Part shown: one piece after another, positions 1-64,000 of the stretch
Layout of the letters: each line of letters begins with the position of its first letter
How positions within the stretch are numbered: position 1 is the first letter of the stretch
Source: an uncultured Cohaesibacter sp.
Lineage (GTDB): Bacteria > Pseudomonadota > Alphaproteobacteria > Rhizobiales > Cohaesibacteraceae
Assembly: GCF_963676485.1 (NCBI RefSeq)
Contig: NZ_OY781114.1
Coordinates: 1,364,001-1,428,000 of the forward strand
Reading direction: 5' to 3'
Length of the DNA stretch: 64,000 nucleotides
Position numbers and translations under genes: made by a program
Notes under the pieces: model-generated
Seen by the model: the letters and a program-made list of their open reading frames with translations, nothing else
Told to the model about the DNA's origin: nothing
The model's database searches: none

Positions 1-915
1 AAGAGTCGCAACGGAAATGGCCAATAGCGATCCAGTCGCCGCGAGAAGACCGCTCATGCGGGCCGCTCTCACAGCCCCCAGTCGGCCGATGATCCAGTCT
101 CCGGCCAGACGCATGGCGACCATGGCAACAGAAAAGCAAGTGTAGCCAAGCGCCGCCGTTCCCTCATTGGTTTGAGCAACCTGCACAAGAAATATGGCGC
201 CCCAATCGCCCATGGCCCCCTCTCCAAGTCCGGCACAAAGCCCCATGATACCCACCAGAGCCAGCGCCCCTTTGGGCAAGACGAACAAAGCCCGCTTTGC
301 GCCCGGTTTCCGCTCGATACGCGGCGACGACCAGGTAACAAAGCCGAATGGAAGCGCGAGACACAAACCCAAGGCCCCACCTATGAGAAAATGCACCATC
401 GGGTCGAGCGCCAGATGCACCGCCAGAAATCCGGTTGCCGCGCCAAGCCCCGACCCCAGGCTCCACATGGCATGAAAGGATGACATGATGGGTTTGCCAC
501 GCGCTTTCTCCACCTCTCCGGCCCATGCATTCATGGAGACATCCATGGCCCCATGCGAGGCACCGAAAGCAAATAGGGCGGCCCCGAGCAGCAGAACGCT
601 GGGAGCGAAGGCCAACCCCGCAAGCGCGGCACTATAGACAAGGGCCACCACCTTGGTGACCGACGCACTGCCATAGCGCTCCACCAGACTGCCCGTTGTC
701 GGGAAAGAAACAATGGCACCGGCGCACATGCTGAGCAGCAGAATGCCAAGCATGGTTTCGCTGAGCTGATGCATTTGCGCAATAGCTGGCACACGCGAGG
801 CCCACATGCCGAAAAAGGCCCCATTGAGCATGAACATGGCCGAGACGGCTTTCCTAGGTGTCCGCAGTCCATTCCATGGCAAGGGCGCGTTGGCGCAAGT
901 CGGTGGATTATGCAT
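1..915 (-). CDS. MFS transporter, YbjJ-like (3' end beyond left edge)
   Basis: The minus-strand frame stays open from an ATG at 915 to the window edge, giving 305 codons with no stop, so the C-terminus is missing. The protein is strongly hydrophobic with repeated membrane segments. It carries MFS features: the loop RYGSASV after the second helix, and the stretches GASHGAMDVSMNAWAGEVE and HAMWSLGSGLGAATGF, which resemble the YbjJ/fucose-permease-like branch of the major facilitator superfamily. It would sit in the inner membrane as a sugar or metabolite transporter; the substrate is unknown. The ATG overlaps the stop codon of the upstream DeoR regulator by 8 bases, so the two genes are translationally coupled and probably regulator and target. 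Confidence 0.8.
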   Translation of the reverse strand, partial: MHNPPTCANAPLPWNGLRTPRKAVSAMFMLNGAFFGMWASRVPAIAQMHQLSETMLGILLLSMCAGAIVSFPTTGSLVERYGSASVTKVVALVYSAALAGLAFAPSVLLLGAALFAFGASHGAMDVSMNAWAGEVEKARGKPIMSSFHAMWSLGSGLGAATGFLAVHLALDPMVHFLIGGALGLCLALPFGFVTWSSPRIERKPGAKRALFVLPKGALALVGIMGLCAGLGEGAMGDWGAIFLVQVAQTNEGTAALGYTCFSVAMVAMRLAGDWIIGRLGAVRAARMSGLLAATGSLLAISVATL

Positions 916-1672
916 GAATGATCTCCGCACCGGCATCCCCGAAAGGCAACATCGTGGGTGCGTCGGCATCTGTGACAATGGTTGTGATGTCTTCCTTGGG
1001 CAAAATGCGATGGCGCGCCCGCTGGCCTATCTTTTCTTTTGCGCACACAAGAATGGTCTCGTTGGCAGCCTTGATCATCGCACGGGTCATGCTGGCCTCA
1101 TCGGAATGATCCATGCTGAAGCCGAAATCCTGATCCAAACCGCAAATGCCGGGAAAGGCCAGATCGGCGGCCAGATTCTCAAGCGCGGCCTCCGCTTCGC
1201 CTCCAACAGCGCATGCGCCCCATTTGCTCAGTCGCCCGCCGACAAGATAGGTCTGGATATTCTTTTCAAGGGTGATCGAAGCAATGGCGGGTGCCGGCGT
1301 GATGACAAACAGATTTTCAAGTGGCTCAAGATGCTCAGCCAGACGGACAAGCGTTGTGCCCCCACCCAGAATAATTGTCGCGCCCTTGCCGATCAGGGGC
1401 AAAGTGGCCTTGGCGAGCAGGTCATGTGCGATCTCTGGCTCAGCCCGACGCTCTATATAGGGTCTGGTCGCTGAGCGAACGGGAATGGCTCCCCCTCTTA
1501 CCCGTTGAGCCAGCCCTCCGTCTTCCAATGCAAGAAGATCACGCCGAATGGTATCAAGCGAGATACCGAACTCGTCAGCCAAATCAACAGCAACGAGCGG
1601 TTCACCGCTCTCCAAGCGGGAGCGCAGCAAGGTCTGTCTGACGGAAGGATTGTTGAGTGCGAGGTCTGTCAT
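908..1672 (-). CDS. DeoR-family transcriptional regulator
   Basis: The protein has an N-terminal winged helix-turn-helix (VDLADEFGISLDTIRRDL, then RVRGGAI) and a C-terminal DeoR sugar-phosphate sensor domain (GGGTTLVRLAEHL, VGGRLSKWGA). Such proteins usually repress sugar or nucleoside genes and are released by a phosphorylated effector. The frame opens at 1747, but an ATG at 1672 gives 254 aa, the usual family length. The extra upstream codons would run through a set of inverted repeats that look like an operator, so 1672 is preferred; 1714 is possible. Its 3' end overlaps the MFS gene, its likely target. Confidence 0.85.
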   Translation of the reverse strand: MTDLALNNPSVRQTLLRSRLESGEPLVAVDLADEFGISLDTIRRDLLALEDGGLAQRVRGGAIPVRSATRPYIERRAEPEIAHDLLAKATLPLIGKGATIILGGGTTLVRLAEHLEPLENLFVITPAPAIASITLEKNIQTYLVGGRLSKWGACAVGGEAEAALENLAADLAFPGICGLDQDFGFSMDHSDEASMTRAMIKAANETILVCAKEKIGQRARHRILPKEDITTIVTDADAPTMLPFGDAGAEIIHA

Positions 1673-1681
1673 CAATGGGCC

Positions 1682-1749
1682 ATGTGTTGCAAGAAGTTTT
1701 GCGTTGTTTTGCATATTTATGCATTTTTCTGCAGAAAATTGCAACACAT
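1682..1749. promoter_or_regulatory. Nested inverted repeats upstream of the DeoR gene
   Basis: Three palindromic elements lie together. ATGTGTTGCAA (1682-1692) is a perfect 11-bp inverted repeat of TTGCAACACAT (1739-1749). Inside it are TGCAT-ATTT-ATGCA (1710-1723) and the perfect palindrome TTTTCTGCAGAAAA (1725-1738). They are AT-rich and sit just before the preferred DeoR start. The likely role is a promoter/operator for autoregulation; which repeat is bound is not shown. Confidence 0.55.
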
Positions 1750-1844
1750 TTCATAAATGCCGCGATAGCCGATAGACAGCGGGTAGAATTTTGGCTCAAT
1801 CCTAATTTGAAAGGAGGAAAGGTGGGCGAAAAACGAGAACTCCC

Positions 1845-2180
1845 CTAGTCGAGTTCTATATCCACGATCTCAGAAATCACCACAAATCCGCTATCAAGAA
1901 TAGGCCAGCTTTTGGCTATCTCCACCGCATCATTTTTGTTTCTAGCCTCAATTTCTGCATAGGCAGACAGGGTTTCCCCAGGCGTCACAGTTTCAACAGT
2001 TTCGGACGTAACGATGAGAGACTGCTTCAAAATGCTGCCCGGATTGACGACAAATTCTTCGAAGGATTCACGCCAGGCCTTCAAAGCCGCAATTTCCTTT
2101 TCACCTTCTTCGAAGGTTTCAGGCAATTGATTTGAGTGAAAAAATAAATTGTACTTGGGCACCACCACACTCCATGTCAT
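1845..2180 (-). CDS. YciI/DGPF-like small protein
   Basis: This 111-aa protein is probably a single ferredoxin-like alpha/beta domain. The C-terminal part (LSAYAEIEARNKNDAVEIAK, then PILDSG) resembles the YCII-related family (PF03795), in which a short beta strand is followed by D/E-AVELAK and P-x-L. The N-terminal half (VPKYNLFFHSNQLPETFEEG) also fits the family opening. The function of these proteins is largely unknown; some resemble anti-sigma or dehalogenase-like folds. No operon partner is evident: the next gene upstream is divergent. Assignment is by residual similarity only. Confidence 0.55.
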   Translation of the reverse strand: MTWSVVVPKYNLFFHSNQLPETFEEGEKEIAALKAWRESFEEFVVNPGSILKQSLIVTSETVETVTPGETLSAYAEIEARNKNDAVEIAKSWPILDSGFVVISEIVDIELD

Positions 2181-2301
2181 ATATATCGAGTTGTTTGGTT
2201 TAATCGCAATTGTGTCAAAATCCGAGCAGAATTGTGGTTTTGACGTTAGTTAGTCGCACATATCAACTGTTAGAATTGAATAAGAAACATGGGAGAGGAA
2301 A

Positions 2302-3288
2302 ATGATCCGTTGGGGCATTCTAGGAACCGCCAAAATTGCCAGAGAACAATTGGTCCCGGCCATTCAAGCATCGCGAAACGGGACCCTGCAGGCTGTTGCC
2401 AGCCGTAGTCAGACAAGCGCGGATGCATTTGCCGAAAGATTTGGCGTGCCTCTGGCTTATGGCAGCTACGAAGAACTACTTGCCAGCAAAGAAGTGGATG
2501 CCATCTATATTCCTCTGCCAACATCTCAACATGTGGAGTGGACCAAGCGCTGTCTGGAAGCAGGTAAGCATGTCCTCTGCGAAAAACCGATTTCTCTGCA
2601 TGCCAAGGAAATTGATGCTCTGATCGAAGCCCGAGACAAAAGCGGGCTTGTCGCCAGTGAAGCCTTCATGGTGACGTATCACCCGCAGTGGCAATTGGTG
2701 CGTGATTTGATCGCCAAAGGCGACATTGGCACCTTGCGGCATATCCAGGGTGCCTTCAGCTATTACAATGTCGATCCGAACAACATGCGCAACAAGGTCG
2801 AACTCGGCGGAGGCGGCTTGCCCGATATCGGTGTTTACCCAACAGTGACCGCCCGTTTTGCCACCGGCAAGGATCCTGTTCGGGCCAGAGCCGCAATCGA
2901 ACGCGATCCGGATTTCGGAACCGACATCTATGCCAACTGCCAATATGATTTCGGCAGCTTTGACATGACCTTCTATTGCTCCACCCAGCTTGCTCTGCGC
3001 CAGACCATGGCTTTCCATGGTGACAAGGGATTGATCGAGGTGAGCGCGCCATTCAATGCGTTGAACTATGATGCGGTGAATGTTTGCCTTTACAACGACA
3101 ATCACAGCGAAATGAAGAAATGGTCCTTCCAGAATGCTCAGCAATATCAGCTGCAGGTCGAAGCATTTGGCGACAAGATCGCAGGCAAGGATGCCTCGAT
3201 CTTTACACTGGAAAGCTCCCGAGCCAATCAGGCCGCCATTGATGCACTTTATGCAGCAGATCTCAGCGATGGTTGGGTTGATGTCTAA
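2302..3288 (+). CDS. Gfo/Idh/MocA-family oxidoreductase
   Basis: This is a 328-aa NAD(P)-dependent dehydrogenase. The Rossmann motif GILGTAKIA is at the N-terminus, the family signature CEKPIS (catalytic Lys) near residue 95, and GGGGLPDIGVYP around 170, where the active-site Asp of the C-terminal domain lies. The order and length match the subgroup near glucose-fructose oxidoreductase and dihydrodiol dehydrogenase, which oxidises sugars, inositols or diols. A Shine-Dalgarno GGGAGAGGAA precedes the ATG. It stands alone, followed by hairpins at 3306-3325 and a terminator. Substrate not assignable. Confidence 0.85.
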   Translation: MIRWGILGTAKIAREQLVPAIQASRNGTLQAVASRSQTSADAFAERFGVPLAYGSYEELLASKEVDAIYIPLPTSQHVEWTKRCLEAGKHVLCEKPISLHAKEIDALIEARDKSGLVASEAFMVTYHPQWQLVRDLIAKGDIGTLRHIQGAFSYYNVDPNNMRNKVELGGGGLPDIGVYPTVTARFATGKDPVRARAAIERDPDFGTDIYANCQYDFGSFDMTFYCSTQLALRQTMAFHGDKGLIEVSAPFNALNYDAVNVCLYNDNHSEMKKWSFQNAQQYQLQVEAFGDKIAGKDASIFTLESSRANQAAIDALYAADLSDGWVDV

Positions 3289-3354
3289 GCATAGGCATAG
3301 GCTTTGCCTCACCGCATGGTGAGGCTTTCATGTGCTATTCTGGCCATTGCCGGT

Positions 3355-3379
3355 AAAGGGGCTCCTTGAGCCCCTTTTT
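3355..3379 (+). terminator. Rho-independent terminator
   Basis: GGGGCT-CCTTG-AGCCCC followed by TTTTT forms a strong GC stem with a T-tract downstream of the oxidoreductase gene. A second hairpin (GCCTCACC-GCAT-GGTGAGGC, 3306-3325) lies just upstream of it. Confidence 0.75.
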
Positions 3380-3580
3380 CATACAGAGCCGAACTCCATA
3401 GTCCGGCCGCAAACCGGACTGACCCATCCTCCTCTAGGATGCCCCTTCCATGCTCTTCTTTGGTCGGAGCCCAAGCGGCTGGCAAGATGCGCACAAACAC
3501 GCCTATAATGATTTGATACAGCGGCTCTGGGCGATCAAACGCCTCAGATTTCATTCATCCTTTCATGGCGAGCAGAACAA

Positions 3581-5272
3581 ATGGTTGAAAAACTGATACC
3601 CTTCATACGGATCAAGTCATTTCACCTGTTCATCCTCACCTTGATTTTCCTAATCATTTCCTTTCCCTTCTATGAGGAGATGAAGAACCGGATCAATGCG
3701 AGCAAGCTGATCATCAATATGTATAAATCGAGCCTTGAATCCTCGATTTACCAATATAAATTCCTGCCCTTCATCCTGTCGCAAAACCAGAAAATCGTAG
3801 ACATCGTGACTGGAGATCTGGATCCGGTTGAAAGTGGCTATTTCCTGCAACGCATCAAATATGCCACCGACGTTGCCAATGTCTTTGTGCAGGACAAAAC
3901 CGGCAACACCATAGCTTCAAGCAATTGGGATAAACCCGATAGCTATATTGGCAAGAATTACGGCTTCAGGCCCTATTTCAAGGCAGCCATGGCAGGAAGG
4001 CTCGGCCAGTTTTATGGGATCGGTGTCACGTCCCTCACCCCCGGCTACTTCATTTCCTACGGGTTGAAGTCTGGTGGAAAGATCATCGGCACCATCACAA
4101 TCGAAATCAATCTCTCCGCACTTGAGGATGTCTGGGCGTCCGGCCCTGATGAAATCATCGTCTCCGACGTCCATAACATCATCTTTCTGAGCTCCAACAA
4201 GGCCTGGAAAAACAAGACCCTTGGCGACATCAGCGCCCGGGCCATCGACAAGGTGGATTCGGAGAAACAGTTTGTCCGGCATCTGCTGAGCCCTATTGCC
4301 TTGTCACGCTGTTATCAGATGGGAGACATAACCTTCTATAGCAATTCCATGTTCGGCTGTACGCTTCCGGGCATCTTTTCCATAGAAGAGGACATCCTCG
4401 ACTATGGCTGGACCATTCTGTCGCTCCAAAGCACCCACTATTATTATGCTCTCGCGGTGCTGGCCTTCCTTCTGGCTTTGCTGATCTATGGCATTATCCT
4501 GTTCGCCTACCGGAATTTCCGCAACAAATACAAGCGCAGCATCCAGAAGCTACAAAACCAACTGGTTGAAAACAGCAAGCTGGCCTCCATCGGACAGATG
4601 GCTACGGAACTGGCGCATGAGTTCAACCAGCCCCTTTCTGCCATCTATATGCTGCTTGATACCTCCAGACTGCTGCTCGAGCGCAAGCTTTATCCGCAAG
4701 TGGACGAAAATCTGGCATTGGTCGCATCCCATATCGAGCGTATGACGCACCAGATATCGGGACTCAAATCCTTCGCCAGTCGCCATCGCATCTCCAGCGG
4801 CAATGCCAACATCGTGATGGTTGCCAACTCCTCTCTCAAGCTGTTTCAAGCCACGCTGAAGAAGAGTAATGTGCAACTGGAATTCCAGGCCAGCCACAAT
4901 GTCATTCAAGTGCCCTGCAACGAAATCGGTCTGGAGCAGATTTTCAGCAACCTGATCACCAATGCGCTGGAAGCCATGAACAATCAGGAGAAGAAGAGGC
5001 TGCTCATCTTTATCAACAAGGAAGACGGCAAAGTGCAGGTTCTTGTTCGCGACAATGGCGGCGGTATTTCCGAGCCAACGCGAATCTTTGAGTCCTACTT
5101 CTCCACCAAGCAGCGAGGCACCGGTCTGGGCTTGGCGATCGTCAAGGGGATTGTCGAGAATTCCGGCGGCTCCATCAAGGCACAAAATCATGCCGCAGGC
5201 GGGGCCGAGTTCAGCATCAAATGGCGCGAGTGGGTGGATGCGGCCCTTGTGCCAACAGAAGACGCGCTCTAA
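3581..5272 (+). CDS. dctB: C4-dicarboxylate sensor histidine kinase DctB
   Basis: This is a 563-aa membrane kinase. A membrane segment spans about residues 12-30. A periplasmic double-PDC sensor follows, with the DctB-type motif NYGFRPYFKAAMAGR near 126-140. The second membrane segment is at about 287-310. The cytoplasmic kinase has the H-box ELAHEFNQPL (phospho-accepting His346), the N-box NLITNALEAM and ATP-lid motifs DNGGGI and GTGLGLAIV. By family knowledge it senses succinate, fumarate or malate and phosphorylates DctD. The partner dctD lies next door but converges on it rather than sharing an operon, which is less common than dctBD. Confidence 0.88.
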   Translation: MVEKLIPFIRIKSFHLFILTLIFLIISFPFYEEMKNRINASKLIINMYKSSLESSIYQYKFLPFILSQNQKIVDIVTGDLDPVESGYFLQRIKYATDVANVFVQDKTGNTIASSNWDKPDSYIGKNYGFRPYFKAAMAGRLGQFYGIGVTSLTPGYFISYGLKSGGKIIGTITIEINLSALEDVWASGPDEIIVSDVHNIIFLSSNKAWKNKTLGDISARAIDKVDSEKQFVRHLLSPIALSRCYQMGDITFYSNSMFGCTLPGIFSIEEDILDYGWTILSLQSTHYYYALAVLAFLLALLIYGIILFAYRNFRNKYKRSIQKLQNQLVENSKLASIGQMATELAHEFNQPLSAIYMLLDTSRLLLERKLYPQVDENLALVASHIERMTHQISGLKSFASRHRISSGNANIVMVANSSLKLFQATLKKSNVQLEFQASHNVIQVPCNEIGLEQIFSNLITNALEAMNNQEKKRLLIFINKEDGKVQVLVRDNGGGISEPTRIFESYFSTKQRGTGLGLAIVKGIVENSGGSIKAQNHAAGGAEFSIKWREWVDAALVPTEDAL

Positions 5273-5277
5273 AGCGG

Positions 5278-5302
5278 TTCTCGGGCACTCTCTTCCCGAG
5301 AA
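5278..5302. terminator. Hairpin between convergent dctB and dctD
   Basis: TTCTCGGG and CCCGAGAA form a perfect 8-bp inverted repeat just after the dctB stop. No T-tract follows on the plus strand, so it may be a weak terminator or a transcript-stabilising hairpin. Confidence 0.4.
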
Positions 5303-5363
5303 TACAATAATATACCGAGATTTAAGTCGCTTTAAGCATCAATCCTGTTGGCAGCCCAGCCGA

Positions 5364-6722
5364 TTAATCCGCCTGATTGCCCGAGCGAAAGGCATCTGGC
5401 TTGATATCATGGCGATTGAGCTTGTCGTACAATGTTTTGCGCGGCAGCAACAATTGCTTGGCAGCCGATCCAACATGGCCTCCGGTCTGGCGCAAGGCAT
5501 CCTCAATCAACTGCTTTTCAAAGGAATCCAGACGTTCGGTAAGGCTCATGCGGTTTTCATCGGAGATGGAAAAACCGTCTGTTTCGGGGGGGATAAAGCC
5601 TAGAATAAAGCGATCTGCAAAATGCTTGAGTTCGCGCACATTGCCCGGCCATTTCTGGGCTTGCAGCCAGATGATCAGTTCCGGCTTGATGTCCGGCATC
5701 GGGCGCCGATATTGCTGGGCCGCTTGAAAAGCAAAGTGATAGAACAGCTCGGGAATGTCTTCACGCCGCTCACGCAGAGGGGGCAGATGGATGGTGACGA
5801 CATTCAGCCGGTAATAGAGGTCGGTGCGAAAGGCCTTCTTTTCGCTAAGCTTCTGCAGGTCTTCCTTCGTGGCTGCCACAACGCGGCAGTCCACGGGCAC
5901 ATGCACATTGTTGCCCAGTCGCTCGACAGTGCGCTCTTGTAGCACACGCAGAAATTTGGCCTGAATATCCAGCGGCATGCTTTCGATTTCGTCGAGAAAC
6001 AGCGTGCCCTTGTGCGCATATTCCACCTTGCCGATCCGCTTTTTGGTAGCGCCCGTGAAGGTGCCCGCCTCATGGCCGAACACTTCGCTTTCAAACAGGC
6101 TATCGGGGAAGGCGGCGCAATTCAGCGGCACAAAATTGGCGTTGCGCCTGTCGCTCCACATATGGATGGCATTGGCCACCACTTCCTTGCCGGTGCCCGT
6201 TTCGCCCTGCACAAGCACATCCGCATCCGTGTCCGAGATATTCAGGATCATTTCGCGAATACGGTTCATCGCCTTGCTAGAGCCGATCATCACGGGGCCA
6301 TTGGTCGCCTTTTGCTGCAGGCGGGACTGGGCATTTTCCAGCTCCAGACGGCGCTTGTCGACTGCCCGCTGCAGGATCTCCGTTAGCCGCTTGCTGCTGC
6401 ATGGCTTCTCAATAAAATCATGTGCGCCCTGCTTCATGGCATTGACCGCCATTTCCACATCGCCATGACCAGTGATCAACACAACCGGGATGGCCACATC
6501 AATGGCCAGAACCTTTTCCATCAGTTTGACACCGGACATGCCCGGCAAGCGAATGTCGGTCAGAACGACAGAGGCAGGATGCTTGCGCACCAGTTTTAGC
6601 CCGTCTTCAGCAGTGTCTGCTGGAAGGACGGTGAAGCCAGCCATTTCCATGGACTGCTGATAAGCAAATTGCACACTTTTATCGTCTTCGATGTAGATTA
6701 TCGAAATATCGATCGGAGTCAC
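5364..6722 (-). CDS. dctD: Sigma54-dependent response regulator DctD (NtrC family)
   Basis: The domains are a receiver (IEDD acidic pocket, phospho-Asp in LTDIRLPG), an AAA+ core with Walker A GETGTGKE and Walker B GTLFLDEIE, and a Fis-type HTH (GGHVGSAAKQLLLPRKTLYDKL). The GAFTGA loop that contacts sigma54 reads GTFTGA (codons at 6048-6065), an Ala-to-Thr change. The frame opens at 6764, also a GTG, but the GTG at 6722 has an upstream AGAGGA and starts the receiver at the usual point, giving 452 aa. Phosphorylated by DctB, it should activate the sigma54 promoter at 7239 that drives the divergent dctPQM genes. Confidence 0.88.
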   Translation of the reverse strand: MTPIDISIIYIEDDKSVQFAYQQSMEMAGFTVLPADTAEDGLKLVRKHPASVVLTDIRLPGMSGVKLMEKVLAIDVAIPVVLITGHGDVEMAVNAMKQGAHDFIEKPCSSKRLTEILQRAVDKRRLELENAQSRLQQKATNGPVMIGSSKAMNRIREMILNISDTDADVLVQGETGTGKEVVANAIHMWSDRRNANFVPLNCAAFPDSLFESEVFGHEAGTFTGATKKRIGKVEYAHKGTLFLDEIESMPLDIQAKFLRVLQERTVERLGNNVHVPVDCRVVAATKEDLQKLSEKKAFRTDLYYRLNVVTIHLPPLRERREDIPELFYHFAFQAAQQYRRPMPDIKPELIIWLQAQKWPGNVRELKHFADRFILGFIPPETDGFSISDENRMSLTERLDSFEKQLIEDALRQTGGHVGSAAKQLLLPRKTLYDKLNRHDIKPDAFRSGNQAD

Positions 6723-7238
6723 GCCTTGGTCCTCTCTGACAGAGCAATCCGCCTGGGTCCTCACCGCGGTAGGCAGTCCATCGGCACTCCCTTTTTAGGG
6801 TATACACCGTCAGGAACCGCACTTATTGCTCTCCTTCAATTTTTCAACCTTATACACATAACGGCACGAGCGTCGAGGCACTCGATAGAAGGAAAGGGGC
6901 AAAAGAGCCTTTTTGCCTGTTTTCACATGCCATGTGGTGTCTTGTCCCCGCTCCTTTCGCAAATCTGTGCGGATATCGTGACACTTCCTGCGGAAGGGTG
7001 TCTGGAAATCCGCACAGTTTTCCGCTCGCGCACTAGACTAAGGAACAAGGCTTTTTCCAATCCGACTCTTTGCTGGCCCTCCCCCTTGAAAAAATTACCA
7101 TGCTTCCCCATGCATCTCCCCGCCCGAAAGCGCAGCTAAAAACGTCAACATTACATCTAGTTAACCATTGGGAATGCGCGATGGCAACCGCGCTTGCCGC
7201 TCAAGGCACCATACTTTCCTTCGAGTCGAACGGCCATT
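6723..7238. other. dctD-dctP intergenic region with candidate DctD activator sites
   Basis: I see no gene here. The region is the regulatory span between dctD and dctP. The best activator-site candidate is a perfect 10-bp inverted repeat, CTGTGCGGAT (6965-6974) and ATCCGCACAG (7008-7017), which encloses an imperfect GACAC..GTGTC repeat. It lies about 240 bp upstream of the sigma54 promoter. A weaker GCGCG..CGCGC repeat (7176-7193) lies closer. Confidence 0.5.
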
Positions 7239-7254
7239 TGGCACGGAGCTTGCT
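7239..7254 (+). promoter_or_regulatory. Sigma54 (-24/-12) promoter of dctPQM
   Basis: TGGCACG-gagc-TTGCT matches the sigma54 consensus TGGCACG-N4-TTGCW exactly. Transcription should start about 12 bp after the GC element, leaving a leader of roughly 280 nt before dctP. The neighbouring gene for an NtrC-type activator makes this functional assignment strong. Confidence 0.88.
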
Positions 7255-7547
7255 GTTACTAGTACAGGCTGCACGCAAGATCGTTGGGCGGAACTCCACA
7301 TCTCTTCGATGATCTCGTGGGCTCAGGATCAACAGATCCTATCAAGGAGGAATATATCGGGAGCGAGTGGAGGACTTGCCCCCGCATGAAATGAAACCCG
7401 GATCGCAAGATCCAAAGATGAAATCAAGGTGATGCCGCTTCAGATCTTATCAGAGCGGTGTGCCTTTTTAAGATCGACACCCCTCACGGTGTCGAAGCTA
7501 CATTCGAATAACAGGCTTTTTTGAAGACAGGATAGGGAGGAAACCTA

Positions 7548-8525
7548 ATGATCCGTCTCGCAAGTATTCTTGGCGCTGGCCTTATGGCTCTGTCGCTCGC
7601 AGCCCCGACTTTTGCTGCTGATGTCACTCTCAAGCTCGGCCACATTGCCGTGCCTGACCATCCTTATGGCAAGGGCGCTGCCTATTTTGCCAAGCTCGTC
7701 AATGAAAAGAGCAACGGCTCCATCGAAGTCAAGGTTTTCCCAAGCTCCCAGCTGGGTGGCCAGAAAGACCTGATCGAAGGCATGGTCTTCGGTGCTGTTG
7801 ACATGGCACTGGTCGGCACCGCTGTTCTGGGCCAGTTCCAGCCACAGATTTCCATTTTCGATTTGCCCTTCATCTTCAATGATCGCCCGCATGCCTACAG
7901 ATCTCTGGACAGTGTCGGCATGGATCTTGGCAAGAAGCTGGAAGGCCGCGGCATCAAGCTGCTCGGCTATATGGAAAACGGCATCCGCCACGTAACCAAC
8001 AATGTCCGCCCTATCAAAGAGCCAGCCGATATGGAAGGCCTGAAGATTCGCGTCATGACCAACAAGATCTTTGTTGAAATGATGAAAGCTCTAGGTGCTT
8101 CTCCAACCCCAATGGCCTTCAGCGAGCTTTACTCTGCCATGCAGCAGGGTACGGTTGACGGTCAGGAAAACCCTTCCGCGCATATCTTCACCAAACGCTT
8201 CTATGAAGTTCAGAAATATGCCTCCAAGACCGCACACGCCTATTCTCCAGAACCGATGATCATGTCCATGATCAGCTGGGCAAAACTCAATGATGAGCAG
8301 AAAGCCATCATTCAGGACGCCGCCAAGGAAGCCATTGCATGGCAGCGCAAGGTCTCTGAAGAGCAGGACAACAAATATTGGGAACAGATCATCGCAACCG
8401 GCAAAATGGAAGTTATCGATGTTGATCGCTCCAAATTCAAAGCTGCGACGGCTCCTGTGATCGCAATGTTCGCCGACAGCGTTGGTCAGGACAATATCGA
8501 CAAGATCAACGCTCTGGCTGAATAA
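7548..8525 (+). CDS. dctP: TRAP C4-dicarboxylate-binding protein DctP
   Basis: This 325-aa periplasmic solute-binding protein has a Sec signal peptide ending at APTFAA (about residue 24). DctP family features include KLGHIAVPDHPYGKGA, PSSQLGGQKDLIEGM, the conserved substrate-carboxylate region around LKIRVMTNK (Arg binds the carboxylate) and QQGTVDGQENP. It captures C4-dicarboxylates and delivers them to DctQM. The start has AGGGAGG upstream. Control by the sigma54 promoter and the DctBD genes next door supports a dicarboxylate substrate over other TRAP ligands. Confidence 0.88.
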   Translation: MIRLASILGAGLMALSLAAPTFAADVTLKLGHIAVPDHPYGKGAAYFAKLVNEKSNGSIEVKVFPSSQLGGQKDLIEGMVFGAVDMALVGTAVLGQFQPQISIFDLPFIFNDRPHAYRSLDSVGMDLGKKLEGRGIKLLGYMENGIRHVTNNVRPIKEPADMEGLKIRVMTNKIFVEMMKALGASPTPMAFSELYSAMQQGTVDGQENPSAHIFTKRFYEVQKYASKTAHAYSPEPMIMSMISWAKLNDEQKAIIQDAAKEAIAWQRKVSEEQDNKYWEQIIATGKMEVIDVDRSKFKAATAPVIAMFADSVGQDNIDKINALAE

Positions 8526-8772
8526 CCAAGCCAGCCCCAAGAGAGCCCGCAGGATCAATCATCGGGGCTCGTGCCGAACTTGGGTAAGGGTTGGCCCGGT
8601 CGCAAGACAATCGGGTCAACCCGCTGCGCACCTGAAAGCTGGCCTATGCGGGCCAGTCCACAGCGCAAGGCTCCTCGGGCCTCATCACCCGAATTCGTGA
8701 TCAAATCAACAACAAGGCTTGGCCCCAGGATTTGCTGCAAGCTTATCGGGGCCCCATAAAAGGTCTCTCTTC
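8526..8772 (+). other. Hairpin-rich spacer between dctP and dctQ
   Basis: This 247-nt intra-operon gap has no convincing gene. It contains GAGCCC (8543-8548) pairing with GGGCTC (8565-8570) just after the dctP stop, and GGCCCC (8721-8726) pairing with GGGGCC (8748-8753) just before the dctQ ribosome-binding region. Such spacers commonly protect or attenuate the transcript so that the binding protein outnumbers the membrane subunits; that role is inferred. Confidence 0.5.
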
Positions 8773-9291
8773 ATGGACGCCATATTCAAAATCCTGCGCA
8801 AGTTGCTGTATGGGACTTCCGTTATTGCGATGCTTGTCATGCTGACAATCATCTTCATACAGGTGATCACCCGCTATCTGTTCGGCTTCTCGTTCGAGTG
8901 GTCTGAAGAGTTGGCCCGGTTCCTGTTTGTCTGGGTCGTATTCCTTGGCTCTGCGCTTATCATGGGCGAAGACGGTCATCTGGCTGTCGAGCTGGTGCCG
9001 CGCATTCTCAATGGCACCAAGCCCGGCTTTGTGCTCAACCTTTTCATCAATGCCTGCGGCTATGTTTTCATTCTGCTGCTGATCGTTCAGGGCTGGAAAA
9101 TGGCTCAGACCATGACCTTCCAAACGTCTCCCGGCCTCGGCATCTCGATGGGCTATGTCTATATCATCATGCCTGTCTCGGGTGTTCTCATGCTGATGTA
9201 TCACATCAAGGACACCATAAGCATCTTCCGCTCGCTCGCTGGCAAGGCTGAAGACGACAAGACCGATGACACATCGGTCATAACCGACTAG
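8773..9291 (+). CDS. dctQ: TRAP transporter small membrane subunit DctQ
   Basis: This 172-aa protein has four membrane helices, beginning with SVIAMLVMLTIIFIQVITRY and containing the DctQ signature FEWSEELARFLFVWVVFLGSA. The ATG at 8773 (after AAAAGG) gives the normal N-terminus; the frame extends upstream to 8719 but those residues are not typical. DctQ clamps the large subunit DctM and receives the loaded DctP. It is followed 15 nt later by dctM. Confidence 0.85.
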   Translation: MDAIFKILRKLLYGTSVIAMLVMLTIIFIQVITRYLFGFSFEWSEELARFLFVWVVFLGSALIMGEDGHLAVELVPRILNGTKPGFVLNLFINACGYVFILLLIVQGWKMAQTMTFQTSPGLGISMGYVYIIMPVSGVLMLMYHIKDTISIFRSLAGKAEDDKTDDTSVITD

Positions 9292-9306
9292 CGGGAGGCT
9301 GAACTC

Positions 9307-10581
9307 ATGGAAGTCGCACTTATTCTTTCCTTCGTCGCGATGGCACTGATCGGTGTTCCGGTGGCTTATGCCCTGGCCCTTTCCGTTTCCTTCGTTCTGG
9401 CGTTCTATATGGACCTACCTCAGGTTCTCATTACCAATAACCTCTTCTCCGGCATCGATTCCTTCTCCTTCATGGCGGTGCCCTTCTTCATGCTCGCCGG
9501 TGCCTTCATGTCTGCTGGCGGGGTAACCTCGCGTCTGGTCAATGTGGCACAGGCGATGGTTGGCTCCTTTACCGGTGGTTTGGCGCAGGCTGTGGCTGTG
9601 GCTGGCATGTTCTTTGCCGCCATCTCCGGGTCTTCTGCTGCAACCACGGCGGCCATCGGCTCGACCATGGTCAACGAAATGGAGCGGAAGGGCTATAAAC
9701 GCGAAATGGCAACGGGCATCGTTGCTGCGGCCGGTACGGTCGGCATCGTCATCCCGCCTTCCATCACCTTCGTGGTGTATGGGGTTATTGCCAACGTATC
9801 GATCGGCGATCTCTTCATGGCCGGTGTCGTACCGGGCCTGTTAATGGGTGGCGCCATGTGTGGCATGGGCTGGTACCTCGCCAAGAGAGGCCAAATTCCC
9901 CCCGACGGGTCTTTCTCCTGCAAGCGCCTTGCTCTGGCTCTCAAGGACGCCTTCTGGGCTCTGATGACCCCTGTCATCATCATTGGCGGCATCTACTCGG
10001 GTATCTTCACACCAACCGAAGCGGCGGCTGTTGCTGCGGTCTATGGTATTGTGGTCGGTCTGTTCATCTACAAGGAACTGGCCATCCGTGACTTCCCCGA
10101 GATTATCTTCAAGGCCGTGATCGGCACGACGCTCATCATGTTCCTTGTGGGGGCTGCCAAAGTCTTCGGCTGGCTTATGACCAACCTGCAGATCCCGCAT
10201 ATGATCGGCGAGGCCATCATCCAGTTCACCAGCTCGGGCATCGTCTTCCTGCTGATCATGAACGTGCTGCTTCTGGTGTTGGGAACCCTGGTCAATGCTT
10301 CGGCTGCGGTGGTTATTCTGACCCCGATCTTCCTGCCGGTCGCCCTCAATATGGGCATCGACCCGATCCATTTCGGCGTGATCATGGTCGTCAACCTTGC
10401 CATCGGCTGCATCACACCTCCGGTAGGTCTTGATCTGTTCGTGGCCAGTGCCATCACAAAGGTGCCGTTGGAGAAGGTCATGAAGTCAACAGCTCCCTAT
10501 CTGGGAGCACTGATTGTGGCTTTGCTCTTGATCACGATGATTGCACCAATCTCGACCACATTACCGTATCTCTTCAAATAA
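9307..10581 (+). CDS. dctM: TRAP transporter large permease DctM
   Basis: This is a 424-aa, roughly 12-helix sodium-coupled permease of the DctM/ion-transporter superfamily. Diagnostic stretches are FFMLAGAFMSAGG, FFAAISGSSAATTAAIGS (sodium/substrate site), IVIPPSITFVVYGV and the second repeat IGCITPPVGLDLFVASAI. GGGAGG lies before the start. It is the last gene of the operon, closed by a terminator at 10628. Confidence 0.9.
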   Translation: MEVALILSFVAMALIGVPVAYALALSVSFVLAFYMDLPQVLITNNLFSGIDSFSFMAVPFFMLAGAFMSAGGVTSRLVNVAQAMVGSFTGGLAQAVAVAGMFFAAISGSSAATTAAIGSTMVNEMERKGYKREMATGIVAAAGTVGIVIPPSITFVVYGVIANVSIGDLFMAGVVPGLLMGGAMCGMGWYLAKRGQIPPDGSFSCKRLALALKDAFWALMTPVIIIGGIYSGIFTPTEAAAVAAVYGIVVGLFIYKELAIRDFPEIIFKAVIGTTLIMFLVGAAKVFGWLMTNLQIPHMIGEAIIQFTSSGIVFLLIMNVLLLVLGTLVNASAAVVILTPIFLPVALNMGIDPIHFGVIMVVNLAIGCITPPVGLDLFVASAITKVPLEKVMKSTAPYLGALIVALLLITMIAPISTTLPYLFK

Positions 10582-10627
10582 GCCCTAAAACATACGCGCT
10601 GGCGATCCTCCGCCAGCGTCTCTCTTG

Positions 10628-10652
10628 GCCCCGGAAACGGGGCTTTTTTTTT
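10628..10652 (+). terminator. Terminator of dctPQM
   Basis: GCCCCG-GAAA-CGGGGC is followed by nine T. A second hairpin, CGCTGGCG..CGCCAGCG (about 10597-10618), precedes it. Confidence 0.9.
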
Positions 10653-10782
10653 GGGCAAGCCCCATCAGGGCACCACCAAGGAAAGCTATCTGGAAAGCAT
10701 CAGGCATCGCCACGAGAAACGGACAAAGCGCAAAGGCGCAAGCATCTTCTTGCGGCACGAAACATTGAAATAAAAGGGAAAA

Positions 10783-10859
10783 TGGCGCGCTGGGGAGGAT
10801 TCGAACCCCCGACCCCCAGATTCGTAGTCTGGTGCTCTATCCAACTGAGCTACCAGCGC
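10783..10859 (-). tRNA. tRNA-Arg(ACG)
   Basis: Read on the minus strand, a complete 77-nt cloverleaf is present. The acceptor stem is GCGCTGG/CCAGCGC, the D-arm AGCTCAGTTGGATAGAGC, and the anticodon stem CCAGA/TCTGG with loop CTACGAA (anticodon ACG, read as ICG). The T-arm contains GGTTCGAATCC, and the discriminator G is followed by an encoded CCA. It decodes CGU/CGC/CGA arginine codons. Confidence 0.97.
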
Positions 10860-11061
10860 AACCTGTGTGCCATGCTCGTTTTGAGCTCGGCAAGTGAGGC
10901 TGTTGTCTAATCCCTATTGACCGAGTTGGCAAGGGCGTTTTTGTTTTTATTTCATTTTTTTAACAGCGTTGAACAAGCCTGTGAAAAGAGATGGCAGAAA
11001 GCCGCGGCATAGCCGATATCAGGGCGCTTGATAGCCGAGACCAAACCTTCTGTGGATTGAT

Positions 11062-11940
11062 TCAATCTTTTTTCTTCCAGCTATCCGTTTGCCACATATG
11101 AGTAAATGCTTCCCGGTAGGTGGGGTAGTGCAAGATGCCTCCGATCAACTCATGCAGCCGAATATTGCTGCATCGTTTGTTCTCGCCATAGAAGCTGCGC
11201 GCCATGGGGCTCATGTCGGCGTCTTCGAAAGAGAGTTCCTTTGGGCGTGGCAGCCCCATCAGATCGGCGCAATAATAGATCACCTCTTGCGGCGCTGCCG
11301 GTTCGTCATCCACCACATTCAGGATACCGCTGTGGCGCTGTCTGGCAGCCTTGGCAACTGCCAGACCGATATCGGCCACATGAATGCGATTAAACACCTG
11401 TCCGGGTTTGTTAATAGCCCTGCATGTGCCTGCATCCAGCTTGATCATTTGGTTGCGCCCCGGACCATAGATGCCAGCCAGCCGATAGATCCCCAGCGGC
11501 ATATCCAGCTCTTCTGCCAACGCCTGCCAGTCTTTCTCTGCGGCCACCCGCTGCACCGAGCGACGCGAAACCGGGCGGCATTCGGTATCCTCATCCACCC
11601 ATGCCCCGTCATGATTGCCATAGACGCCGACGGTCGAGAGATAACCGATCCAGCGTAGCTGCGGAAGTTGTTTCAAATCTGCGCGCAGACAATTAAGGAC
11701 AGGATCGCCTTCCGCTTCCGGCGCGATTGAGATGAGCAGGTGCGTAGCCTCGGCCAGCGCTTCCTTAAGGGCCGCAGACGGGGTTTCACCGTCAAATTGA
11801 AAAGCACGCAAACCCGCAGAGGTCATAGCTTCGGCTTTTTCAGCCGAACGCGTGGTGGCTGCAATCCAGTCGCAGTCAGGCGCCAATTCCTGCGCGATGG
11901 CGCGGGCGCTATAGCCATATCCAAAAATAAACAGTTTCAT
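11062..11940 (-). CDS. NAD-dependent epimerase/dehydratase-like protein (YeeZ-like)
   Basis: This 292-aa protein has a Rossmann nucleotide-binding start, MKLFIFGYGYSARAIA, and an extended-SDR organisation: GYLSTVGVYGNHDG in the catalytic strand and IYRLAGIYGPGRN further on, with RIHVADIG. This matches the YeeZ-type NAD(P)-binding proteins whose reaction is unknown. Its ATG overlaps the queG stop as ATGA, so it is translated with queG. The frame extends 10 codons upstream, but GGAAAGA before 11940 supports the shorter form. Confidence 0.75.
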   Translation of the reverse strand: MKLFIFGYGYSARAIAQELAPDCDWIAATTRSAEKAEAMTSAGLRAFQFDGETPSAALKEALAEATHLLISIAPEAEGDPVLNCLRADLKQLPQLRWIGYLSTVGVYGNHDGAWVDEDTECRPVSRRSVQRVAAEKDWQALAEELDMPLGIYRLAGIYGPGRNQMIKLDAGTCRAINKPGQVFNRIHVADIGLAVAKAARQRHSGILNVVDDEPAAPQEVIYYCADLMGLPRPKELSFEDADMSPMARSFYGENKRCSNIRLHELIGGILHYPTYREAFTHMWQTDSWKKKD

Positions 11941-13124
11941 TGGGTCTTTCCTTCCAGCGCCAATTGCCATTCTTCATTCACATCCGGGGCCGTTTCCCCG
12001 TCAATGTGGTCTTTTGCCATTTGAACAAATTCCTGCTCTGGCATGAGTTGCCCAAGGGCCCATATGGCAGCCCCTCTGACCAGCGGCTCTTCATCGCCAA
12101 GATGTGGCATGACATGATCGATCAGGTCTGCCTTGTTCGTATTGGCTTCCCTGCCCGCATTGCCTGCAGCGATCAAGACATTGCGCAAGAAGCGATTGCG
12201 CCCGATGCGCTTGATGGGAGAGCCGGAGAAATGCTGACGGAAGGCGGCATCATCCAGAGCCAGAAAATCAACAAGCCCAGGAGCTTTGAGATCCTCCCGC
12301 GCCTTGAGTTTCGCCTCGCTGGCCTGTTGTGCAAACTTGTTCCACGGGCAAGCGGCCAGACAGTCATCACAGCCATAGATGCGATTGCCGATAGCGCTGC
12401 GCAAAGCATGCGGGATCGGCCCCTTATTCTCGATGGTGAGATAGGAAATACAGCGGCTGGCGTCGATCTGGTAGGGTTTGGGGAAGGCGCCCGTCGGGCA
12501 GGCCTTCAGACAGGCCACACAGGAGCCACAGCGATCCATTTCCGCCTCATCGGGGGCGAGGTCCAGGTTGGTGAAGATTGCGCCCAGAAACAGCCATGAG
12601 CCAAATTCACGACTGACCAGATTGGTGTGTTTGCCCTGCCAGCCCAGACCGGCAAGCTCTGCCAGTGGCTTTTCCATAACGGGCGCGGTGTCGACAAACA
12701 CCTTGATCGCCCCATCTGGCTGATTGTCGCGCACGCGCGAAAGCAACTTGGCCGACAGTTGCTTCAACCGTCCCTTGATCAGATCGTGATAGTCGCGATG
12801 GCGGGCATAGACCGAAATATTGGCCTTGTCGGGGTGTGCAAGAAGCGCACGCGGGTCCTCTTCAGGGCCATAGTTGAAACCGAGCATGAGGATGGACCGC
12901 ACATCATCCCAAAGGTTGGTGGGGTGAGCGCGGCGGTCCAGCGTCTCCTCCATCCAGTCCATGGAGCCATGATAGCCCTTCTCGACAAAGTGCCGCAAAA
13001 CGGTTTCTCGACTTCTGGCATCACCGGCGCGACAGACCCGCAATTGGGCAAAGCCCAGTGCCTGGGCCTCTTTGTCAATGAAGGCCCGCAATTTTGCCTG
13101 TTTATCCGGGTTTGGCACGATCAT
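11937..13124 (-). CDS. queG: Epoxyqueuosine reductase QueG
   Basis: This 395-aa protein catalyses the last step of queuosine synthesis, reduction of epoxyqueuosine in tRNA, using cobalamin and two [4Fe-4S] clusters. Visible motifs are the cobalamin-domain stretch YHGSMDWM, the cluster-binding CGSCVACLKACPTGAF and CDDCLAACPWN, and a C-terminal HEAT-like part (RFLRNVLIAAGNAG, LVRGAAIWALGQL). Length and order are typical for the family. It lies in a minus-strand group with fzlA upstream and the YeeZ-like gene downstream (ATGA overlap). Confidence 0.93.
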   Translation of the reverse strand: MIVPNPDKQAKLRAFIDKEAQALGFAQLRVCRAGDARSRETVLRHFVEKGYHGSMDWMEETLDRRAHPTNLWDDVRSILMLGFNYGPEEDPRALLAHPDKANISVYARHRDYHDLIKGRLKQLSAKLLSRVRDNQPDGAIKVFVDTAPVMEKPLAELAGLGWQGKHTNLVSREFGSWLFLGAIFTNLDLAPDEAEMDRCGSCVACLKACPTGAFPKPYQIDASRCISYLTIENKGPIPHALRSAIGNRIYGCDDCLAACPWNKFAQQASEAKLKAREDLKAPGLVDFLALDDAAFRQHFSGSPIKRIGRNRFLRNVLIAAGNAGREANTNKADLIDHVMPHLGDEEPLVRGAAIWALGQLMPEQEFVQMAKDHIDGETAPDVNEEWQLALEGKTQ

Positions 13125-13148
13125 GCACCATCATTGTAGGAGGAGAAA

Positions 13149-13841
13149 CTAGAAGTCCAGATCCATATACTGGTTCGACGGCGGAATCCCCTTAAGGCTA
13201 TCGGCCAGAATGGGGCGGAAAGCCGGACGTGACTTGATGCGCTGATACCAATCCTTGACGATCGGTTCCTTTTCCCAAGGCACTTCGCCCAGATAGTCGA
13301 TGGTAGAAAGCATGGCCCCTGCGGCAAGGTCGGCATAGGAGAAATTCTCACCAGCGAGCCATTTTCGACGCTCGGCCAGATAGGCAATATAGTTGAGATG
13401 GATCTTCAGATTGCCTCTGGCGGCGCGCAAAAGCGTCGAGTCAGGTGAGCCGCCCCCTTCGCTTGGTCGGCGCATACGCTTATAGATCTTTTCCTCAACA
13501 AAAAAACGGGCGCTCTCATCCACGGCCTTGTTGAGAAACCAGTGCACAAGCCTGCGCACTTCAGCACGATGGTTGGGATGATCCGGCAAAAGACGACGAC
13601 TTCCCAGTGCATAACCTCGGGTTTCGTCCAGATATTCGGCAATGGTCATCGCCCCGCACACCGGTGGCCCGTCATTCTCTCTGAGCACAGGAACAGTACC
13701 CGCCGGATTGACCAGCAGAAACTCTTCTGTCCGCTCCCAGGGAAGAACTTCGGTCAATTCCGCATTCGCCTTACACTCGGCCAGAATCAGCCGGGTAAAG
13801 CGGGAAGGAACTGACATCATGGTGTGGTAGAGCAGTAGCAT
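13149..13841 (-). CDS. fzlA: GST-family protein, FzlA-like (FtsZ-localised protein A)
   Basis: This 230-aa glutathione S-transferase-fold protein has an N-terminal thioredoxin-like domain (MLLLYHTMMSVPSRFTRLI, then NPAGTVPVL and a modified E-x-T-IAEYL) and a helical C-terminal domain. The opening, the WERTEEF stretch and a C-terminal tail match the alphaproteobacterial FzlA group, which binds FtsZ filaments and couples the Z-ring to septal synthesis in Caulobacter and Agrobacterium. The neighbourhood with queG and uppP fits, by my recollection. The frame opens at 13919, but 13841 gives the conserved start. A generic GST is the alternative. Confidence 0.65.
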   Translation of the reverse strand: MLLLYHTMMSVPSRFTRLILAECKANAELTEVLPWERTEEFLLVNPAGTVPVLRENDGPPVCGAMTIAEYLDETRGYALGSRRLLPDHPNHRAEVRRLVHWFLNKAVDESARFFVEEKIYKRMRRPSEGGGSPDSTLLRAARGNLKIHLNYIAYLAERRKWLAGENFSYADLAAGAMLSTIDYLGEVPWEKEPIVKDWYQRIKSRPAFRPILADSLKGIPPSNQYMDLDF

Positions 13842-13947
13842 TGCCCGTGCGATTCCTTTCGTGCCTACCGCTTCTTCGAGCAGAAAACTGGCAAAAGTGT
13901 GGACGCTAAGACTATTCAAGTATGAAATGATTATCAGCTATTTAACA

Positions 13948-13966
13948 GACGTGTTTTAAACACGTC
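13948..13966. promoter_or_regulatory. 19-bp palindrome between fzlA and uppP
   Basis: GACGTGTTT-T-AAACACGTC has 9-bp perfect arms around a single base in the divergent region of two cell-envelope genes. It could be a regulator-binding site. TTAA elements nearby do not have the 7-bp spacing of a CtrA box. Confidence 0.45.
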
Positions 13967-14057
13967 CATTAACTGCCGCACTTTCACCTGATTTGAGGTT
14001 GAAAGGGAGACCATAGTGGCAGAAGCATTTTTCTGCCAGAGAAAGAATGAGATAAAA

Positions 14058-14864
14058 ATGGATATTGCCACATATTTCGAAGCTGTCATCCTTGGCTTTA
14101 TCGAGGGCTTTACCGAATTTCTTCCCGTTTCCTCTACCGGTCATATTTTGCTCGCGGGGCACTTTCTGGGATTTGAAAATGATGGCAAAACATTCGAGGT
14201 CCTAATCCAGCTGGGCGCTATTCTGGCGATCCTGACAGTCTATTCGCACCGGCTCATCAAGATTGCGATGGATCTGCCCACCAACCGGAAGGCGCGCCTG
14301 TTTGTGGCAGGCATTTTATTGGCCTTTCTGCCAGCCGCTGTGCTGGGAGCAAGCTTGCATGATTTCATCAAGCAGGTGCTGTTTGAAAGCCCCAGACTCA
14401 TCTGCACCACATTGATTGTTGGTGGCGTTGCATTGGCATGGATAGACAGGCTCGATCTCAAGCCACGCTATACCGACATCATGGACTATCCCCTCTCGCT
14501 CTGTTTCAAAATCGGCCTGTTCCAGTGTCTGGCGATGGTGCCGGGCATGTCCCGCTCGGGCTCGACCATTGCCGGTGCGCTGTTGATGGGGACGGACAAA
14601 CGATCGGCGGCGGAATTTTCCTTCTTTCTGGCCATGCCGACCATGGCAGGGGCCTTTGCCTATGACCTCTACAAGAACCGGAACATTATCAGTCTGGATC
14701 AGGCTGGTGTGATCACGGTTGGCTTCATTGCCGCGTTTATTGCCGCGGTCTTTGTCGTCAGACAATTGCTCGACTTCGTTTCCCAGCATGGCTTCATGCC
14801 GTTCGCCATCTGGCGCATCGTCGTAGGGGCAGCCGGTCTCATCGGGCTTTATATGGTCGGCTAA
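14058..14864 (+). CDS. uppP: Undecaprenyl-diphosphate phosphatase UppP (BacA)
   Basis: This 268-aa inner-membrane enzyme recycles undecaprenyl pyrophosphate to the monophosphate for peptidoglycan and polysaccharide export. Both signature regions are present: the N-terminal [14 protein letters not shown] and the internal repeat [19 protein letters not shown], with the catalytic Glu, Ser and Arg. It has about eight membrane helices. The frame extends to 14016, but the ATG at 14058 after GAATGAGATAAAA matches the family start. Confidence 0.93.
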
Positions 14865-15398
14865 CAAGCCTCGCGGGAATGGCGGCGGCACCCCGCCCCT
14901 TCCTTGGCACGTAAAAACAGCCCCACAAGGCGGCAGGCAACAAGGCCGTCTTACCTTACTTTACCCTTTGGGGCTTGTAGGCCTATTCCCTCTCCTTGGA
15001 ACTATTGGCTTCCTTGTTGCGCGCGTTTTGCACAGTCTCCCCTGTTTTCGTATCGCCATGTGATACTTTTACAGGGCAATTTTCATAGCTTTTTGGGTTG
15101 GGTAAATTTTCCGCGTGGTTTCACCTAAATAGAAACCGACAAATTACCTTTCTATTTTCTATGTCTATTCATGCGTTTAGACAGGCTTTGTACTCAAATC
15201 CTGTTATAAATACTTATAGCAAAGCGACCTTAAAATGCCGTCCTAACATCCATTTTGCGCCCCAAATCCCTATTTTTGAGGGTTTTTGATCATTTAGAAC
15301 AAATTAACCGGTTGCTCACAGCGTGTATCCAAAGATTTTAAAATCCATAAGTGTCCTTTTGTGAACAGGCACTCGATTTACTTTTGGGGGAATGTTTG
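14865..15398. other. Intergenic region without a recognisable gene
   Basis: This 534-bp stretch separates uppP from the chemoreceptor gene. Short open frames exist, but they have no similarity I recognise and no good start signals. The right half (from about 15060) is AT-rich and probably holds the receptor promoter; no clear -35/-10 or sigma54 element was found. Confidence 0.4.
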
Positions 15399-17402
15399 AT
15401 GAGACATCTTTTGCTCAACCGGTTGCTTGCGGCAATCGTATCTATACCGGTTCTGGCCATCCTCGGTCTTGGAGGATTTCTCTCTTATCAATCTTACGAA
15501 AATTACAATCAAATGAAATATGCCACCGATCTGGTTGCCTTAGGCAATGCTGGTGGCCAACTGTCAGAGGGTCTTCCCAGAGAGGTCTTTTCCTCTGTGG
15601 GTGAGCGCACGCAGAAGCGTCACGAGACCGATAGCCTCTATGACAAGGTGTTGGCGCAGTTTGATGCCGTCGGGTCTTCAGATCCCGGCCTTATGGAAAT
15701 CCAGCGTGATCTGAAAAGCATACGCTCCAATGTCGCAGCCTTTCGCGCGGAAATCGACAAGGGCAATGACTCGCCCGTTCTTGGCGTCAAATATCTTCAG
15801 CCCATTTCGGCCCTCGCCAACAAGCTGGTGCGACGCGGCGCCTCTCTCATCCCCAATGCAGAGCTATCGAACACACTGCTTGCCTATTTTGCCAGCCAGC
15901 AGATCCGGGATAGTCACAATATGATCAGCAGCGTTGTCCCGCCCGTCCTTGCAGCCAACGCAGCCACTGTTCCACAGATCTCGATTGTCTTGCGCGGCCA
16001 GTTGCAGGAAGACTATTTCGCTCCGATTTTCGAAGACAATGGACCTTATGAGTCTGTTGCCGCTTACAAGGCCTATCGCAACGGATCAGGCGGTAAGGAC
16101 TTGGCCCGATTCTTTGATCAAATCATGGCCCATCACGAACAGTTGCCGGAGGGAATTAAGGGGCTTTGGGACAAGGCCGCACAAGCCCATGACCAGATCA
16201 CCCAGCAACTGACCCGTGACGCATTCGAAGCCAGCAGCACGCTAGCAGCAATCAAACTTGCGGACGCCCGCAGTAATCTGCTGATCTACATCCTCGGCAC
16301 ATTCATCATTCTGCTTGCGGTCATCGGGGTCAGCTTCTTTGGCTTGCGTGCCTTGCAAAGACTGATAGGGGACAGCGAGACCGTGCTGGCAGAGCTCGCA
16401 GAAGACACACTGGATATCGATATTCCCTATACGGATCGCAACGACTCGATCGGGCAAATGGCTCGATCTGCGGAATTGCTGCGTGCCGCCTTGCTGCGGC
16501 GCCGGACGCTGGAAGCAGAAGCCCGCGAGCGCGAAGACAACGCACAGAATGAACGCAAGGCCATGATGGCACAGCTTGCCGACCAGTTCGAAAATTCCGT
16601 AGGCGGTATTGTCAGCGAAGTATCCAGCTCCGCCAGCCAGTTGCAGCAGACAGCCTCCGAGTTGGAACGGTCTGCCGAGCAAACCTCCCAACAGGCCGGT
16701 TCTGTCGCCTCATCGGCGGAAGAAGCCGGCGCCAATGTTTCCTATGTGGCCAGTGCAGCTGAAGAGCTGGAAGCCTCCATCCGCGATATCAAACGGCTGG
16801 TGGACAACTCCGCTTCGCAAAGCAACGAAGGCTCCGGCAAAGCGGAAGACACCCGTGCTATTGTCAGCGAGCTTCAACAGGCAGCCATCCATATCGGCGA
16901 TATCGTCAATCTGATTTCCGGTATTGCCGAGCAGACCAACCTGCTGGCGCTCAACGCCACTATCGAGGCTGCGCGTGCGGGGGAAGCAGGCAAGGGCTTC
17001 TCTGTCGTGGCGGCGGAGGTCAAGGAATTGGCCAACCAGACCTCCAAGGCAACCGATGAGATCAGCCAGCAGATCAATCATATCCAACTCACCACAGATC
17101 AGGCTGTTGGTGCCATCGGTAGCATTTCCGAAATCATCGGGGAGATCAGCACCTCTTCGAAGGCAATTGCCTCTGCTGTAGAAGAGCAGGGCCATGCGAC
17201 AGGCGAAATCGCACAAGCTGTGGTCAATGCATCCTCAGGTACGACCCATGTGTCCCACGGCATTCAGGAGGTCGCCCAGACGGCTAACAGCACCGGCAGC
17301 GGTGCCACGCAAGTGTTGGCAGCTTCCCAGAATCTGACCAATCAGGCCCAAACACTTCAGGAGCAGATGCGCCAGTTTCTGGAAACGGTCCGCGTCGCCT
17401 GA
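15399..17402 (+). CDS. Methyl-accepting chemotaxis protein with large periplasmic sensor
   Basis: This is a 667-aa receptor. A first membrane segment (about 8-30) is followed by a long all-helical periplasmic domain of roughly 260 residues. Repeated E/D-TDSLYD and [15 protein letters not shown] segments look like a NIT (nitrate/nitrite-sensing) domain, without full certainty. The second membrane segment is [22 protein letters not shown] and the signalling domain follow, with the hairpin tip [20 protein letters not shown] and [15 protein letters not shown]. The ATG at 15399 is preceded by GGGGGA; the frame extends 16 codons further up. It would signal through CheA/CheW, which are not in the window. 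Confidence 0.88.
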
Positions 17403-17428
17403 GCGGAAACCCGCCTAGGAAGAAGAAA

Positions 17429-17457
17429 AGCCCTGTTCAGATACAGGGCTTTTTGTT
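17429..17457. terminator. Terminator between chemoreceptor and DsbA-family gene
   Basis: AGCCCTGT-tcagat-ACAGGGCT is followed by TTTTG. It lies between convergent genes and may serve both strands. Confidence 0.8.
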
Positions 17458-17493
17458 TGACGATTGCTTCGGCTGGTGGTCAGGGACCTGTCG

Positions 17494-18138
17494 CTAGGCC
17501 TGTTCCTTGGCCACATCCAAAAGAACCTGGCGGAACTGTTCGACGCCTGCAGCGCCGGGCACCAGATATTTGCGCTCGAATATAATGGCCGGGACACTGT
17601 TGATGCCCTGCTGACGCCAAAAATCCATCTGCTCCCGCACAGCACCATCATAACGCTGGTCTTCAAGAATGGCGCGTGCTTCATCAGCGTCAAAGCCAAG
17701 ATCGGATAGGAGCTTGATGAGCACGTCCCGATCGCTCACATCAAGCCCATCGGTGAAATAGGCTTTCTGGAAGGCCTGATTCACCTCGGTGTCGCGGCCG
17801 TCAAGCGCGGCCCAGTGAATAAGCTGATGCGCATCATGGGTGTTGACCATGCGCATCTCGTTAGTGAAGCGGAATGTGAAACCCTGCTCGGCACCAACAG
17901 CAGTGATATGCTCCCGGTTCTGGCGGCTCTGTTCGGGCGTGATACCATATTTCTCGCGCAGATGTTCGCCCAGATTTTGCCCCTCAGGCCCCATATCCGG
18001 ATTGAGCTGAAATGGCTGCCAGTGAATTTCGGCCTCCATTCCAACATCATCAAGCGCGGTACGCAATTGATGATAGCCGATGGCGCACCACGGACAGACA
18101 ATATCAGAGACAATATCGATGTGAACAGCTTTGGTCAT
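17494..18138 (-). CDS. DsbA-family oxidoreductase (FrnE-like)
   Basis: This 214-aa cytoplasmic thioredoxin-fold protein has no signal peptide. The active site CPWC lies in DIVSDIVCPWCAIGY, and the helical insertion contains NTHDAHQLIHWA. A cis-Pro loop (GINSVPAIIF) comes near the C-terminus. This is the 2-hydroxychromene isomerase/FrnE branch of DsbA, linked to disulfide isomerisation or polyketide and stress metabolism. AAAGGA precedes the ATG at 18138; an 11-codon longer frame is less likely. Confidence 0.85.
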   Translation of the reverse strand: MTKAVHIDIVSDIVCPWCAIGYHQLRTALDDVGMEAEIHWQPFQLNPDMGPEGQNLGEHLREKYGITPEQSRQNREHITAVGAEQGFTFRFTNEMRMVNTHDAHQLIHWAALDGRDTEVNQAFQKAYFTDGLDVSDRDVLIKLLSDLGFDADEARAILEDQRYDGAVREQMDFWRQQGINSVPAIIFERKYLVPGAAGVEQFRQVLLDVAKEQA

Positions 18139-18192
18139 GAGGGGTCCTTTGTGAGCAACAGTCCTGCCCATATAGGTACCCTCATGGTGCGG

Positions 18193-19044
18193 TTAAAGCC
18201 CCAGCTTGCCTTCGCGCAGGCGGAAGAGCGTGATACCGGTCGATACAGCCAGATTGAGGCTCTCTGCCCGACCGTCCATGGGAATCTTGACCAGATGATC
18301 GCAGCACCGAGCAAAATCATCCGGCAGGCCCGATTGCTCGTTGCCCATCATTACCATCAAGGGATCTTTCGGCTCGACGGAGCGATAGTCCACCGCGCCC
18401 TGCAGATGGGTGCCGACAATTTCGCCGGGCCAGTTCTTGCGCCAATGGAGGAATTCCTCCCGCGTGGCACGATAGAGCGGCACATGGAATATGGAGCCCA
18501 TGGTAGCGCGCACAGCCTCAAGGCTGAAGGGATCTGTGGTCTCGCCAATCAGCAGCAAGGCGCTGGCGCCCACAGCGTCGGACGTGCGGATTGTGGTGCC
18601 AAGATTGCCCGGATCTTTCACCCCTTCCATGGCGACGACCATGTCGCCACCGGTGGCATTGGTATCAGAAACCAGATCTGAGAGCTTGCCATAATGCTGG
18701 CGGAAGACGCCGATCACATGCTGCGGGTTATCGCGATGGGTTAGCTTGGAGAGCACCTGCTCGGACACTTCCAAAATGAGCCCACCCTTGGCATAAACCT
18801 TGGCGGCCACCTGTTGGACCAGATCATGGCTCTTGATGGTCTTGGCATAGACCAGAATATCCGCATCCCAGCCTGCTTCCAGCGCGAAGGCCACAAGCTG
18901 CAACCCCTCGGCCATGAACTGTCCGGTCTGATTGCGCACCTTGCGCCGTTCAAGAGCACGAATATCCTTGATATGCTGGTTGGAGACGGCGGTGATTTCC
19001 TTGATCAGACCTTTTTTGGTCGCGCGGCTTTCCAATTCTGTCAT
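18193..19044 (-). CDS. TrmH/SpoU-family RNA 2'-O-methyltransferase
   Basis: This 283-aa protein has an N-terminal substrate-binding domain (KDIRALERRKVRNQTGQFMAEG) and a C-terminal knotted SPOUT domain. The three SpoU motifs are AMEGVKDPGNLGTTIRTSDA, MVMMGNEQSGLP and IPMDGRAESLNLAVSTGI. It methylates a ribose in tRNA or rRNA with SAM; the layout is closer to RlmB-like 23S enzymes than to TrmL. The ATG overlaps the stop of the upstream methyltransferase gene as ATGA, so two RNA-modifying enzymes are co-translated. Confidence 0.88.
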   Translation of the reverse strand: MTELESRATKKGLIKEITAVSNQHIKDIRALERRKVRNQTGQFMAEGLQLVAFALEAGWDADILVYAKTIKSHDLVQQVAAKVYAKGGLILEVSEQVLSKLTHRDNPQHVIGVFRQHYGKLSDLVSDTNATGGDMVVAMEGVKDPGNLGTTIRTSDAVGASALLLIGETTDPFSLEAVRATMGSIFHVPLYRATREEFLHWRKNWPGEIVGTHLQGAVDYRSVEPKDPLMVMMGNEQSGLPDDFARCCDHLVKIPMDGRAESLNLAVSTGITLFRLREGKLGL

Positions 19045-20261
19045 TGATCCGCCTCCTCTTGTTTGGTGAGTGGACGCCAGCGGGTATATAGCGAGGTATT
19101 GAGTGTCCGTGCCCCGCCCTCTTCAGCAATCATCAACTCGCCAGATTCCACAATGCCGCCCTGCCCGGTCATCACTTCGATCATCAACTCGTCAAAGGCC
19201 GCGTAGGAGGCCCGCATGGCATAGCATGTCAATGTGTAGAAGAGCGCCTCATTGGACAGGATCTGGCGGCAGGCATCCAGCATCTCGGGCAGCATTTCAA
19301 ACAGTTGCCAGACCTCACCCTTGGGGCCGCGTCCGAATTTTGGTGGATCAAGCAGGATGCCGTCATAGACATTGCCGCGACGGATCTCGCGCTGGACGAA
19401 TTTCATGGCATCATCAACAATCCAACGGATGGGCTTGTCATCAAGGTCGGCAAGCATCTGGTTTTCCTTGCCATAGCCGACGGCCTTCTTGGAGGCATCC
19501 ACATGGGTCACCTCAGCGCCAGCGCGGGCAGCAACCAGCGAGGCAACGCCGGAATAACCAAACAGATTGAGCACACGGGGGGGCCGTCCCAGATAGGCGG
19601 AACGGATCTGCTGGTCCATCCATGCCCAATGAGCGGCCTGCTCGGGGAAAAAGCCGACATGGCGGAAAGCGGTGAAGCGACCAAAGAAGCGGATATTGTC
19701 CCAGCTGGTTTCCCAGGTTTCGCCCAGCGGTGAGGGATAGCGCCAACGGCCGGGGCCCTCTTCTTCCAGATCACCGGTGAAGATCGCATCGGCAGCATCC
19801 CAGACATCGGCGCCAAGGCGCGGACTGCCCATGGCCTGCGGCTCGGGGCGCACGACGGTATAGGGTCCATAGCGCTCCAGCTTGCGCCCGTGCCCCATAT
19901 CCAACAGGGCATAATCCTCCCAAGGCTTGGTCACCATCAACGCAAAGGGTGCGCGGCGGGGCTGAGGGCCTTCAGGGCGCGGTGGCAGAACAAAGGGCTC
20001 GCGCACGTCATGCTGCGATTTACCCTGCGCTTGGCTCTGGGACTTGGCCCCATTTTTCGACTGGGATTTATCCCTCTCGCCATGCTTGACGATACGGCCC
20101 GGTTTGAACTCGGGTTTGCGACCTGACAGGCTACCGCGCGCGCCACGTTCGTCTTTGCCACGCGGCGCACCCGACGCGCCGCGTTTGCCGCCTGAGCCTG
20201 CTTTTGCCCCGCTTTTGGGGTTTCCTTGTCTGGAAGACTGTCCGCCGCGCCGCTGTGCCAT
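19041..20261 (-). CDS. Class I SAM-dependent rRNA methyltransferase (RlmI-like) with basic low-complexity N-terminus
   Basis: The C-terminal about 300 residues are a Rossmann-fold methyltransferase: NLFGYSGVASLVAARAGA (SAM motif I), THVDASKKAV, and YDGILLDPPKFGRG with the DPP(K/R)F motif of RlmI/RlmK enzymes. The first about 100 residues are Gly/Ser/Lys/Arg/Gln-rich and probably disordered, perhaps an RNA-binding tail. The likely role is cytosine or guanine methylation in 23S rRNA. The ATG at 20261 has AAGGA upstream; 20267 is also in frame. It shares an operon with the TrmH gene. Confidence 0.82.
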   Translation of the reverse strand: MAQRRGGQSSRQGNPKSGAKAGSGGKRGASGAPRGKDERGARGSLSGRKPEFKPGRIVKHGERDKSQSKNGAKSQSQAQGKSQHDVREPFVLPPRPEGPQPRRAPFALMVTKPWEDYALLDMGHGRKLERYGPYTVVRPEPQAMGSPRLGADVWDAADAIFTGDLEEEGPGRWRYPSPLGETWETSWDNIRFFGRFTAFRHVGFFPEQAAHWAWMDQQIRSAYLGRPPRVLNLFGYSGVASLVAARAGAEVTHVDASKKAVGYGKENQMLADLDDKPIRWIVDDAMKFVQREIRRGNVYDGILLDPPKFGRGPKGEVWQLFEMLPEMLDACRQILSNEALFYTLTCYAMRASYAAFDELMIEVMTGQGGIVESGELMIAEEGGARTLNTSLYTRWRPLTKQEEADQ

Positions 20262-20350
20262 AATCATCCTTGAGCGTTATCTATCTGGAGTGCCGGATCA
20301 AACACCGTATCCGGGGCCCTTCTATAGCGGCTGACAGGAAGACGCGCAAG

Positions 20351-20375
20351 AAAAAGGGCGGAAACCCCGCCCTTT
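20351..20375 (-). terminator. Terminator of Cache-type chemoreceptor gene
   Basis: On the minus strand, GGGCGG..CCGCCC is followed by TTTTT, just downstream of the gene ending at 20425. Confidence 0.75.
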
Positions 20376-20424
20376 GCTTTTCTATGCACATTCCACTGGT
20401 GGGATGCGCCTGCAATCGGACAGC

Positions 20425-22104
20425 CTATGCTTTTGATACCTTGAGCAGGAACTGGTCCACCGTGTTCGCCAACCCGTCAGCGCAGGCATGCACATCTCGT
20501 GATACGGCGTTGACATCATCGACCGCGCTATGGGTCTGCCCAACGGCACCGGAAACCACGCCGATATCCTGACTGAGAGCGGTTGTGCCCCGGGCAGCCT
20601 CCTGAATTGAATTGGCGATTTCATTGGTCGCCAGATTTTGCTGCTGGACCGCCTCGGAAATAGACGCTGTAAAGCTATTGACCTGTTCGATCGTGGTGCC
20701 AATCTCTTCAATGGACTGGACAGCCTCCTGCGTTTCGCCCTGAATGGCATTGATCTGGACGGAAATCTGCTCTGTTGCCTTGCTTGTCTGGTTGGCCAGT
20801 TCCTTGACTTCGGCGGCCACCACAGCAAAGCCCCTGCCCATCTCACCGGCGCGGGCAGCTTCTATCGTGGCGTTGAGAGCCAGCAGGTTGGTTTGTTCGG
20901 CAATGTCGCGAATAAGACTGACAACATCCCCGATTTGCTGGGCGGCTTCGGCAAGGCTGCCAACGCGGTCATTGGCGGCACCTGTTGTAATCATCGCGGT
21001 ATTGACAGCACTGGTTGCCTGATCGACTTGTCGGGCAATCTCGCCAATGGAAGCGGAAAATTCCTCACTGGCTGCCGCCACCGTTTGCACATTGGAAGAA
21101 GCAAGGGTTGCCGCATCCTGTGCCTGATGGGATCGTTCTGCGGAAGATTGCGACAAATCCGCAAGATTGTCAGCGGTGGTCTGCAGGCGTTGCATCTGTT
21201 CGGAAACCACTTGCAGTTCTTGGCTGGCTTCCTGGCGGAAGGACGCGATCAATTGATCAATCCGGCTTTGACGCTCCGCCTGTGCGAGCTGGTCTTTTTC
21301 CTGTTGAACGGCAAGCTGCCGACGTTCGGCGCCCATATCGCGGAAGATCTTGACGGCTTCGGCCATCTCGCCCAACTCGTCACCGCGTCCTTCTGCGGGG
21401 ATGGTTGTGACCGTTTCATTTGAAGCCAGCGACAACATGGCCCCTTTGAGGGTGCCCATGGGGCTGATGATGGAGCGAATTGTCAGCCACGCGGCCAGCA
21501 AGCTGAGCAACAGGATCGCTCCCCCAATCCCCAGCATGATCTCGGTATTGGTCCAGAGAATGGCCTGCAGATCATCCATATAGACGCCCGTGCCGATGAC
21601 CCAGCCCCATGGTGCAAAGCCTTTCACATAGGAAAGCTTGTCCACGGCGGTATCGGAGCCTGCCTTTGGCCACATATAGTCGACAAAACCGCTGCCTTGC
21701 GTTTGTACGGTCTTCACGAAGGTGGGAAAGATCGCAACGCCATTGGCATCCTTGAGCGAGCCAAGATCCTTGCCATTCAGCTCCGGCTTGGCGGCATGCA
21801 TCACAATGACATTGTCCATGTCATTGATCCAGAAATACTCCTTGCCACGGTAACGCATCGCTTCGATAGCCTTGGCGGCAGCGTCTTTGGCTTCCACCTC
21901 ACTCAGATCTCCGGCCTTGTAGAGATCATATTTCGACTGGGCAACATTGACGGCAGCATCTACGAGACTTTGAAGCTCCGCCGACTTCTGGTCGGAAAGC
22001 TCGCCCCGAAAGCTCACATCCATTGTAATGGTCAACACCGAAAGGCCAATAAAAAACAGGCCCACCAACAAATACAACCGCTTGGCAATGGTAAAACGCA
22101 TCAT
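20425..22104 (-). CDS. Methyl-accepting chemotaxis protein with sCache_2 sensor
   Basis: This is a 559-aa receptor with an N-terminal membrane segment ([18 protein letters not shown]). A periplasmic single Cache domain follows, marked by [20 protein letters not shown] and [17 protein letters not shown], typical of sCache_2 sensors for small organic acids. Next come a second membrane segment ([17 protein letters not shown]), HAMP and the MA domain with [19 protein letters not shown]. Two adjacent ATGs (22104, 22101) lie after GGGAAG; the open frame continues 45 codons upstream but without receptor-like sequence. It stands alone, with its own terminator. Confidence 0.9.
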
Positions 22105-22417
22105 GCTTCCCGTTCTGTTGCGCCTGCAACGCTTCCTATTCAACATAATGGCCGCCGCTCTTGCAGCGATGCTATCCCAGCTCTTTACTTCTTGGAAAAT
22201 CCCCGCTTGCGTGTTTTTCCCGTAAAAGTAGAAAGCCATTTTTAAGTAGGTTAGGTAAACATAATGGACGGTTAGTTAAGAAGAACAGGAAAGCTGCATA
22301 TTAATTTACAACATATAACTGAAATAGAATAATGGCATATATCTAAAGTCTTGCATCAGCTAACACTCTCCAGAAGAATCCACCCCGCAGGAAGTATTAT
22401 TCTGGTTACAACCCAAC
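22105..22417. other. Intergenic region upstream of the Cache receptor
   Basis: This is an AT-rich stretch of about 310 bp without a gene. It must contain the receptor promoter, but I find no unambiguous element. Confidence 0.4.
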
Positions 22418-22452
22418 AAAAAATGCCCGGCAAAAGAAAGTTTGCCGGGCAT
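22418..22452 (-). terminator. Terminator of malonyl-CoA decarboxylase gene
   Basis: ATGCCCGGCAAA and TTTGCCGGGCAT form a 12-bp perfect stem, followed on the minus strand by a run of six T. Confidence 0.9.
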
Positions 22453-22480
22453 CATGTTTCTTGAAAGTGAAAAGGGCCAC

Positions 22481-23833
22481 TCAGGCCGTTTCTGCCTTTG
22501 GCGCAGCAGCCAATTTAGCTGGTGTCACGGCCGCCAGTTTGACTTTTGCATTGGCCAGAGATCTGACCTCGGAGGAGGCAGCAACCTTTCCGTCTGTTGC
22601 ATAGGCCTGATGGTGTTCTTCAATTTTGTTCTCGTCATAGAGATAGTTGACCATCACGCCCCAGCTGATGCTCCTACCGCGCTCGGAATGATCGGCATTG
22701 GCATGCACCTTGTGCAAGAGAGCACCATTGCCAAGATGGAAATTGGCAACAGGGTCATAGGCGGTGCCCTTCTTGCTGCGCGCATTGACAAGATAGCGCG
22801 CGGCCAGCCTTTGGACGAAATCGTCGGCGGGCAGTTCATCGTCGCCCAATTGTTCCAGAACCGCACGTTCTTCAGGCTTGAGCAGCGGGTCTTCATTTTC
22901 AATGGCACTCTTGACCCAGCGGCGGAAGCCGGGCACCGGGGACAGGGTGACAAAGGTATGCAGTGCCGGGAATTCCTTCTGCAGCTCTGCCACAACCTGC
23001 TTGATAAGGAAGTTACCAAAGGAAATGCCTCGCAGGCCAACCTGACAGTTGGAGATGGAATAGAAAATCGCAGCATTGGCTATGCCGGGCTCGATATGCT
23101 CCCTCTCCTGCTCCAGAATGGAGGCAATGGATTTCGGAATTTCACGCGTCAACGCCACTTCGACAAAGATCAGCGGGTCCGTTGGCATCGCAGGGTGGAA
23201 AAAGGCAAAGAGGCGGCGATCAGGGTCAGCCACGCGCTGGCGCAGATCGTCCCAGCCATGAATACGGTGCACAGCTTCATAGGCAATGATCTTTTCCAGA
23301 ATCTCGGCAGAGGTGGACCAATCAATCCGCTCGATCTCGAGGAAGCCACGGTTGAACCATGCGGAAAACAGATGCTGGAAGTCATGATCAAGGCTCTTGA
23401 GCTCCGGCTCGGCCTTCACATAGTTCAGCAAATCAGCGCGCATATTCACAAGACGGGCCGTTGAGCCGGGCACGCGGTTGAGGCGGCGGATAAGTTCCTG
23501 GCTTTTGGGTTCGGCAGCAAAATAAAGCTCCCGCGCGGCGGCATGATCGCCCGGCTCCCATGCAGCTACAGCCTTTGCCAGAGCATCATGATCAACGCCG
23601 AATTCTTCAGCAACCCTCACGAAAAAGTCGTGGCGCTCTTCCTCTGACGCTGCCTCATAGATTTCCAGAATCTTGAGGGCGTTTTTCAATCCGGAGGCTT
23701 CGCCCTTGTCGCCGACAAGCTCTTTGCAAAGCGGGATGAGCTGGTCGGCGGCCATTGCCGCCTTGGACGACAGGAAGGGGCCAGCATTCGCAATGCGTTG
23801 AAGCATGTCGCTCAGAAAACTCTTGGCTGCCAT
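22481..23833 (-). CDS. Malonyl-CoA decarboxylase
   Basis: This 450-aa protein converts malonyl-CoA to acetyl-CoA and CO2. It has the N-terminal helical domain (about 1-150) and the GNAT-like catalytic domain of the MLYCD family. The active-site Ser is in TLSPVPGFRRW and the His in DPVANFHLGNGA; YSISNCQVGLRGISFGNFLIK is also conserved. The last about 15 residues are Ala/Lys-rich. It is monocistronic between a terminator and a 226-bp gap. In rhizobia such enzymes take part in malonate use or in draining malonyl-CoA; no matB or malonate carrier is adjacent. Confidence 0.92.
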   Translation of the reverse strand: MAAKSFLSDMLQRIANAGPFLSSKAAMAADQLIPLCKELVGDKGEASGLKNALKILEIYEAASEEERHDFFVRVAEEFGVDHDALAKAVAAWEPGDHAAARELYFAAEPKSQELIRRLNRVPGSTARLVNMRADLLNYVKAEPELKSLDHDFQHLFSAWFNRGFLEIERIDWSTSAEILEKIIAYEAVHRIHGWDDLRQRVADPDRRLFAFFHPAMPTDPLIFVEVALTREIPKSIASILEQEREHIEPGIANAAIFYSISNCQVGLRGISFGNFLIKQVVAELQKEFPALHTFVTLSPVPGFRRWVKSAIENEDPLLKPEERAVLEQLGDDELPADDFVQRLAARYLVNARSKKGTAYDPVANFHLGNGALLHKVHANADHSERGRSISWGVMVNYLYDENKIEEHHQAYATDGKVAASSEVRSLANAKVKLAAVTPAKLAAAPKAETA

Positions 23834-24059
23834 CGTATAAACCCCTTTGGTTTCTTTGATCTCGAACGCAAAATCTCACCGTTAAAGATGTCATTTTTTT
23901 GAATTTCAATCAGAAAATAGGGTCCGTAAAGAGGGGGTTCAAGTTATCTCTTTGCAGCAGTCATCATGCCGCGGCCGCAAATGGCCATGAGCTTCATCCA
24001 GAATGCCAAGATCGGAGCCCGAACGGGAAGACATGCAGGCTCACTTTCAACCATAGGGG

Positions 24060-25136
24060 TCACTTGTCGTAATAGTCGCGGAACCAGTGTATGAACTTGC
24101 CTACACCGGCGCGAATGTCGGTTTTTGGCGCATAATCGGTCAGCGACTTGAGCAGATCGCAGTTGGCATATGTCTCGTAGACATCGCCCTTCTGCATTGG
24201 CAGATAGTTGCGTTGGGCCTTTTTACCCAGCTCAGCCTCAATCGCATCGACAAAATCGAGCAGGCGCACCTTGTTCGAGTTGCCGATATTGACCACGCGA
24301 TAAGGGGCAACAGGAGACAAACTGTCCCCTTCCTTCACAACACCGTCTTCGGGGCGCTCGGGCACCGCATCAATCAACAGGCGGATGGCGCGCACAAGAT
24401 CGTCGATATAGGTGAAATCGCGATACATTTCGCCATTATTGTAGATGTCGATCGGACGTCCATCGAGAATGGCGTCGGTGAATTTGAACAGGGCCATGTC
24501 TGGTCGGCCCCAAGGGCCATAGACGGTGAAGAAGCGGAACATAGTCACCGGCAGCCCCCAGAGATGGGCGTAGGAATGGGCCATGCTCTCGCAGGATTTC
24601 TTTGTGGCCGCATAGAAGGAAACCTGAAGATCCACCTTGTCCGTTTCACGAAACGGCTGAACCTCATTGGCGCCATAGACCGACGAGGTGGAGGCCATCA
24701 ACAGATGCTCGACCTTGAGCTGGTTGGCGGCCTCAAGAATATTGAAACTGCCCACGATGTTGGATTCCAGATAGGAGCGGGGATTCTCCATGCTGTAGCG
24801 CACACCGGCCTGACCAGCCAGATGCACAATCACATCGGGCTTGAAGTCGCTCATCACCTGATTGAGCAAGTCAGCATCTTCCAGCATGCCGATGGTTGCC
24901 TGAAAGCACTCATTCTGGAGCAGCATGGCGTGGCGGCGTTCTTTCAGTTTCACGTCGTAATAATCCGTCATGGCATCATAGCCATGCACGGCAAACCCTT
25001 CGGCAAGAAGCAATTTGGCAAGATGAAAACCGATGAAGCCGGCGGTGCCCGTAATGAATACGCGTTTCAAGACTTTTTCTTTCTTTTGCAGTGTTTCCGC
25101 GTTTGGCAGCAACCGCCGAAACCATCTGATGTCCAA
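24060..25136 (-). CDS. UDP-glucuronate 4-epimerase-like nucleotide-sugar epimerase
   Basis: This extended SDR has [14 protein letters not shown] (NAD binding), the catalytic Tyr-Lys in [11 protein letters not shown], the Ser/Thr in MASTSSVYG, and [19 protein letters not shown], the hallmark of UDP-glucuronate/galacturonate epimerases (LpsL/Cap type). It would make UDP-galacturonate for lipopolysaccharide or capsule. The listed start (358 aa) carries about 22 extra residues before the fold; a TTG at 25070 directly before KRVFITG is a good alternative. No polysaccharide genes lie beside it. Confidence 0.82.
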
Positions 25137-25224
25137 GCCTTGTGCTTAGCGTATTGGCCAGTTGGCATGCAACTCTTTATCCGGATCCTCGACAAAAGAG
25201 CCAATCAGGAGCCGCTTATGGGCC

Positions 25225-25259
25225 AAAAGAAACCGGCTCCAGTTTCCCAAAGCCGGTTT
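25225..25259 (-). terminator. Terminator of the pta-ackA operon
   Basis: AAACCGGCT and AGCCGGTTT pair around a 12-nt loop; on the minus strand TTTCTTTT follows. Confidence 0.75.
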
Positions 25260-25284
25260 GCATTGATGTGTCTGATTGTCTGGC

Positions 25285-26487
25285 TTATGCCGACAGGTTG
25301 TTCACGGCATGCTGAGCGATCATGAATTCTTCATTGGTCGGAATGACCAAGACAGGAACAGAGCCTTCTGCAGAAATCAGTTCAACACCGCGGGTGTCGT
25401 TCTGCTGAGCGTCGAGCTTGATGCCCATAAAGGCCAGATCAGCGCAGACTTTGTCGCGGATGATCGGTCCGTTTTCACCAATCCCTGCCGTAAAGACGAG
25501 AGCGTCGATACCGCCAAGGGCGACAGCCAGAGAAGCGATCTGCTTGGCCGTACGCTGGCAAAAGATATCCATAGCCAGAACGGCACCCGGAGCATCACTC
25601 TCTTCAATATCGCGCATGTCGTTGGAGATGTCGGAAATGCCCAGAATGCCGCATTTGTAATAGAGCATTTTTTCCAGATCATCGACATCCATGTTGTATT
25701 CACGCATCAGATAGATCAGCACGCCCGGATCCATGCTGCCCGGACGGGTTCCCATAGGAATGCCGTCAAGCGCGGAGAAGCCCATGGACGTGTCGATGCA
25801 GACGCCATCCTGCAAGGCAGCAAGGCTTGCGCCGCTGCCAAGGTGCGCAACCACGACTTTGCCCTTGGCAAGGTCTGGTTTGTTTTCGCGCAGGTTGTAG
25901 GCGATATATTCGTAGGACAGACCATGCATCCCATAGCGGGTGACGCCGGCATCGGTATATTCCTTCGGAATGGCGAAGGTGCTGTTGATGGCCGGAATGG
26001 TGCGGTGGAAGGCAGTGTCGAAGCAGGCAATCTGAGGCAGATCAGGACGGTTGGCAGCGAGCGCCTTGATGGCGGCCACATTCTGCGGCTGATGCAGAGG
26101 AGCCAGTGACGCAAGGCTGGTCAGCTTTTCGATGACCTCATCGGTGATGAGCACAGGCTTGTCGAAGGTTGCACCACCATGAACCACGCGATGGCCAGCG
26201 CCGATCAGCGGCAGATCTTCAGGCAGCTTGCTTTCGATCCATTCCAGCAGATGCGGGAGAATAGCAGGAACCGTACCCTGATCAAGATGCTCCCAAGAGT
26301 CATCGGCCAAAAGTTCCTTGGCAGCCGTTTTTACCTTCAGGTGAGCCGTACAGCCGATGCCATCGAGCTGACCACCGAAATAGAGTGCAATTTTCTGATC
26401 AGCGTCACCAACCTGAAACACCGTGAATTTCACGCTGGATGATCCGCTGTTCAGGACCAGCAAAGCGCCTTTTTTAATATCTGTCAT
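25285..26487 (-). CDS. ackA: Acetate kinase
   Basis: This 400-aa protein has the ASKHA fold with LNSGSSSVKFTVF at the N-terminus, HRVVHGG, the conserved THGxS-like RYGMHGLSYEYI, HLGSGASLAALQDG, DTSMGFSALDGIPMGTRPG and FTAGIGENG. It makes ATP and acetate from acetyl phosphate, or the reverse during acetate assimilation. It lies 36 nt behind the MaoC-Pta fusion gene, so acyl-CoA to acyl phosphate to acyl acid plus ATP is encoded as one unit. The last gene of the operon, it is followed by a terminator. Confidence 0.95.
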   Translation of the reverse strand: MTDIKKGALLVLNSGSSSVKFTVFQVGDADQKIALYFGGQLDGIGCTAHLKVKTAAKELLADDSWEHLDQGTVPAILPHLLEWIESKLPEDLPLIGAGHRVVHGGATFDKPVLITDEVIEKLTSLASLAPLHQPQNVAAIKALAANRPDLPQIACFDTAFHRTIPAINSTFAIPKEYTDAGVTRYGMHGLSYEYIAYNLRENKPDLAKGKVVVAHLGSGASLAALQDGVCIDTSMGFSALDGIPMGTRPGSMDPGVLIYLMREYNMDVDDLEKMLYYKCGILGISDISNDMRDIEESDAPGAVLAMDIFCQRTAKQIASLAVALGGIDALVFTAGIGENGPIIRDKVCADLAFMGIKLDAQQNDTRGVELISAEGSVPVLVIPTNEEFMIAQHAVNNLSA

Positions 26488-26523
26488 TGGTTCTTTTCTT
26501 TCTATTCAAACTAGGTGGCCCGA

Positions 26524-27936
26524 CTATCTGTTTGCCAACAGAACAGCCAGAGCACATGAAGCAAGGCGCGCCGACAAACTGTCAGCACGACTGGTCAGGA
26601 TAACCGGAACAGCAGCCCCCAATACAATACCGGCGGCATTGGCATGGGCCAGGAAAGAAAGCTGCTTGACCAGCATATTTGCGGATGCAAGATCCGGAGC
26701 CAAAAGAATGTCCGGATCACCAGCAACCTCTGATTTGATGCCCTTGGTCATTGCTGCGTCCTTCGAAATGGCATTATCGAAGGCCAATGGGCCGTCAAGA
26801 ATTGCACCCTTGATCTGTCCACGGTCTGCCATCTTGCACAGAACCGCAGCGTCAACGGTGGAAATGATTTTCGGGTTTACGGTTTCTAACGCGGAGAGAA
26901 TGGCCACCTTGGGTTGTTCAACGCCCAGCACATTAGCGAGCGCAACCGCATTTTGAATGATATGCGCCTTGTCATCGGCGTTGGGAGAAATATTGACCAC
27001 ACCATCCGTGATCAGCAATGGCTTGTGATAGGTCGGTACATTCATGACGAACACGTGGCTGATGCGATGGTAAGTCCGCAGGCCGCTATCGCGCCGCACA
27101 ACCGCCGCCATCAGTTCATCCGTATGCAGGGAGCCTTTCATAACGGCCCCCACTTCCCCTGTCTTAGCCAGGGCAACGCCCTTGAGTGCGGCGTCTTTTT
27201 CGTGGCGCGCATCGACAAGGCGGAACGCGGAGATATCGAGATCCAGTTCCCTTGCAAGCGCTTTAATGACGGACTGCGGCCCGACCAGCACCGGATCAAT
27301 CAGCCCTATACGGGCGCTATCACATGCGCCTTGAAGGGACAGGGCATCGCAGGGATAGATAACGGCTGTCGGCAAAGGATCATGGTCAGCACACTGATCA
27401 GACAGGGACGTCAGCTGATCATGCGCAATGAACTGAAAATCGGGTAAGCTGTGTCCGGGTTGATGGCAATGCTTGCTTGGCGGGATGACCTCGGCGGTGC
27501 CCTCCACCAGAATATTGCCCTGCTGATCGGTCATCCTGCAATCGAACGTCACCTGCTTGTGGCCTTTGGCTGCGATTTTCTTGGAGACAACCGAGACCGA
27601 GGCAGTGACGCAGGCACCCAGCGGAATGGGCGCCCGGAACTTCAAAGTCTGTTTGCGATAGATGGTGCCCGGTCCGGGCAACTGCGAGCCGAGCAAGCCG
27701 CTGAAAATCGCTCCGGCCCACATGCCATGGCCAGCCGGCAGCGAGAAGACAGCATTATCCGCCCCTTCAGGAAAATGAAGTGGATCGACATTGCCAGAAA
27801 CCATCGCAAACAGATTTACATCTGTCTGTGTCAGACTTCGGGTTACGCTGGCGCACTGCCCCACCATAAGCTCATCAAAGGTCAGACTTGTGAGCTTTAC
27901 GATCGGCTGTTGGAGTGCGAAGGGAGGGACGGTCAT
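26524..27936 (-). CDS. MaoC hydratase-like / phosphate acetyltransferase fusion
   Basis: This 470-aa protein has two parts. Residues about 10-145 form a MaoC hot-dog domain (SLTQTDVNLFAMVSGNVDPLH, PAGHGMWAGAIFSGLL, with the Asp-x4-His hydratase pair). Residues about 160-470 form a PTA/PTB domain (SARIGLIDPVLVGP, VMKGSLHTDELM, RISHVFVMNVP, ITDGVVNISP, VAILSALETVNPK, GDPDILLAPDLASANMLVKQL). It is known as a bifunctional enoyl-CoA hydratase/phosphate acetyltransferase. The product is an acyl phosphate for AckA. Whether the hydratase half is active on crotonyl-type CoAs is not shown. Confidence 0.88.
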   Translation of the reverse strand: MTVPPFALQQPIVKLTSLTFDELMVGQCASVTRSLTQTDVNLFAMVSGNVDPLHFPEGADNAVFSLPAGHGMWAGAIFSGLLGSQLPGPGTIYRKQTLKFRAPIPLGACVTASVSVVSKKIAAKGHKQVTFDCRMTDQQGNILVEGTAEVIPPSKHCHQPGHSLPDFQFIAHDQLTSLSDQCADHDPLPTAVIYPCDALSLQGACDSARIGLIDPVLVGPQSVIKALARELDLDISAFRLVDARHEKDAALKGVALAKTGEVGAVMKGSLHTDELMAAVVRRDSGLRTYHRISHVFVMNVPTYHKPLLITDGVVNISPNADDKAHIIQNAVALANVLGVEQPKVAILSALETVNPKIISTVDAAVLCKMADRGQIKGAILDGPLAFDNAISKDAAMTKGIKSEVAGDPDILLAPDLASANMLVKQLSFLAHANAAGIVLGAAVPVILTSRADSLSARLASCALAVLLANR

Positions 27937-28347
27937 GAACTCTCTACATCACTTCATTCTAGAACGAGACATCGGCATATAACTTGCGCAGAACGCATAT
28001 CCATACAACAAGTTATTCATAAAACGCATATCTGCTTCCTAGATTATCATTTTTGTGCAGTGCAATCAAAATTAGAATATCTCTAATAATCTCTGTAAGA
28101 TACTGGATTCACGTGAGTGAGTTTAATCGCATAGCTGATATTCGCTGATGGAGTATCGATATATGGATCGAAAATAGTTTCAAAGATTTCTCAATAAGCA
28201 CAACTACTTAAGTTGACGATCAGTTTACAGAAACGGCCCTTCAAGTCAATTTTCTTCTTATCACAATGAGATGCTCTGAGGCTCTGCCAATCAAGCAAAT
28301 AAGAACCAGTTCCGCTTGGTCTCAGCCATTTGCTAGCAGTTGCACAC
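27937..28347. other. Upstream region of the maoC-pta/ackA operon with repeats
   Basis: No gene is seen. Close to the operon start are an 8-bp inverted repeat, ATAACTTG (27979-27986) and CAAGTTAT (28009-28016), and a direct repeat AACGCATATC (27992-28001 and 28023-28032), 31 bp apart. These are candidate sites for a regulator of the operon. The rest is AT-rich. Confidence 0.4.
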
Positions 28348-28382
28348 AAAAAGCCGACCACCCGGTATCCGGATGATCGGCT
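28348..28382 (-). terminator. Terminator of BA14K gene
   Basis: On the minus strand, AGCCGATCATCCGG pairs imperfectly with CCGGGTGGTCGGCT and is followed by TTTTGTG. Confidence 0.65.
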
Positions 28383-28440
28383 CGTCAGATGAACATCAAG
28401 AGGCACATGTCACTGTGCCTTCTTTGGGCTTTGCGCCGCC

Positions 28441-28863
28441 CTACATGCGACAATATCTGCGCGGGCCATTGTAGGGCTGGAAGCTACAATCATAGGCGCG
28501 GAAGCTTCTGTAGCGGCTCGAGCAAGCACGTACATTGCACCAATCCGGAGCGCGGTTGCGATTTGAATTCTTGCTCAAGGCATCAGCTGCAATGGCACCA
28601 ACGGCCAGACCGATGATCGCCCCTGCGACGCCTGCCCCCACATTGTTGTTATTATGCTTGTGATGGTGGTGACGATGGCGCTCTGGTGGTCTGCGATGAT
28701 GCGGATACCTTCTATGCCAGTCTCTATATCTTGGAGCAGGCTGGGCTTGCGCGTCAGAAACACCAACGACACCCAGAGACGCATTGACGTTGCCCAGTGG
28801 CAAGCCGGTAAGCCCCATACATAATGCAATAGCCGAAGCCATGATCGTTCTACGTAATTTCAT
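28441..28863 (-). CDS. BA14K-family exported protein with His/Asn-rich segment
   Basis: This is a 140-aa protein. It has a signal peptide (RRTIMASAIALCMGLTGLPL, probable cleavage near AQA) and a His/Arg/Asn-rich stretch with HRHHHHKHNNNN around residues 60-72. A glycine-rich membrane-like segment follows (VGAGVAGAIIGLAVGAIAA). The Cys-containing C-terminal module C-x4-CSSRYRSFRAYDCSF ends in GPRRYC, which defines the BA14K family (a 14-kDa immunoreactive, lectin-like protein in Brucella). The ATG at 28863 follows GAGGAT. It would sit in the envelope; the His-rich part could bind metal. Confidence 0.82.
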   Translation of the reverse strand: MKLRRTIMASAIALCMGLTGLPLGNVNASLGVVGVSDAQAQPAPRYRDWHRRYPHHRRPPERHRHHHHKHNNNNVGAGVAGAIIGLAVGAIAADALSKNSNRNRAPDWCNVRACSSRYRSFRAYDCSFQPYNGPRRYCRM

Positions 28864-29212
28864 ATCCTCGTCCCCGCTTGCTTTGTTGGTTTGCCATGCC
28901 TGACACCAAGGCAATGGATAAAGGGATTTATCTCATATTGACGAGACAATCAGTCTTGACATATTCACCGCTCAAAAAAGCGAATTTATGGCATTGCGCA
29001 CCGGGAACACCCGTAGTCCAACCTGTTTGTGGAGGGTCAGCTTTCCATACAAACCGGTTTTTCCCAGTTGTGGAATAACGTTCAGCAGCAGCAATGGTTC
29101 CGTATCAGCGCGATATGGTCAAATATGACTCATATTTCGCACCGCTCCATTCACATTGTTGTGACATCAAACTGAGGGTGCATTTTCGCTCATCGGTGAG
29201 GCCCGAACGAGC
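28864..29212. other. Intergenic region, no gene seen
   Basis: About 350 bp lie upstream of the BA14K gene and downstream of the ribokinase operon. It should contain the BA14K promoter; nothing else is recognisable. Confidence 0.4.
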
Positions 29213-29250
29213 AAAAGGGCAAAGCCATCACGAGACGGCCCTGCCCTTTT
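29213..29250 (-). terminator. Hairpin downstream of the sugar-kinase operon
   Basis: AAAAGGGC and GCCCTTTT pair across a 22-nt loop that has internal pairing; on the minus strand it ends in TTTTGC. It is a plausible terminator with a short T-tract. Confidence 0.5.
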
Positions 29251-29281
29251 GTTTCATCACGACTTGGCTTGCCAATCGTGG

Positions 29282-30196
29282 CTAGTCAGAAAGCAACCCG
29301 TCCACGGCCGCCCGATCGGGCACCGCTTCACTGGCGCCTTTTTTTGTGGTGGCAAGAGCCCCTGCAGCGGAAGCAAAGCGCAATGCAGCATCAAGAGGCA
29401 TGCCCTCCGATAAAGCAACAGCCAAACCGCCATTGAAGCTGTCTCCAGCCGCCACTGTATCGATCGCATCAACCTTGAAGGAGGCAATCACACCGCCCTG
29501 CCCGTCCTTACAGGCGTAAGCCAAACCTTTTGAGCCGAGCTTGACGATGACGGTCCCGGGACCGCGTGAGCAAAGGCTGCGAGCAACATCAAGCGCCTCT
29601 TCAAGACTGGTCGGCTTGACGCCAGAAAGGTCCGCGGCTTCTGTTTCATTGGGGGTAATGATGTCCGCTTCGGCCAACAGGGCATCCATGCCAGAAGATG
29701 CAATCGGGGCCGGATCAAGAATGACCGTGGCTCCGGCCGCGCGTGCCTTGAGCATGGCGGCAATGGTGGCATCCTGCGGTGTTTCCAGCTGGAACAGAGC
29801 CACCTTGCAGCTCTCAAAGCACCGGTCATCCGGACCTTCGGATGACCAGGCCATATTGGCTCCCCCAACGACGGTGATCGTATTCTGGGAGGTGGCGTCG
29901 ACATGGATGAGCGCGATACCGGAATCATGCTCCGGCATCGTGACCAGATCGCTGGTATCGACACCAAGCCCGTCTAGGCTGGCTCGCAGACTGTCACCGA
30001 AGGCATCGGCACCAACAGCGGCCACAAAGCGCACCGGCCCCTTTGCCAGTTTGGTTGCGGCAACCGCTTGATTGGCGCCCTTGCCACCGAGCCCCTTGAG
30101 GAAGCCGGTGGCATGGCTGGTAACGCCCGGTTCTGGCATCCGGTCAACAGATACCGTCAGATCCAGATTGACTGACCCGAATACCGTGATCGACAT
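29282..30196 (-). CDS. Ribokinase-like PfkB-family sugar kinase
   Basis: This 304-aa protein has PfkB signatures: GLGGKGANQAVAA near residue 36 and DTVAAGDSFNGGLAVAL near 250 with the catalytic Asp in GAGD-like AAGDS. LDPAPIASSGMDALLAEADIITPNETEA matches the ribokinase branch. It would phosphorylate ribose or another sugar or sugar acid. It is the last gene of the row with DapA-like, hydroxyacid dehydrogenase and TRAP genes (6 nt behind the DapA-like gene). In this context a 2-keto-3-deoxy sugar acid or a sugar fragment is a possible substrate, which is speculation. Confidence 0.85.
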   Translation of the reverse strand: MSITVFGSVNLDLTVSVDRMPEPGVTSHATGFLKGLGGKGANQAVAATKLAKGPVRFVAAVGADAFGDSLRASLDGLGVDTSDLVTMPEHDSGIALIHVDATSQNTITVVGGANMAWSSEGPDDRCFESCKVALFQLETPQDATIAAMLKARAAGATVILDPAPIASSGMDALLAEADIITPNETEAADLSGVKPTSLEEALDVARSLCSRGPGTVIVKLGSKGLAYACKDGQGGVIASFKVDAIDTVAAGDSFNGGLAVALSEGMPLDAALRFASAAGALATTKKGASEAVPDRAAVDGLLSD

Positions 30197-30201
30197 GGAT
30201 G

Positions 30202-31137
30202 TTATTCTCCCAGAGCCGCAATTTTCTTGCGATACAGGTCTGTGCCCTGCTCGATCCGGTCGATGATAGCGCCCAGAGCCCAGAATTTCTCTTCGATGTC
30301 AAAGGGAACCACGCGGCTGTGAATGCTGGAGAAGGTGCCAAGGCGCTGGTGATAGAGCTTAGCCATTTTCGGATAGCCCATCGGCTCAACCGTGGCAGCC
30401 AGAACGAGGAAGACGGAAAGTTCTTTACACAGCTCCGGATGCTCAGCACCATGATCCAGCACCCAGCGATAGAGATCGGGATGAATGTTGGTGAAGACAC
30501 CGCAGAAGCCAGCCGAGCCAGCCTGCATGGCCGGGGTCGCAATCGCGGCATTGGCGTTACAGATTTTCATCGGCGTGCCTTTGACCAGCTCAACCCGCCG
30601 CTTGACCGTTTCCAGATCACAGGACACATCCTTGACGATGACAAATCGGCCCGATTGGGCGCAATAGGTCACTTCGTCGTCGCTCATCAGACGGCGATAA
30701 GGAGCGGGACATTCATAAAGGCCCAAAGGCAGGTCATCGGGCAGGAAGTCCAGCAGCGCATCAAGATTGGAGCGGAAGGCATCGGCTCCCTTCTGGTCCG
30801 GATCAAGGCGATTGGTCACCAGAACGATCGCGTCAACGCCGGTATCCACCATAGCGCCGAGTTCGGTTTTCTGGTCTTCCAGAGATGCGGAAATATGCCC
30901 TGATGCCATGACAGGCACACGTCCGGCCACTTTTTCAACGGTGAAACGGGCCAGCTCGGCGCGTTCTTCAACGCTCAGGAACAGCATTTCGGATGACTGA
31001 CAGACGGCAAAGAGCGCCGTTGCACCATTTTCGAGATACCATTCAATCAGGCGCTCATAGCCTGCCCAGTCAATTTTGTTGTCGTCGGTGAACGGCGTCA
31101 GCACAACAGGGATGATACCCGAGATTTCTTTGGTCAT
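30202..31137 (-). CDS. DapA-family class I aldolase/lyase
   Basis: This 311-aa (beta/alpha)8 enzyme of the dihydrodipicolinate synthase/N-acetylneuraminate lyase family has the catalytic Tyr in GLYECPAPYRR and the Schiff-base Lys in FVIVKDVSCD. The usual GTTGE pyruvate-carboxylate loop is replaced by CQSSEML near residue 45, so substrate handling probably differs from DapA itself. Known relatives cleave or dehydrate 2-oxo acids. It sits between the sugar kinase and the hydroxyacid dehydrogenase. A lysine-biosynthesis role is unlikely in this catabolic setting. Confidence 0.82.
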   Translation of the reverse strand: MTKEISGIIPVVLTPFTDDNKIDWAGYERLIEWYLENGATALFAVCQSSEMLFLSVEERAELARFTVEKVAGRVPVMASGHISASLEDQKTELGAMVDTGVDAIVLVTNRLDPDQKGADAFRSNLDALLDFLPDDLPLGLYECPAPYRRLMSDDEVTYCAQSGRFVIVKDVSCDLETVKRRVELVKGTPMKICNANAAIATPAMQAGSAGFCGVFTNIHPDLYRWVLDHGAEHPELCKELSVFLVLAATVEPMGYPKMAKLYHQRLGTFSSIHSRVVPFDIEEKFWALGAIIDRIEQGTDLYRKKIAALGE

Positions 31138-31175
31138 TGTTTTATTCCTCTTATTAGACGTTCGGGATTTGCCGT

Positions 31176-32165
31176 TCAGACAGTCAGCGTTTCAGGATTG
31201 ACCACATAGGGGAGAAGCTCTTCGGGATTTCCGTTGAGCCAAGCCAGAATGTTGTAAACGCACCGCAGGGTCACCCGTTTCTCAGCCATCTTGTCCATGC
31301 CTGAGACATGCGGGCTGAGAATGACATTGTCACAGCTGCGCAACGGGCTGTCCGCCTGCAGCGGTTCGGTTTCGAACACATCGAGACCGGCGCCATATAC
31401 CTTGCCGGACTTGAGCGCATCGGCCAGAGCGGCTTCGTCAATCAGCGGGCCGCGAGACGTGTTGATGACAATGACACCATCCTTCATTTTGGCGAAGGTT
31501 TCTGCATTCAGCGTGTGGCGTGTTTCAGGCGTTGATGGTGCATGCACCGAAATGAGATCACTCTCGGCCAGAAGCGTATCCAGATCGCATTTCTCAACGC
31601 CTGCAGCTTCCGCCTGTTCTTCGGTCACATAAGGATCAAAGACCAGAACGCGCATGGATTGCCCCTTGAGGCGACGCGCCATGGCGCCACCAATGCGCCC
31701 CAGCCCGATAAGGCCAGCTGTGCGTTCCCATAGTCCAGGGTGGAAGCCGTCAAACATCCATGTACCGCCATGCACCATGGCATCCCGGCGAACGATACCG
31801 CATGCAAGGGACAGGGCCATTGCATGCGCATATTCAGCCACGCTCTCGTGGTTCTGGCCAAAGGCCATGGCAAGAGGGATGCCATGCTCGGTCGCTGCGG
31901 GGACATTGACCTTGTCATACCCGACACCCCAACGCGCAATCATCTTGAGATCCTTGGCAGAAGCGATCACGTCTGGTGTGTAGGGTTCGCCGCCAGCAAT
32001 GGTGGCTACTACACCGCTGGAGAGCATTTCTTTAAGAGTCGGTTCATCAGGAAGACGGCCGGTTTCGTTCACCACCACTTCATATCCTGCATCACGCAGG
32101 GGATCGAACAAGGGGCATTCATTTGTGAACTGTTCCGTCAGAACAAGAATTTTTTGCTTTGTCAT
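31176..32165 (-). CDS. D-2-hydroxyacid dehydrogenase (PGDH-like)
   Basis: This 329-aa NAD-dependent dehydrogenase has the Rossmann motif GLIGLGRIGGAMARRLKG and the catalytic triad Arg in NTSRGPLIDE, Glu in DVFETEPL and His in LSPHVSGM. It lacks the ACT domain of long SerA forms. It interconverts a D-2-hydroxyacid and a 2-oxoacid. The frame runs further upstream, but the ATG at 32165 lies 2 nt behind the dctM stop and gives the normal N-terminus, MTKQKILVLTEQF. Within the operon it may oxidise or reduce the acid brought in by the TRAP system. Confidence 0.87.
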   Translation of the reverse strand: MTKQKILVLTEQFTNECPLFDPLRDAGYEVVVNETGRLPDEPTLKEMLSSGVVATIAGGEPYTPDVIASAKDLKMIARWGVGYDKVNVPAATEHGIPLAMAFGQNHESVAEYAHAMALSLACGIVRRDAMVHGGTWMFDGFHPGLWERTAGLIGLGRIGGAMARRLKGQSMRVLVFDPYVTEEQAEAAGVEKCDLDTLLAESDLISVHAPSTPETRHTLNAETFAKMKDGVIVINTSRGPLIDEAALADALKSGKVYGAGLDVFETEPLQADSPLRSCDNVILSPHVSGMDKMAEKRVTLRCVYNILAWLNGNPEELLPYVVNPETLTV

Positions 32166-32167
32166 TG

Positions 32168-33445
32168 CTAGTTGACCATGTTGGGCAGGAACGTGACGAG
32201 ATCCGGCCAAATGATGAGAAGAGAGATGGCGACGATCTGCGCGAACAGGAAGGGCATGATCGCCTTGAACATGCGCCCGATGCTTATCTCGCCGATTTGC
32301 GCGGCGACGAAGAGGCAAATGCCGACAGGCGGTGTCATCAGGCTCAGCGTCCCCGAAAGCAGGAAGACCATGGCGAATTGCATTTCGTCGATGCCGAGAC
32401 TGCGGGAGATCGGCAGGAAGATTGGTGCCAGCAGCAAAACCTGAACGCCTGGCTCAAGGAAGAAACCTGCAACAATCAGGATGCCCAGAACGAAGAACAG
32501 GAAGATTGTCGGATCACCTGCAAAGATCGCTGTCAGAGTCCGGACCGAAGAAATGGCGCCGGTTACCGTGAGGATGTAGGACAATACCGATGCACCGGCG
32601 ATCACCAGATAAAGGCTCGCGGTCGTGCGCATGGAGCCGCGCATGCAGGAGAGGATGTCTCTCCCCGACAGGGTCTTGAGAACGAAACGCCCCAGAACCA
32701 CCGCATAGACGCAGGCAATGCCGCCAGCTTCGGTTGCCGTAAAGACGCCCGAGAGTGTACCGAACACGATGAAAAGCGGGATGGAGAAGACCAGCGCGGT
32801 TTCGAACACCAGCTGTTTGTCTGATTTGTCGACCGCCTTGATCTCGCCCTTGGGCAGCCCTTTGGTAAGAGCCGTGATCAGCACGATAACAGCGCATGCA
32901 CCACCAAGAATCAGCCCCGGCACGATACCGGCGACAAACAGCTTGATGATAGAAACCTGAGCCACCGACGCATAGACAATCATGATCACCGAGGGGGGAA
33001 TGATCGGCCCGATCATGGAACTGGCAACGGTAACAGCGGCGGAGAATTCCTTGGTGTAGCCCTGCTTGGGCATACCATTGATGAAGATCTTGCCAAGCGC
33101 TGCCGTATCGGCAATGGCCGTTCCTGAAATTCCGGCAAACAACACTGACGCCAGAATGTTGGCATAGGCTGCGCCACCGGAAACAAAGCGGGTGATTTTG
33201 GCGGCAAAGGTGATCAGCGTTTCGGTGATGCCACCCCGGTTCATCACTTCACCGGCAAAAATATAGAAGGGCGCGGCCAGAAGCGAGAAATTGTCCAGCG
33301 AGCTAAAAAAGCGCGTCGGGATAATCACCATCGGAAGGTGGGCAAACCAGGCTGCAGAAGCCCCCGTCAGCCCCAAGGCCACAGCGATGGGGGAGCCGAT
33401 AAGCACCAGAATGAAAAAGGTTGAAAAGATTGCTGCGGGGCTCAT
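32168..33445 (-). CDS. dctM: TRAP transporter large permease DctM (second system)
   Basis: This is a 425-aa polytopic permease. It has the DctM stretches APFYIFAGEVMNRGG, LFAGISGTAIADTAALG, MIGPIIPPSVIMIVYASV and the repeat half LSLMTPPVGICLFVAAQI. The AD-T/A variation of the GSSAAT loop and the low similarity to the 9.3-kb copy show a different TRAP clade. The start overlaps the DctQ stop as ATGA, and the stop is 2 nt from the dehydrogenase gene, so transport and catabolism are translationally coupled. Confidence 0.9.
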   Translation of the reverse strand: MSPAAIFSTFFILVLIGSPIAVALGLTGASAAWFAHLPMVIIPTRFFSSLDNFSLLAAPFYIFAGEVMNRGGITETLITFAAKITRFVSGGAAYANILASVLFAGISGTAIADTAALGKIFINGMPKQGYTKEFSAAVTVASSMIGPIIPPSVIMIVYASVAQVSIIKLFVAGIVPGLILGGACAVIVLITALTKGLPKGEIKAVDKSDKQLVFETALVFSIPLFIVFGTLSGVFTATEAGGIACVYAVVLGRFVLKTLSGRDILSCMRGSMRTTASLYLVIAGASVLSYILTVTGAISSVRTLTAIFAGDPTIFLFFVLGILIVAGFFLEPGVQVLLLAPIFLPISRSLGIDEMQFAMVFLLSGTLSLMTPPVGICLFVAAQIGEISIGRMFKAIMPFLFAQIVAISLLIIWPDLVTFLPNMVN

Positions 33446-33945
33446 TGCGCGGCCTCCTTATTGCCAAGCGCAGGTTGCTCGATGTAACCGGCAATCGCTT
33501 GAACCGCAATCATCAGATAGCCAATGACAACGGATGCATAGGGGATCCACATAGGCAGGCGCATGGACGGGGAAACCTGTCCCGTATCCATAAGAAATGG
33601 AATGCCGAGCACAACGACAATTGCAGCCAGCACCAATGTGGTCAGAAGAGAGAGCAAGGCCGCAATGCGCTTGATCGTATCGGACGGAATGATGTCAATC
33701 AGGTCGATCATCATCTGCTCGCCGTGACGAAAGGTTGCGCCTGCCACCAGATATACGGCCCAAACAATAGCGTAGCGCAGGGCTTCCTCACTCCAACCGA
33801 TGGGATCGGCGAGTATGTAGCGTGCCCCGACAGCCATGAAGTTGACCGTGACAATCCCGGCAAATATCGCCACCGCCAGATATTCGGTCGCGTTCGACAG
33901 CTTGGCTGTCCAACGCAGATAGCTCTGTGTCAGAGAAGATGCCAT
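33442..33945 (-). CDS. dctQ: TRAP transporter small permease DctQ (second system)
   Basis: This 167-aa protein has four hydrophobic segments, including EYLAVAIFAGIVTVNFMAVG and the family signature IGWSEEALRYAIVWAVYL. The ATG at 33945 gives the usual short cytoplasmic start; an upstream extension to 34023 lacks family features. ATGA overlap with dctM, and 97 bp behind dctP. Confidence 0.83.
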   Translation of the reverse strand: MASSLTQSYLRWTAKLSNATEYLAVAIFAGIVTVNFMAVGARYILADPIGWSEEALRYAIVWAVYLVAGATFRHGEQMMIDLIDIIPSDTIKRIAALLSLLTTLVLAAIVVVLGIPFLMDTGQVSPSMRLPMWIPYASVVIGYLMIAVQAIAGYIEQPALGNKEAAQ

Positions 33946-34042
33946 AAGAAAATTCCATTCGGATAAGGTCTGCCGGCTCACATAGAGGGATGCAAAAGGG
34001 AGGCACAAAGCCGGCAGAACCATTGGTTACAGCGAAGGGGAA

Positions 34043-35068
34043 TTATTCGCCGTAAAGTTTGGTTTCGGTTTCCGAAACAGCGTTCAGGAAGCTATCCACA
34101 TAATCCGCACCGAGTTCTTTGGAAAGGAACTCGCGAACCGGCTTCTGAGCCTTCGCACCGAATGCTTTTTTCTCGTCTGGCGAGTTCACATAAACATCAA
34201 CGCCCATATCGCTGATCCGCTGGGTATCGTAGAGATATCCCTGCCCTTTGCCAGCCAGCATGATGGTTGTGTAGAGATTAACGCCATCCAGAACAGCAGC
34301 ACGGTTTTGTGGGCTCAAGCCATCAAGGAAAGCCGGGTTGGCATAAGCAAATACGGCCGAGAAAATGTGCTCGTCCAAAGACATGTATTTGATAACTTCT
34401 GCCCAACCACCATTGATGATGGTGGATGGTGGGTTTTCGCCGCCATCAACAACGCCCTGACGGATAGCCATAGCGCTTTCCGGGAACGGAATTGGTGTCG
34501 GAGCGGCCCCGAGGCTTTTCATCAGCGCGATCATGACCGGGCTTTCCATGGAGCGCAGCTTGAGGCCTTCCACGTCTGCCGGGGTTTTGATCGGATGCTT
34601 GTTGTTCACAAAGTTACGGAAGCCATCAGCCGCAAAGCCGACAATACGAAGACCCGCTTCTTTTTCCACGTCTGCGACGAAGTCATCCATGACAGGTGAT
34701 GTATTCATGAACTCCATAGCATGGCGCGTCGAGCGGAACAGATACGGCATCGAAAATACCTGCACACCCGGATAGAAAGACGCAAGCGCCCCATCGGTTG
34801 TGGCTGTCATCTGGAAAATACCGTTACGGACGCTTTCCAGGATCTCGCGGTCGCCACCGACACCACCATGCAGCAGCTGCACATCAATGTCACCATTGGT
34901 GTGGAACTCCACATATTGCTCAAAAGCCTTCATGGCATGCGTTTCTGGATTGTCCGCTTCTGGCAGGGTTGTGGCAAAGCGCAAGGTTTCGGCCTGTGCC
35001 GACATGGAAACCATGGCTGAAAGGGCTACGGCTGCAACACCGGCGAGCAATTTAACTGAACGTTTCAT
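34043..35068 (-). CDS. dctP: TRAP solute-binding protein DctP (second system)
   Basis: This 341-aa protein has a signal peptide (LLAGVAAVALSAMVSMSAQA, cleaved before ETLRF). Family motifs are LRFATTLPEADNPE, HGGVGGDREILESVRNG, PADVEGLKLRSME (carboxylate-binding Arg) and IRQGVVDGGENPPSTI. First gene of the transporter/catabolic operon, divergent from the GntR gene, with a palindromic operator between them. The ligand is probably an organic or sugar acid; it cannot be named from sequence alone. Confidence 0.88.
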   Translation of the reverse strand: MKRSVKLLAGVAAVALSAMVSMSAQAETLRFATTLPEADNPETHAMKAFEQYVEFHTNGDIDVQLLHGGVGGDREILESVRNGIFQMTATTDGALASFYPGVQVFSMPYLFRSTRHAMEFMNTSPVMDDFVADVEKEAGLRIVGFAADGFRNFVNNKHPIKTPADVEGLKLRSMESPVMIALMKSLGAAPTPIPFPESAMAIRQGVVDGGENPPSTIINGGWAEVIKYMSLDEHIFSAVFAYANPAFLDGLSPQNRAAVLDGVNLYTTIMLAGKGQGYLYDTQRISDMGVDVYVNSPDEKKAFGAKAQKPVREFLSKELGADYVDSFLNAVSETETKLYGE

Positions 35069-35130
35069 AAGTCCTCCTTATTCCTCCAAAGCAACGGCAC
35101 CTCCTTGCGCCAGATGCTGACTTGGTGTAT

Positions 35131-35151
35131 TAACATGTATGTAACATGTTA
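35131..35151. promoter_or_regulatory. Palindromic operator in the dctP-gntR divergent region
   Basis: TAACATGT-ATGTA-ACATGTTA is a perfect 8-bp inverted repeat about 63 bp upstream of the dctP start and 169 bp before gntR. It is a good candidate for the GntR-FCD regulator encoded next door. A looser palindrome, TTACAAAAATTTGTGAA, follows at about 35174. Confidence 0.6.
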
Positions 35152-35319
35152 GCAATCTTTACTTTGACCTGTTACAAAAATTTGTGAATAGAAAGCTACC
35201 CTAAAAGCGTGCATATGGATGAGAGAGACCAGCTTGCTCCAACGGGCCATAACGCTTAATGAGGGAATAAACGCTGGATACATCAATCTGATTGCCAATG
35301 CACAAGTCAGGAATAGAGA

Positions 35320-35961
35320 ATGCTAAAGCGCGCGGCCTATGAACGCATCGTGGAATTGCTCGACCAAGGCGCCTTGAAACCGGGCACACTGGTTTCGCAA
35401 CGCGAGTTGATGGAGATGACCGGTTCGACGCTCGGTTCCATCCGGGAAGCCATTCCGCGCCTTGAAGCCGACGGTCTTCTGGAGACCATCCCCAAGCGCG
35501 GACTCATGGTACCCTCTCTTGATGTATCCTTTGTGAGGGACGCCTATGAACTGCGGTGCGTACTCGAGCTCGGCGCCATCAGCTCGGCGGTCAACCGCAT
35601 CCCCAAAGAGACCATTGCCGACTGGATCGATCAGCATGAAACCTTTCTTGCGAATATCCAGGCCAAGTCCGACCAAAATGATGCCGATGCCATGCAGAAA
35701 CTGGATTGGGACATCCATGCAACCATCATCGGCAGCATGCAGAATGCCCTGATTGCCAATGTCTATCGCGTCAATTCGGTCAAGATCCACATGGTTGTGC
35801 AATCGCGGCTCCAGGTCACGCCTTTCAATGCAGAACGCATCACGGGCGAGCATCTCGCCATTTTGCGCCCCATGCTCTTGCGCGACGTTGCCGAAACCGA
35901 AAAGGCCCTTGAACAGCACATCAACAATTCTTTGCATCTGGCTTTGGGAGGAAAGCTGTAG
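35320..35961 (+). CDS. GntR-family regulator, FCD (FadR-C) type
   Basis: This 213-aa protein has a winged HTH at residues about 5-70 (GALKPGTLVSQRELMEMTG, IREAIPRLEADGLLE, PKRGLMV). The helical FCD ligand domain carries the metal-binding Asp/His set (LDWDIHATI, EHLAILRPML, EQHINNSL). Such regulators respond to organic acids such as lactate, pyruvate or sugar acids. The ATG has AGGAATAGAGA upstream. It is divergent from the TRAP operon and probably represses it. Confidence 0.87.
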   Translation: MLKRAAYERIVELLDQGALKPGTLVSQRELMEMTGSTLGSIREAIPRLEADGLLETIPKRGLMVPSLDVSFVRDAYELRCVLELGAISSAVNRIPKETIADWIDQHETFLANIQAKSDQNDADAMQKLDWDIHATIIGSMQNALIANVYRVNSVKIHMVVQSRLQVTPFNAERITGEHLAILRPMLLRDVAETEKALEQHINNSLHLALGGKL

Positions 35962-36043
35962 CCTTTGCTTTTGGGCATAGCCAGAGACATGCTCTTGCTG
36001 GTATGGATTGACCTAGCAAGACCATGAAGAACGAGAATAGATC

Positions 36044-36574
36044 GTGTCGGAAAACAAGTTCAAACACTCTGTCGCCGCTCACCTCAAGACAATACGGCAT
36101 CAACGAAAGCTCAGCCTTGACGATGTTGCCAAGCTGACCGGCGTATCCAAGGCGATGCTCGGCCAGATAGAAAGAGAAGAATCAAGCCCCACCATTGCCA
36201 AGCTCTGGCAAATCGCAACGGGCCTTGAAACTTCTTTTTCCGCCTTTCTGGACCAATCTTCCGACCCGGAAGAGAGCCAGACCTTTCCCAATGATCCAAA
36301 CATGAAGATGGTGCCGCTCTTCCCCTACAGCAAATCCGTGAATTTCGAGATTCACGAGATCACCCTAACCAACCATCATTGCCAGATGTCCAACCCGCAT
36401 GCGCATGGGGTCGTTGAAAGCGTGATCGTTGTGAAGGGCGAATTGGAGATCCTCGCGGATGGTCACTGGCAGACTGTTGCAGAAGGGGGAACCTTCCGCT
36501 TTTTTGCCGATCAACCCCATGGCTATCGCGCTACAAGCAAGCTGGTCGTCTTCCAGAATATTATCAGTTACTGA
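36044..36574 (+). CDS. XRE-family regulator with cupin domain
   Basis: This 176-aa protein starts with GTG. Residues about 8-65 are an XRE helix-turn-helix (RKLSLDDVAKLTGVSKAMLGQIEREESSPT), and residues about 100-175 a cupin barrel (HAHGVVESVIVVKGELEI, FFADQPHGY) that binds a small ligand. XRE-cupin proteins often control amino-acid or organic-acid catabolism. It lies between the GntR gene and the convergent GRE activase, overlapping the end of the latter by 7 bp. It may act on the inverted repeats at the GRE promoter. Confidence 0.87.
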   Translation: MSENKFKHSVAAHLKTIRHQRKLSLDDVAKLTGVSKAMLGQIEREESSPTIAKLWQIATGLETSFSAFLDQSSDPEESQTFPNDPNMKMVPLFPYSKSVNFEIHEITLTNHHCQMSNPHAHGVVESVIVVKGELEILADGHWQTVAEGGTFRFFADQPHGYRATSKLVVFQNIISY

Positions 36575-37485
36575 TAGCGCCCAATCCCGTGCCGCTCGAA
36601 AATGCTGTAGGCAGCCTCCAGCTGTGCCTCGGACGGGGTGGTAAAGGCGTGAAACGCATCCTGCATGCGAAAGGCGCTGTATTTGGCCTTGCCAAGCTCA
36701 TGATAGGGCAACAGCTCAATCAGACTACCGGGCAGATGCTTTTGCATGAACTGCGCCGTCTGGGTGAGATTTTTCTCATCCAGATTAACCTCGGCAATCA
36801 GAGGAATCCGGATCGTGATGGGGACGCCTGCGGCAAAAATCCTTTTCGCATTCTCAAGGATGGTTTCATTTCCCTGACCGGTAAATTGCCGGTGGGTTTG
36901 GCTATCCATATGCTTGATATCAAAGAAGACATGATCAATGCCAGCCATCAGGTCACTGCACTGGTCCCATTTGAAGAAGCCACAGCTTTCCACCCAGACC
37001 GAAATGCCAAGCCGTTCACAACCAGCCATCAGGCGGCGCAGAAATTGGTGCTGAACAAAAGGTTCGCCACCAGAAAAAGTCACTCCGCCGCCAGAGTGCC
37101 GAAAGAAAATCTCGTCGCGGCGGACTTGATCCAGAATGGCGTCGGCATCCATCGGATCACAGGCGAGCTGCAAGGCCTTTTGAGGGCAAGCAGCAACGCA
37201 TTGGCCACAGAAAGTGCAACGGGTAGAATCAAAATCTTGCGATGCCGGATCCAGTCCTTGCGGACAGACCGTTTGGCAAGTGTGGCAGCCTTTGCATTTG
37301 TGGGCGTGGTAGGCGAGCTTTTTGTGCTGTGTCCAGCTCTCCGGATTGGCGCACCATTGGCACCGAAGGCCGCATCCGGCCAGAAAGATCGTCGTGCGAA
37401 CCCCGTCTCCATCATGGATGGAATAATCCTGCATTTGCAGGATTATTCCAGATCTTCCCGCTTCACCCTTATCAATAACTGCCAT
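36568..37485 (-). CDS. Glycyl radical enzyme activating enzyme (radical SAM)
   Basis: This 305-aa radical SAM protein has the CX3CX2C cluster motif AGCGLRCQWCANPE near residue 30. A ferredoxin-like insert with two further [4Fe-4S] sites follows (CKGCHTCQTVCP and CTFCGQCVAACP), then TFSGGEPFVQ and FFDIKHMD. The insert is typical of activases for the dehydratase/decarboxylase GREs and is absent from PflA. It generates the glycyl radical on the upstream-encoded enzyme. The ATG at 37485 overlaps the GRE stop by 14 bases, so the pair is coupled; an upstream frame extension lies inside the GRE gene and is not real. Confidence 0.93.
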   Translation of the reverse strand: MAVIDKGEAGRSGIILQMQDYSIHDGDGVRTTIFLAGCGLRCQWCANPESWTQHKKLAYHAHKCKGCHTCQTVCPQGLDPASQDFDSTRCTFCGQCVAACPQKALQLACDPMDADAILDQVRRDEIFFRHSGGGVTFSGGEPFVQHQFLRRLMAGCERLGISVWVESCGFFKWDQCSDLMAGIDHVFFDIKHMDSQTHRQFTGQGNETILENAKRIFAAGVPITIRIPLIAEVNLDEKNLTQTAQFMQKHLPGSLIELLPYHELGKAKYSAFRMQDAFHAFTTPSEAQLEAAYSIFERHGIGRYQ

Positions 37486-39862
37486 GAGCAGACCGTGCGA
37501 TGATCGCCTCCTGCATTTCAGGCGAAAGATTGACGAACTGGGTGCTGTATCCGGCCACCCGCACCAGAAGATCCTTGTAGTCTTCCGGATTCTTCTGGGC
37601 CTTGCGCAGGGTTTCGCTGGACAGCGTGTTGAACTGCACATGGAAGGCACCAAGGGAGAAATAGGCGCGGATGATACCACCCAGATCGCGCTTGCCTTTT
37701 GGCGTGCTGACCAGATCCTCGCTCAGACGCAGATTGAGCAAAGTGCCACCCGTATGGACATCGTGGTTCATCTTGGCGCTGGAGCGCATGGCCGCAAGCG
37801 GGCTTTTCACATCGCTGCCCGCAAAGGGGGAAACACCTTCGGTGATCGGCTTGGTCGCCTTGCGTCCGCATGGGGTGGCGCCAACAATCCGACCGGTCGG
37901 GATATAGTTGGAAATGCCCATGAAAGCGGAGTTGAAGGGAGAGCCGAAATTATCCTTATAAGCACGGGTCTTGCGGTAATAATAGTTGGCCAGATCGCGC
38001 GCGATGGCGTCGACATAATCGTCATCATTGCCATATTTCACCACGGCCTGCGCCTTGGTGCGCAAAGCGTCATAGCCTTCCCAGTCCGCATTCATGGCAG
38101 CATCCAGCTCAACGAGCGTTGTCACCTTGTCTTCAAAGACCAGCTTCTTGATGACCGCTAGCGAATTGGCAACCACCGCAAGGCCGATCCCTGTCAGAAC
38201 AGGCCCGACATTGTATTTGGCGCCTCCGCGGGAGAGGTCCTTGCCTTCTTCCAGACAATGGCCAATGCAGGTGGAAAGGAACGGACGCGGTACCATTTCC
38301 GAATGAAGCTTCTGGGCAATGACAGTGGAGACCACCGAATGGTGGATCAGATTGCCCACTTGCTCAAAAGTGGCATCCTCGATCTCCTGATAGCTGGAAT
38401 AATCTGCCAGAGGTTTGGCATCCAGCCCCATCTTCTCGCCAGTAAGGCGGCTCTTGCCCTCATTGAGGGCATATTCCATGGCGGCGGCGAAATTGACATT
38501 GACCGCACTGGTCCACTGCCCCGTCTGGCGGAAATGAGGCACCACACAGCCGCAATTGTTCCAGTCGCGCGCATCTTCAGGCTCGTAGCCTGCTTGCAGC
38601 AGCATCTGCGTTCCGGCCTGATCGTTGTGAATGGCAGGAAAGCCAGTGCCCTTGCTGACCAGATCGGACACAGCATAAAGAAATTCCGGAGGGCAATCCG
38701 ATTGCACGCGCACGCTGAGCCCTGGCTGGTGGGTGCGCACCTCGTCGGTCGCTTCAAGGCAGAGATATGTCAACTCGTTGGTCGCGTCGCTGCCATCGCG
38801 TTTTTTGCCCCCAACCGTCAGGTTCTGAAACTGGTTATAGCCTGCGAAATAGCCTGTGGTGTTTTCTGAAATGGTCCAGACCCATTCGGAATATTTCAGC
38901 CACAGGGCATGGATCAACTCCTTCGCGCCAGCCTTGTCCAAAGCGCCCTTGTCCATGTCGGCCGCATAATAGGGATACATGAACTGGTCATAACGGCCCG
39001 GATTGAGCGCCAAAGGATTCTCGGTGATAATACCGCCCAACTGGACAAACCAGATGAATTGCGTGGCCTCATGGAAGCTTTGCGGCGGGCATTCAGGCAC
39101 ACGGCGGCACACACGGGCAATCTCTTCCAGCTCAGCCTTGCGGGTGGCGTCGGCCTCATCGGCTGCCATGCTCTCAGCCAAATCAGCATAGCGATTAGCC
39201 AACAGGATGATGGCCTTGGCGCTCAGGATGGTTGCCTGATAATAGTGGATCCGGTCGATATCTTCGGCATTGAGGTAATCAAGCGCTGCGAGCTTTTCCT
39301 CGGCCTCCTTCAGGATACCGCCATAGCCCTTGACGAACAGATGCCCTTCATAATCGGGCGTGATTTCACCCACCGCCTGCCGCCATTTGGAATCATTGTC
39401 GATGATGCCCGTATCAACGGCAATTCTGGCGGTCTCCTCTGGCAAAGCAGCAAGGAAATGCTCTTCCAGAGACTTACCATGCCAATAGGGGAAAATCTCC
39501 GCCCGGACGACGTCGCATTGGTCCGGTGTGATCTGATAGGGGTCCTGCGGGCGCGTAGGGAAAGTGTCCATTTCCTTGTCGACCCACTGCCATGAATATT
39601 CCGGCGTGAGGATGCCTGTCCTGCGAAATTTGCCCGCGGTCCCGACAATCAGTTCATCTTCAAAAATACGCACCTGGAATTGAGCGCAAAAATCATAGAA
39701 TGCCTGAGCACGGCGCAGAATGATCGGCTTGCCTTCGGTCTTCTTGTGCGACCCCGTATAGATCTTGGCGCGCTGATAACAGATAGAGGGCTTGGTATTG
39801 ACGTAACTCTGCCGCAGCCGCTCTATGCGATCCGAAACAGGTTTCATGGTTTTCAGCATCAT
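37472..39862 (-). CDS. Glycyl radical enzyme of unassigned substrate
   Basis: This 796-aa PFL-superfamily protein has a PFL domain from about residue 10 to 660 and the C-terminal glycyl radical domain with RVAGYSTQFVNLS (Gly771, codon 37550-37552). The active-site loop reads NNCGCVVPHF: the thiyl Cys is Cys439, with a second Cys437 two residues earlier. Dehydratase, choline and isethionate lyase members have GC-x-E here; this enzyme has Val441 in place of that Glu. Pyruvate formate-lyase has adjacent CC, which is also absent. Its function is therefore open. The oxygen-sensitive radical implies anaerobic use. It is coupled to its activase and sits next to the TRAP/aldolase operon. Confidence 0.92.
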   Translation of the reverse strand: MMLKTMKPVSDRIERLRQSYVNTKPSICYQRAKIYTGSHKKTEGKPIILRRAQAFYDFCAQFQVRIFEDELIVGTAGKFRRTGILTPEYSWQWVDKEMDTFPTRPQDPYQITPDQCDVVRAEIFPYWHGKSLEEHFLAALPEETARIAVDTGIIDNDSKWRQAVGEITPDYEGHLFVKGYGGILKEAEEKLAALDYLNAEDIDRIHYYQATILSAKAIILLANRYADLAESMAADEADATRKAELEEIARVCRRVPECPPQSFHEATQFIWFVQLGGIITENPLALNPGRYDQFMYPYYAADMDKGALDKAGAKELIHALWLKYSEWVWTISENTTGYFAGYNQFQNLTVGGKKRDGSDATNELTYLCLEATDEVRTHQPGLSVRVQSDCPPEFLYAVSDLVSKGTGFPAIHNDQAGTQMLLQAGYEPEDARDWNNCGCVVPHFRQTGQWTSAVNVNFAAAMEYALNEGKSRLTGEKMGLDAKPLADYSSYQEIEDATFEQVGNLIHHSVVSTVIAQKLHSEMVPRPFLSTCIGHCLEEGKDLSRGGAKYNVGPVLTGIGLAVVANSLAVIKKLVFEDKVTTLVELDAAMNADWEGYDALRTKAQAVVKYGNDDDYVDAIARDLANYYYRKTRAYKDNFGSPFNSAFMGISNYIPTGRIVGATPCGRKATKPITEGVSPFAGSDVKSPLAAMRSSAKMNHDVHTGGTLLNLRLSEDLVSTPKGKRDLGGIIRAYFSLGAFHVQFNTLSSETLRKAQKNPEDYKDLLVRVAGYSTQFVNLSPEMQEAIIARSAHGSY

Positions 39863-39941
39863 ATTGCTCCGCTTCCATCAGCATCCGCGCGCAGAACAAC
39901 GTCAAGCGCCATTCTGAGGCACTGCGCCCTAATGACATACT

Positions 39942-39979
39942 ATGTGCGTAGTGGCACATCTTGTGCGCAATAACGCACA
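39942..39979. promoter_or_regulatory. Tandem inverted repeats at the GRE promoter
   Basis: ATGTGC-N6-GCACAT (39942-39959) and TGTGCG-N6-CGCACA (39962-39979) are perfect inverted repeats whose centres are exactly 20 bp apart, on one face of the helix. They lie at and just downstream of the predicted transcription start of the GRE gene, the position of a repressor operator. The XRE-cupin protein is a candidate ligand-responsive binder. Confidence 0.6.
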
Positions 39980-39983
39980 GCTC

Positions 39984-40012
39984 TTTTTATGAAACGGATA
40001 TGCACAAGTCAA
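39984..40012 (-). promoter_or_regulatory. Sigma70-type promoter of the GRE-activase operon
   Basis: On the minus strand TTGACT (40012-40007), a 17-bp spacer and TAAAAA (39989-39984) form a -35/-10 pair about 120 bp upstream of the GRE start. No clear FNR palindrome was seen nearby. Confidence 0.5.
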
Positions 40013-40019
40013 CTTGCAG

Positions 40020-40657
40020 CATTCTACTTAAGTTTTTGTACTTATTTGCATTTTCACATTCACGTGAACTCTCGTCGGCTACACCCCCGCGACTTATAGA
40101 CGGGGTATCTTTCACCCAAATTTGATCGGATAGAATCCGTTAAATTTATTTTTTCACATTTTAAATATATATACCAAAAATCCATACCTGATGGGCATCA
40201 TAATACCAAAAATATGGCTTCACAAAAATTCATATCGATATATATACAGAATATTTCCATTTTATATTTTTAAATTTTAAAATTTTTTACAAATCCATAT
40301 ATATGTGAATTTTTTAGATTTAATTTTTCCGATATATACAAACAAAATAAATCCCACACGTCAGAATAATACCAACAATAAAAATAATTATACTGTATAA
40401 GATTATGTTTTATTGACAATTTTGATTCCTAAATATTTAAACCAAAGTTTAAAAGCTGTTTTGTGTAAAACCATCACCCCATTCAGTCATTCATTCTCGA
40501 CACATAAAAACACAGCGTATTGCTTTGGTTTTCGTGACTGGAAAAGTCAAAAATTGCTAAGATCAACTTGCACTCAATTTAGGTATATCACTTAAAAATT
40601 TGATGAAAATTTTGATCACTGTTTCATTTTCAGCACGAGTGTGCTAAAGCCCTACCC
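40020..40657. other. Very AT-rich regulatory tract upstream of proVWX
   Basis: This stretch of about 630 bp has long A/T runs (for example around 40141-40340) and is far poorer in GC than its surroundings. ATACCAAAAAT occurs twice (about 40171 and 40203). A possible -35/-10 pair is TTGACA (40413-40418), 17 bp, TTTAAA (40436-40441). A 60-codon open frame at 40413-40595 looks fortuitous. The tract may be bent, nucleoid-protein-bound promoter DNA. Confidence 0.5.
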
Positions 40658-41866
40658 ATGACTATTAAAATGAAAGTTAGGAACGTTTCCAAGCTCTTTA
40701 ATGATGAGAGTGGTGAAGGCTGGAAGCGCGTTCAGCAAGGACAAAGCAAAGAGCAGATTTTTCGCGAAACCGGCGTCACCGTCGGAATCAACAATGTCAG
40801 CTTTGACGTAAACGAAGGCGAGATCTTCGTTATCATGGGTCTCTCCGGATCCGGCAAGTCCACACTGGTGCGCACTTTGAACGGCTTGATCCCTTCCTCA
40901 GCAGGGGAAATCTGGGTCGACGATGTCGATGTAGCCTCTTGCTCAAAGGAAGAGCTTCGAAAGGTTCGGCGCGAGAAATGCTGCATGGTATTCCAGCATT
41001 TCGCGCTTTTTCCGCACAAGACTGTCTTGGATAATGTGGCCTTCGGTTTGAAGGTCAGCGGCGTTCCCAAAGAGGAACGCTACAAGAGAGCGCTTGAATC
41101 CCTTGATAAAGTAGGGCTGGATGCGCATGCAGACAGCTATCCGGGCGAGCTTTCGGGCGGTATGCAGCAGCGTGTCGGTCTAGCACGCGGTCTGGCCAAT
41201 GATCCGGAAATCCTGTTGATGGATGAGCCGTTTGGTGCGCTTGATCCGTTGATCCGCCGCGAGATGCAGGATGAATTGGTCGTGCTCCAGCGCGAGCTGA
41301 AGAAAACCATCATCTTCATCACCCACGATCTCAACGAAGCCCTGCTTCTGGGTGATCGCATCGCAATCATGAAAGACGGCGCCTTCGTTCAGGTAGGGAC
41401 AGCTCAGGACATCGTTTCCGATCCGGCAGACGCCTATGTGAGAGCGTTTGTTGCCGATATTGACCGCAGCCGCGTTTACACCGCTTCCGACATTGCCGAA
41501 GATGCCTCTCGCGTTCCACTCACCGCGCGGGCTTCCGATGCAACATCCGCCATGGACCGGACCGGAACCGAGATCATTCATGTGGTCAAGGATGGCGTTC
41601 CGGCCGGGCTTCTGACTCGGAGCGACGTTGAGAATGCCAAGCCTTCAGCGCGCGTCATGGACATCATGCATGCCCATCCACCGACCGTGCCTCAAGACGC
41701 TTATCTCAATGAAATCTATTCAGAAGCGCAAACCGGTATGCCTTTGGCCGTAACCGATGATGACGGCAGGCTGGTTGGTGTTGTTTCCGCAGAGAATATC
41801 TTCGAACATCTGGCTTCAGATGAAGAAGAGACCGGACCGGACAGCATCACAAGCGCAGCAATATAA
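40658..41866 (+). CDS. proV: Glycine betaine/proline ABC transporter ATPase (ProV type)
   Basis: This 402-aa protein has the ABC domain with Walker A GLSGSGKST, Q-loop FQHFALFPH, signature LSGGMQQR, Walker B ILLMDEPFGALDP and the H-loop THD. The N-terminal extension VSKLFNDESGEGWKRVQQGQSKEQI is typical of ProV/OpuAA. The C-terminal pair of CBS domains (about 290-395) senses ionic strength in OpuA relatives. It powers uptake of osmoprotectants. First gene of proVWX, behind the AT-rich tract, 13 nt before proW. Confidence 0.9.
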   Translation: MTIKMKVRNVSKLFNDESGEGWKRVQQGQSKEQIFRETGVTVGINNVSFDVNEGEIFVIMGLSGSGKSTLVRTLNGLIPSSAGEIWVDDVDVASCSKEELRKVRREKCCMVFQHFALFPHKTVLDNVAFGLKVSGVPKEERYKRALESLDKVGLDAHADSYPGELSGGMQQRVGLARGLANDPEILLMDEPFGALDPLIRREMQDELVVLQRELKKTIIFITHDLNEALLLGDRIAIMKDGAFVQVGTAQDIVSDPADAYVRAFVADIDRSRVYTASDIAEDASRVPLTARASDATSAMDRTGTEIIHVVKDGVPAGLLTRSDVENAKPSARVMDIMHAHPPTVPQDAYLNEIYSEAQTGMPLAVTDDDGRLVGVVSAENIFEHLASDEEETGPDSITSAAI

Positions 41867-41879
41867 TTAGGAGACTGAC

Positions 41880-42803
41880 TTGATCAGCCCTTCAGACTTT
41901 TTAACTATTCCGTTTGATGAAGTGGTCAACAGCTTCGTTCGCGGGTTTCTGGTTCCTAACTTTCGTCCGTTTTTCAGGGCGCTACAGGTTCCGGTGAACG
42001 AAGTTCTTCAGGCACTTGATGGCTTTTTTGCCTGGGTGCCAATGATCATTATCACCCTCTTTTTTGCTTTGGTCGCCTGGCGTGTTGTGAACCGCACCAT
42101 GGCCATAGCGACCATTATCGGTTTCTGTTTTATTGACATGATCGGCCTGTGGCCGGAAACCATGACAACCCTGTCGATGATTATCACATCGGTGCTCTTC
42201 TGCGCCGTGATCGGTATCCCCGTCGGCATTCTCGCCTCAAGCAGCGACACAGCCTGGAAAATCGTCCGTCCCATTCTGGATATCATGCAGACGGTTCCAA
42301 GCTTCGTTTATCTTGTGCCGATTGTCATGCTCTTCGGTGTCGGTATGGCTCCGGGCATCATTGCTACGATTATCTTTGCCTTGCCGCCAATCATTCGCAT
42401 GACCAACCTTGGCATTCGCAATGTGCGCAAGGATCTGATCGAAGCGTCGGAGTCCTTCGGCGCGACCTATTTCCAGATTTTGTGGGAAGTCCAGATTCCT
42501 CTGGCTTTGCGCACAATCATGGCAGGTCTCAACCAGACCCTGATGCTGGCTTTGTCCATGGTCGTTATTGCCGCCCTCATCGGGGCTGGTGGCCTTGGTC
42601 TGGTGGTCAACACCGGTCTTGGACGCCTTGATGTTGGTGGGGCGACCGCTGGCGGCGTCGGCATCGTCATTCTGGCGATCATTCTCGACCGCATCACGCA
42701 GGGCTTTGCTGAACCAAACACAAACACTACGTCTTTGTTTGGTTTCATTACGTCCATTTTCAAGGGGCAACCTGCAACGGATTCCGACAAACAAAAAGCT
42801 TGA
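41880..42803 (+). CDS. proW: Glycine betaine/proline ABC permease (ProW type)
   Basis: This 307-aa membrane protein starts with TTG behind TAGGAG. It has six to seven helices and the EAA-type cytoplasmic loop NVRKDLIEASESFGATYFQILWEVQIPLA (first half quoted from IRNVRKDLIEA). The stretch IMQTVPSFVYLVPIVMLFG is characteristic of ProW/OpuAB. The N-terminal cytoplasmic tail is shorter than in E. coli ProW. It works with the ATPase and ProX-like protein encoded beside it. Confidence 0.9.
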   Translation: MISPSDFLTIPFDEVVNSFVRGFLVPNFRPFFRALQVPVNEVLQALDGFFAWVPMIIITLFFALVAWRVVNRTMAIATIIGFCFIDMIGLWPETMTTLSMIITSVLFCAVIGIPVGILASSSDTAWKIVRPILDIMQTVPSFVYLVPIVMLFGVGMAPGIIATIIFALPPIIRMTNLGIRNVRKDLIEASESFGATYFQILWEVQIPLALRTIMAGLNQTLMLALSMVVIAALIGAGGLGLVVNTGLGRLDVGGATAGGVGIVILAIILDRITQGFAEPNTNTTSLFGFITSIFKGQPATDSDKQKA

Positions 42804-42887
42804 TAAAACGACTGCGAAAGCCGGGTGGACTCTGTCTGTCTGGCTTTTGCTATTTTTAACCACTGAATTACTAGAGGAGAGATTATT

Positions 42888-43898
42888 ATGGCAAATGCTA
42901 TCCGTAAATTTGCTGCAGCCGCGGCTCTGTCCGGCGCCGTTATGGTTTGTGCTGCCCCTTCCTTCGCAGCTGACATGCCCGGTGAAGGCGTAACCATTAA
43001 AATGGGTCAGGCAACCTGGGACACAGGTTGGTTCCATTCCGAAATCTACAGCCAGCTGTTCCAGAAGCTCGGCTACACCGTTGATGGCCCGACCACGCTT
43101 GACGTGCCGGTTTTCTATCAGTCCGTCGCATTTGGCGACCTGGATTTGTGGGTCAACGGCTGGTTCCCGCTGCATGATACCTATAAGCCTGCTTTTGAAG
43201 ATACAGCGTCCATCGTTGGCGCTGTTGCGCCAAAAGGTGCGCTGCAGGGCTATCTCGTCGACAAAGCTGCCGTTGATGAATTCGACATCAAGTCTCTGGA
43301 CGATTTCAAACGCCCCGAAGTCAAAAAAGCCTTTGACCGCAATGGTGACGGCAAAGCAGACATGGTTGCCTGCCCTCCGGGCTGGGGGTGTGAAATGGCC
43401 ATTGCCAAGCATATGAAAGACTATGATCTGGGCGATGATATCAACCTGATCAAGGCTGGCTATTCCGCTTCCATGGCCGATGCTGTTGCTTCCTATGAAG
43501 CTGGCGAACATATCCTGTTCTACACATGGACCCCGAACTGGACCGTGAACCAGCTGAAGCCGGGTAAAGATGTGATGTGGATCAACGTGCCGGAGCGTGA
43601 TGGTGTTGAAACGCCACCAGCCGTGAAGGGCCTTAAATCCTGCGTAACCGATCCTTGCTCCATGGGCTTTGCTGCAACCGATATCCTGCCGGTTGCCAAC
43701 GATGCCTTCATCGAGAAGAACCCTGCGGTCAAGACCCTTCTTGAGGAAGTCCGTATTCCGGTACAGGACATCTATGCGCAGAATGCGGCCATGAACAAAG
43801 GCGACGATGATGTGAAAGCTCAGGCTTCTGCATGGATCGAAAAGCATCAGGACGAAGTCAACAAATGGCTCGATGATGCACGCGCCGCTGCGAAATAA
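42888..43898 (+). CDS. proX: Glycine betaine-binding periplasmic protein (ProX type)
   Basis: This 336-aa exported protein has a signal peptide ending at APSFAA (about residue 27). ProX features are MGQATWDTGWFHSEIY, SVAFGDLDLWVNGWFPLHD and ACPPGWGCEMA, with several Trp residues suited to the aromatic box that holds the quaternary ammonium. Paired Cys (CPPGWGC and SCVTDPC) probably form disulfides. GAGGAGA precedes the ATG. Last gene of the operon, ended by a strong terminator. Confidence 0.9.
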   Translation: MANAIRKFAAAAALSGAVMVCAAPSFAADMPGEGVTIKMGQATWDTGWFHSEIYSQLFQKLGYTVDGPTTLDVPVFYQSVAFGDLDLWVNGWFPLHDTYKPAFEDTASIVGAVAPKGALQGYLVDKAAVDEFDIKSLDDFKRPEVKKAFDRNGDGKADMVACPPGWGCEMAIAKHMKDYDLGDDINLIKAGYSASMADAVASYEAGEHILFYTWTPNWTVNQLKPGKDVMWINVPERDGVETPPAVKGLKSCVTDPCSMGFAATDILPVANDAFIEKNPAVKTLLEEVRIPVQDIYAQNAAMNKGDDDVKAQASAWIEKHQDEVNKWLDDARAAAK

Positions 43899-43950
43899 GG
43901 GCCTGAAAGATCAGGCGCCTCTTGCCTGACCTTGACAGTCTCAAATAACA

Positions 43951-43985
43951 AGCCGTCACGATCGAAAGATCGTGGCGGCTTTTTT
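43951..43985 (+). terminator. Terminator of proVWX
   Basis: AGCCGTCACGATC-GAAA-GATCGTGGCGGCT with one mismatch pair, followed by TTTTT. Confidence 0.92.
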
Positions 43986-44043
43986 GTGTGGTGCCATCTG
44001 CCTGCCAGATGCTGGGCCGCTATTCAGCGCACAAAAAACCGGA

Positions 44044-44514
44044 TCAAGGCGTGCGTGCCACTCCCTCCTTAACCCGACGCAGTGGTATGGAGCTCACGAT
44101 ATTGGCAACACCGGGCACCTTGGTTAGCCGCCCTACAAGGAAAGTCTCGAATTCCTTGAGATTGCGGGTTACCACGCGCATCATGTAGTCGCGATTACCG
44201 GTCATCAGCCAGCAATCAACCACCTCGTCAAAGGCATCGATCGCTGCTTCGAATTGCGCCAATGCGTCATCCACCTGCTTGTCCAACTGCACAGAAACGA
44301 AGACCGTGACATCAAAGCCAAGAGCGGTCTCATCAATCAGGGCGCTGTAGCCTGTGATGATGCCGCTTTCTTCGAGCCGCCTGAGGCGCCGAGCCGTGGG
44401 CGTCGCGCTCAATTTGATGGTGTCTGCCAGCGTTTGCAGAGACATGCGGCCATCTTGTCCCAAAGCACGCAGGATTTGTATGTCAAACGCATCTAGACTA
44501 GCTGATTTCATCAC
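44044..44514 (-). CDS. Lrp/AsnC-family transcriptional regulator
   Basis: This 156-aa protein has an N-terminal HTH (LDAFDIQILRALGQDGRMS, LSATPTARRLRRLEESGII) and a RAM ligand/oligomer domain (FVSVQLDKQ, VVDCWLMTGNRDYMMRVV). It responds to an amino acid. It is divergent from the 2-oxoacid dehydrogenase E1 gene with a 91-bp gap and most likely controls it, as MdeR controls mdeAB in Pseudomonas. Confidence 0.88.
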   Translation of the reverse strand: MMKSASLDAFDIQILRALGQDGRMSLQTLADTIKLSATPTARRLRRLEESGIITGYSALIDETALGFDVTVFVSVQLDKQVDDALAQFEAAIDAFDEVVDCWLMTGNRDYMMRVVTRNLKEFETFLVGRLTKVPGVANIVSSIPLRRVKEGVARTP

Positions 44515-44605
44515 AAATTTCTCTATTCATAGTGTTATCCTCCAATTTTATACCAATGAAAAAGCAAAAAAGCGAGGATCATCCTAATCAATTCCCTTAA
44601 GATGT

Positions 44606-47023
44606 ATGACAGATCTATCCCCTGAAACGAGACGAAACATGCACAGCCCCCATTTAAAGACAATCGAGCAGCGCCTTCTGTGGCTGTCACACTGGATGAT
44701 TCACAATGCAAACCATATCCGCCCCAAAGCGGATGGCATCAAGGTCGGCGGCCATCAAGCCAGCTCGGCTTCTATGGTTTCCATCATGACCGCGCTCTAT
44801 TTCTCTGCCTTGCGACCGGAAGACCGCGTTGCCGTCAAGCCGCATGCCTCGCCCATTTTCCATGCAATGCAATATCTGATAGGCAACCAGACCCGGGAGA
44901 AGATGGAGAATTTCCGTGGCTTCGGCGGGGTCCAGTCCTACCCTTCCCGCACCAAGGACATTGATGATGTGGATTTCTCCACCGGATCGGTGGGTTTGGG
45001 CGTTGCCATCACCTCCTTTGCCTCGCTCATTCAGGACTATATCAAAGCCAAGAGCTGGGGTGGTGACCAGACCCTTGGCCGCATGGTGGCTCTGGTGGGC
45101 GATGCGGAGCTGGATGAAGGCAACATCTATGAATGCCTGCAGGAAGGCTGGAAAAATGATCTGAGAAACTGCTGGTGGATCATCGATTACAACCGCCAGT
45201 CCCTGGACGGGATCGTTCGCGAAGGGCTTTTCGAGCGGGTCGAGAAGATCTTCGATGCCTTCGGCTGGGATGTTGTTCGGGTCAAATATGGCAAATTGCA
45301 GCGTGAAGCCTTTGAAGAACCCGGCGGCGACAAGCTCAAGGCCTGGATCGATGCCTGCCCCAATCAGGATTATTCGGCCCTCACCTTCATGGGCGGCGCC
45401 GTCTGGCGCAAGCGGCTGATGGATGATCTTGGCGATCAGGGTGATGTGACCGCGCTCATCGAACGGCGCAGTGATGATGAACTGGCAGCCCTGATGGAAA
45501 ATCTTGGTGGCAACTGCGTCACCACCATGGCCGATGTCTTTGCCTCTATCGATCATGACCGCCCGACCTGCTTCCTTGCCTACACGGTCAAGGGCTGGGG
45601 CACGCCAATTGCCGGACACAAGGACAATCACGGCGGCCTGATGAACCCGACCCAGATGGAAGCATGGCAGAACCATATGGGCGTTGCCAAGGGAGAGGAA
45701 TGGGAGCCCTTCGCCACGGTAAACGACACCGAGGCACTCAAGGCATTTCTCAATGAGGTTCCGTTCTTTTCAAAGGGCACACGCCGCTATAATGATCACA
45801 AGCTGGCTGTTCCAGCCATCGAGATGGACAGCGCCCGCACGCTTTCCACGCAGGCAGCGTTTGGCAAGATCCTTGATACGCTCTCCAAGGGTGACAGCGA
45901 ATTGGCAGCCCGGATCGTGACCACCTCCCCGGATGTGACAGGCACGACCAATCTTGGCCCATGGGTCAACCGGCGCAAACTTTTCGCACGCACCGCGCAA
46001 AAGGATTCTTTCATCGAACACCGCATTCCCTCAACGGCGAAATGGGTGTTCGACCCGGAAGGACAGCATATCGAACTGGGCATCGCAGAGATGAACCTGT
46101 TTCTGTTGCTCGGCGCAGCAGGGCTTTCCCATTCACTGTTTGGCAAGCGGCTGATCCCTATCGGCACGGTTTACGATCCCTTTGTCTGCCGCGGCCTCGA
46201 TGCACTCAACTATGCCTGCTATCAGGATGCGCGCTTCATGATTGTCGGCACCCCTTCCGGCGTAACGCTGGCTCCCGAAGGGGGGGCACACCAATCTGTC
46301 GGAACACCCCTCATCGGCATGAGCCAAGATGGACTGGCAGCGTTCGAACCAGCCTTTGCCGATGAGTTGGCCGTTATCATGGCATGGGCCTTTGACTATA
46401 TGCAGCGCGATGGTGAGGGCGATCCGGATGAACGCACATGGCTGCGGGATGAGACCGGCGGCTCGGTCTATCTGCGCCTGACGACCAACCCGATCGAACG
46501 ACCGGGCAAGCGGGCGGACGATGCCTTCCGGCAAGGGGCAATTGATGGCGGCTACTGGCTGCGCAAGCCGGGTCCCAATTGCGAGATTGTCATTGCCTAT
46601 CAGGGGGCTGTGGCCTCTGAAGCGATCAAGGCGGCTGGCGCAATCGCAGAAGCCCGCCGCGATATCGGCGTACTGGCGGTCACCTCGGCGGACCGGCTGA
46701 ATGCGGGCTGGACAGCGGCTCAGCGAGCGCGTTCGCGCGGAAATGAGAAGGCCATCTCCCATGTGGAGCATCTGATGGGCGATCTGCCTGAGCATTGCAA
46801 GATCGTAACGGTCATCGACGGTCACCCGGCCACATTGGCCTGGCTTGGAGGCGTTGCGGGCCATCGCACCATCTCGCTTGGTATCGAGCATTTCGGCCAG
46901 ACCGGCACCATCGGCGATCTTTATCACCACCATGGCATTGATGCCGCTTCGATCATTGAAAAGGTTGAAGGACTGTCTGCGGGTCGGCGCGTCAAGGGGA
47001 GCATCTCCAGTTCACGGCTCTGA
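44606..47023 (+). CDS. AceE/MdeB-like homodimeric 2-oxoacid dehydrogenase E1 (transketolase-like)
   Basis: This 805-aa thiamine-diphosphate enzyme has an N-terminal TPP domain (HASPIFHAMQYL, FSTGSVGLGVAITSFA, and the TPP/Mg motif GDAELDEGNIYE ending in WIIDYNRQ), a central pyrimidine domain (HIELGIAEMNLFLLLGAAGL) and a transketolase C-terminal domain. It is shorter than AceE (about 887 aa). No lipoyl E2 or E3 gene is adjacent, so partners must be elsewhere or the enzyme acts alone. With the divergent Lrp gene it resembles MdeB, which handles 2-oxobutyrate from methionine breakdown. The reaction is not proven. Confidence 0.82.
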   Translation: MTDLSPETRRNMHSPHLKTIEQRLLWLSHWMIHNANHIRPKADGIKVGGHQASSASMVSIMTALYFSALRPEDRVAVKPHASPIFHAMQYLIGNQTREKMENFRGFGGVQSYPSRTKDIDDVDFSTGSVGLGVAITSFASLIQDYIKAKSWGGDQTLGRMVALVGDAELDEGNIYECLQEGWKNDLRNCWWIIDYNRQSLDGIVREGLFERVEKIFDAFGWDVVRVKYGKLQREAFEEPGGDKLKAWIDACPNQDYSALTFMGGAVWRKRLMDDLGDQGDVTALIERRSDDELAALMENLGGNCVTTMADVFASIDHDRPTCFLAYTVKGWGTPIAGHKDNHGGLMNPTQMEAWQNHMGVAKGEEWEPFATVNDTEALKAFLNEVPFFSKGTRRYNDHKLAVPAIEMDSARTLSTQAAFGKILDTLSKGDSELAARIVTTSPDVTGTTNLGPWVNRRKLFARTAQKDSFIEHRIPSTAKWVFDPEGQHIELGIAEMNLFLLLGAAGLSHSLFGKRLIPIGTVYDPFVCRGLDALNYACYQDARFMIVGTPSGVTLAPEGGAHQSVGTPLIGMSQDGLAAFEPAFADELAVIMAWAFDYMQRDGEGDPDERTWLRDETGGSVYLRLTTNPIERPGKRADDAFRQGAIDGGYWLRKPGPNCEIVIAYQGAVASEAIKAAGAIAEARRDIGVLAVTSADRLNAGWTAAQRARSRGNEKAISHVEHLMGDLPEHCKIVTVIDGHPATLAWLGGVAGHRTISLGIEHFGQTGTIGDLYHHHGIDAASIIEKVEGLSAGRRVKGSISSSRL

Positions 47024-47057
47024 GACACCCCACGTGCAGAGCATCAATCAGAAATGC

Positions 47058-47085
47058 AAAAAGGGCCGTGAAAACGGCCCTTTTT
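47058..47085. terminator. Bidirectional terminator between E1 gene and adenine deaminase
   Basis: AAAAAGGGCCGT-GAAA-ACGGCCCTTTTT is symmetric, with T-tracts on both strands between convergent genes. Confidence 0.92.
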
Positions 47086-47112
47086 CTTGTTCTCATTCAT
47101 TCGCGATAGGGG

Positions 47113-48903
47113 TTAGAGAAACAGATCCACCGTTTCGAATTTGGTCACATCCACCAACCCGACATCAGAAATGCGGATTTCCGGGATAACCACCAGCCCC
47201 AGCAGCGAATGCTGCATATTGGCATTGTTGAGGGTGCAGCCACAAGCGGCCATGGCCTCGACCATGCGGGTCGCCTTTTCAGCCACGATCTCGGCGCGCT
47301 CTTCAGACATCAGACCGGCAATAGCCAGTTCGACGGTCGCCAGTTCCTTGCCTTCGGAGAAGACGGTGATGCCACCGCCGACCTTACCAAGGTGATTGGC
47401 CGCAGCGGCCATGTCTTCCTTGGAGGTGCCAACCACGATCATGTGGTGGCTGTCATGGGCCACAGTGGACGCCACGGCGCATGGTTTGTTGTAACCAAAG
47501 CCGGAAACGAAGCCATTGACCACGCCGCCAGTACCGCGATGGCGCTCAACCAGAGCGATCTGACATACATCGCCTTCCTCATCCATCTGCACCAGACCAC
47601 GCTCAACCTTCAGGGTGCGTTCCAGCGCCTTGGTCGGTGCCTGATTTTCGATCACTCCGATTACACGGGCACGCACGTGATTGGCGCCGCTCGGCGCGAA
47701 GATATCGAAGTCATCAGCGGCAAGCTTCTTGCCCAGATTGACCGTGTTGCGGCAAAAATCAGGATAGCTCACCTCGGGAATGTCCACGAGCAGTTTCTGG
47801 TCTTCAGCCAACACCTCGCCCTGCGCCATGACCAGTTCGATCGGCAGGCTCGGCAGGTCGGAGGTCAGAATGATATCAGCGCGACGGCCCGGCGTGATGG
47901 AGCCGATGTCGCGGTCCATACCGAAATGCTGGGCGGTATTCAGAGTTGCCATCTGAATGGCCGTGATGGGCTTTAGCCCTTGCGCAATGGCATGACGAAC
48001 CACACGGTTCATATGACCATCATTGACGATGGTGCCAGAATGGCTGTCATCGGTGCACAGAATGAAGCTGCGCGGATCAAGCCCATCCTCGGTGATGGCC
48101 TTGACCTGTTCGGCCACGTCATACCATGCCGAGCCAAGGCGCATCATCGGGCGCATGCCCTGACGGGCGCGAGCGATGGCATCTTCCTTGCGGGTGCCTT
48201 CATGGTCGTCGGCAGGGCCGCCTGCAACATAACCATGGAACATCAAATCAAGCTCGGGGGTCGGGAAGTGACCGCCCACGGTCTTGCCCGCATCCTGCGT
48301 GGCACCGATTTCACCGAGCATCTTGGCGTCCCCCATGGCAACGCCGGGGAAATTCATCATTTCGCCCAGACCGCAGATCTGCGGCCATGTCAGGGCCTCC
48401 TTGACGTCTTCCACGGTGATTTCAGCGCCTGCATTTTCCAAACCCGGTGCGGATGGCACACAGGAAGGCACCTGAACCTGAATGTTGATCGGCATGTTGG
48501 CAGCATCGTCATGCATCACCTTGACGCCCTTCAGCCCCAGCACATTGGCAATTTCATGGGGATCAATGAACATGGATGTGGTGCCGTGTGGAATGACAGC
48601 GCGGGCAAATTCACTCACGGTGATCATGCCGCTTTCCACATGCATATGGGCATCACAAAGGCCCGGCACCATATAGCGCCCATTGGCTTCAATCACCTTG
48701 GTGTCTTCACCAATGGCATGGCTCGCATCGGCTCCAACATAGGCGATGCGACCGCCTGAGACGGCCACATCCATATCGGGAATGATCTCTCCGGTATGGA
48801 CATTGACCCATTTGCCCTTGCGAATAACGCTGTCGGCCATACGCCGACCCATGGCCACATCAACCAATTGTGGGGCTAGTTCACTCCAGGATGGGATAGG
48901 CAT
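47113..48903 (-). CDS. ade: Adenine deaminase, canonical-looking copy
   Basis: This 596-aa amidohydrolase of the Ade family (COG1001) converts adenine to hypoxanthine and ammonia. Conserved parts are present: DAHMHVES (His86, His88), IDPHEIANVLG (114-121), GLGEMMNFPG, GGHFPTPEL (His212), DDHEGT (about 233), CTDDSHSG and the C-terminal GLVVIPEIRISDVGLVDV. GGAGGTC precedes the ATG. It is the last gene of the BMP-type ABC operon, 14 nt behind a permease gene, so imported nucleobases or those split from nucleosides can be deaminated at once. Confidence 0.88.
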   Translation of the reverse strand: MPIPSWSELAPQLVDVAMGRRMADSVIRKGKWVNVHTGEIIPDMDVAVSGGRIAYVGADASHAIGEDTKVIEANGRYMVPGLCDAHMHVESGMITVSEFARAVIPHGTTSMFIDPHEIANVLGLKGVKVMHDDAANMPINIQVQVPSCVPSAPGLENAGAEITVEDVKEALTWPQICGLGEMMNFPGVAMGDAKMLGEIGATQDAGKTVGGHFPTPELDLMFHGYVAGGPADDHEGTRKEDAIARARQGMRPMMRLGSAWYDVAEQVKAITEDGLDPRSFILCTDDSHSGTIVNDGHMNRVVRHAIAQGLKPITAIQMATLNTAQHFGMDRDIGSITPGRRADIILTSDLPSLPIELVMAQGEVLAEDQKLLVDIPEVSYPDFCRNTVNLGKKLAADDFDIFAPSGANHVRARVIGVIENQAPTKALERTLKVERGLVQMDEEGDVCQIALVERHRGTGGVVNGFVSGFGYNKPCAVASTVAHDSHHMIVVGTSKEDMAAAANHLGKVGGGITVFSEGKELATVELAIAGLMSEERAEIVAEKATRMVEAMAACGCTLNNANMQHSLLGLVVIPEIRISDVGLVDVTKFETVDLFL

Positions 48904-48917
48904 AAAGACCTCCGAAT

Positions 48918-49850
48918 TTAGTGTCGCAGATAAGGGACGCCCAGTTTTGCTGGCTGGCCGGACCGACTGCGGATTAAAATCAACAGGCCGATGGACGCCA
49001 CATAGGGCAACATGAGAAAGAATTGATAGGGCACATCGACCCCGACACCTTGGGCATGAACCGCAAGACTGTCAAGAATAGCGAAAATCAGCACCGCCGC
49101 CATGGTGCGGAGCGGCTTCCAGTTGCCCGCAATGACGGCCACGATGGCCAGCCAGCCGCGCCCGCCAGAAATATCGGGGCGGAACTGGTCGGCAAAAGCA
49201 AGCATCAGAAAGGCTCCGCCGAGCCCCGTCAGAGCCGAGCCGAACAACAGCGCAGCATATTGGCGGGTGGCGACCGAAAGGCCCTTGGCTTCCAGAAATT
49301 GCGGATTTTCACCTGCCGCGCGGGTTTCAAGACCAAAGGTCGTGCGGCGCAGAAAAATGGCGATCACAGGCACGCAGACAAGCGCTATATAGGTCAGGAG
49401 ATGCTGATTGAAGAAGATCGGCCCGATGACGGGAATATCCGCCAGCCCGGGAATGGGCAATGTGTCTATAGTAGAATAGCTGGGCGGTTTGCCCCCGCCA
49501 ACATAAGAGCGGAACCAGAAGAGCGTCAGGCCACTGGCCAGCAGATTGAAGCCAAGGCCGGTAACAAAGTGATCCACTCGCAGCGTTATGGTCATGAAGC
49601 CGATGATGAGACCGGCCATCATGCCAGCCCCGATGGCAGCAACAGCGGCAAGGATGGGGGAGCCGCTTCCGGCCATCACCAGATAGGCGATGAGGCAGCC
49701 AACCAGCATCGTTCCTTCCACGCCCATATTCCAGATGCCCGCCCGCTCGGTGACCAGTTCACCTAAAGCAGCAAACAGAATGACCGTTGCACCGCCCATG
49801 GCGGCGACCATGATTGACATCAGAATTTCAGGAGACAGCAGCTCAGACAT
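48918..49850 (-). CDS. Nucleoside ABC transporter permease (second subunit)
   Basis: This 310-aa hydrophobic protein of the BPD_transp_2 family is typical of BMP-linked nucleoside importers (NupQ/YufQ-like). Examples are TERAGIWNMGVEGTMLVGCL, near the N-terminus, where the family has the conserved N-x-GxEG motif, and LTGLGGAFLMLAF. About eight to ten membrane helices. The ATG at 49850 follows GGAGGGCC and overlaps the preceding permease stop by 8 nt; an upstream GTG at 49874 is less likely. Confidence 0.88.
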   Translation of the reverse strand: MSELLSPEILMSIMVAAMGGATVILFAALGELVTERAGIWNMGVEGTMLVGCLIAYLVMAGSGSPILAAVAAIGAGMMAGLIIGFMTITLRVDHFVTGLGFNLLASGLTLFWFRSYVGGGKPPSYSTIDTLPIPGLADIPVIGPIFFNQHLLTYIALVCVPVIAIFLRRTTFGLETRAAGENPQFLEAKGLSVATRQYAALLFGSALTGLGGAFLMLAFADQFRPDISGGRGWLAIVAVIAGNWKPLRTMAAVLIFAILDSLAVHAQGVGVDVPYQFFLMLPYVASIGLLILIRSRSGQPAKLGVPYLRH

Positions 49851-50913
49851 GGGAGGCCCTCCGGATGCGGACACGATAGCGAACGATCACCGATGCGCTG
49901 AGGAAAAAGAGCAGCAGGATGCCCTGCATGGCAGGCACAAGCGCGGGGGGAATATCAGACAGAACGCTCATATAAAGTGAGCCATTTTCCAGCGCCCCGA
50001 ACAACAGCGCCGCAATGAGGGCTCCCAGCGGATTGAGGCCACCGATCATGCCCACGATGATGCCGGTAAAGCCGAGGCCGGTTAGCACGTCCCCCTTGAG
50101 GCGATAGTTGACGCCGAAAATTTCGGAGACGCCAGCCAATGCCGACAGGGCTCCGCTCACCGCCATGACAATCAGAATGGTGCGGGCAACATTGACGCCC
50201 TTGAAGCGCAGCGCTGTCGGGTTGGCCCCCAGTGCGCGAATCTCAAAGCCGAAAGGCGTGTATTTGAGAATAGCCCAGCATAGGAGAGTGGCCAGAAGGG
50301 CCAGCACGAATCCTATATGCAGCTTGACGTCGGAGACGATCAGAGGCAGGCGGAAATTGTCCGCCAACAGAGCTGTCTGATGGTAGGATGTCGTGCCTTC
50401 AGCCGTCCAGGGGCCGCCTGCCAAAAGATAGGAAAGAAAATAGACGATGACATAGTTGAGCATCACGGTGGAGATGATCTCGTTGACGGCAAAACGGCTC
50501 TTGAGCCAACCACAAAGCATGCCCAGCAAAGCTCCACCAATCATTGCGGCGACGATGATCACCGGCACGGCAACCAGCATCGGAGCCCCGCCCAGATAAA
50601 GGGAAGCGAAATAGCCGCTCATGGCACCGGCAAACATCTGCCCCTCCTGCCCGATACTCCAGATCTCGGCGCGATAGGCGATTACAGTGGCAAGGCCGGT
50701 AAAGATCAGTGGCGTGGCGGCCACGAGGCTTTGCAGCATGGCTTCCTCAGACCCGAAGGCCCCTTCAAACAGCGCCGAGAAACCCTCGGAGACGCTGGCG
50801 CCACTGGCCCAGATCAACAAGGATGTGCAGGCAAAGCCCATGACAAGCGCAAGGATATAGGCGGCAATCCGGGCCTTGGTGGCGACCGTTTCGCGGCGGG
50901 TAATTTCGATCAT
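49843..50913 (-). CDS. Nucleoside ABC transporter permease (first subunit)
   Basis: This 356-aa permease is paired with the next one (NupP/YufP-like). Membrane segments begin at IAAYILALVMGFACTSLLIW. The family stretches TVIAYRAEIWSIGQEGQMFAGA and GLGFTGIIVGMIGGLNPLGALIAA are visible. The ATG overlaps the ATPase stop as ATGA. It would form the channel heterodimer in the inner membrane. Confidence 0.88.
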   Translation of the reverse strand: MIEITRRETVATKARIAAYILALVMGFACTSLLIWASGASVSEGFSALFEGAFGSEEAMLQSLVAATPLIFTGLATVIAYRAEIWSIGQEGQMFAGAMSGYFASLYLGGAPMLVAVPVIIVAAMIGGALLGMLCGWLKSRFAVNEIISTVMLNYVIVYFLSYLLAGGPWTAEGTTSYHQTALLADNFRLPLIVSDVKLHIGFVLALLATLLCWAILKYTPFGFEIRALGANPTALRFKGVNVARTILIVMAVSGALSALAGVSEIFGVNYRLKGDVLTGLGFTGIIVGMIGGLNPLGALIAALLFGALENGSLYMSVLSDIPPALVPAMQGILLLFFLSASVIVRYRVRIRRASHV

Positions 50914-52418
50914 GCGGCGGTCTCCAGTGAGCGTCCGGCCATCAGCAGACCGATTTCTTCCAGATTGGTCTTGCGTGCGTCGACAATTCCCATAAGGCGG
51001 CCCTGAAACAGCACGCCGATGCGGTCGCACAGAGAGATGAGATCTTCAAGCTCGGAAGAGGCAATCACCACGGCCACACCTTCGGCCTTCTTCTCGAACA
51101 GACATTGATGGATATAGTCGATCACGCCCACATCCAGCCCGCGGGTGGGCTGGTTGGCCAGAAGCACCTTGCTTGCCAGCTGCATTTCCCGCGCCAGAAT
51201 AACCCGTTGAGCGTTGCCGCCGGAAAGATTGCCCACAAGGGTCTCTCCCGATGGTGCGGCGATATTGAACTCTGCGATCAGCTTTTTGGCATTCTCGGCC
51301 ATTTTGCGGAAGTCCAGGAACCCGCCTTTGGCAAAGGAGCCGCGATGCTCACCCAGAATGAGATTTTCCTCAATCGAGAAATCGCGCACCAAGCCCTCGG
51401 CAAAACGGTCTTCAGGGATATGCCCCAGCCCCATATCCTTGATGGCATGAACGCCCTTGTTGGAGATCAGCGTCTCATCCAGCGTGATGGTTCCGGACGA
51501 CGGCTTGCGTACACCGGCGATGACCTCCATCAAGGGGCGCTGGCCATTGCCCGCCACACCGGCGATGCCGAAAATTTCCCCTTCATGGACGCTAAAGGAG
51601 ATCGCATCCAGATCAGGACGGTCGCCAGGACCCTCGACGGTGACGGAATTAAGGGCCAGGCGCGCTGTCCCCATGGGCGTCGCCTGGCAGGTCTGGCGGA
51701 CTAGATCACGCCCGACCATCATACGTGTCAGTTCTTGCGGGGTTGTGTCGGCGGTCTTTTTGATGCCGACCACTTCGCCCTGCCGCAACACGGCAACCCT
51801 GTCAGCCTGCATCACCTCTTCAAGAAAATGGGTAATGAGGATCAGAGCAACGCCATCGGCCTTGAGCTTGTCGATGATGCGGAACAGCTTTTTGGAGCCT
51901 TGCACATCGAGCGTCGCGGTGGGTTCATCAAGAATGAGCAGCTTGGCGTCGAAATAGAGCGCCTTGAGGAGTTCAGCCCATTGCTGTTCGCCAACCGAGA
52001 GATCTTGCACCCGCGCGTTGGGGTCGATTTCAATGCCGTAATTCTCGCAAATCTGCCGCAGCTTGGCTTCAGCACTGGCAAAGTCAACGAACAGGCCTGT
52101 CTCGGAGCCAACGACGATATTCTCGAGCACTGTAAAATCAGGCACGAGCACAAAATGTTGATGCACAAGCCCGATGCCATGCCGGATGGCATCCGCTGCC
52201 GAGGACAGGCGCAATGGGTTTCCCTCCAGCATGATCTCGCCACTATCAGGTCGATGCAGACCAGTCAGACAGGCCGAGAGTGTGGATTTCCCCGCTCCGT
52301 TCTCACCGAACAGACATAGCAATTCTCCGGCATCGACCGAGAAGGTCACATCGCGGTTGGCCTGAACAGAACCAAAGCTCTTGCTCAGAGCCGTAACCTG
52401 TAGCGTGGGGCTTGTCAT
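50910..52418 (-). CDS. Nucleoside ABC transporter ATPase with two ABC domains
   Basis: This 502-aa duplicated ABC protein has a first domain with GENGAGKST, signature LSVGEQQ and ILDEPTATLD. The second domain has the degenerate Walker A GVAGNGQRP and LSGGNAQR with LLANQPTRGLDVG. The asymmetry (second Walker A without Lys, Asn-Gln in Walker B) is normal for sugar- and nucleoside-type importers. It energises the two permeases encoded downstream. Confidence 0.9.
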   Translation of the reverse strand: MTSPTLQVTALSKSFGSVQANRDVTFSVDAGELLCLFGENGAGKSTLSACLTGLHRPDSGEIMLEGNPLRLSSAADAIRHGIGLVHQHFVLVPDFTVLENIVVGSETGLFVDFASAEAKLRQICENYGIEIDPNARVQDLSVGEQQWAELLKALYFDAKLLILDEPTATLDVQGSKKLFRIIDKLKADGVALILITHFLEEVMQADRVAVLRQGEVVGIKKTADTTPQELTRMMVGRDLVRQTCQATPMGTARLALNSVTVEGPGDRPDLDAISFSVHEGEIFGIAGVAGNGQRPLMEVIAGVRKPSSGTITLDETLISNKGVHAIKDMGLGHIPEDRFAEGLVRDFSIEENLILGEHRGSFAKGGFLDFRKMAENAKKLIAEFNIAAPSGETLVGNLSGGNAQRVILAREMQLASKVLLANQPTRGLDVGVIDYIHQCLFEKKAEGVAVVIASSELEDLISLCDRIGVLFQGRLMGIVDARKTNLEEIGLLMAGRSLETAA

Positions 52419-52468
52419 GAACGCATCACCAGTTGGGTGCCCCTGCCTGAAGCAGAGGCACGGTCTTA

Positions 52469-53479
52469 TCAGTCGGACGTTGGCAGAGACAGATCCACCG
52501 GAATGTCCAGCGTGCCGGATTTGATCTGTTCAGAGAGATCTGTAATCTCGTCCTTGAGCTGATCTGACAGCTTGGTTTCATAGGCATGATAGCCGGAAAG
52601 GGAAGAACCTCCTTCAGCCATGGAGAACCAATGCTCCTTGGTGTTGCCTTCATAAGGCGCGCCATTGGCTGCATGGTCATACCATTCGTCGATGATCCAA
52701 TTGAGATCCGGCGTCCAGGAAATAAGGGCACTGGCTACAACGGACTCCGGAGCGGTCGCGCCCTGGTCGACATAGTTGCCAAAACAGCGGATCTTTTCCT
52801 TTTCGCAGGTTTCGAAACTCTCAACCAGCTGGAAGGTCAAATCAGCACCCGCAGCGATCTGCGCCTTGGTAAACTGCTCAGCCTTGGCCGGATCATACCA
52901 GCTTTCGATAAAGGCGATCTTGCGTTTCACATCCGGATTTACCGAGCGTGCCCCGGCAAAGAAGCTGTTGATCTCATCGTTCACATCCTCGGAAGGGAAC
53001 TGGCCGACAACCCCGACAACATCGCTTTCGGTCAGGCGACCGGCCAGAACACCCAGCAGATAGGCTGGCTCATGGGCACGTTTATAAACCCAGTAGGCAT
53101 TCCCACCAAGGCCCTCATTGCCGGACCCAACAACCACGAACAGCACGTCAGGATATTTCTCCTGCAACGCCTTGACCTGATCGGAGTAGCTGCTGTGTGC
53201 CCAGATGATCTGATACTTGCCTGACCGGGCCATCAGCTCCATGGCGTCACCGGCTTCTTCGCCCCAGGCACCGTTCACATTCTTGTAGGAGATATCAAGG
53301 CCATGAGGGGCCGCTTCGGCGACGCTCTTCACATCGCGTAGCAGGGTGGCATCCCATGCCGCTTCCGGGCCGGTGGCCAGAATGAGGCCAATGCCCAATT
53401 TTGTCGGCTCTGCGGCGAAGACTTGCGTGGCAAGCAACATCATTGCGGCTGCGCTGCCCAGCTTCTTAAAGATGTTCAT
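52469..53479 (-). CDS. BMP-family nucleoside-binding protein
   Basis: This 336-aa protein has a signal peptide (KLGSAAAMMLLATQVFAAE). The BMP/PnrA fold shows in IGLILATGPEAAWDATLLR, IIWAHSSYSDQVKAL, VGVVGQFPSEDVNDEINSF and YVDQGATAPESVVASALISW. BMP proteins bind purine nucleosides. The usual lipobox Cys is absent, so it appears to be a free periplasmic protein. TGGAGAAC precedes the ATG at 53479; a 29-codon upstream extension is not family-like. It starts the transporter row and lies 123 bp behind the second deaminase-family gene. Confidence 0.88.
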   Translation of the reverse strand: MNIFKKLGSAAAMMLLATQVFAAEPTKLGIGLILATGPEAAWDATLLRDVKSVAEAAPHGLDISYKNVNGAWGEEAGDAMELMARSGKYQIIWAHSSYSDQVKALQEKYPDVLFVVVGSGNEGLGGNAYWVYKRAHEPAYLLGVLAGRLTESDVVGVVGQFPSEDVNDEINSFFAGARSVNPDVKRKIAFIESWYDPAKAEQFTKAQIAAGADLTFQLVESFETCEKEKIRCFGNYVDQGATAPESVVASALISWTPDLNWIIDEWYDHAANGAPYEGNTKEHWFSMAEGGSSLSGYHAYETKLSDQLKDEITDLSEQIKSGTLDIPVDLSLPTSD

Positions 53480-53602
53480 ACTGTTCTCCAGGTTGGCTAA
53501 GGTCTTATCGTTGGTTGGCGGCTTTTGCACGCCCTTTCCTTCAGAATTCGACAGTTCGGCGCCCACTCAATGGTGATGAGGCAAGCCCCCTTGCAGAGCC
53601 GA

Positions 53603-55369
53603 TCAATCGGCAATGACTTCCAGAACCGGATCAAAGATATTCAGCCCGACGCAATCCACCGCACCGAGATCCGTGATGGCATAATCGGGAATGGCGGTGA
53701 TCGAGAGCACGAACATGTTCATGAAAGGCCATGCCAATGCGCAACCGGCATCACGCGCGGCCTGATCAAGGGCCTCTTCCTTTTCGGCCATTTCCTGAGG
53801 CGAAATATCCGACACAATACCACCGATCGGCAGTTCCAGACCAACAACCGGCTCGCCATCGCGCATGAAGACCTGCCCGCCACCCTTGGCAATCACCCAG
53901 TTGATGGCCGCGGCCATGTCCTCGGCGTTGGTTCCGATGCAAACAATATTGTTGTCGTCAGGAGCCGTGGAGGTTGCCATGGCGCCATATTTCAGGCCAA
54001 AGCCGGAGACGAAAGCGACGGGCTTGTTCTCGGTCTTGCCATAACGCTCGACAACACAGACATAAAGCACATCCTGCTCGGTATCGGGCTTGATCTCACC
54101 ATCTATCACGTCGAGCACCACATCGCGGCGATTGCGCACGAAGGGCACATCCAGTGACATATTCATGGACAGTACTTTTACTTTCTTGGCATCAGCCCGC
54201 TTCTTGATGTCGTCGGCTTTTACCGGCGCAACATGCATTGTCTCGGTCAAAAGCGTCGGGCGGTCTGGCCGTTTGACCGGCTCGATCATGCGGTTGCCTT
54301 CCGCGACAAAGCGGCCCTTGGCAATGACCAGCTCGATGGAGAAGCTTTCAGGGCTGTCGATGAGCAGAATGTCGGCCTGACGCCCCGGAGCGATAAGCCC
54401 AACCTTGTGGTCGATCTGGCAGGCGACGGCGCTGTTGATGGTCGCCATCTGTATGGCTGCCATCGGCGACACTCCAGCAGCAATGGCCATGCGCACCATA
54501 TTGTCGACATGACCGCGCTTGAGCACATCGGTTGCCACCACATCGTCGGTGCAGAAGCTGATGCGATGATCCGCCTGTGGCACATATTTTGTGGCCAGCT
54601 GGATATTCTCTTCCAGAAAATGGCTGATGGAGCTTTCGCGGATCAGCATGAACATGCCGTTGCGCATTTTCTCGAGCGCTTCGGAGACTTCGTAGCTTTC
54701 ATGATCAAGGCGAATACCGGCGCTGGCATAGCTGGCCAGCTTGGAACCCTTGCACATGGGGGAGCAGCCAAACACCGGCAGCTTGTGCTGGCGGGCTATT
54801 TCAAGCGCTTCGATGACATCGTCATCTTCTTCCTGAATGAATTCACGAACGGTTTCCCAGATGCCGATGCATTCGGGCCATTCATGGGTGGCGCGATGAT
54901 CATCGGGGCCGAAATAGTGGTTCACCGTAGAGCGAGGCATGGTGTAAGGCGTCTTACAAGGGGCACCCCAATGGATCGTCAGCGGGCTGGCGTTGGCTTC
55001 ATCGAGAAAATGCCGGACACCCTCAAGCCCGGCGACCACGAGAATCTGGTCCAGACCCGAGACAACAGACGTGGTGCCATAGGGGACGACCAGATCGGCA
55101 AAGCTGGATACCGACAATTTCGAGCATTCCACATGCAGGTGACCATCGATCATGCCGGGGGCCAGATAGCGCCCTTCTGCATCATGGATGCGTGTTTGTG
55201 GGCCCTTGCAGTGATCCACATCGCCGATCGCGACGATGTGGTCCTCTTTGATGGCGACTTCTGCGGGGTAAATTTCAGCGGTGGCAACGTTGATCAGTTT
55301 GCCATTGGTGATGACCAGATCGGCCTTGATGTCGCCGTTGCCGGCTCGGATCAATTCTCTAAGGTTCAC
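53603..55369 (-). CDS. Adenine deaminase-family amidohydrolase with altered active site
   Basis: This 588-aa protein keeps the Ade architecture: GMIDGHLHVEC (His77, His79), ASAGIRLDHES, CTDDVVATDV and the C-terminal ITDLGAVDCVGLN domain. Compared with the copy at 47.1 kb it differs at conserved places. DPHEIAN aligns with GLDQILV (residues 105-111, Gln108 for Glu), GHFP with GCSP (Cys202 for His), and MMNFPG with TVREFI. It may therefore use another metal arrangement or substrate, for example a different imine-containing heterocycle, or be inactive. First gene of the row, divergent from AraC. Confidence 0.8.
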   Translation of the reverse strand: MNLRELIRAGNGDIKADLVITNGKLINVATAEIYPAEVAIKEDHIVAIGDVDHCKGPQTRIHDAEGRYLAPGMIDGHLHVECSKLSVSSFADLVVPYGTTSVVSGLDQILVVAGLEGVRHFLDEANASPLTIHWGAPCKTPYTMPRSTVNHYFGPDDHRATHEWPECIGIWETVREFIQEEDDDVIEALEIARQHKLPVFGCSPMCKGSKLASYASAGIRLDHESYEVSEALEKMRNGMFMLIRESSISHFLEENIQLATKYVPQADHRISFCTDDVVATDVLKRGHVDNMVRMAIAAGVSPMAAIQMATINSAVACQIDHKVGLIAPGRQADILLIDSPESFSIELVIAKGRFVAEGNRMIEPVKRPDRPTLLTETMHVAPVKADDIKKRADAKKVKVLSMNMSLDVPFVRNRRDVVLDVIDGEIKPDTEQDVLYVCVVERYGKTENKPVAFVSGFGLKYGAMATSTAPDDNNIVCIGTNAEDMAAAINWVIAKGGGQVFMRDGEPVVGLELPIGGIVSDISPQEMAEKEEALDQAARDAGCALAWPFMNMFVLSITAIPDYAITDLGAVDCVGLNIFDPVLEVIAD

Positions 55370-55470
55370 TTACCTGCTCTCCTGTTTGCCCTTTAGATAT
55401 TGGCAACAACGCAAAGAGCTCAATAGAAATTACGTATCTGAAGCTTTGAAAAAATATCTGAAATGAATAT

Positions 55471-55485
55471 TGTTATTTTATAACA
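55471..55485. promoter_or_regulatory. Palindrome between the deaminase row and AraC gene
   Basis: TGTTAT-TTT-ATAACA is a 15-bp palindrome (6-bp arms) in an AT-rich divergent region. It could be an operator for the deaminase/transporter genes. Confidence 0.4.
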
Positions 55486-55569
55486 CCATCCGTATGATTG
55501 ATTATCTGCTTAGTTTTCGGGCAAAATATCAATTTTTCAGCATTCCTACGCAACATGGTAAAAATAGAC

Positions 55570-56406
55570 ATGCCCAAAATGAACACGCCGGAGCGAAAGC
55601 CATCTGTTGCGGAGCTGGTCGGAGGCAACGCCCGCTTCGCCTTTGGCGAAACGGCCTATCAGGCAGGCGAGATTTTCGGCCCCTTGAAAGGCTACCAGCT
55701 TGAAGCGATATATCTGCGGGTTGGGCAGGTGGAGGTGCATTGCGATGACGAAGTCTTCTTGATGACGGCTCCGCAAGTGGCGCTGGTCGCCTCGGAAAGA
55801 CGATTGGAATATCGCTATGGTCCAGCCAATCTGAGCAATGTTATCTGGTGCCAATATCTTTCCCAAAAACTTGATAGCCGCACCTTTTCCTACCTCTCCC
55901 GCGGGTCCGGGCCTATAGATGTCTCCCCTGCCTCCGTTTCGCTGTTGAAGATTGGAGCCGACCTGCCCACGGAACTTCACACTGACATGGAGGATTTCTG
56001 TTCGGCACTGGGCATCGCAGTGATGGAAAATCTTATGGTGCAGCGGCAAGCCCTTGAGTCCGTTGGCAAGATTCCACCGCAGGTGCAGTCGGTACGCCGC
56101 TATATCGAGGATCATATGGGCTCGCCCATCACGATGAAGCAGCTGGCCGAGCTGTCCGGGCTCTCGCCCCAGCATCTCAACCGGCTATATCAGGCCGCTT
56201 TTGATGAAAACCCGCTCGATTACCTGTGGCGATTGCGCGTGCGGCGCGGCGCCTATCTGCTCAGTCACACGGGCAAACAGATCAGCCAGATTGCTTATGA
56301 AGTGGGGTTCAAGACCCCCAATCACTTTTCGCGCCAGATCAAGGAAGCCTACGGTCTGTCACCACGCAAGCTGCGCACCGATAGCTGGACCCGCCGCCCA
56401 AGTTAG
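55570..56406 (+). CDS. AraC-family transcriptional regulator
   Basis: This 278-aa protein (from the ATG at 55570) has an N-terminal cupin-like sensor and a C-terminal double HTH: MKQLAELSGLSPQHLNRLYQ and ISQIAYEVGFKTPNHFSRQIKE with SPRKLR. The frame is open from 55498, with ATGs at 55498, 55555 and 55570; none has a strong ribosome-binding site, so the start is uncertain. It is divergent from the deaminase/nucleoside transporter row and probably activates it in response to a purine-like ligand. Confidence 0.83.
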   Translation: MPKMNTPERKPSVAELVGGNARFAFGETAYQAGEIFGPLKGYQLEAIYLRVGQVEVHCDDEVFLMTAPQVALVASERRLEYRYGPANLSNVIWCQYLSQKLDSRTFSYLSRGSGPIDVSPASVSLLKIGADLPTELHTDMEDFCSALGIAVMENLMVQRQALESVGKIPPQVQSVRRYIEDHMGSPITMKQLAELSGLSPQHLNRLYQAAFDENPLDYLWRLRVRRGAYLLSHTGKQISQIAYEVGFKTPNHFSRQIKEAYGLSPRKLRTDSWTRRPS

Positions 56407-56440
56407 ATGCCGATGATCACCATCGAAAATGGATAGATAA

Positions 56441-56465
56441 GAAAAGAGGCGAACAAAGCCGCCTC
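56441..56465 (-). terminator. Terminator of the arsenic-type operon
   Basis: GAGGCG and CGCCTC pair around an 8-nt loop; on the minus strand TCTTTTC follows. Confidence 0.5.
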
Positions 56466-56497
56466 CTTCTCTCATGCTCACCAGCCCCACTCTGGGG

Positions 56498-56734
56498 TCA
56501 ATCCTTCAGCCACCCGGCCAATTTGGCTTCATCGGGCAGGCCGCCCGTATGCACCAGCTTTCCATCCACGGCGATTCCTGGCGTGGACATGACGCCAGCC
56601 ATGGCTATGGCCTTGGGATCGGTCACCTTCTCGACGTCAGCTTCGATGCCAAGTTTGCTGGCAGCATCCCGCATCATCTGAGCGGTTGTCTCGCAGCGCT
56701 TGCAGCCGGGGCCATAAACCTTAACCTGTTTCAT
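56498..56734 (-). CDS. Small thioredoxin-like protein (TM0996/MTH895 type)
   Basis: This 78-aa redox protein has the active-site CKRC in VYGPGCKRCE and the cis-Pro loop MSTPGIAVDGKL. These minimal thioredoxin/glutaredoxin-like proteins are regularly encoded with the COG0701-type permease and ArsR, as here (24 nt behind the permease). It probably supplies electrons or handles thiol-bound metalloid for the export system. Confidence 0.88.
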   Translation of the reverse strand: MKQVKVYGPGCKRCETTAQMMRDAASKLGIEADVEKVTDPKAIAMAGVMSTPGIAVDGKLVHTGGLPDEAKLAGWLKD

Positions 56735-56758
56735 ATCAGTATCTTCCTTCCTTGATAT

Positions 56759-57844
56759 TCAGAAAATCGCATTGAACAGGAAGCCAACGGCGAGAATGCC
56801 GCTGCTTACCACTGCGATAAATACGGCGATCAGGCGCAAGGTCAGCACCTGTCGCAAAATCAGCATTTCGGGCAGAGAGAGCGCGATGACACTCATCATG
56901 AAAGCCAGCACGGTGCCCAGCGCAGCCCCCTTGCCCAGCAGGGCTTCGACAATGGGAATCACGCCCGCTGCGTTTGTATAGAGCGGCACGCCCATGACAA
57001 CGGCAGCCGGAACAGACCACCAGGCATCGGCCCCCATGATATCGACCATCATATCCTCGGGCACATAGCCATGGATAAGCGCGCCCAAGGCAATACCGAT
57101 GATGATCCAGATCCAGACTTTGGAGAGAATATCCCTAACCGCCTCATAGCCAAGCTTGTAGCGATCATAAAGGGTCAGCTTTTCCGCTTCGATAGCGTTT
57201 GGCGCATTGGCACCGGAATGGATCTCCTGCACCCAATCCTGCAACCAGCCTTCCAACTTGAGCTTTCCGATTACCCAACCAGCAAGAATGGCCACTCCGA
57301 GCCCGAAAAACAGGTAAGTCAGTGCCACATTCCAGCCGACAAGACCGACCAACAGAATGAGGGCCACCTCATTGACCATCGGCGCTGCAATCAGAAAGGA
57401 AAAAGTCACACCAAGCGGTACGCCTGCAGACACGAAGCCGATAAAGAGCGGAACCGCCGAGCAAGAGCAGAAGGGCGTCAGGATGCCAAGGCAAGCAGAC
57501 ATGACATTGCCCACCCCTTCACGCTTGCCTGAAAGAAGGGCACGCGTCTTCTCGGGGCTAAACCATGAGCGCACCACGCCCATGGCAAAAACGATGAGCG
57601 TCAGCAGCATCAAGACTTTGGGCACATCATAAAAGAAGAAAGCAATGGCTTCGCCAGTGTGACTATGGCGGTCAAAGGGAAAGAGCGCTGTCACGGCTTC
57701 GGAAAACGGGATGAGCTGGCTATAGATCCCCCACCAGATCGCCACGCCAATCACCGTCGCCACGAGCAAAATCACGGGGCCCGGTTTGCCGGTGCCCTTC
57801 AGCCATGTTCCGTTTTCGCCCACTGTAGAACCATTGTCTAGCAT
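56759..57844 (-). CDS. COG0701-type permease (ArsP-like)
   Basis: This 361-aa protein has eight to ten membrane segments. The conserved loop is GILTPFCSCSAVPLFIGFVSAGVP, whose Cys-Ser-Cys motif is typical of this family and may bind a soft metalloid. The second repeat GVPLYTNAAGVIPIVEALL is also present. Members include ArsP, which exports trivalent organoarsenicals. The ATG overlaps the ArsR stop by 7 nt. Substrate inferred from the ArsR/ArsC context. Confidence 0.82.
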   Translation of the reverse strand: MLDNGSTVGENGTWLKGTGKPGPVILLVATVIGVAIWWGIYSQLIPFSEAVTALFPFDRHSHTGEAIAFFFYDVPKVLMLLTLIVFAMGVVRSWFSPEKTRALLSGKREGVGNVMSACLGILTPFCSCSAVPLFIGFVSAGVPLGVTFSFLIAAPMVNEVALILLVGLVGWNVALTYLFFGLGVAILAGWVIGKLKLEGWLQDWVQEIHSGANAPNAIEAEKLTLYDRYKLGYEAVRDILSKVWIWIIIGIALGALIHGYVPEDMMVDIMGADAWWSVPAAVVMGVPLYTNAAGVIPIVEALLGKGAALGTVLAFMMSVIALSLPEMLILRQVLTLRLIAVFIAVVSSGILAVGFLFNAIF

Positions 57845-58203
57845 GCCCGTTTCTCGCCCCCATCATAGCGCACCGGAGGCCGTACAACCGCAGTCAACCG
57901 TTCACAATCTTTTGCATATTGCGCATCCTGTTGGATCCCCTCGACTGCGGCTGCCAGAGCCTGCTTGCTCCAGCTTGGCAGAGTATCGGCCAGCGAATAG
58001 AGCACCCATTGCGCCTCGCGCCGGCTCGTCAGCAAATTGGCTTCGCTCAGCACCTTGCAGTGGCGCGAAATCTTGGGTTGGGGCAATTGCAGCGCACCGA
58101 CCAGCTCGCACACGCAAAGCTCGGTCTCTTTTGCGATAAGCGCCAATATCCGCAAACGGATCGGGTCTGACAGGGCGCTGAAAATGTTTGTGAGATTTTC
58201 CAT
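57838..58203 (-). CDS. arsR: ArsR-family metalloregulator
   Basis: This 121-aa winged-helix repressor has LSDPIRLRILALI, the metal-site motif ELCVCELV in the alpha-3 region, and QPKISRHCKVLSEANLL as recognition helix. The CVC pair is the classical As(III)/Sb(III) site. The C-terminal tail (CERLTAVVRP, ending KRAC) has more Cys. It is divergent from arsC and first gene of the permease operon, autoregulated in all likelihood through the palindromes at 58224-58265. Confidence 0.9.
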   Translation of the reverse strand: MENLTNIFSALSDPIRLRILALIAKETELCVCELVGALQLPQPKISRHCKVLSEANLLTSRREAQWVLYSLADTLPSWSKQALAAAVEGIQQDAQYAKDCERLTAVVRPPVRYDGGEKRAC

Positions 58204-58223
58204 GCCTGCTTATATACACCTGA

Positions 58224-58265
58224 TCGAATATTCGAGTCAATGCATATGCGTCAAAACGCATTGAC
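58224..58265. promoter_or_regulatory. ArsR operator candidates in the arsR-arsC divergent region
   Basis: TCGAATATTCGA (58224-58235) is a perfect 12-bp palindrome. Next to it, GTCAATGC (58236-58243) and GCATTGAC (58258-58265) form an 8-bp inverted repeat enclosing ATGCGT-CAAA-ACGCAT (58246-58261). The first is the best fit to an ArsR dimer site. Confidence 0.6.
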
Positions 58266-58380
58266 AGCCTGTCTCTTTTCGACTATTCAAGATTTCTTGA
58301 TATATAACAATTATAAATTCGGGCCTGTTCCTGAAACCAGTAGATCAGAAACCAGCCCCAACGAACGCAAGGATCCGCGC

Positions 58381-58890
58381 ATGACACACTCCTCCTACAA
58401 TGTCCTCTTCTTGTGCACGGGCAATTCCGCCAGATCCATTCTGGCCGAAGCAATTCTGAACCGGATCAGCCAAGGCCGTTTCAAGGCCTATTCTGCCGGG
58501 TCAAACCCCACCGGAACCGTTAATCCCAATGCCCTCTCGCTGCTCAAGAGATTGAATTACGACACGGATTTTGCTGCATCCAAAAGCTGGGATCTTTTCG
58601 CCAAGCAGGATGCCCCGAAACTCGATTTTGTTTTTACCGTTTGTGATAATGCCGCAGGAGAAACCTGCCCCGTTTGGCCGGGCCAGCCGATGACCGCGCA
58701 TTGGGGGATACCAGACCCGGCCGCAGCCCGCGGATCAGACAGCGAAATTGCGCTTGCCTTCTCGGATGCCTATCGCATGCTCAATGCCAGAATCTCCATA
58801 TTTGCCTCCCTCCCCATTGCCAGCATCGATCGCTTGGCGCTTCAGAACAGGCTTGATGCGATCGGTCAAAGCAAAGCGCAAGCGGACTAA
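58381..58890 (+). CDS. arsC: Arsenate reductase ArsC (LMW phosphatase type)
   Basis: This 169-aa protein has the low-molecular-weight phosphatase P-loop CTGNSARS near residue 12. The redox Cys pair lies in TVCDNAAGETCPVWPG around residues 81-90, and the acid region WGIPDPA follows. It reduces As(V) to As(III) with thioredoxin or a related donor. AAGGA lies before the ATG at 58381; the frame extends upstream but without family sequence. It is divergent from arsR, so resistance is split into two transcripts. Confidence 0.9.
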   Translation: MTHSSYNVLFLCTGNSARSILAEAILNRISQGRFKAYSAGSNPTGTVNPNALSLLKRLNYDTDFAASKSWDLFAKQDAPKLDFVFTVCDNAAGETCPVWPGQPMTAHWGIPDPAAARGSDSEIALAFSDAYRMLNARISIFASLPIASIDRLALQNRLDAIGQSKAQAD

Positions 58891-59305
58891 GGCCTTTGGG
58901 TGCAAATGGCTTGCTCCATGCCTTCCAAGATCGGCGGCATCGTATGCTTTGAGATATGGCTTTCCATCCGGGTGGCCATGTCGATTACCGCCTGCATTGT
59001 CCCGTATAACGGGTTCCTAAACAGGTTTTCAACCGTCTTTTTTACGAAAAATCCACCTTCCAGAGCGCCACAGGAATCCTGTATCAGCATAAACTGGTAC
59101 AGGATTTTCTCATTTTCAATTCCTTGACTGAATTCAAGGCGCTGCCCTGTTGCGCAGAAATTTGCGCAGAGCCATCAAGCGCTCAAATGAGATCCCGCAT
59201 GCGGTTTTGACGGTCCCATTTTGGGTTGTAACAACCGGCCACAAAGCTTTTGGTCCTCTAAAAGTCACCTTGACAATATTTCGACTATGATGCAATTCTG
59301 ACCTT
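58891..59305. other. Intergenic region between arsC and the LacI gene
   Basis: Over 400 bp contain no gene I can support. A 67-codon minus-strand frame ending at 58887 has no recognisable domain. The right end contains the LacI promoter region. Confidence 0.4.
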
Positions 59306-59343
59306 GCGCAAACGGTAAACCAACAATGAGCAAACGTTATCTC
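59306..59343. promoter_or_regulatory. LacI-type operators before the lacI-family gene
   Basis: GAGCAAACGTTATCTC (59328-59343) is a LacI/PurR-type palindrome around a central CG, matching its own reverse complement at 6 of 8 half-site positions. A related sequence, GCGCAAACGGTAAACC (59306-59321), lies exactly 22 bp upstream. The first is nearly identical to the site at 60491. Confidence 0.7.
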
Positions 59344-59378
59344 ATCGTTATTTTGCGCTTTACGGAAAGAAGGACGCC

Positions 59379-60428
59379 GTGGCCACAGAAACAAATACCA
59401 GACCTGGAATCGCTATCCAGCGTGCGACAATCCGTGATGTCGCTGCCAGAGCTGGCGTGAGTGTAACCACCGCATCTCGCGCCCTTAATGGCACAGGCAG
59501 AATGTCCGAAGAAACCCGTTTGCGCGTGCAGCAGGTCGCAAAGGATCTGGACTATCGGCCAAACAGCATGGCGCGTGGGCTCGTACAGCAGCGCTCCTTC
59601 ACGCTGGGCCTTTTGACAGACGATACCTATGGACGGTTTACCCTGCCAGTTGCGGCGGGCCTGTCCTCCGCCATGACAGACCGTGGCGTATCGGTTTTTC
59701 TCAGTGCTGGCGAAAAAGACCCAAAACGTATGCAGCTCAACCTGCGCGCCATGGAAGAAAAGCGGGTCGATGGGTTGGTGATTACCGGCAAGCGCATTGA
59801 CCGCTGCCTGCCAGTGGATGTTTCCAGACTGGGCATGCCCGTTGTCTATGTCTATTCGGAATGCCCCGATGGCGAGATCGGCTTTGTGCCCGATGACTTC
59901 AACGCAGCCAAAATGGCGACCGAGCATCTGATCAAACTGGGGCGCCGCAAAATCGCACATATCACAGGCATGTCCTCTTTCAGGGCCGCTCACCTGCGTG
60001 AGGCTGGCTGGCGCACTGCGCTGGAAGAGCATGGCCTTGCGCCATTCGGCACGGCGCAGTTTGACAATTGGACCGAGACCCATGGGTATGCGGCCGCTTT
60101 CAGGCTTTTTGAAACCGCAAAAGACAGGCCCGACGCCATTTTCTGCGGCAACGACCAGATTGCCAGAGGTGTCGTGGATGCCTTTGCGCTTATGGGGATC
60201 AAAGTTCCCGATGATATTGCCATTGTCGGCTTCGACAATTGGGAAGTTTTTGCCAACGCAACCCGCCCGCCGCTGACAACAGTGGATATGGGGCTTACCT
60301 GCCTTGGCAAAAGTGCAGGATTGGCACTGCTGGACATGATCGAAGGCAAGCCGATTGACGCTGGCTTACGGCAAATGCCCTGTCGTCTCGTCGTGCGGGA
60401 ATCCTGCGGAGGAGAAGCGTCCGAATAA
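59379..60428 (+). CDS. LacI-family transcriptional regulator
   Basis: This 349-aa protein starts with GTG behind AAGGA. The N-terminal LacI HTH is ATIRDVAARAGVSVTTASRAL, with the hinge YRPNSMARGLVQQ. The periplasmic-binding-like sensor has GLVITGKRID, GRRKIAHITG, DAIFCGNDQIARGV and DDIAIVGFDNWE. It probably represses itself and the sugar ABC operon downstream through the shared operators. The closest neighbours suggest a plant- or algal-sugar ligand. Confidence 0.9.
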   Translation: MATETNTRPGIAIQRATIRDVAARAGVSVTTASRALNGTGRMSEETRLRVQQVAKDLDYRPNSMARGLVQQRSFTLGLLTDDTYGRFTLPVAAGLSSAMTDRGVSVFLSAGEKDPKRMQLNLRAMEEKRVDGLVITGKRIDRCLPVDVSRLGMPVVYVYSECPDGEIGFVPDDFNAAKMATEHLIKLGRRKIAHITGMSSFRAAHLREAGWRTALEEHGLAPFGTAQFDNWTETHGYAAAFRLFETAKDRPDAIFCGNDQIARGVVDAFALMGIKVPDDIAIVGFDNWEVFANATRPPLTTVDMGLTCLGKSAGLALLDMIEGKPIDAGLRQMPCRLVVRESCGGEASE

Positions 60429-60490
60429 GTGGACGAAAAGCCCTTTTTATATGACGAAACCATGTTTTAAGGGAGGAAGACGCACATTTT

Positions 60491-60506
60491 GCGCAAACGT
60501 TGTCTC
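60491..60506. promoter_or_regulatory. LacI operator before the sugar ABC operon
   Basis: GCGCAAACGTTGTCTC differs from the site at 59328 in only two positions. It lies 46 bp before the start of the binding-protein gene. Confidence 0.7.
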
Positions 60507-60551
60507 ATGGGTGCAAGGACTGTTTGAGACAACCATAGAGGAGGATTTGAA

Positions 60552-61805
60552 GTGACTATTAAAGCATTGCTTAGCGGTGTTGCCATAGCAGCAATCGCGC
60601 TACCCGGACTGGCGCAAGCCGAGACATTTTCGCTCTGGGTTCGCTCGGACGGCTCCGAGTTCATGCCCAAGCTGGTTGAAGCTTTCAACGCCAAGGGCGA
60701 AGACAAGGCTGAATTGCAAATCGTGCCGGTCAATGAGCTGGTACAGAAATATGCCATCGCTGCAGCGGGGGGATCGCAACCCGATGCCCTTTCTCTCGAC
60801 TTGATTTTTACGCCCTCTTTCGCCCAGGCCGGACAGCTCAAGGACATGACTGCGTTTGCCAAGTCCCTGCCCTATTATGACAGTCTGTCCCACGCTCACC
60901 TGAGCGTTGGCACCTATGACGGTAAAATCTATGGCATGCCTTTCTCGGCGGACGCTTCCGTTCTGGTCTGGAACAAGGATCTTTACAAGAAAGCCGGTCT
61001 TGACCCTGAAAAGGCTCCGGCCAATTGGGACGATATCCGCAAGGCAGCCGAAGCCATTGGCGCGCTGGACGACGATACTTATGGCTTCTATTTCTCCGGC
61101 AACTGCGGCGGCTGCAACATCTTCACCTTCACACCGCTGATCTGGGCATCAGGCGGCAACCTGTTTGAAGACGAAGGCGCTAAAGCCACCGTCAAGACGC
61201 CACAGATGAAAGACGCGCTCGAATTCTATCGCGGCATGGCCAAGGACGGTCTCGTCCCTGCCGGTTCACAGACGGATTCCGGCTCCAACTTCTTTGCAGC
61301 CTTTGCCGGTGGCAATATCGGACTCACCCCGTCAGGCTCCTTTGCCATCGGAGCGCTGAACAACCAGTATCCGGATCTGGATTACGGGGTTACCTATCTA
61401 CCGGGCAAGGATGGCAACTGGTCTTCCTTTGCCGGTGGCGACAATATCGTGGTTTCGGCCAAAACGGATGACGACAAGATGCCAGCCATCGAGGCCTTCA
61501 TCAAATTTGCCTATTCGACTGAAGGGCAGACCATTCTGGCCAAGAATGGCTCGCTGCCTGTGCGTGCCGATGTTGCCGAAGCGGCTCTTGAAGGGCTCGA
61601 CAGCCGCTATCTGATTGCCGCCAAGGCCATGGACAAGGGCCGGACGCCCTACACGCCAGTCTTCAATGATCTCATCAACTCGCTGAATGGCCCATGGGTC
61701 AACATGCTCAACAAGGCCTTCTTTGCCGATAGTTCAGAAGAGGTTGATGAGGCGATGGATGAAGCACAGGAAGAGATGCAGTCCATTATCGATTCTTCCC
61801 GGTAG
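60552..61805 (+). CDS. Sugar ABC transporter solute-binding protein
   Basis: This 417-aa exported protein (family 1 extracellular solute-binding) has a signal peptide (LLSGVAIAAIALPGLAQAE). Type features are KYAIAAAGGSQPDALSLDL, YDGKIYGMPFSADASVLVWN and WASGGNLFEDEGAKATV; SFAGGDNIVVSA and AYSTEGQTILAKNGSLPVR come later. An internal CGGC (about residue 190) is present. The start is GTG after GAGGA. It captures an oligosaccharide or sugar for the two permeases downstream; the ATPase must lie beyond the right edge or elsewhere (shared MsmK type). Confidence 0.88.
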   Translation: MTIKALLSGVAIAAIALPGLAQAETFSLWVRSDGSEFMPKLVEAFNAKGEDKAELQIVPVNELVQKYAIAAAGGSQPDALSLDLIFTPSFAQAGQLKDMTAFAKSLPYYDSLSHAHLSVGTYDGKIYGMPFSADASVLVWNKDLYKKAGLDPEKAPANWDDIRKAAEAIGALDDDTYGFYFSGNCGGCNIFTFTPLIWASGGNLFEDEGAKATVKTPQMKDALEFYRGMAKDGLVPAGSQTDSGSNFFAAFAGGNIGLTPSGSFAIGALNNQYPDLDYGVTYLPGKDGNWSSFAGGDNIVVSAKTDDDKMPAIEAFIKFAYSTEGQTILAKNGSLPVRADVAEAALEGLDSRYLIAAKAMDKGRTPYTPVFNDLINSLNGPWVNMLNKAFFADSSEEVDEAMDEAQEEMQSIIDSSR

Positions 61806-61895
61806 ATCCTCCAAAAATCTGCCTAGCAAGAGCCGTCGACTGGACCATTTCCAGTCGGCGGTGCCCCTCGCATTCCTGCTTCAAAGGATCACACC

Positions 61896-62825
61896 ATGAC
61901 TGACAGTCTCATGGCAGGCCCGGAGACTTCTATGCCTACGCGCCGCCGGCGACGCAGACATTCCCAGTGGAACGGATTGCTGTTCGTTCTGCCTGCTCTT
62001 CTTCTCGTTACCATCTTTTTCATCGTGCCATTGGGCATGGCAGCCTGGATGTCGCTGCATAAATGGCCGCTGATGGGCGTCCCCCGCTGGGTCGGGTTCG
62101 ACAATTACGAGCGCCTTCTGACCGACAAGAGCTTCTGGTCGTCCCTTTGGTTCACGATTGAATATACTGTCGTCATCACCATCGGCCTTTTGGGCGTTGC
62201 CATGGCCCTTGCCCTGATTGTTCAGGGACAGGGCAAAGCGATTTCTGCCTATAGAACGATCTATTTCCTGCCAGTGGTCACCGGCTTTGCCTCTGCCGCC
62301 CTGCTGTGGGTGTGGCTGTCAAACGTGGACACGGGCCTGTTCTCACCACTGGCGCAGGATATCGGGCTCACCGAAGGGCGCGTGAATATCCTTGCCAGTT
62401 TCACGCCTGCCTTCTGGTCGGTCATTGCCATGGTCATCTGGAAGATGGCCGGTTTCTACATGGTGATCCTGATGAGCGGCCTGCAGTCCATTCCAACCGA
62501 CTATATCGAGGCGGCGCGGATCGATGGTGCCAAATGGAGCCAGCGCTTCCGCTTCATCATCATGCCGCTCATCCGCAAGCCCTTTGCGCTGGCCCTCATC
62601 CTGTGTATTTCGGGCTCGATGCTGGCCTTTGACCAATTCTACATCATCCTCAGCGGTGGCCCGCGCAACCAGACAGTGACCGCCGTTTACAAGATCTTCA
62701 ACGAAAGCTTCATCTCGTTCCGTTTGGGGTATGGCGCTGCGCTCTCCATGGTGCTGCTGCTCATCCTTCTGGTGCTGAGTGTCATTCAGCTTGCATTCCT
62801 GAGCGACAGGGGGCCGAAAAAATGA
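61896..62825 (+). CDS. Sugar ABC transporter permease (MalF/UgpA-like)
   Basis: This 309-aa protein has a basic N-terminus (TRRRRRRHSQ) and six membrane helices starting LLFVLPALLLVTIFFIVPL. The EAA loop is SIPTDYIEAARIDGAKWSQR. Stop and next start overlap as ATGA, so the two permeases are made together. Confidence 0.9.
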   Translation: MTDSLMAGPETSMPTRRRRRRHSQWNGLLFVLPALLLVTIFFIVPLGMAAWMSLHKWPLMGVPRWVGFDNYERLLTDKSFWSSLWFTIEYTVVITIGLLGVAMALALIVQGQGKAISAYRTIYFLPVVTGFASAALLWVWLSNVDTGLFSPLAQDIGLTEGRVNILASFTPAFWSVIAMVIWKMAGFYMVILMSGLQSIPTDYIEAARIDGAKWSQRFRFIIMPLIRKPFALALILCISGSMLAFDQFYIILSGGPRNQTVTAVYKIFNESFISFRLGYGAALSMVLLLILLVLSVIQLAFLSDRGPKK

Positions 62826-63721
62826 ATGCCGTGACTTTTTCCGATCAAGCCATAAGCTCTTCGGCTGCCCCCACCCAACGCAAGGGGCGCTTGCGCTATC
62901 ACAAGCTGCTCTTTCATGTCACCTCGGTGCTGGTTGCCCTGCTGTTTCTGGCGCCGCTGGTGTGGGTGGTGCTCTCAAGTTTCCGCACCCCGGTAGAATC
63001 CACCCAGCCCCCAATTCCGCCTTGGCCGATGGAAGGCTTCAGCATCTCGAGCTATGAGCGGCTGGAAAATTTCGGCCAGTCTGTGCTGCATTATTCGGGC
63101 AACTCCCTGTTTGTCGCCGTGGGCACATCAATGCTGACCATCGTGGTCTCTCTTTTGGCGGGCTATGGCTTCTCACGCTATCGCTTCCCGCTCAAGGGCT
63201 TTGCCTTCGTGCTCATCCTGTCCACCATGATGATCCCGTTCCAATCGATCCTGACTCCGCTATTCCTGCTGCTTGCCAAGATGGGATTGCAGAATACGCT
63301 GATCGGTCTGGTCTTCATCTATACAACCCTGCAATTGCCCTTTTCGGTTTTCATGATGCGCAACGCCTTTGACTCTGTGCCCAAGGAAATCGAGGAAGCC
63401 GCCCGCATGGATGGCGTCAAGGGCTGGCGCATGCTGGTGCAGGTGATGGGACCACTGGTTTTGCCCGGTGTTGTGACTGTGGGGCTGTTTGCCTTCCTCA
63501 ATGCATGGAACGAATTTCTCGCAGCCCTCGTGCTGCTCACCGATCAAAGCAAGTTTACCTTGCCGGTCCTGATGACCGCCGTCCAGCACGGACGCTATGG
63601 ATCGGTGGACTGGGGCGCCGTGCAGGCTGGCGTCACGCTGATGATGATTCCCTGCATGATCCTCTTCCTTATTCTTCAACGCTCCTACATCCGAGGCCTC
63701 ACGGCCGGTGCTGTGAAATAG
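62822..63721 (+). CDS. Sugar ABC transporter permease (MalG/UgpE-like)
   Basis: This 299-aa partner permease has six helices and the EAA loop SVPKEIEEAARMDGVKGWRM. The stretches GYGFSRYRFPLKG and LNAWNEFLAALVLL are typical of CUT1 MalG-like subunits. It is followed after 27 nt by the glycosidase-like gene. Confidence 0.9.
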   Translation: MNAVTFSDQAISSSAAPTQRKGRLRYHKLLFHVTSVLVALLFLAPLVWVVLSSFRTPVESTQPPIPPWPMEGFSISSYERLENFGQSVLHYSGNSLFVAVGTSMLTIVVSLLAGYGFSRYRFPLKGFAFVLILSTMMIPFQSILTPLFLLLAKMGLQNTLIGLVFIYTTLQLPFSVFMMRNAFDSVPKEIEEAARMDGVKGWRMLVQVMGPLVLPGVVTVGLFAFLNAWNEFLAALVLLTDQSKFTLPVLMTAVQHGRYGSVDWGAVQAGVTLMMIPCMILFLILQRSYIRGLTAGAVK

Positions 63722-63748
63722 GCAGCCCTTCCGCGAAAGGACACATCA

Positions 63749-64000
63749 ATGAACTCTATTCCTTCTTCCAAAGCTGGTGAGGCCATGCAGCCAAAGGCAA
63801 AATTCAGGCCGCTTGCCGTCAACCAGATTGAGGTCAGTGGCTTCTTCGGCCCCAAGCTGGATGTGATTGCCACCACAACGGCGAAGATCCTGTTTGATCG
63901 CTGCATCGAGGCGCGGATGCTGGAACAGGTCGATCCGGACCTGCCCAATCCGGGGATTGTCATCCCTTTTCAGCATAACAACACAGTTACGACGCAAATG
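63749..64000 (+). CDS. Probable GH127-family glycosidase, N-terminal part (cut by right edge)
   Basis: The first 84 codons are visible. The opening FRPLAVNQIEVSGFFGPKLD, followed by RCIEARMLEQ and NTVTTQM at the edge, resembles the N-terminus of DUF1680/GH127 beta-L-arabinofuranosidases (typical pattern: gGFWg-kl, then c-e-gr, then TPQMFWDSD). No signal peptide is seen, so it would act in the cytoplasm on the imported oligosaccharide. Only the N-terminus is available, so the family call is tentative. Confidence 0.5.
   Translation, partial: MNSIPSSKAGEAMQPKAKFRPLAVNQIEVSGFFGPKLDVIATTTAKILFDRCIEARMLEQVDPDLPNPGIVIPFQHNNTVTTQM

What the first reader, a model, noticed from the sequence alone, without database searches (positions are those of the whole stretch)
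37472..39862. Glycyl radical enzyme whose active site fits none of the common GRE types
The sequence shows the radical Gly771 and thiyl Cys439 in NNCGCVVPHF. In dehydratase, C-N lyase and C-S lyase GREs the Cys is followed by x-Glu (general base); here it is Val441. The CC pair of pyruvate formate-lyase is also absent, while an extra Cys437 and a His443 are present. By inference the enzyme does different chemistry or uses a different base, so it may define an unassigned GRE class.
Basis: partly seen in the sequence, partly recalled or inferred. Interest (0 to 1): 0.8.

Follow-up and report, generated by a model that had tools for sequence, protein, structure and literature searches.

The report
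Radical enzyme missing its usual base
A glycyl radical enzyme in the marine bacterium Cohaesibacter belongs to an uncharacterised family, found mainly in clostridia, in which valine replaces a catalytic glutamate kept by its closest relatives, so it probably carries out an unrecorded oxygen-free reaction on a small amino-acid-like molecule.

Summary
In detail: the minus-strand gene at 37472-39862 encodes a 796-aa glycyl radical enzyme (GRE) with Gly771, Cys439, Cys437, His443, and Val441 where GRE eliminases carry the CxE glutamate. It is no private mutation: CGCVVPH is invariant in all 79 members aligned (60-100% identity), mostly Clostridia. The family is a fully supported clade near choline TMA-lyase (CutC) and the N-methyl-4-hydroxyproline dehydratases, passes no NCBIfam equivalog cut-off, and no solved member was found. 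The extra Cys is not unique: C-G-C also occurs in the N-methyl-hydroxyproline dehydratases and an HplG orthologue. Of the HypD and CutC acid/base positions mapped by alignment, only Glu166 stays acidic; Lys159 and Asn287 are shared with the N-methyl-hydroxyproline enzymes, Phe339 and Phe345 with CutC. The module is self-contained: GRE, activase, often an XRE-cupin or GntR regulator. Best reading: a new GRE lyase class for a small zwitterionic, probably N-methylated or betaine-type amino acid lacking the hydroxyl that CxE normally holds. Family novelty is well supported; substrate and reaction are inference.

The parts
37472..39862 (-). Glycyl radical enzyme, 796 aa as called (true start probably M2 or M6)
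38534..38563 (-). Cys loop W434-N-N-C437-G-C439-V-V441-P-H443: thiyl Cys439, Val441 in place of the CxE glutamate
37547..37561 (-). Glycyl radical motif R768-V-A-G771-Y
   Evidence: Pfam Gly_radical
39365..39388 (-). Pocket segment K159-W-R161-QAVG-E166; Glu166 falls in the CutC-Asp216 / HypD-His160 / IslA-Gln193 column
   Evidence: alignment; equivalence of those three residues from PMC8473560 passages
36568..37485 (-). GRE activase (radical SAM, CxxxCxxC plus ferredoxin-type 4Fe-4S motifs); likely start 37485 overlaps the end of the GRE gene by 14 bases. The longer mechanical ORF runs to 37680
   Evidence: TIGR02494 319.7 bits over cut-off 174.35; Pfam Radical_SAM and Fer4; start read; tblastn relative in 80 of 80 loci
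36044..36574 (+). XRE-cupin transcriptional regulator, convergent with the activase
   Evidence: Pfam HTH_3 and Cupin_2; tblastn relative in 49 of 80 loci; beside the module in 5 of 5 other Cohaesibacter regions in which that side was held (L044, L045, L196, L197, L198), not in the Oleispirillum (L047) or Telmatospirillum (L118) loci
39943..39979 (.). Two operator-like palindromes upstream of the GRE: TGTGCGTAGTGGCACA (39943-39958) and TGTGCGCAATAACGCACA (39962-39979)
   Evidence: 39962-39979 is the only perfect TGTGCGN6CGCACA site in the own genome, while sites with one mismatch (8 more) are near the control count of 6; a site of this form in 4 of 8 Cohaesibacter genomes carrying the gene. 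Function inferred

Best explanation
A distinct, unassigned class of glycyl radical lyase. Shown: the motifs of the canonical radical machinery (activase gene, Gly771, Cys439), a GRE-eliminase fold (predicted), a monophyletic family with invariant loss of the CxE glutamate, and a self-contained gene module. Inferred: the activase makes the Gly771 radical, which passes to Cys439; Cys439 takes a hydrogen from a small zwitterionic amino-acid-like substrate, most likely N-methylated or betaine-type. The carboxylate is held by Lys159 (perhaps with Arg161) and Asn287, the amine by Phe339, Phe345 and Glu166. Because Val441 replaces the residue that holds a hydroxyl in other eliminases, the substrate probably lacks that hydroxyl, Glu166 does any acid/base work on the amine, and the bond broken is C-N or C to another leaving group that needs no proton from CxE. 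The product would enter central metabolism without dedicated enzymes; the local XRE-cupin or GntR protein would sense substrate or product.
For: K159, R161, E166, L284, N287, F339, F345, H378, C437, V441, H443 and T451 are 79 of 79, and N455 78 of 79, in the family. The tree gives the clade 100/100, joined to CutC at 89/88 and then to the N-methyl-4-hydroxyproline dehydratases at 92/87; both neighbours act on N-methylated amines by their entry titles. K159, E166, N287, W434 and C437 are shared with L162 (8id1 orthologue) and 8iof, F339 and F345 with CutC. HypD acid/base positions E436, H160 and D278 become V441, E166 and L284. No NCBIfam equivalog passes: CutC 717 of 1050 bits, HpsG 625 of 1000, HypD 560 of 1100, PFL 120 of 994; the broad subfamily TIGR01774 also just fails, 669 of 678. 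An activase relative is in 80 of 80 loci. Strong purifying selection.
Against: No substrate or activity data. Loops that matter have model confidence under pLDDT 50 (330-343, which holds Phe339; 440-443; 650-667; 671-682), and pocket equivalences rest on alignment, not coordinates; the D278 column differs between my two alignments (Trp neighbour, Asp). E-to-Q at CxE abolishes activity in HypD and IslA, so living without it is a large step. The two joins to neighbours have moderate support. MTTB methyltransferases, a hallmark of some quaternary-amine pathways (recalled), were found in only 2 of 34 carrier genomes (and 2 of 8 non-carriers). ProVWX beside the gene is present in only 4 of 8 Cohaesibacter orthologues, and a ProX relative in only 1 of 80 loci, itself a Cohaesibacter.
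Confidence: 0.4

Rival explanations
1. A conventional hydroxyl-directed eliminase whose base has moved from CxE to Glu166 or His443, acting on a hydroxy-betaine or hydroxy amino acid; carnitine giving trimethylamine plus acetoacetate is one example that would need no dedicated downstream enzyme.
For: The sister clades use a hydroxyl (CutC, N-methyl-hydroxyproline dehydratases; titles). His443 and Glu166 are invariant. Self-contained module.
Against: Glu166 is already present beside CxE in L162 and 8iof, so it is not a compensating gain. The position of His443 is not named as catalytic in the passages read. Among the neighbours that I annotated no carnitine-specific gene passed its cut-off; one L081 CoA-transferase matched the L-carnitine model at 141 of 413 bits.
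Confidence: 0.2
2. Non-eliminase chemistry (C-C cleavage, decarboxylation, isomerisation or radical addition), with Cys437 as a second thiol.
For: PFL-type GREs also lack CxE (7 of 7 sampled have Ser there); Cys437 is invariant.
Against: The clade sits among eliminases. Cys437 is shared with 8id1, 8iof and an HplG orthologue, dehydratases or a C-N lyase by title, so it is no evidence of PFL-like chemistry. No accessory subunit lies beside the gene in the window.
Confidence: 0.2
3. A known activity (choline or N-methyl-hydroxyproline) retained with a substituted active site.
For: 37-40% identity to CutC and the same fold.
Against: Far below the CutC cut-off; CutC Glu491, Tyr208 and Tyr506 columns are Val441, Ser158 and Asn455. 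A ProC gene lies beside the 8id1 orthologue in Terrisporobacter but in 0 of 80 family loci. That same Terrisporobacter genome carries a family member (L084), the 8id1 orthologue (L162) and a HypD-clade GRE (L129), so they are unlikely to be interchangeable.
Confidence: 0.12
4. An inactive or regulatory GRE relic.
For: A catalytic glutamate is lost; a few members have split reading frames (L066, L092, and L187 from genome G994).
Against: Activase relative in 80 of 80 loci, intact radical motif 79 of 79, dN/dS 0.02-0.05 in 5 pairs, spread over many genera.
Confidence: 0.03

Closest known systems
Choline trimethylamine-lyase, CutC (5fau, 5a0u)
   Different: No CxE; Tyr208 column Ser158, Tyr506 column Asn455, Thr334 column Leu284; 717 bits against a cut-off of 1050
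N-methyl-cis-4-hydroxyproline dehydratases (8id1, L form; 8iof, D form)
   Same: W-x-x-C-G-C, Lys159 and Glu166 positions, Asn287
   Different: They keep CxE and have Asp or Glu at column 455; only 563 and 513 bits to the query; the 8id1 orthologue lies beside ProC, 0 of 80 family loci do
HypD, trans-4-hydroxy-L-proline dehydratase (6vxc)
   Different: Glu436, Asp278, His160 and Ser334 columns are Val, Leu, Glu and Phe; 560 of 1100 bits
HplG, hydroxyproline C-N cleaving GRE (7vua)
   Same: C-G-C in the Cys loop (orthologue L165)
   Different: The orthologue keeps CxE; HplG scores 373 bits to the query
Pyruvate formate-lyase
   Same: Radical Gly and thiyl Cys, no CxE
   Different: CC pair absent; 120 of 994 bits

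Membership tests
Glycyl radical enzyme superfamily | C-terminal RVxG[FWY] radical motif and mid-protein thiyl Cys | tested here: met
   RVAG771Y and Cys439
Glycyl radical enzyme superfamily | Dedicated radical SAM activase encoded nearby | tested here: met
   activase relative in 80 of 80 loci
Glycyl radical enzyme superfamily | A glycyl radical forms in the protein | not testable with these tools
   needs EPR
GRE eliminase class | CxE motif in the Cys loop (PMC8473560 and PMC7077986 passages) | tested here: not met
   Val441 in 79 of 79
GRE eliminase class | Fold and placement among eliminases | tested here: met
   neighbour joins 89/88 and 92/87
Choline TMA-lyase (CutC) | TIGR04394 score over 1050 bits | tested here: not met
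   716.9 bits
Choline TMA-lyase (CutC) | Glu491, Tyr208 and Tyr506 pocket | tested here: not met
   Val441, Ser158, Asn455
N-methyl-4-hydroxyproline dehydratase | CxE together with the Lys and Glu of the beta1 segment | tested here: not met
   Lys159 and Glu166 present, CxE absent
N-methyl-4-hydroxyproline dehydratase | Turnover of N-methyl-4-hydroxyproline | not testable with these tools
   needs enzyme assay
HypD | NF043068 score over 1100 bits | tested here: not met
   559.6 bits
Pyruvate formate-lyase | Adjacent Cys-Cys pair; TIGR01255 over 994 bits | tested here: not met
   C-G-C, not CC; 120.5 bits
Aminoacyl radical enzymes (AARE) | Ala, Ser or Thr in place of the radical Gly (PMC11528403 passages) | tested here: not met
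   Gly771 in 79 of 79

The most novel reading that the evidence does not exclude
The first GRE class that cleaves a bond in a hydroxyl-free zwitterion (a betaine or N-methyl amino acid) with a single carboxylate, Glu166, and no CxE base, giving clostridia and a few alphaproteobacteria an unrecorded anaerobic route into such compounds.
Probability: 0.3. Interest if true: 0.85.

Novelty: new variant of a known kind. Interest (0 to 1): 0.6.

Why it matters
[quoted passage not shown] A conserved family that lives without it, one of three PFL-like GRE genes in its host and present in named gut and sediment anaerobes, is a ready test of how far GRE chemistry can move from hydroxyl-directed elimination, and may fill an unassigned step in anaerobic amino-acid or betaine metabolism. 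The sister enzymes narrow the substrate list enough for a small screen.

Tried and rejected
Genome-neighbour clues to the substrate. ProVWX beside the gene: 4 of 8 Cohaesibacter orthologues, ProX relative in 1 of 80 loci; rejected as a reliable clue. ProC: 0 of 80 loci. Few occurrences, not used as evidence: formimidoylglutamase (L108, L119), methylaspartate ammonia-lyase in what looks like a glutamate mutase operon (L113), enolase-superfamily protein with CoA-transferase (L081), D-serine ammonia-lyase (L087), branched-chain amino-acid-type ABC transporter (L048, L052, L074). MTTB methyltransferases: 4 of 42 genomes, 2 of them among 34 carriers (G834, G845) and 2 among 8 non-carriers of the genus. 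FNR box: matches to TTGATN4ATCAA are about chance in the window (44 found, 35 expected).

Literature: nine searches showed no paper naming this CVV family in their listings; most matches were not opened. I read passages only of PMC11528403, PMC8473560, PMC7077986 and PMC8473912. The paper behind 8id1 and 8iof was not seen, only PDB titles. PMC13319378, listed as holding both N-methyl-4-hydroxyproline and glycyl radical once each, was not opened.

Corrections to my notes: the second own-genome GRE (L001) is not CutC-like; it passes the broad diol/glycerol-dehydratase-family model TIGR01774 and lies outside the CutC clade. '8/17' in a note counts the own genome among the eight: it is 8 of 18 genomes of the genus.

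Limits: only the best 80 of 179 confirmed relatives were returned, 49 of them at least 20 kb long. Neighbour genes were called by a simple longest-ORF rule.

Full report
What is there. The gene is on the minus strand, 37472-39862, 796 codons. It carries the PFL-like and glycine-radical domains. Next to it, overlapping by 14 bases, lies a radical SAM activase with ferredoxin-type 4Fe-4S motifs, and beyond that, convergent, an XRE-cupin regulator. Two palindromes upstream of the GRE look like operators; one is the only perfect TGTGCGN6CGCACA site in the 5.08-Mb genome, although sites with one mismatch are near control level, and a site of this form is present in 4 of 8 genomes of the genus that carry the gene. 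The genus is Cohaesibacter: G010, of the same genus, has its match on a contig of the same length and at the same place as Cohaesibacter marisflavi in the named collection.

Who else has it. Eight of 18 genomes of the genus, own genome included, have a gene of 92% identity or more. At 1e-100 no other genome among 385 drawn from the class had a match, and among 398 drawn from the phylum nothing beyond the own genome exceeded 40% identity. The named collection gave 179 confirmed relatives, of which the best 80 (60-97% identity) were returned. By record title these are mostly Clostridia (Anaerotignum, Sedimentibacter, Dethiosulfatibacter, Acidaminobacter, Clostridioides, Terrisporobacter; many are amino-acid fermenters, as I recall), with Desulforamulus and Desulfotruncus, a few other phyla, and five alphaproteobacterial loci (L044-L047, L118). 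In a draw of 391 genomes from the class of Dethiosulfatibacter, 5 had a match at 1e-185, one of them the centre of the draw, a known carrier. Peptoclostridium acidaminophilum and Acetoanaerobium noterae also carry it; in the former the record calls it only 'glycyl radical protein'. In both trees the Cohaesibacter and Oleispirillum genes sit inside the family next to Anaerotignum, which suggests horizontal transfer.

Is the motif meaningful. CGCVVPH is invariant in 79 of 79 aligned members, and a member of 55-56% identity keeps it (L185). In a 92-row alignment 56 of 65 sequences outside the family have Glu at column 441, 7 PFL-type have Ser and 2 have Gly. dN/dS is 0.02-0.05 in 5 pairs.

The pocket. 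[quoted passage not shown] the alignment puts Glu166 there. PMC7077986 (passages) reports that E436Q, H160Q and D278N lack HypD activity and that CxE glutamates contact a substrate hydroxyl. In the family these columns are Val441, Glu166 and Leu284 (the Asp278 column is shifted by one in the alignment). CutC Tyr208 and Tyr506 become Ser158 and Asn455, while Phe389 and Phe395 remain as Phe339 and Phe345. Lys159, Glu166 and Asn287 recur in L162 and 8iof. Reading, marked as inference: an amine held by Phe339, Phe345 and Glu166, a carboxylate held by Lys159 and Asn287, and no hydroxyl where CxE would be. The model (pLDDT 79.7, pTM 0.86) supports the fold but not side-chain detail: 330-343, 440-443, 650-667 and 671-682 are under pLDDT 50.

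Context. An activase relative is in 80 of 80 loci (71 of 80 by the stricter gene call); an XRE-cupin relative in 49 of 80, and an XRE-cupin or GntR relative in 52 of 80. No other gene family recurred in more than 14 of 80 loci by the gene clustering. Apparent links to M20 peptidases and to ProVWX did not stand up. The product is therefore probably usable by housekeeping enzymes (inference).

Known or not. The protein is a member of the GRE superfamily by every sequence test made and resembles a GRE eliminase in fold and radical motifs, but it fails the CxE test and every NCBIfam equivalog matched. I found no paper describing the family in the listings of nine searches (see Tried and rejected), in a library that lacks most subscription journals. 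I file it as a new variant of a known kind: a distinct, unassigned GRE class.

Noticed in passing
L168 (Dethiosulfatibacter genome G834:C38:223800-227000): A GRE homologue with RVASY, Ser in place of the radical Gly, like the aminoacyl radical enzymes of PMC11528403 (passages), in a cultured and named genus.
   Followed up: no
L172 (Telmatospirillum genome G841) and L015 (G049): GREs with CVGT in place of CVEP, also lacking CxE; for L172 the nearest solved chain is glycerol dehydratase at 411 bits, so it looks unassigned too.
   Followed up: partly
L001 1417-4020 (own genome C1:4076211): A second GRE of the same genome, 867 aa, passing TIGR01774, with an extra stretch of roughly 70-80 residues in its C-terminal half, perhaps an encapsulation or targeting insert.
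   Followed up: no
L003 (own genome C1:221380): A third GRE, PFL type with ACCVS, followed by a radical SAM activase-like ORF.
   Followed up: no
L184 12422-14784 (Tissierella genome G847): A second GRE-like gene in broken frames next to the HplG orthologue and OrtA/OrtB ornithine genes; left as it is.
   Followed up: no
window 29282-35961: TRAP transporter (DctP and DctM over cut-off), a DapA-like ORF (by eye; no NCBIfam match at 1e-30), a 2-hydroxyacid-dehydrogenase-like and a ribokinase-like protein (both under cut-off) and a GntR/FCD regulator; the GntR lies beside the GRE module in 5 of 5 other Cohaesibacter regions held.
   Followed up: partly
window 44606-47023: 805-aa AceE/transketolase-like protein far below the pyruvate dehydrogenase cut-off (169 of 860 bits), beside an ORF that looks like an Lrp/AsnC regulator by eye.
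   Followed up: no
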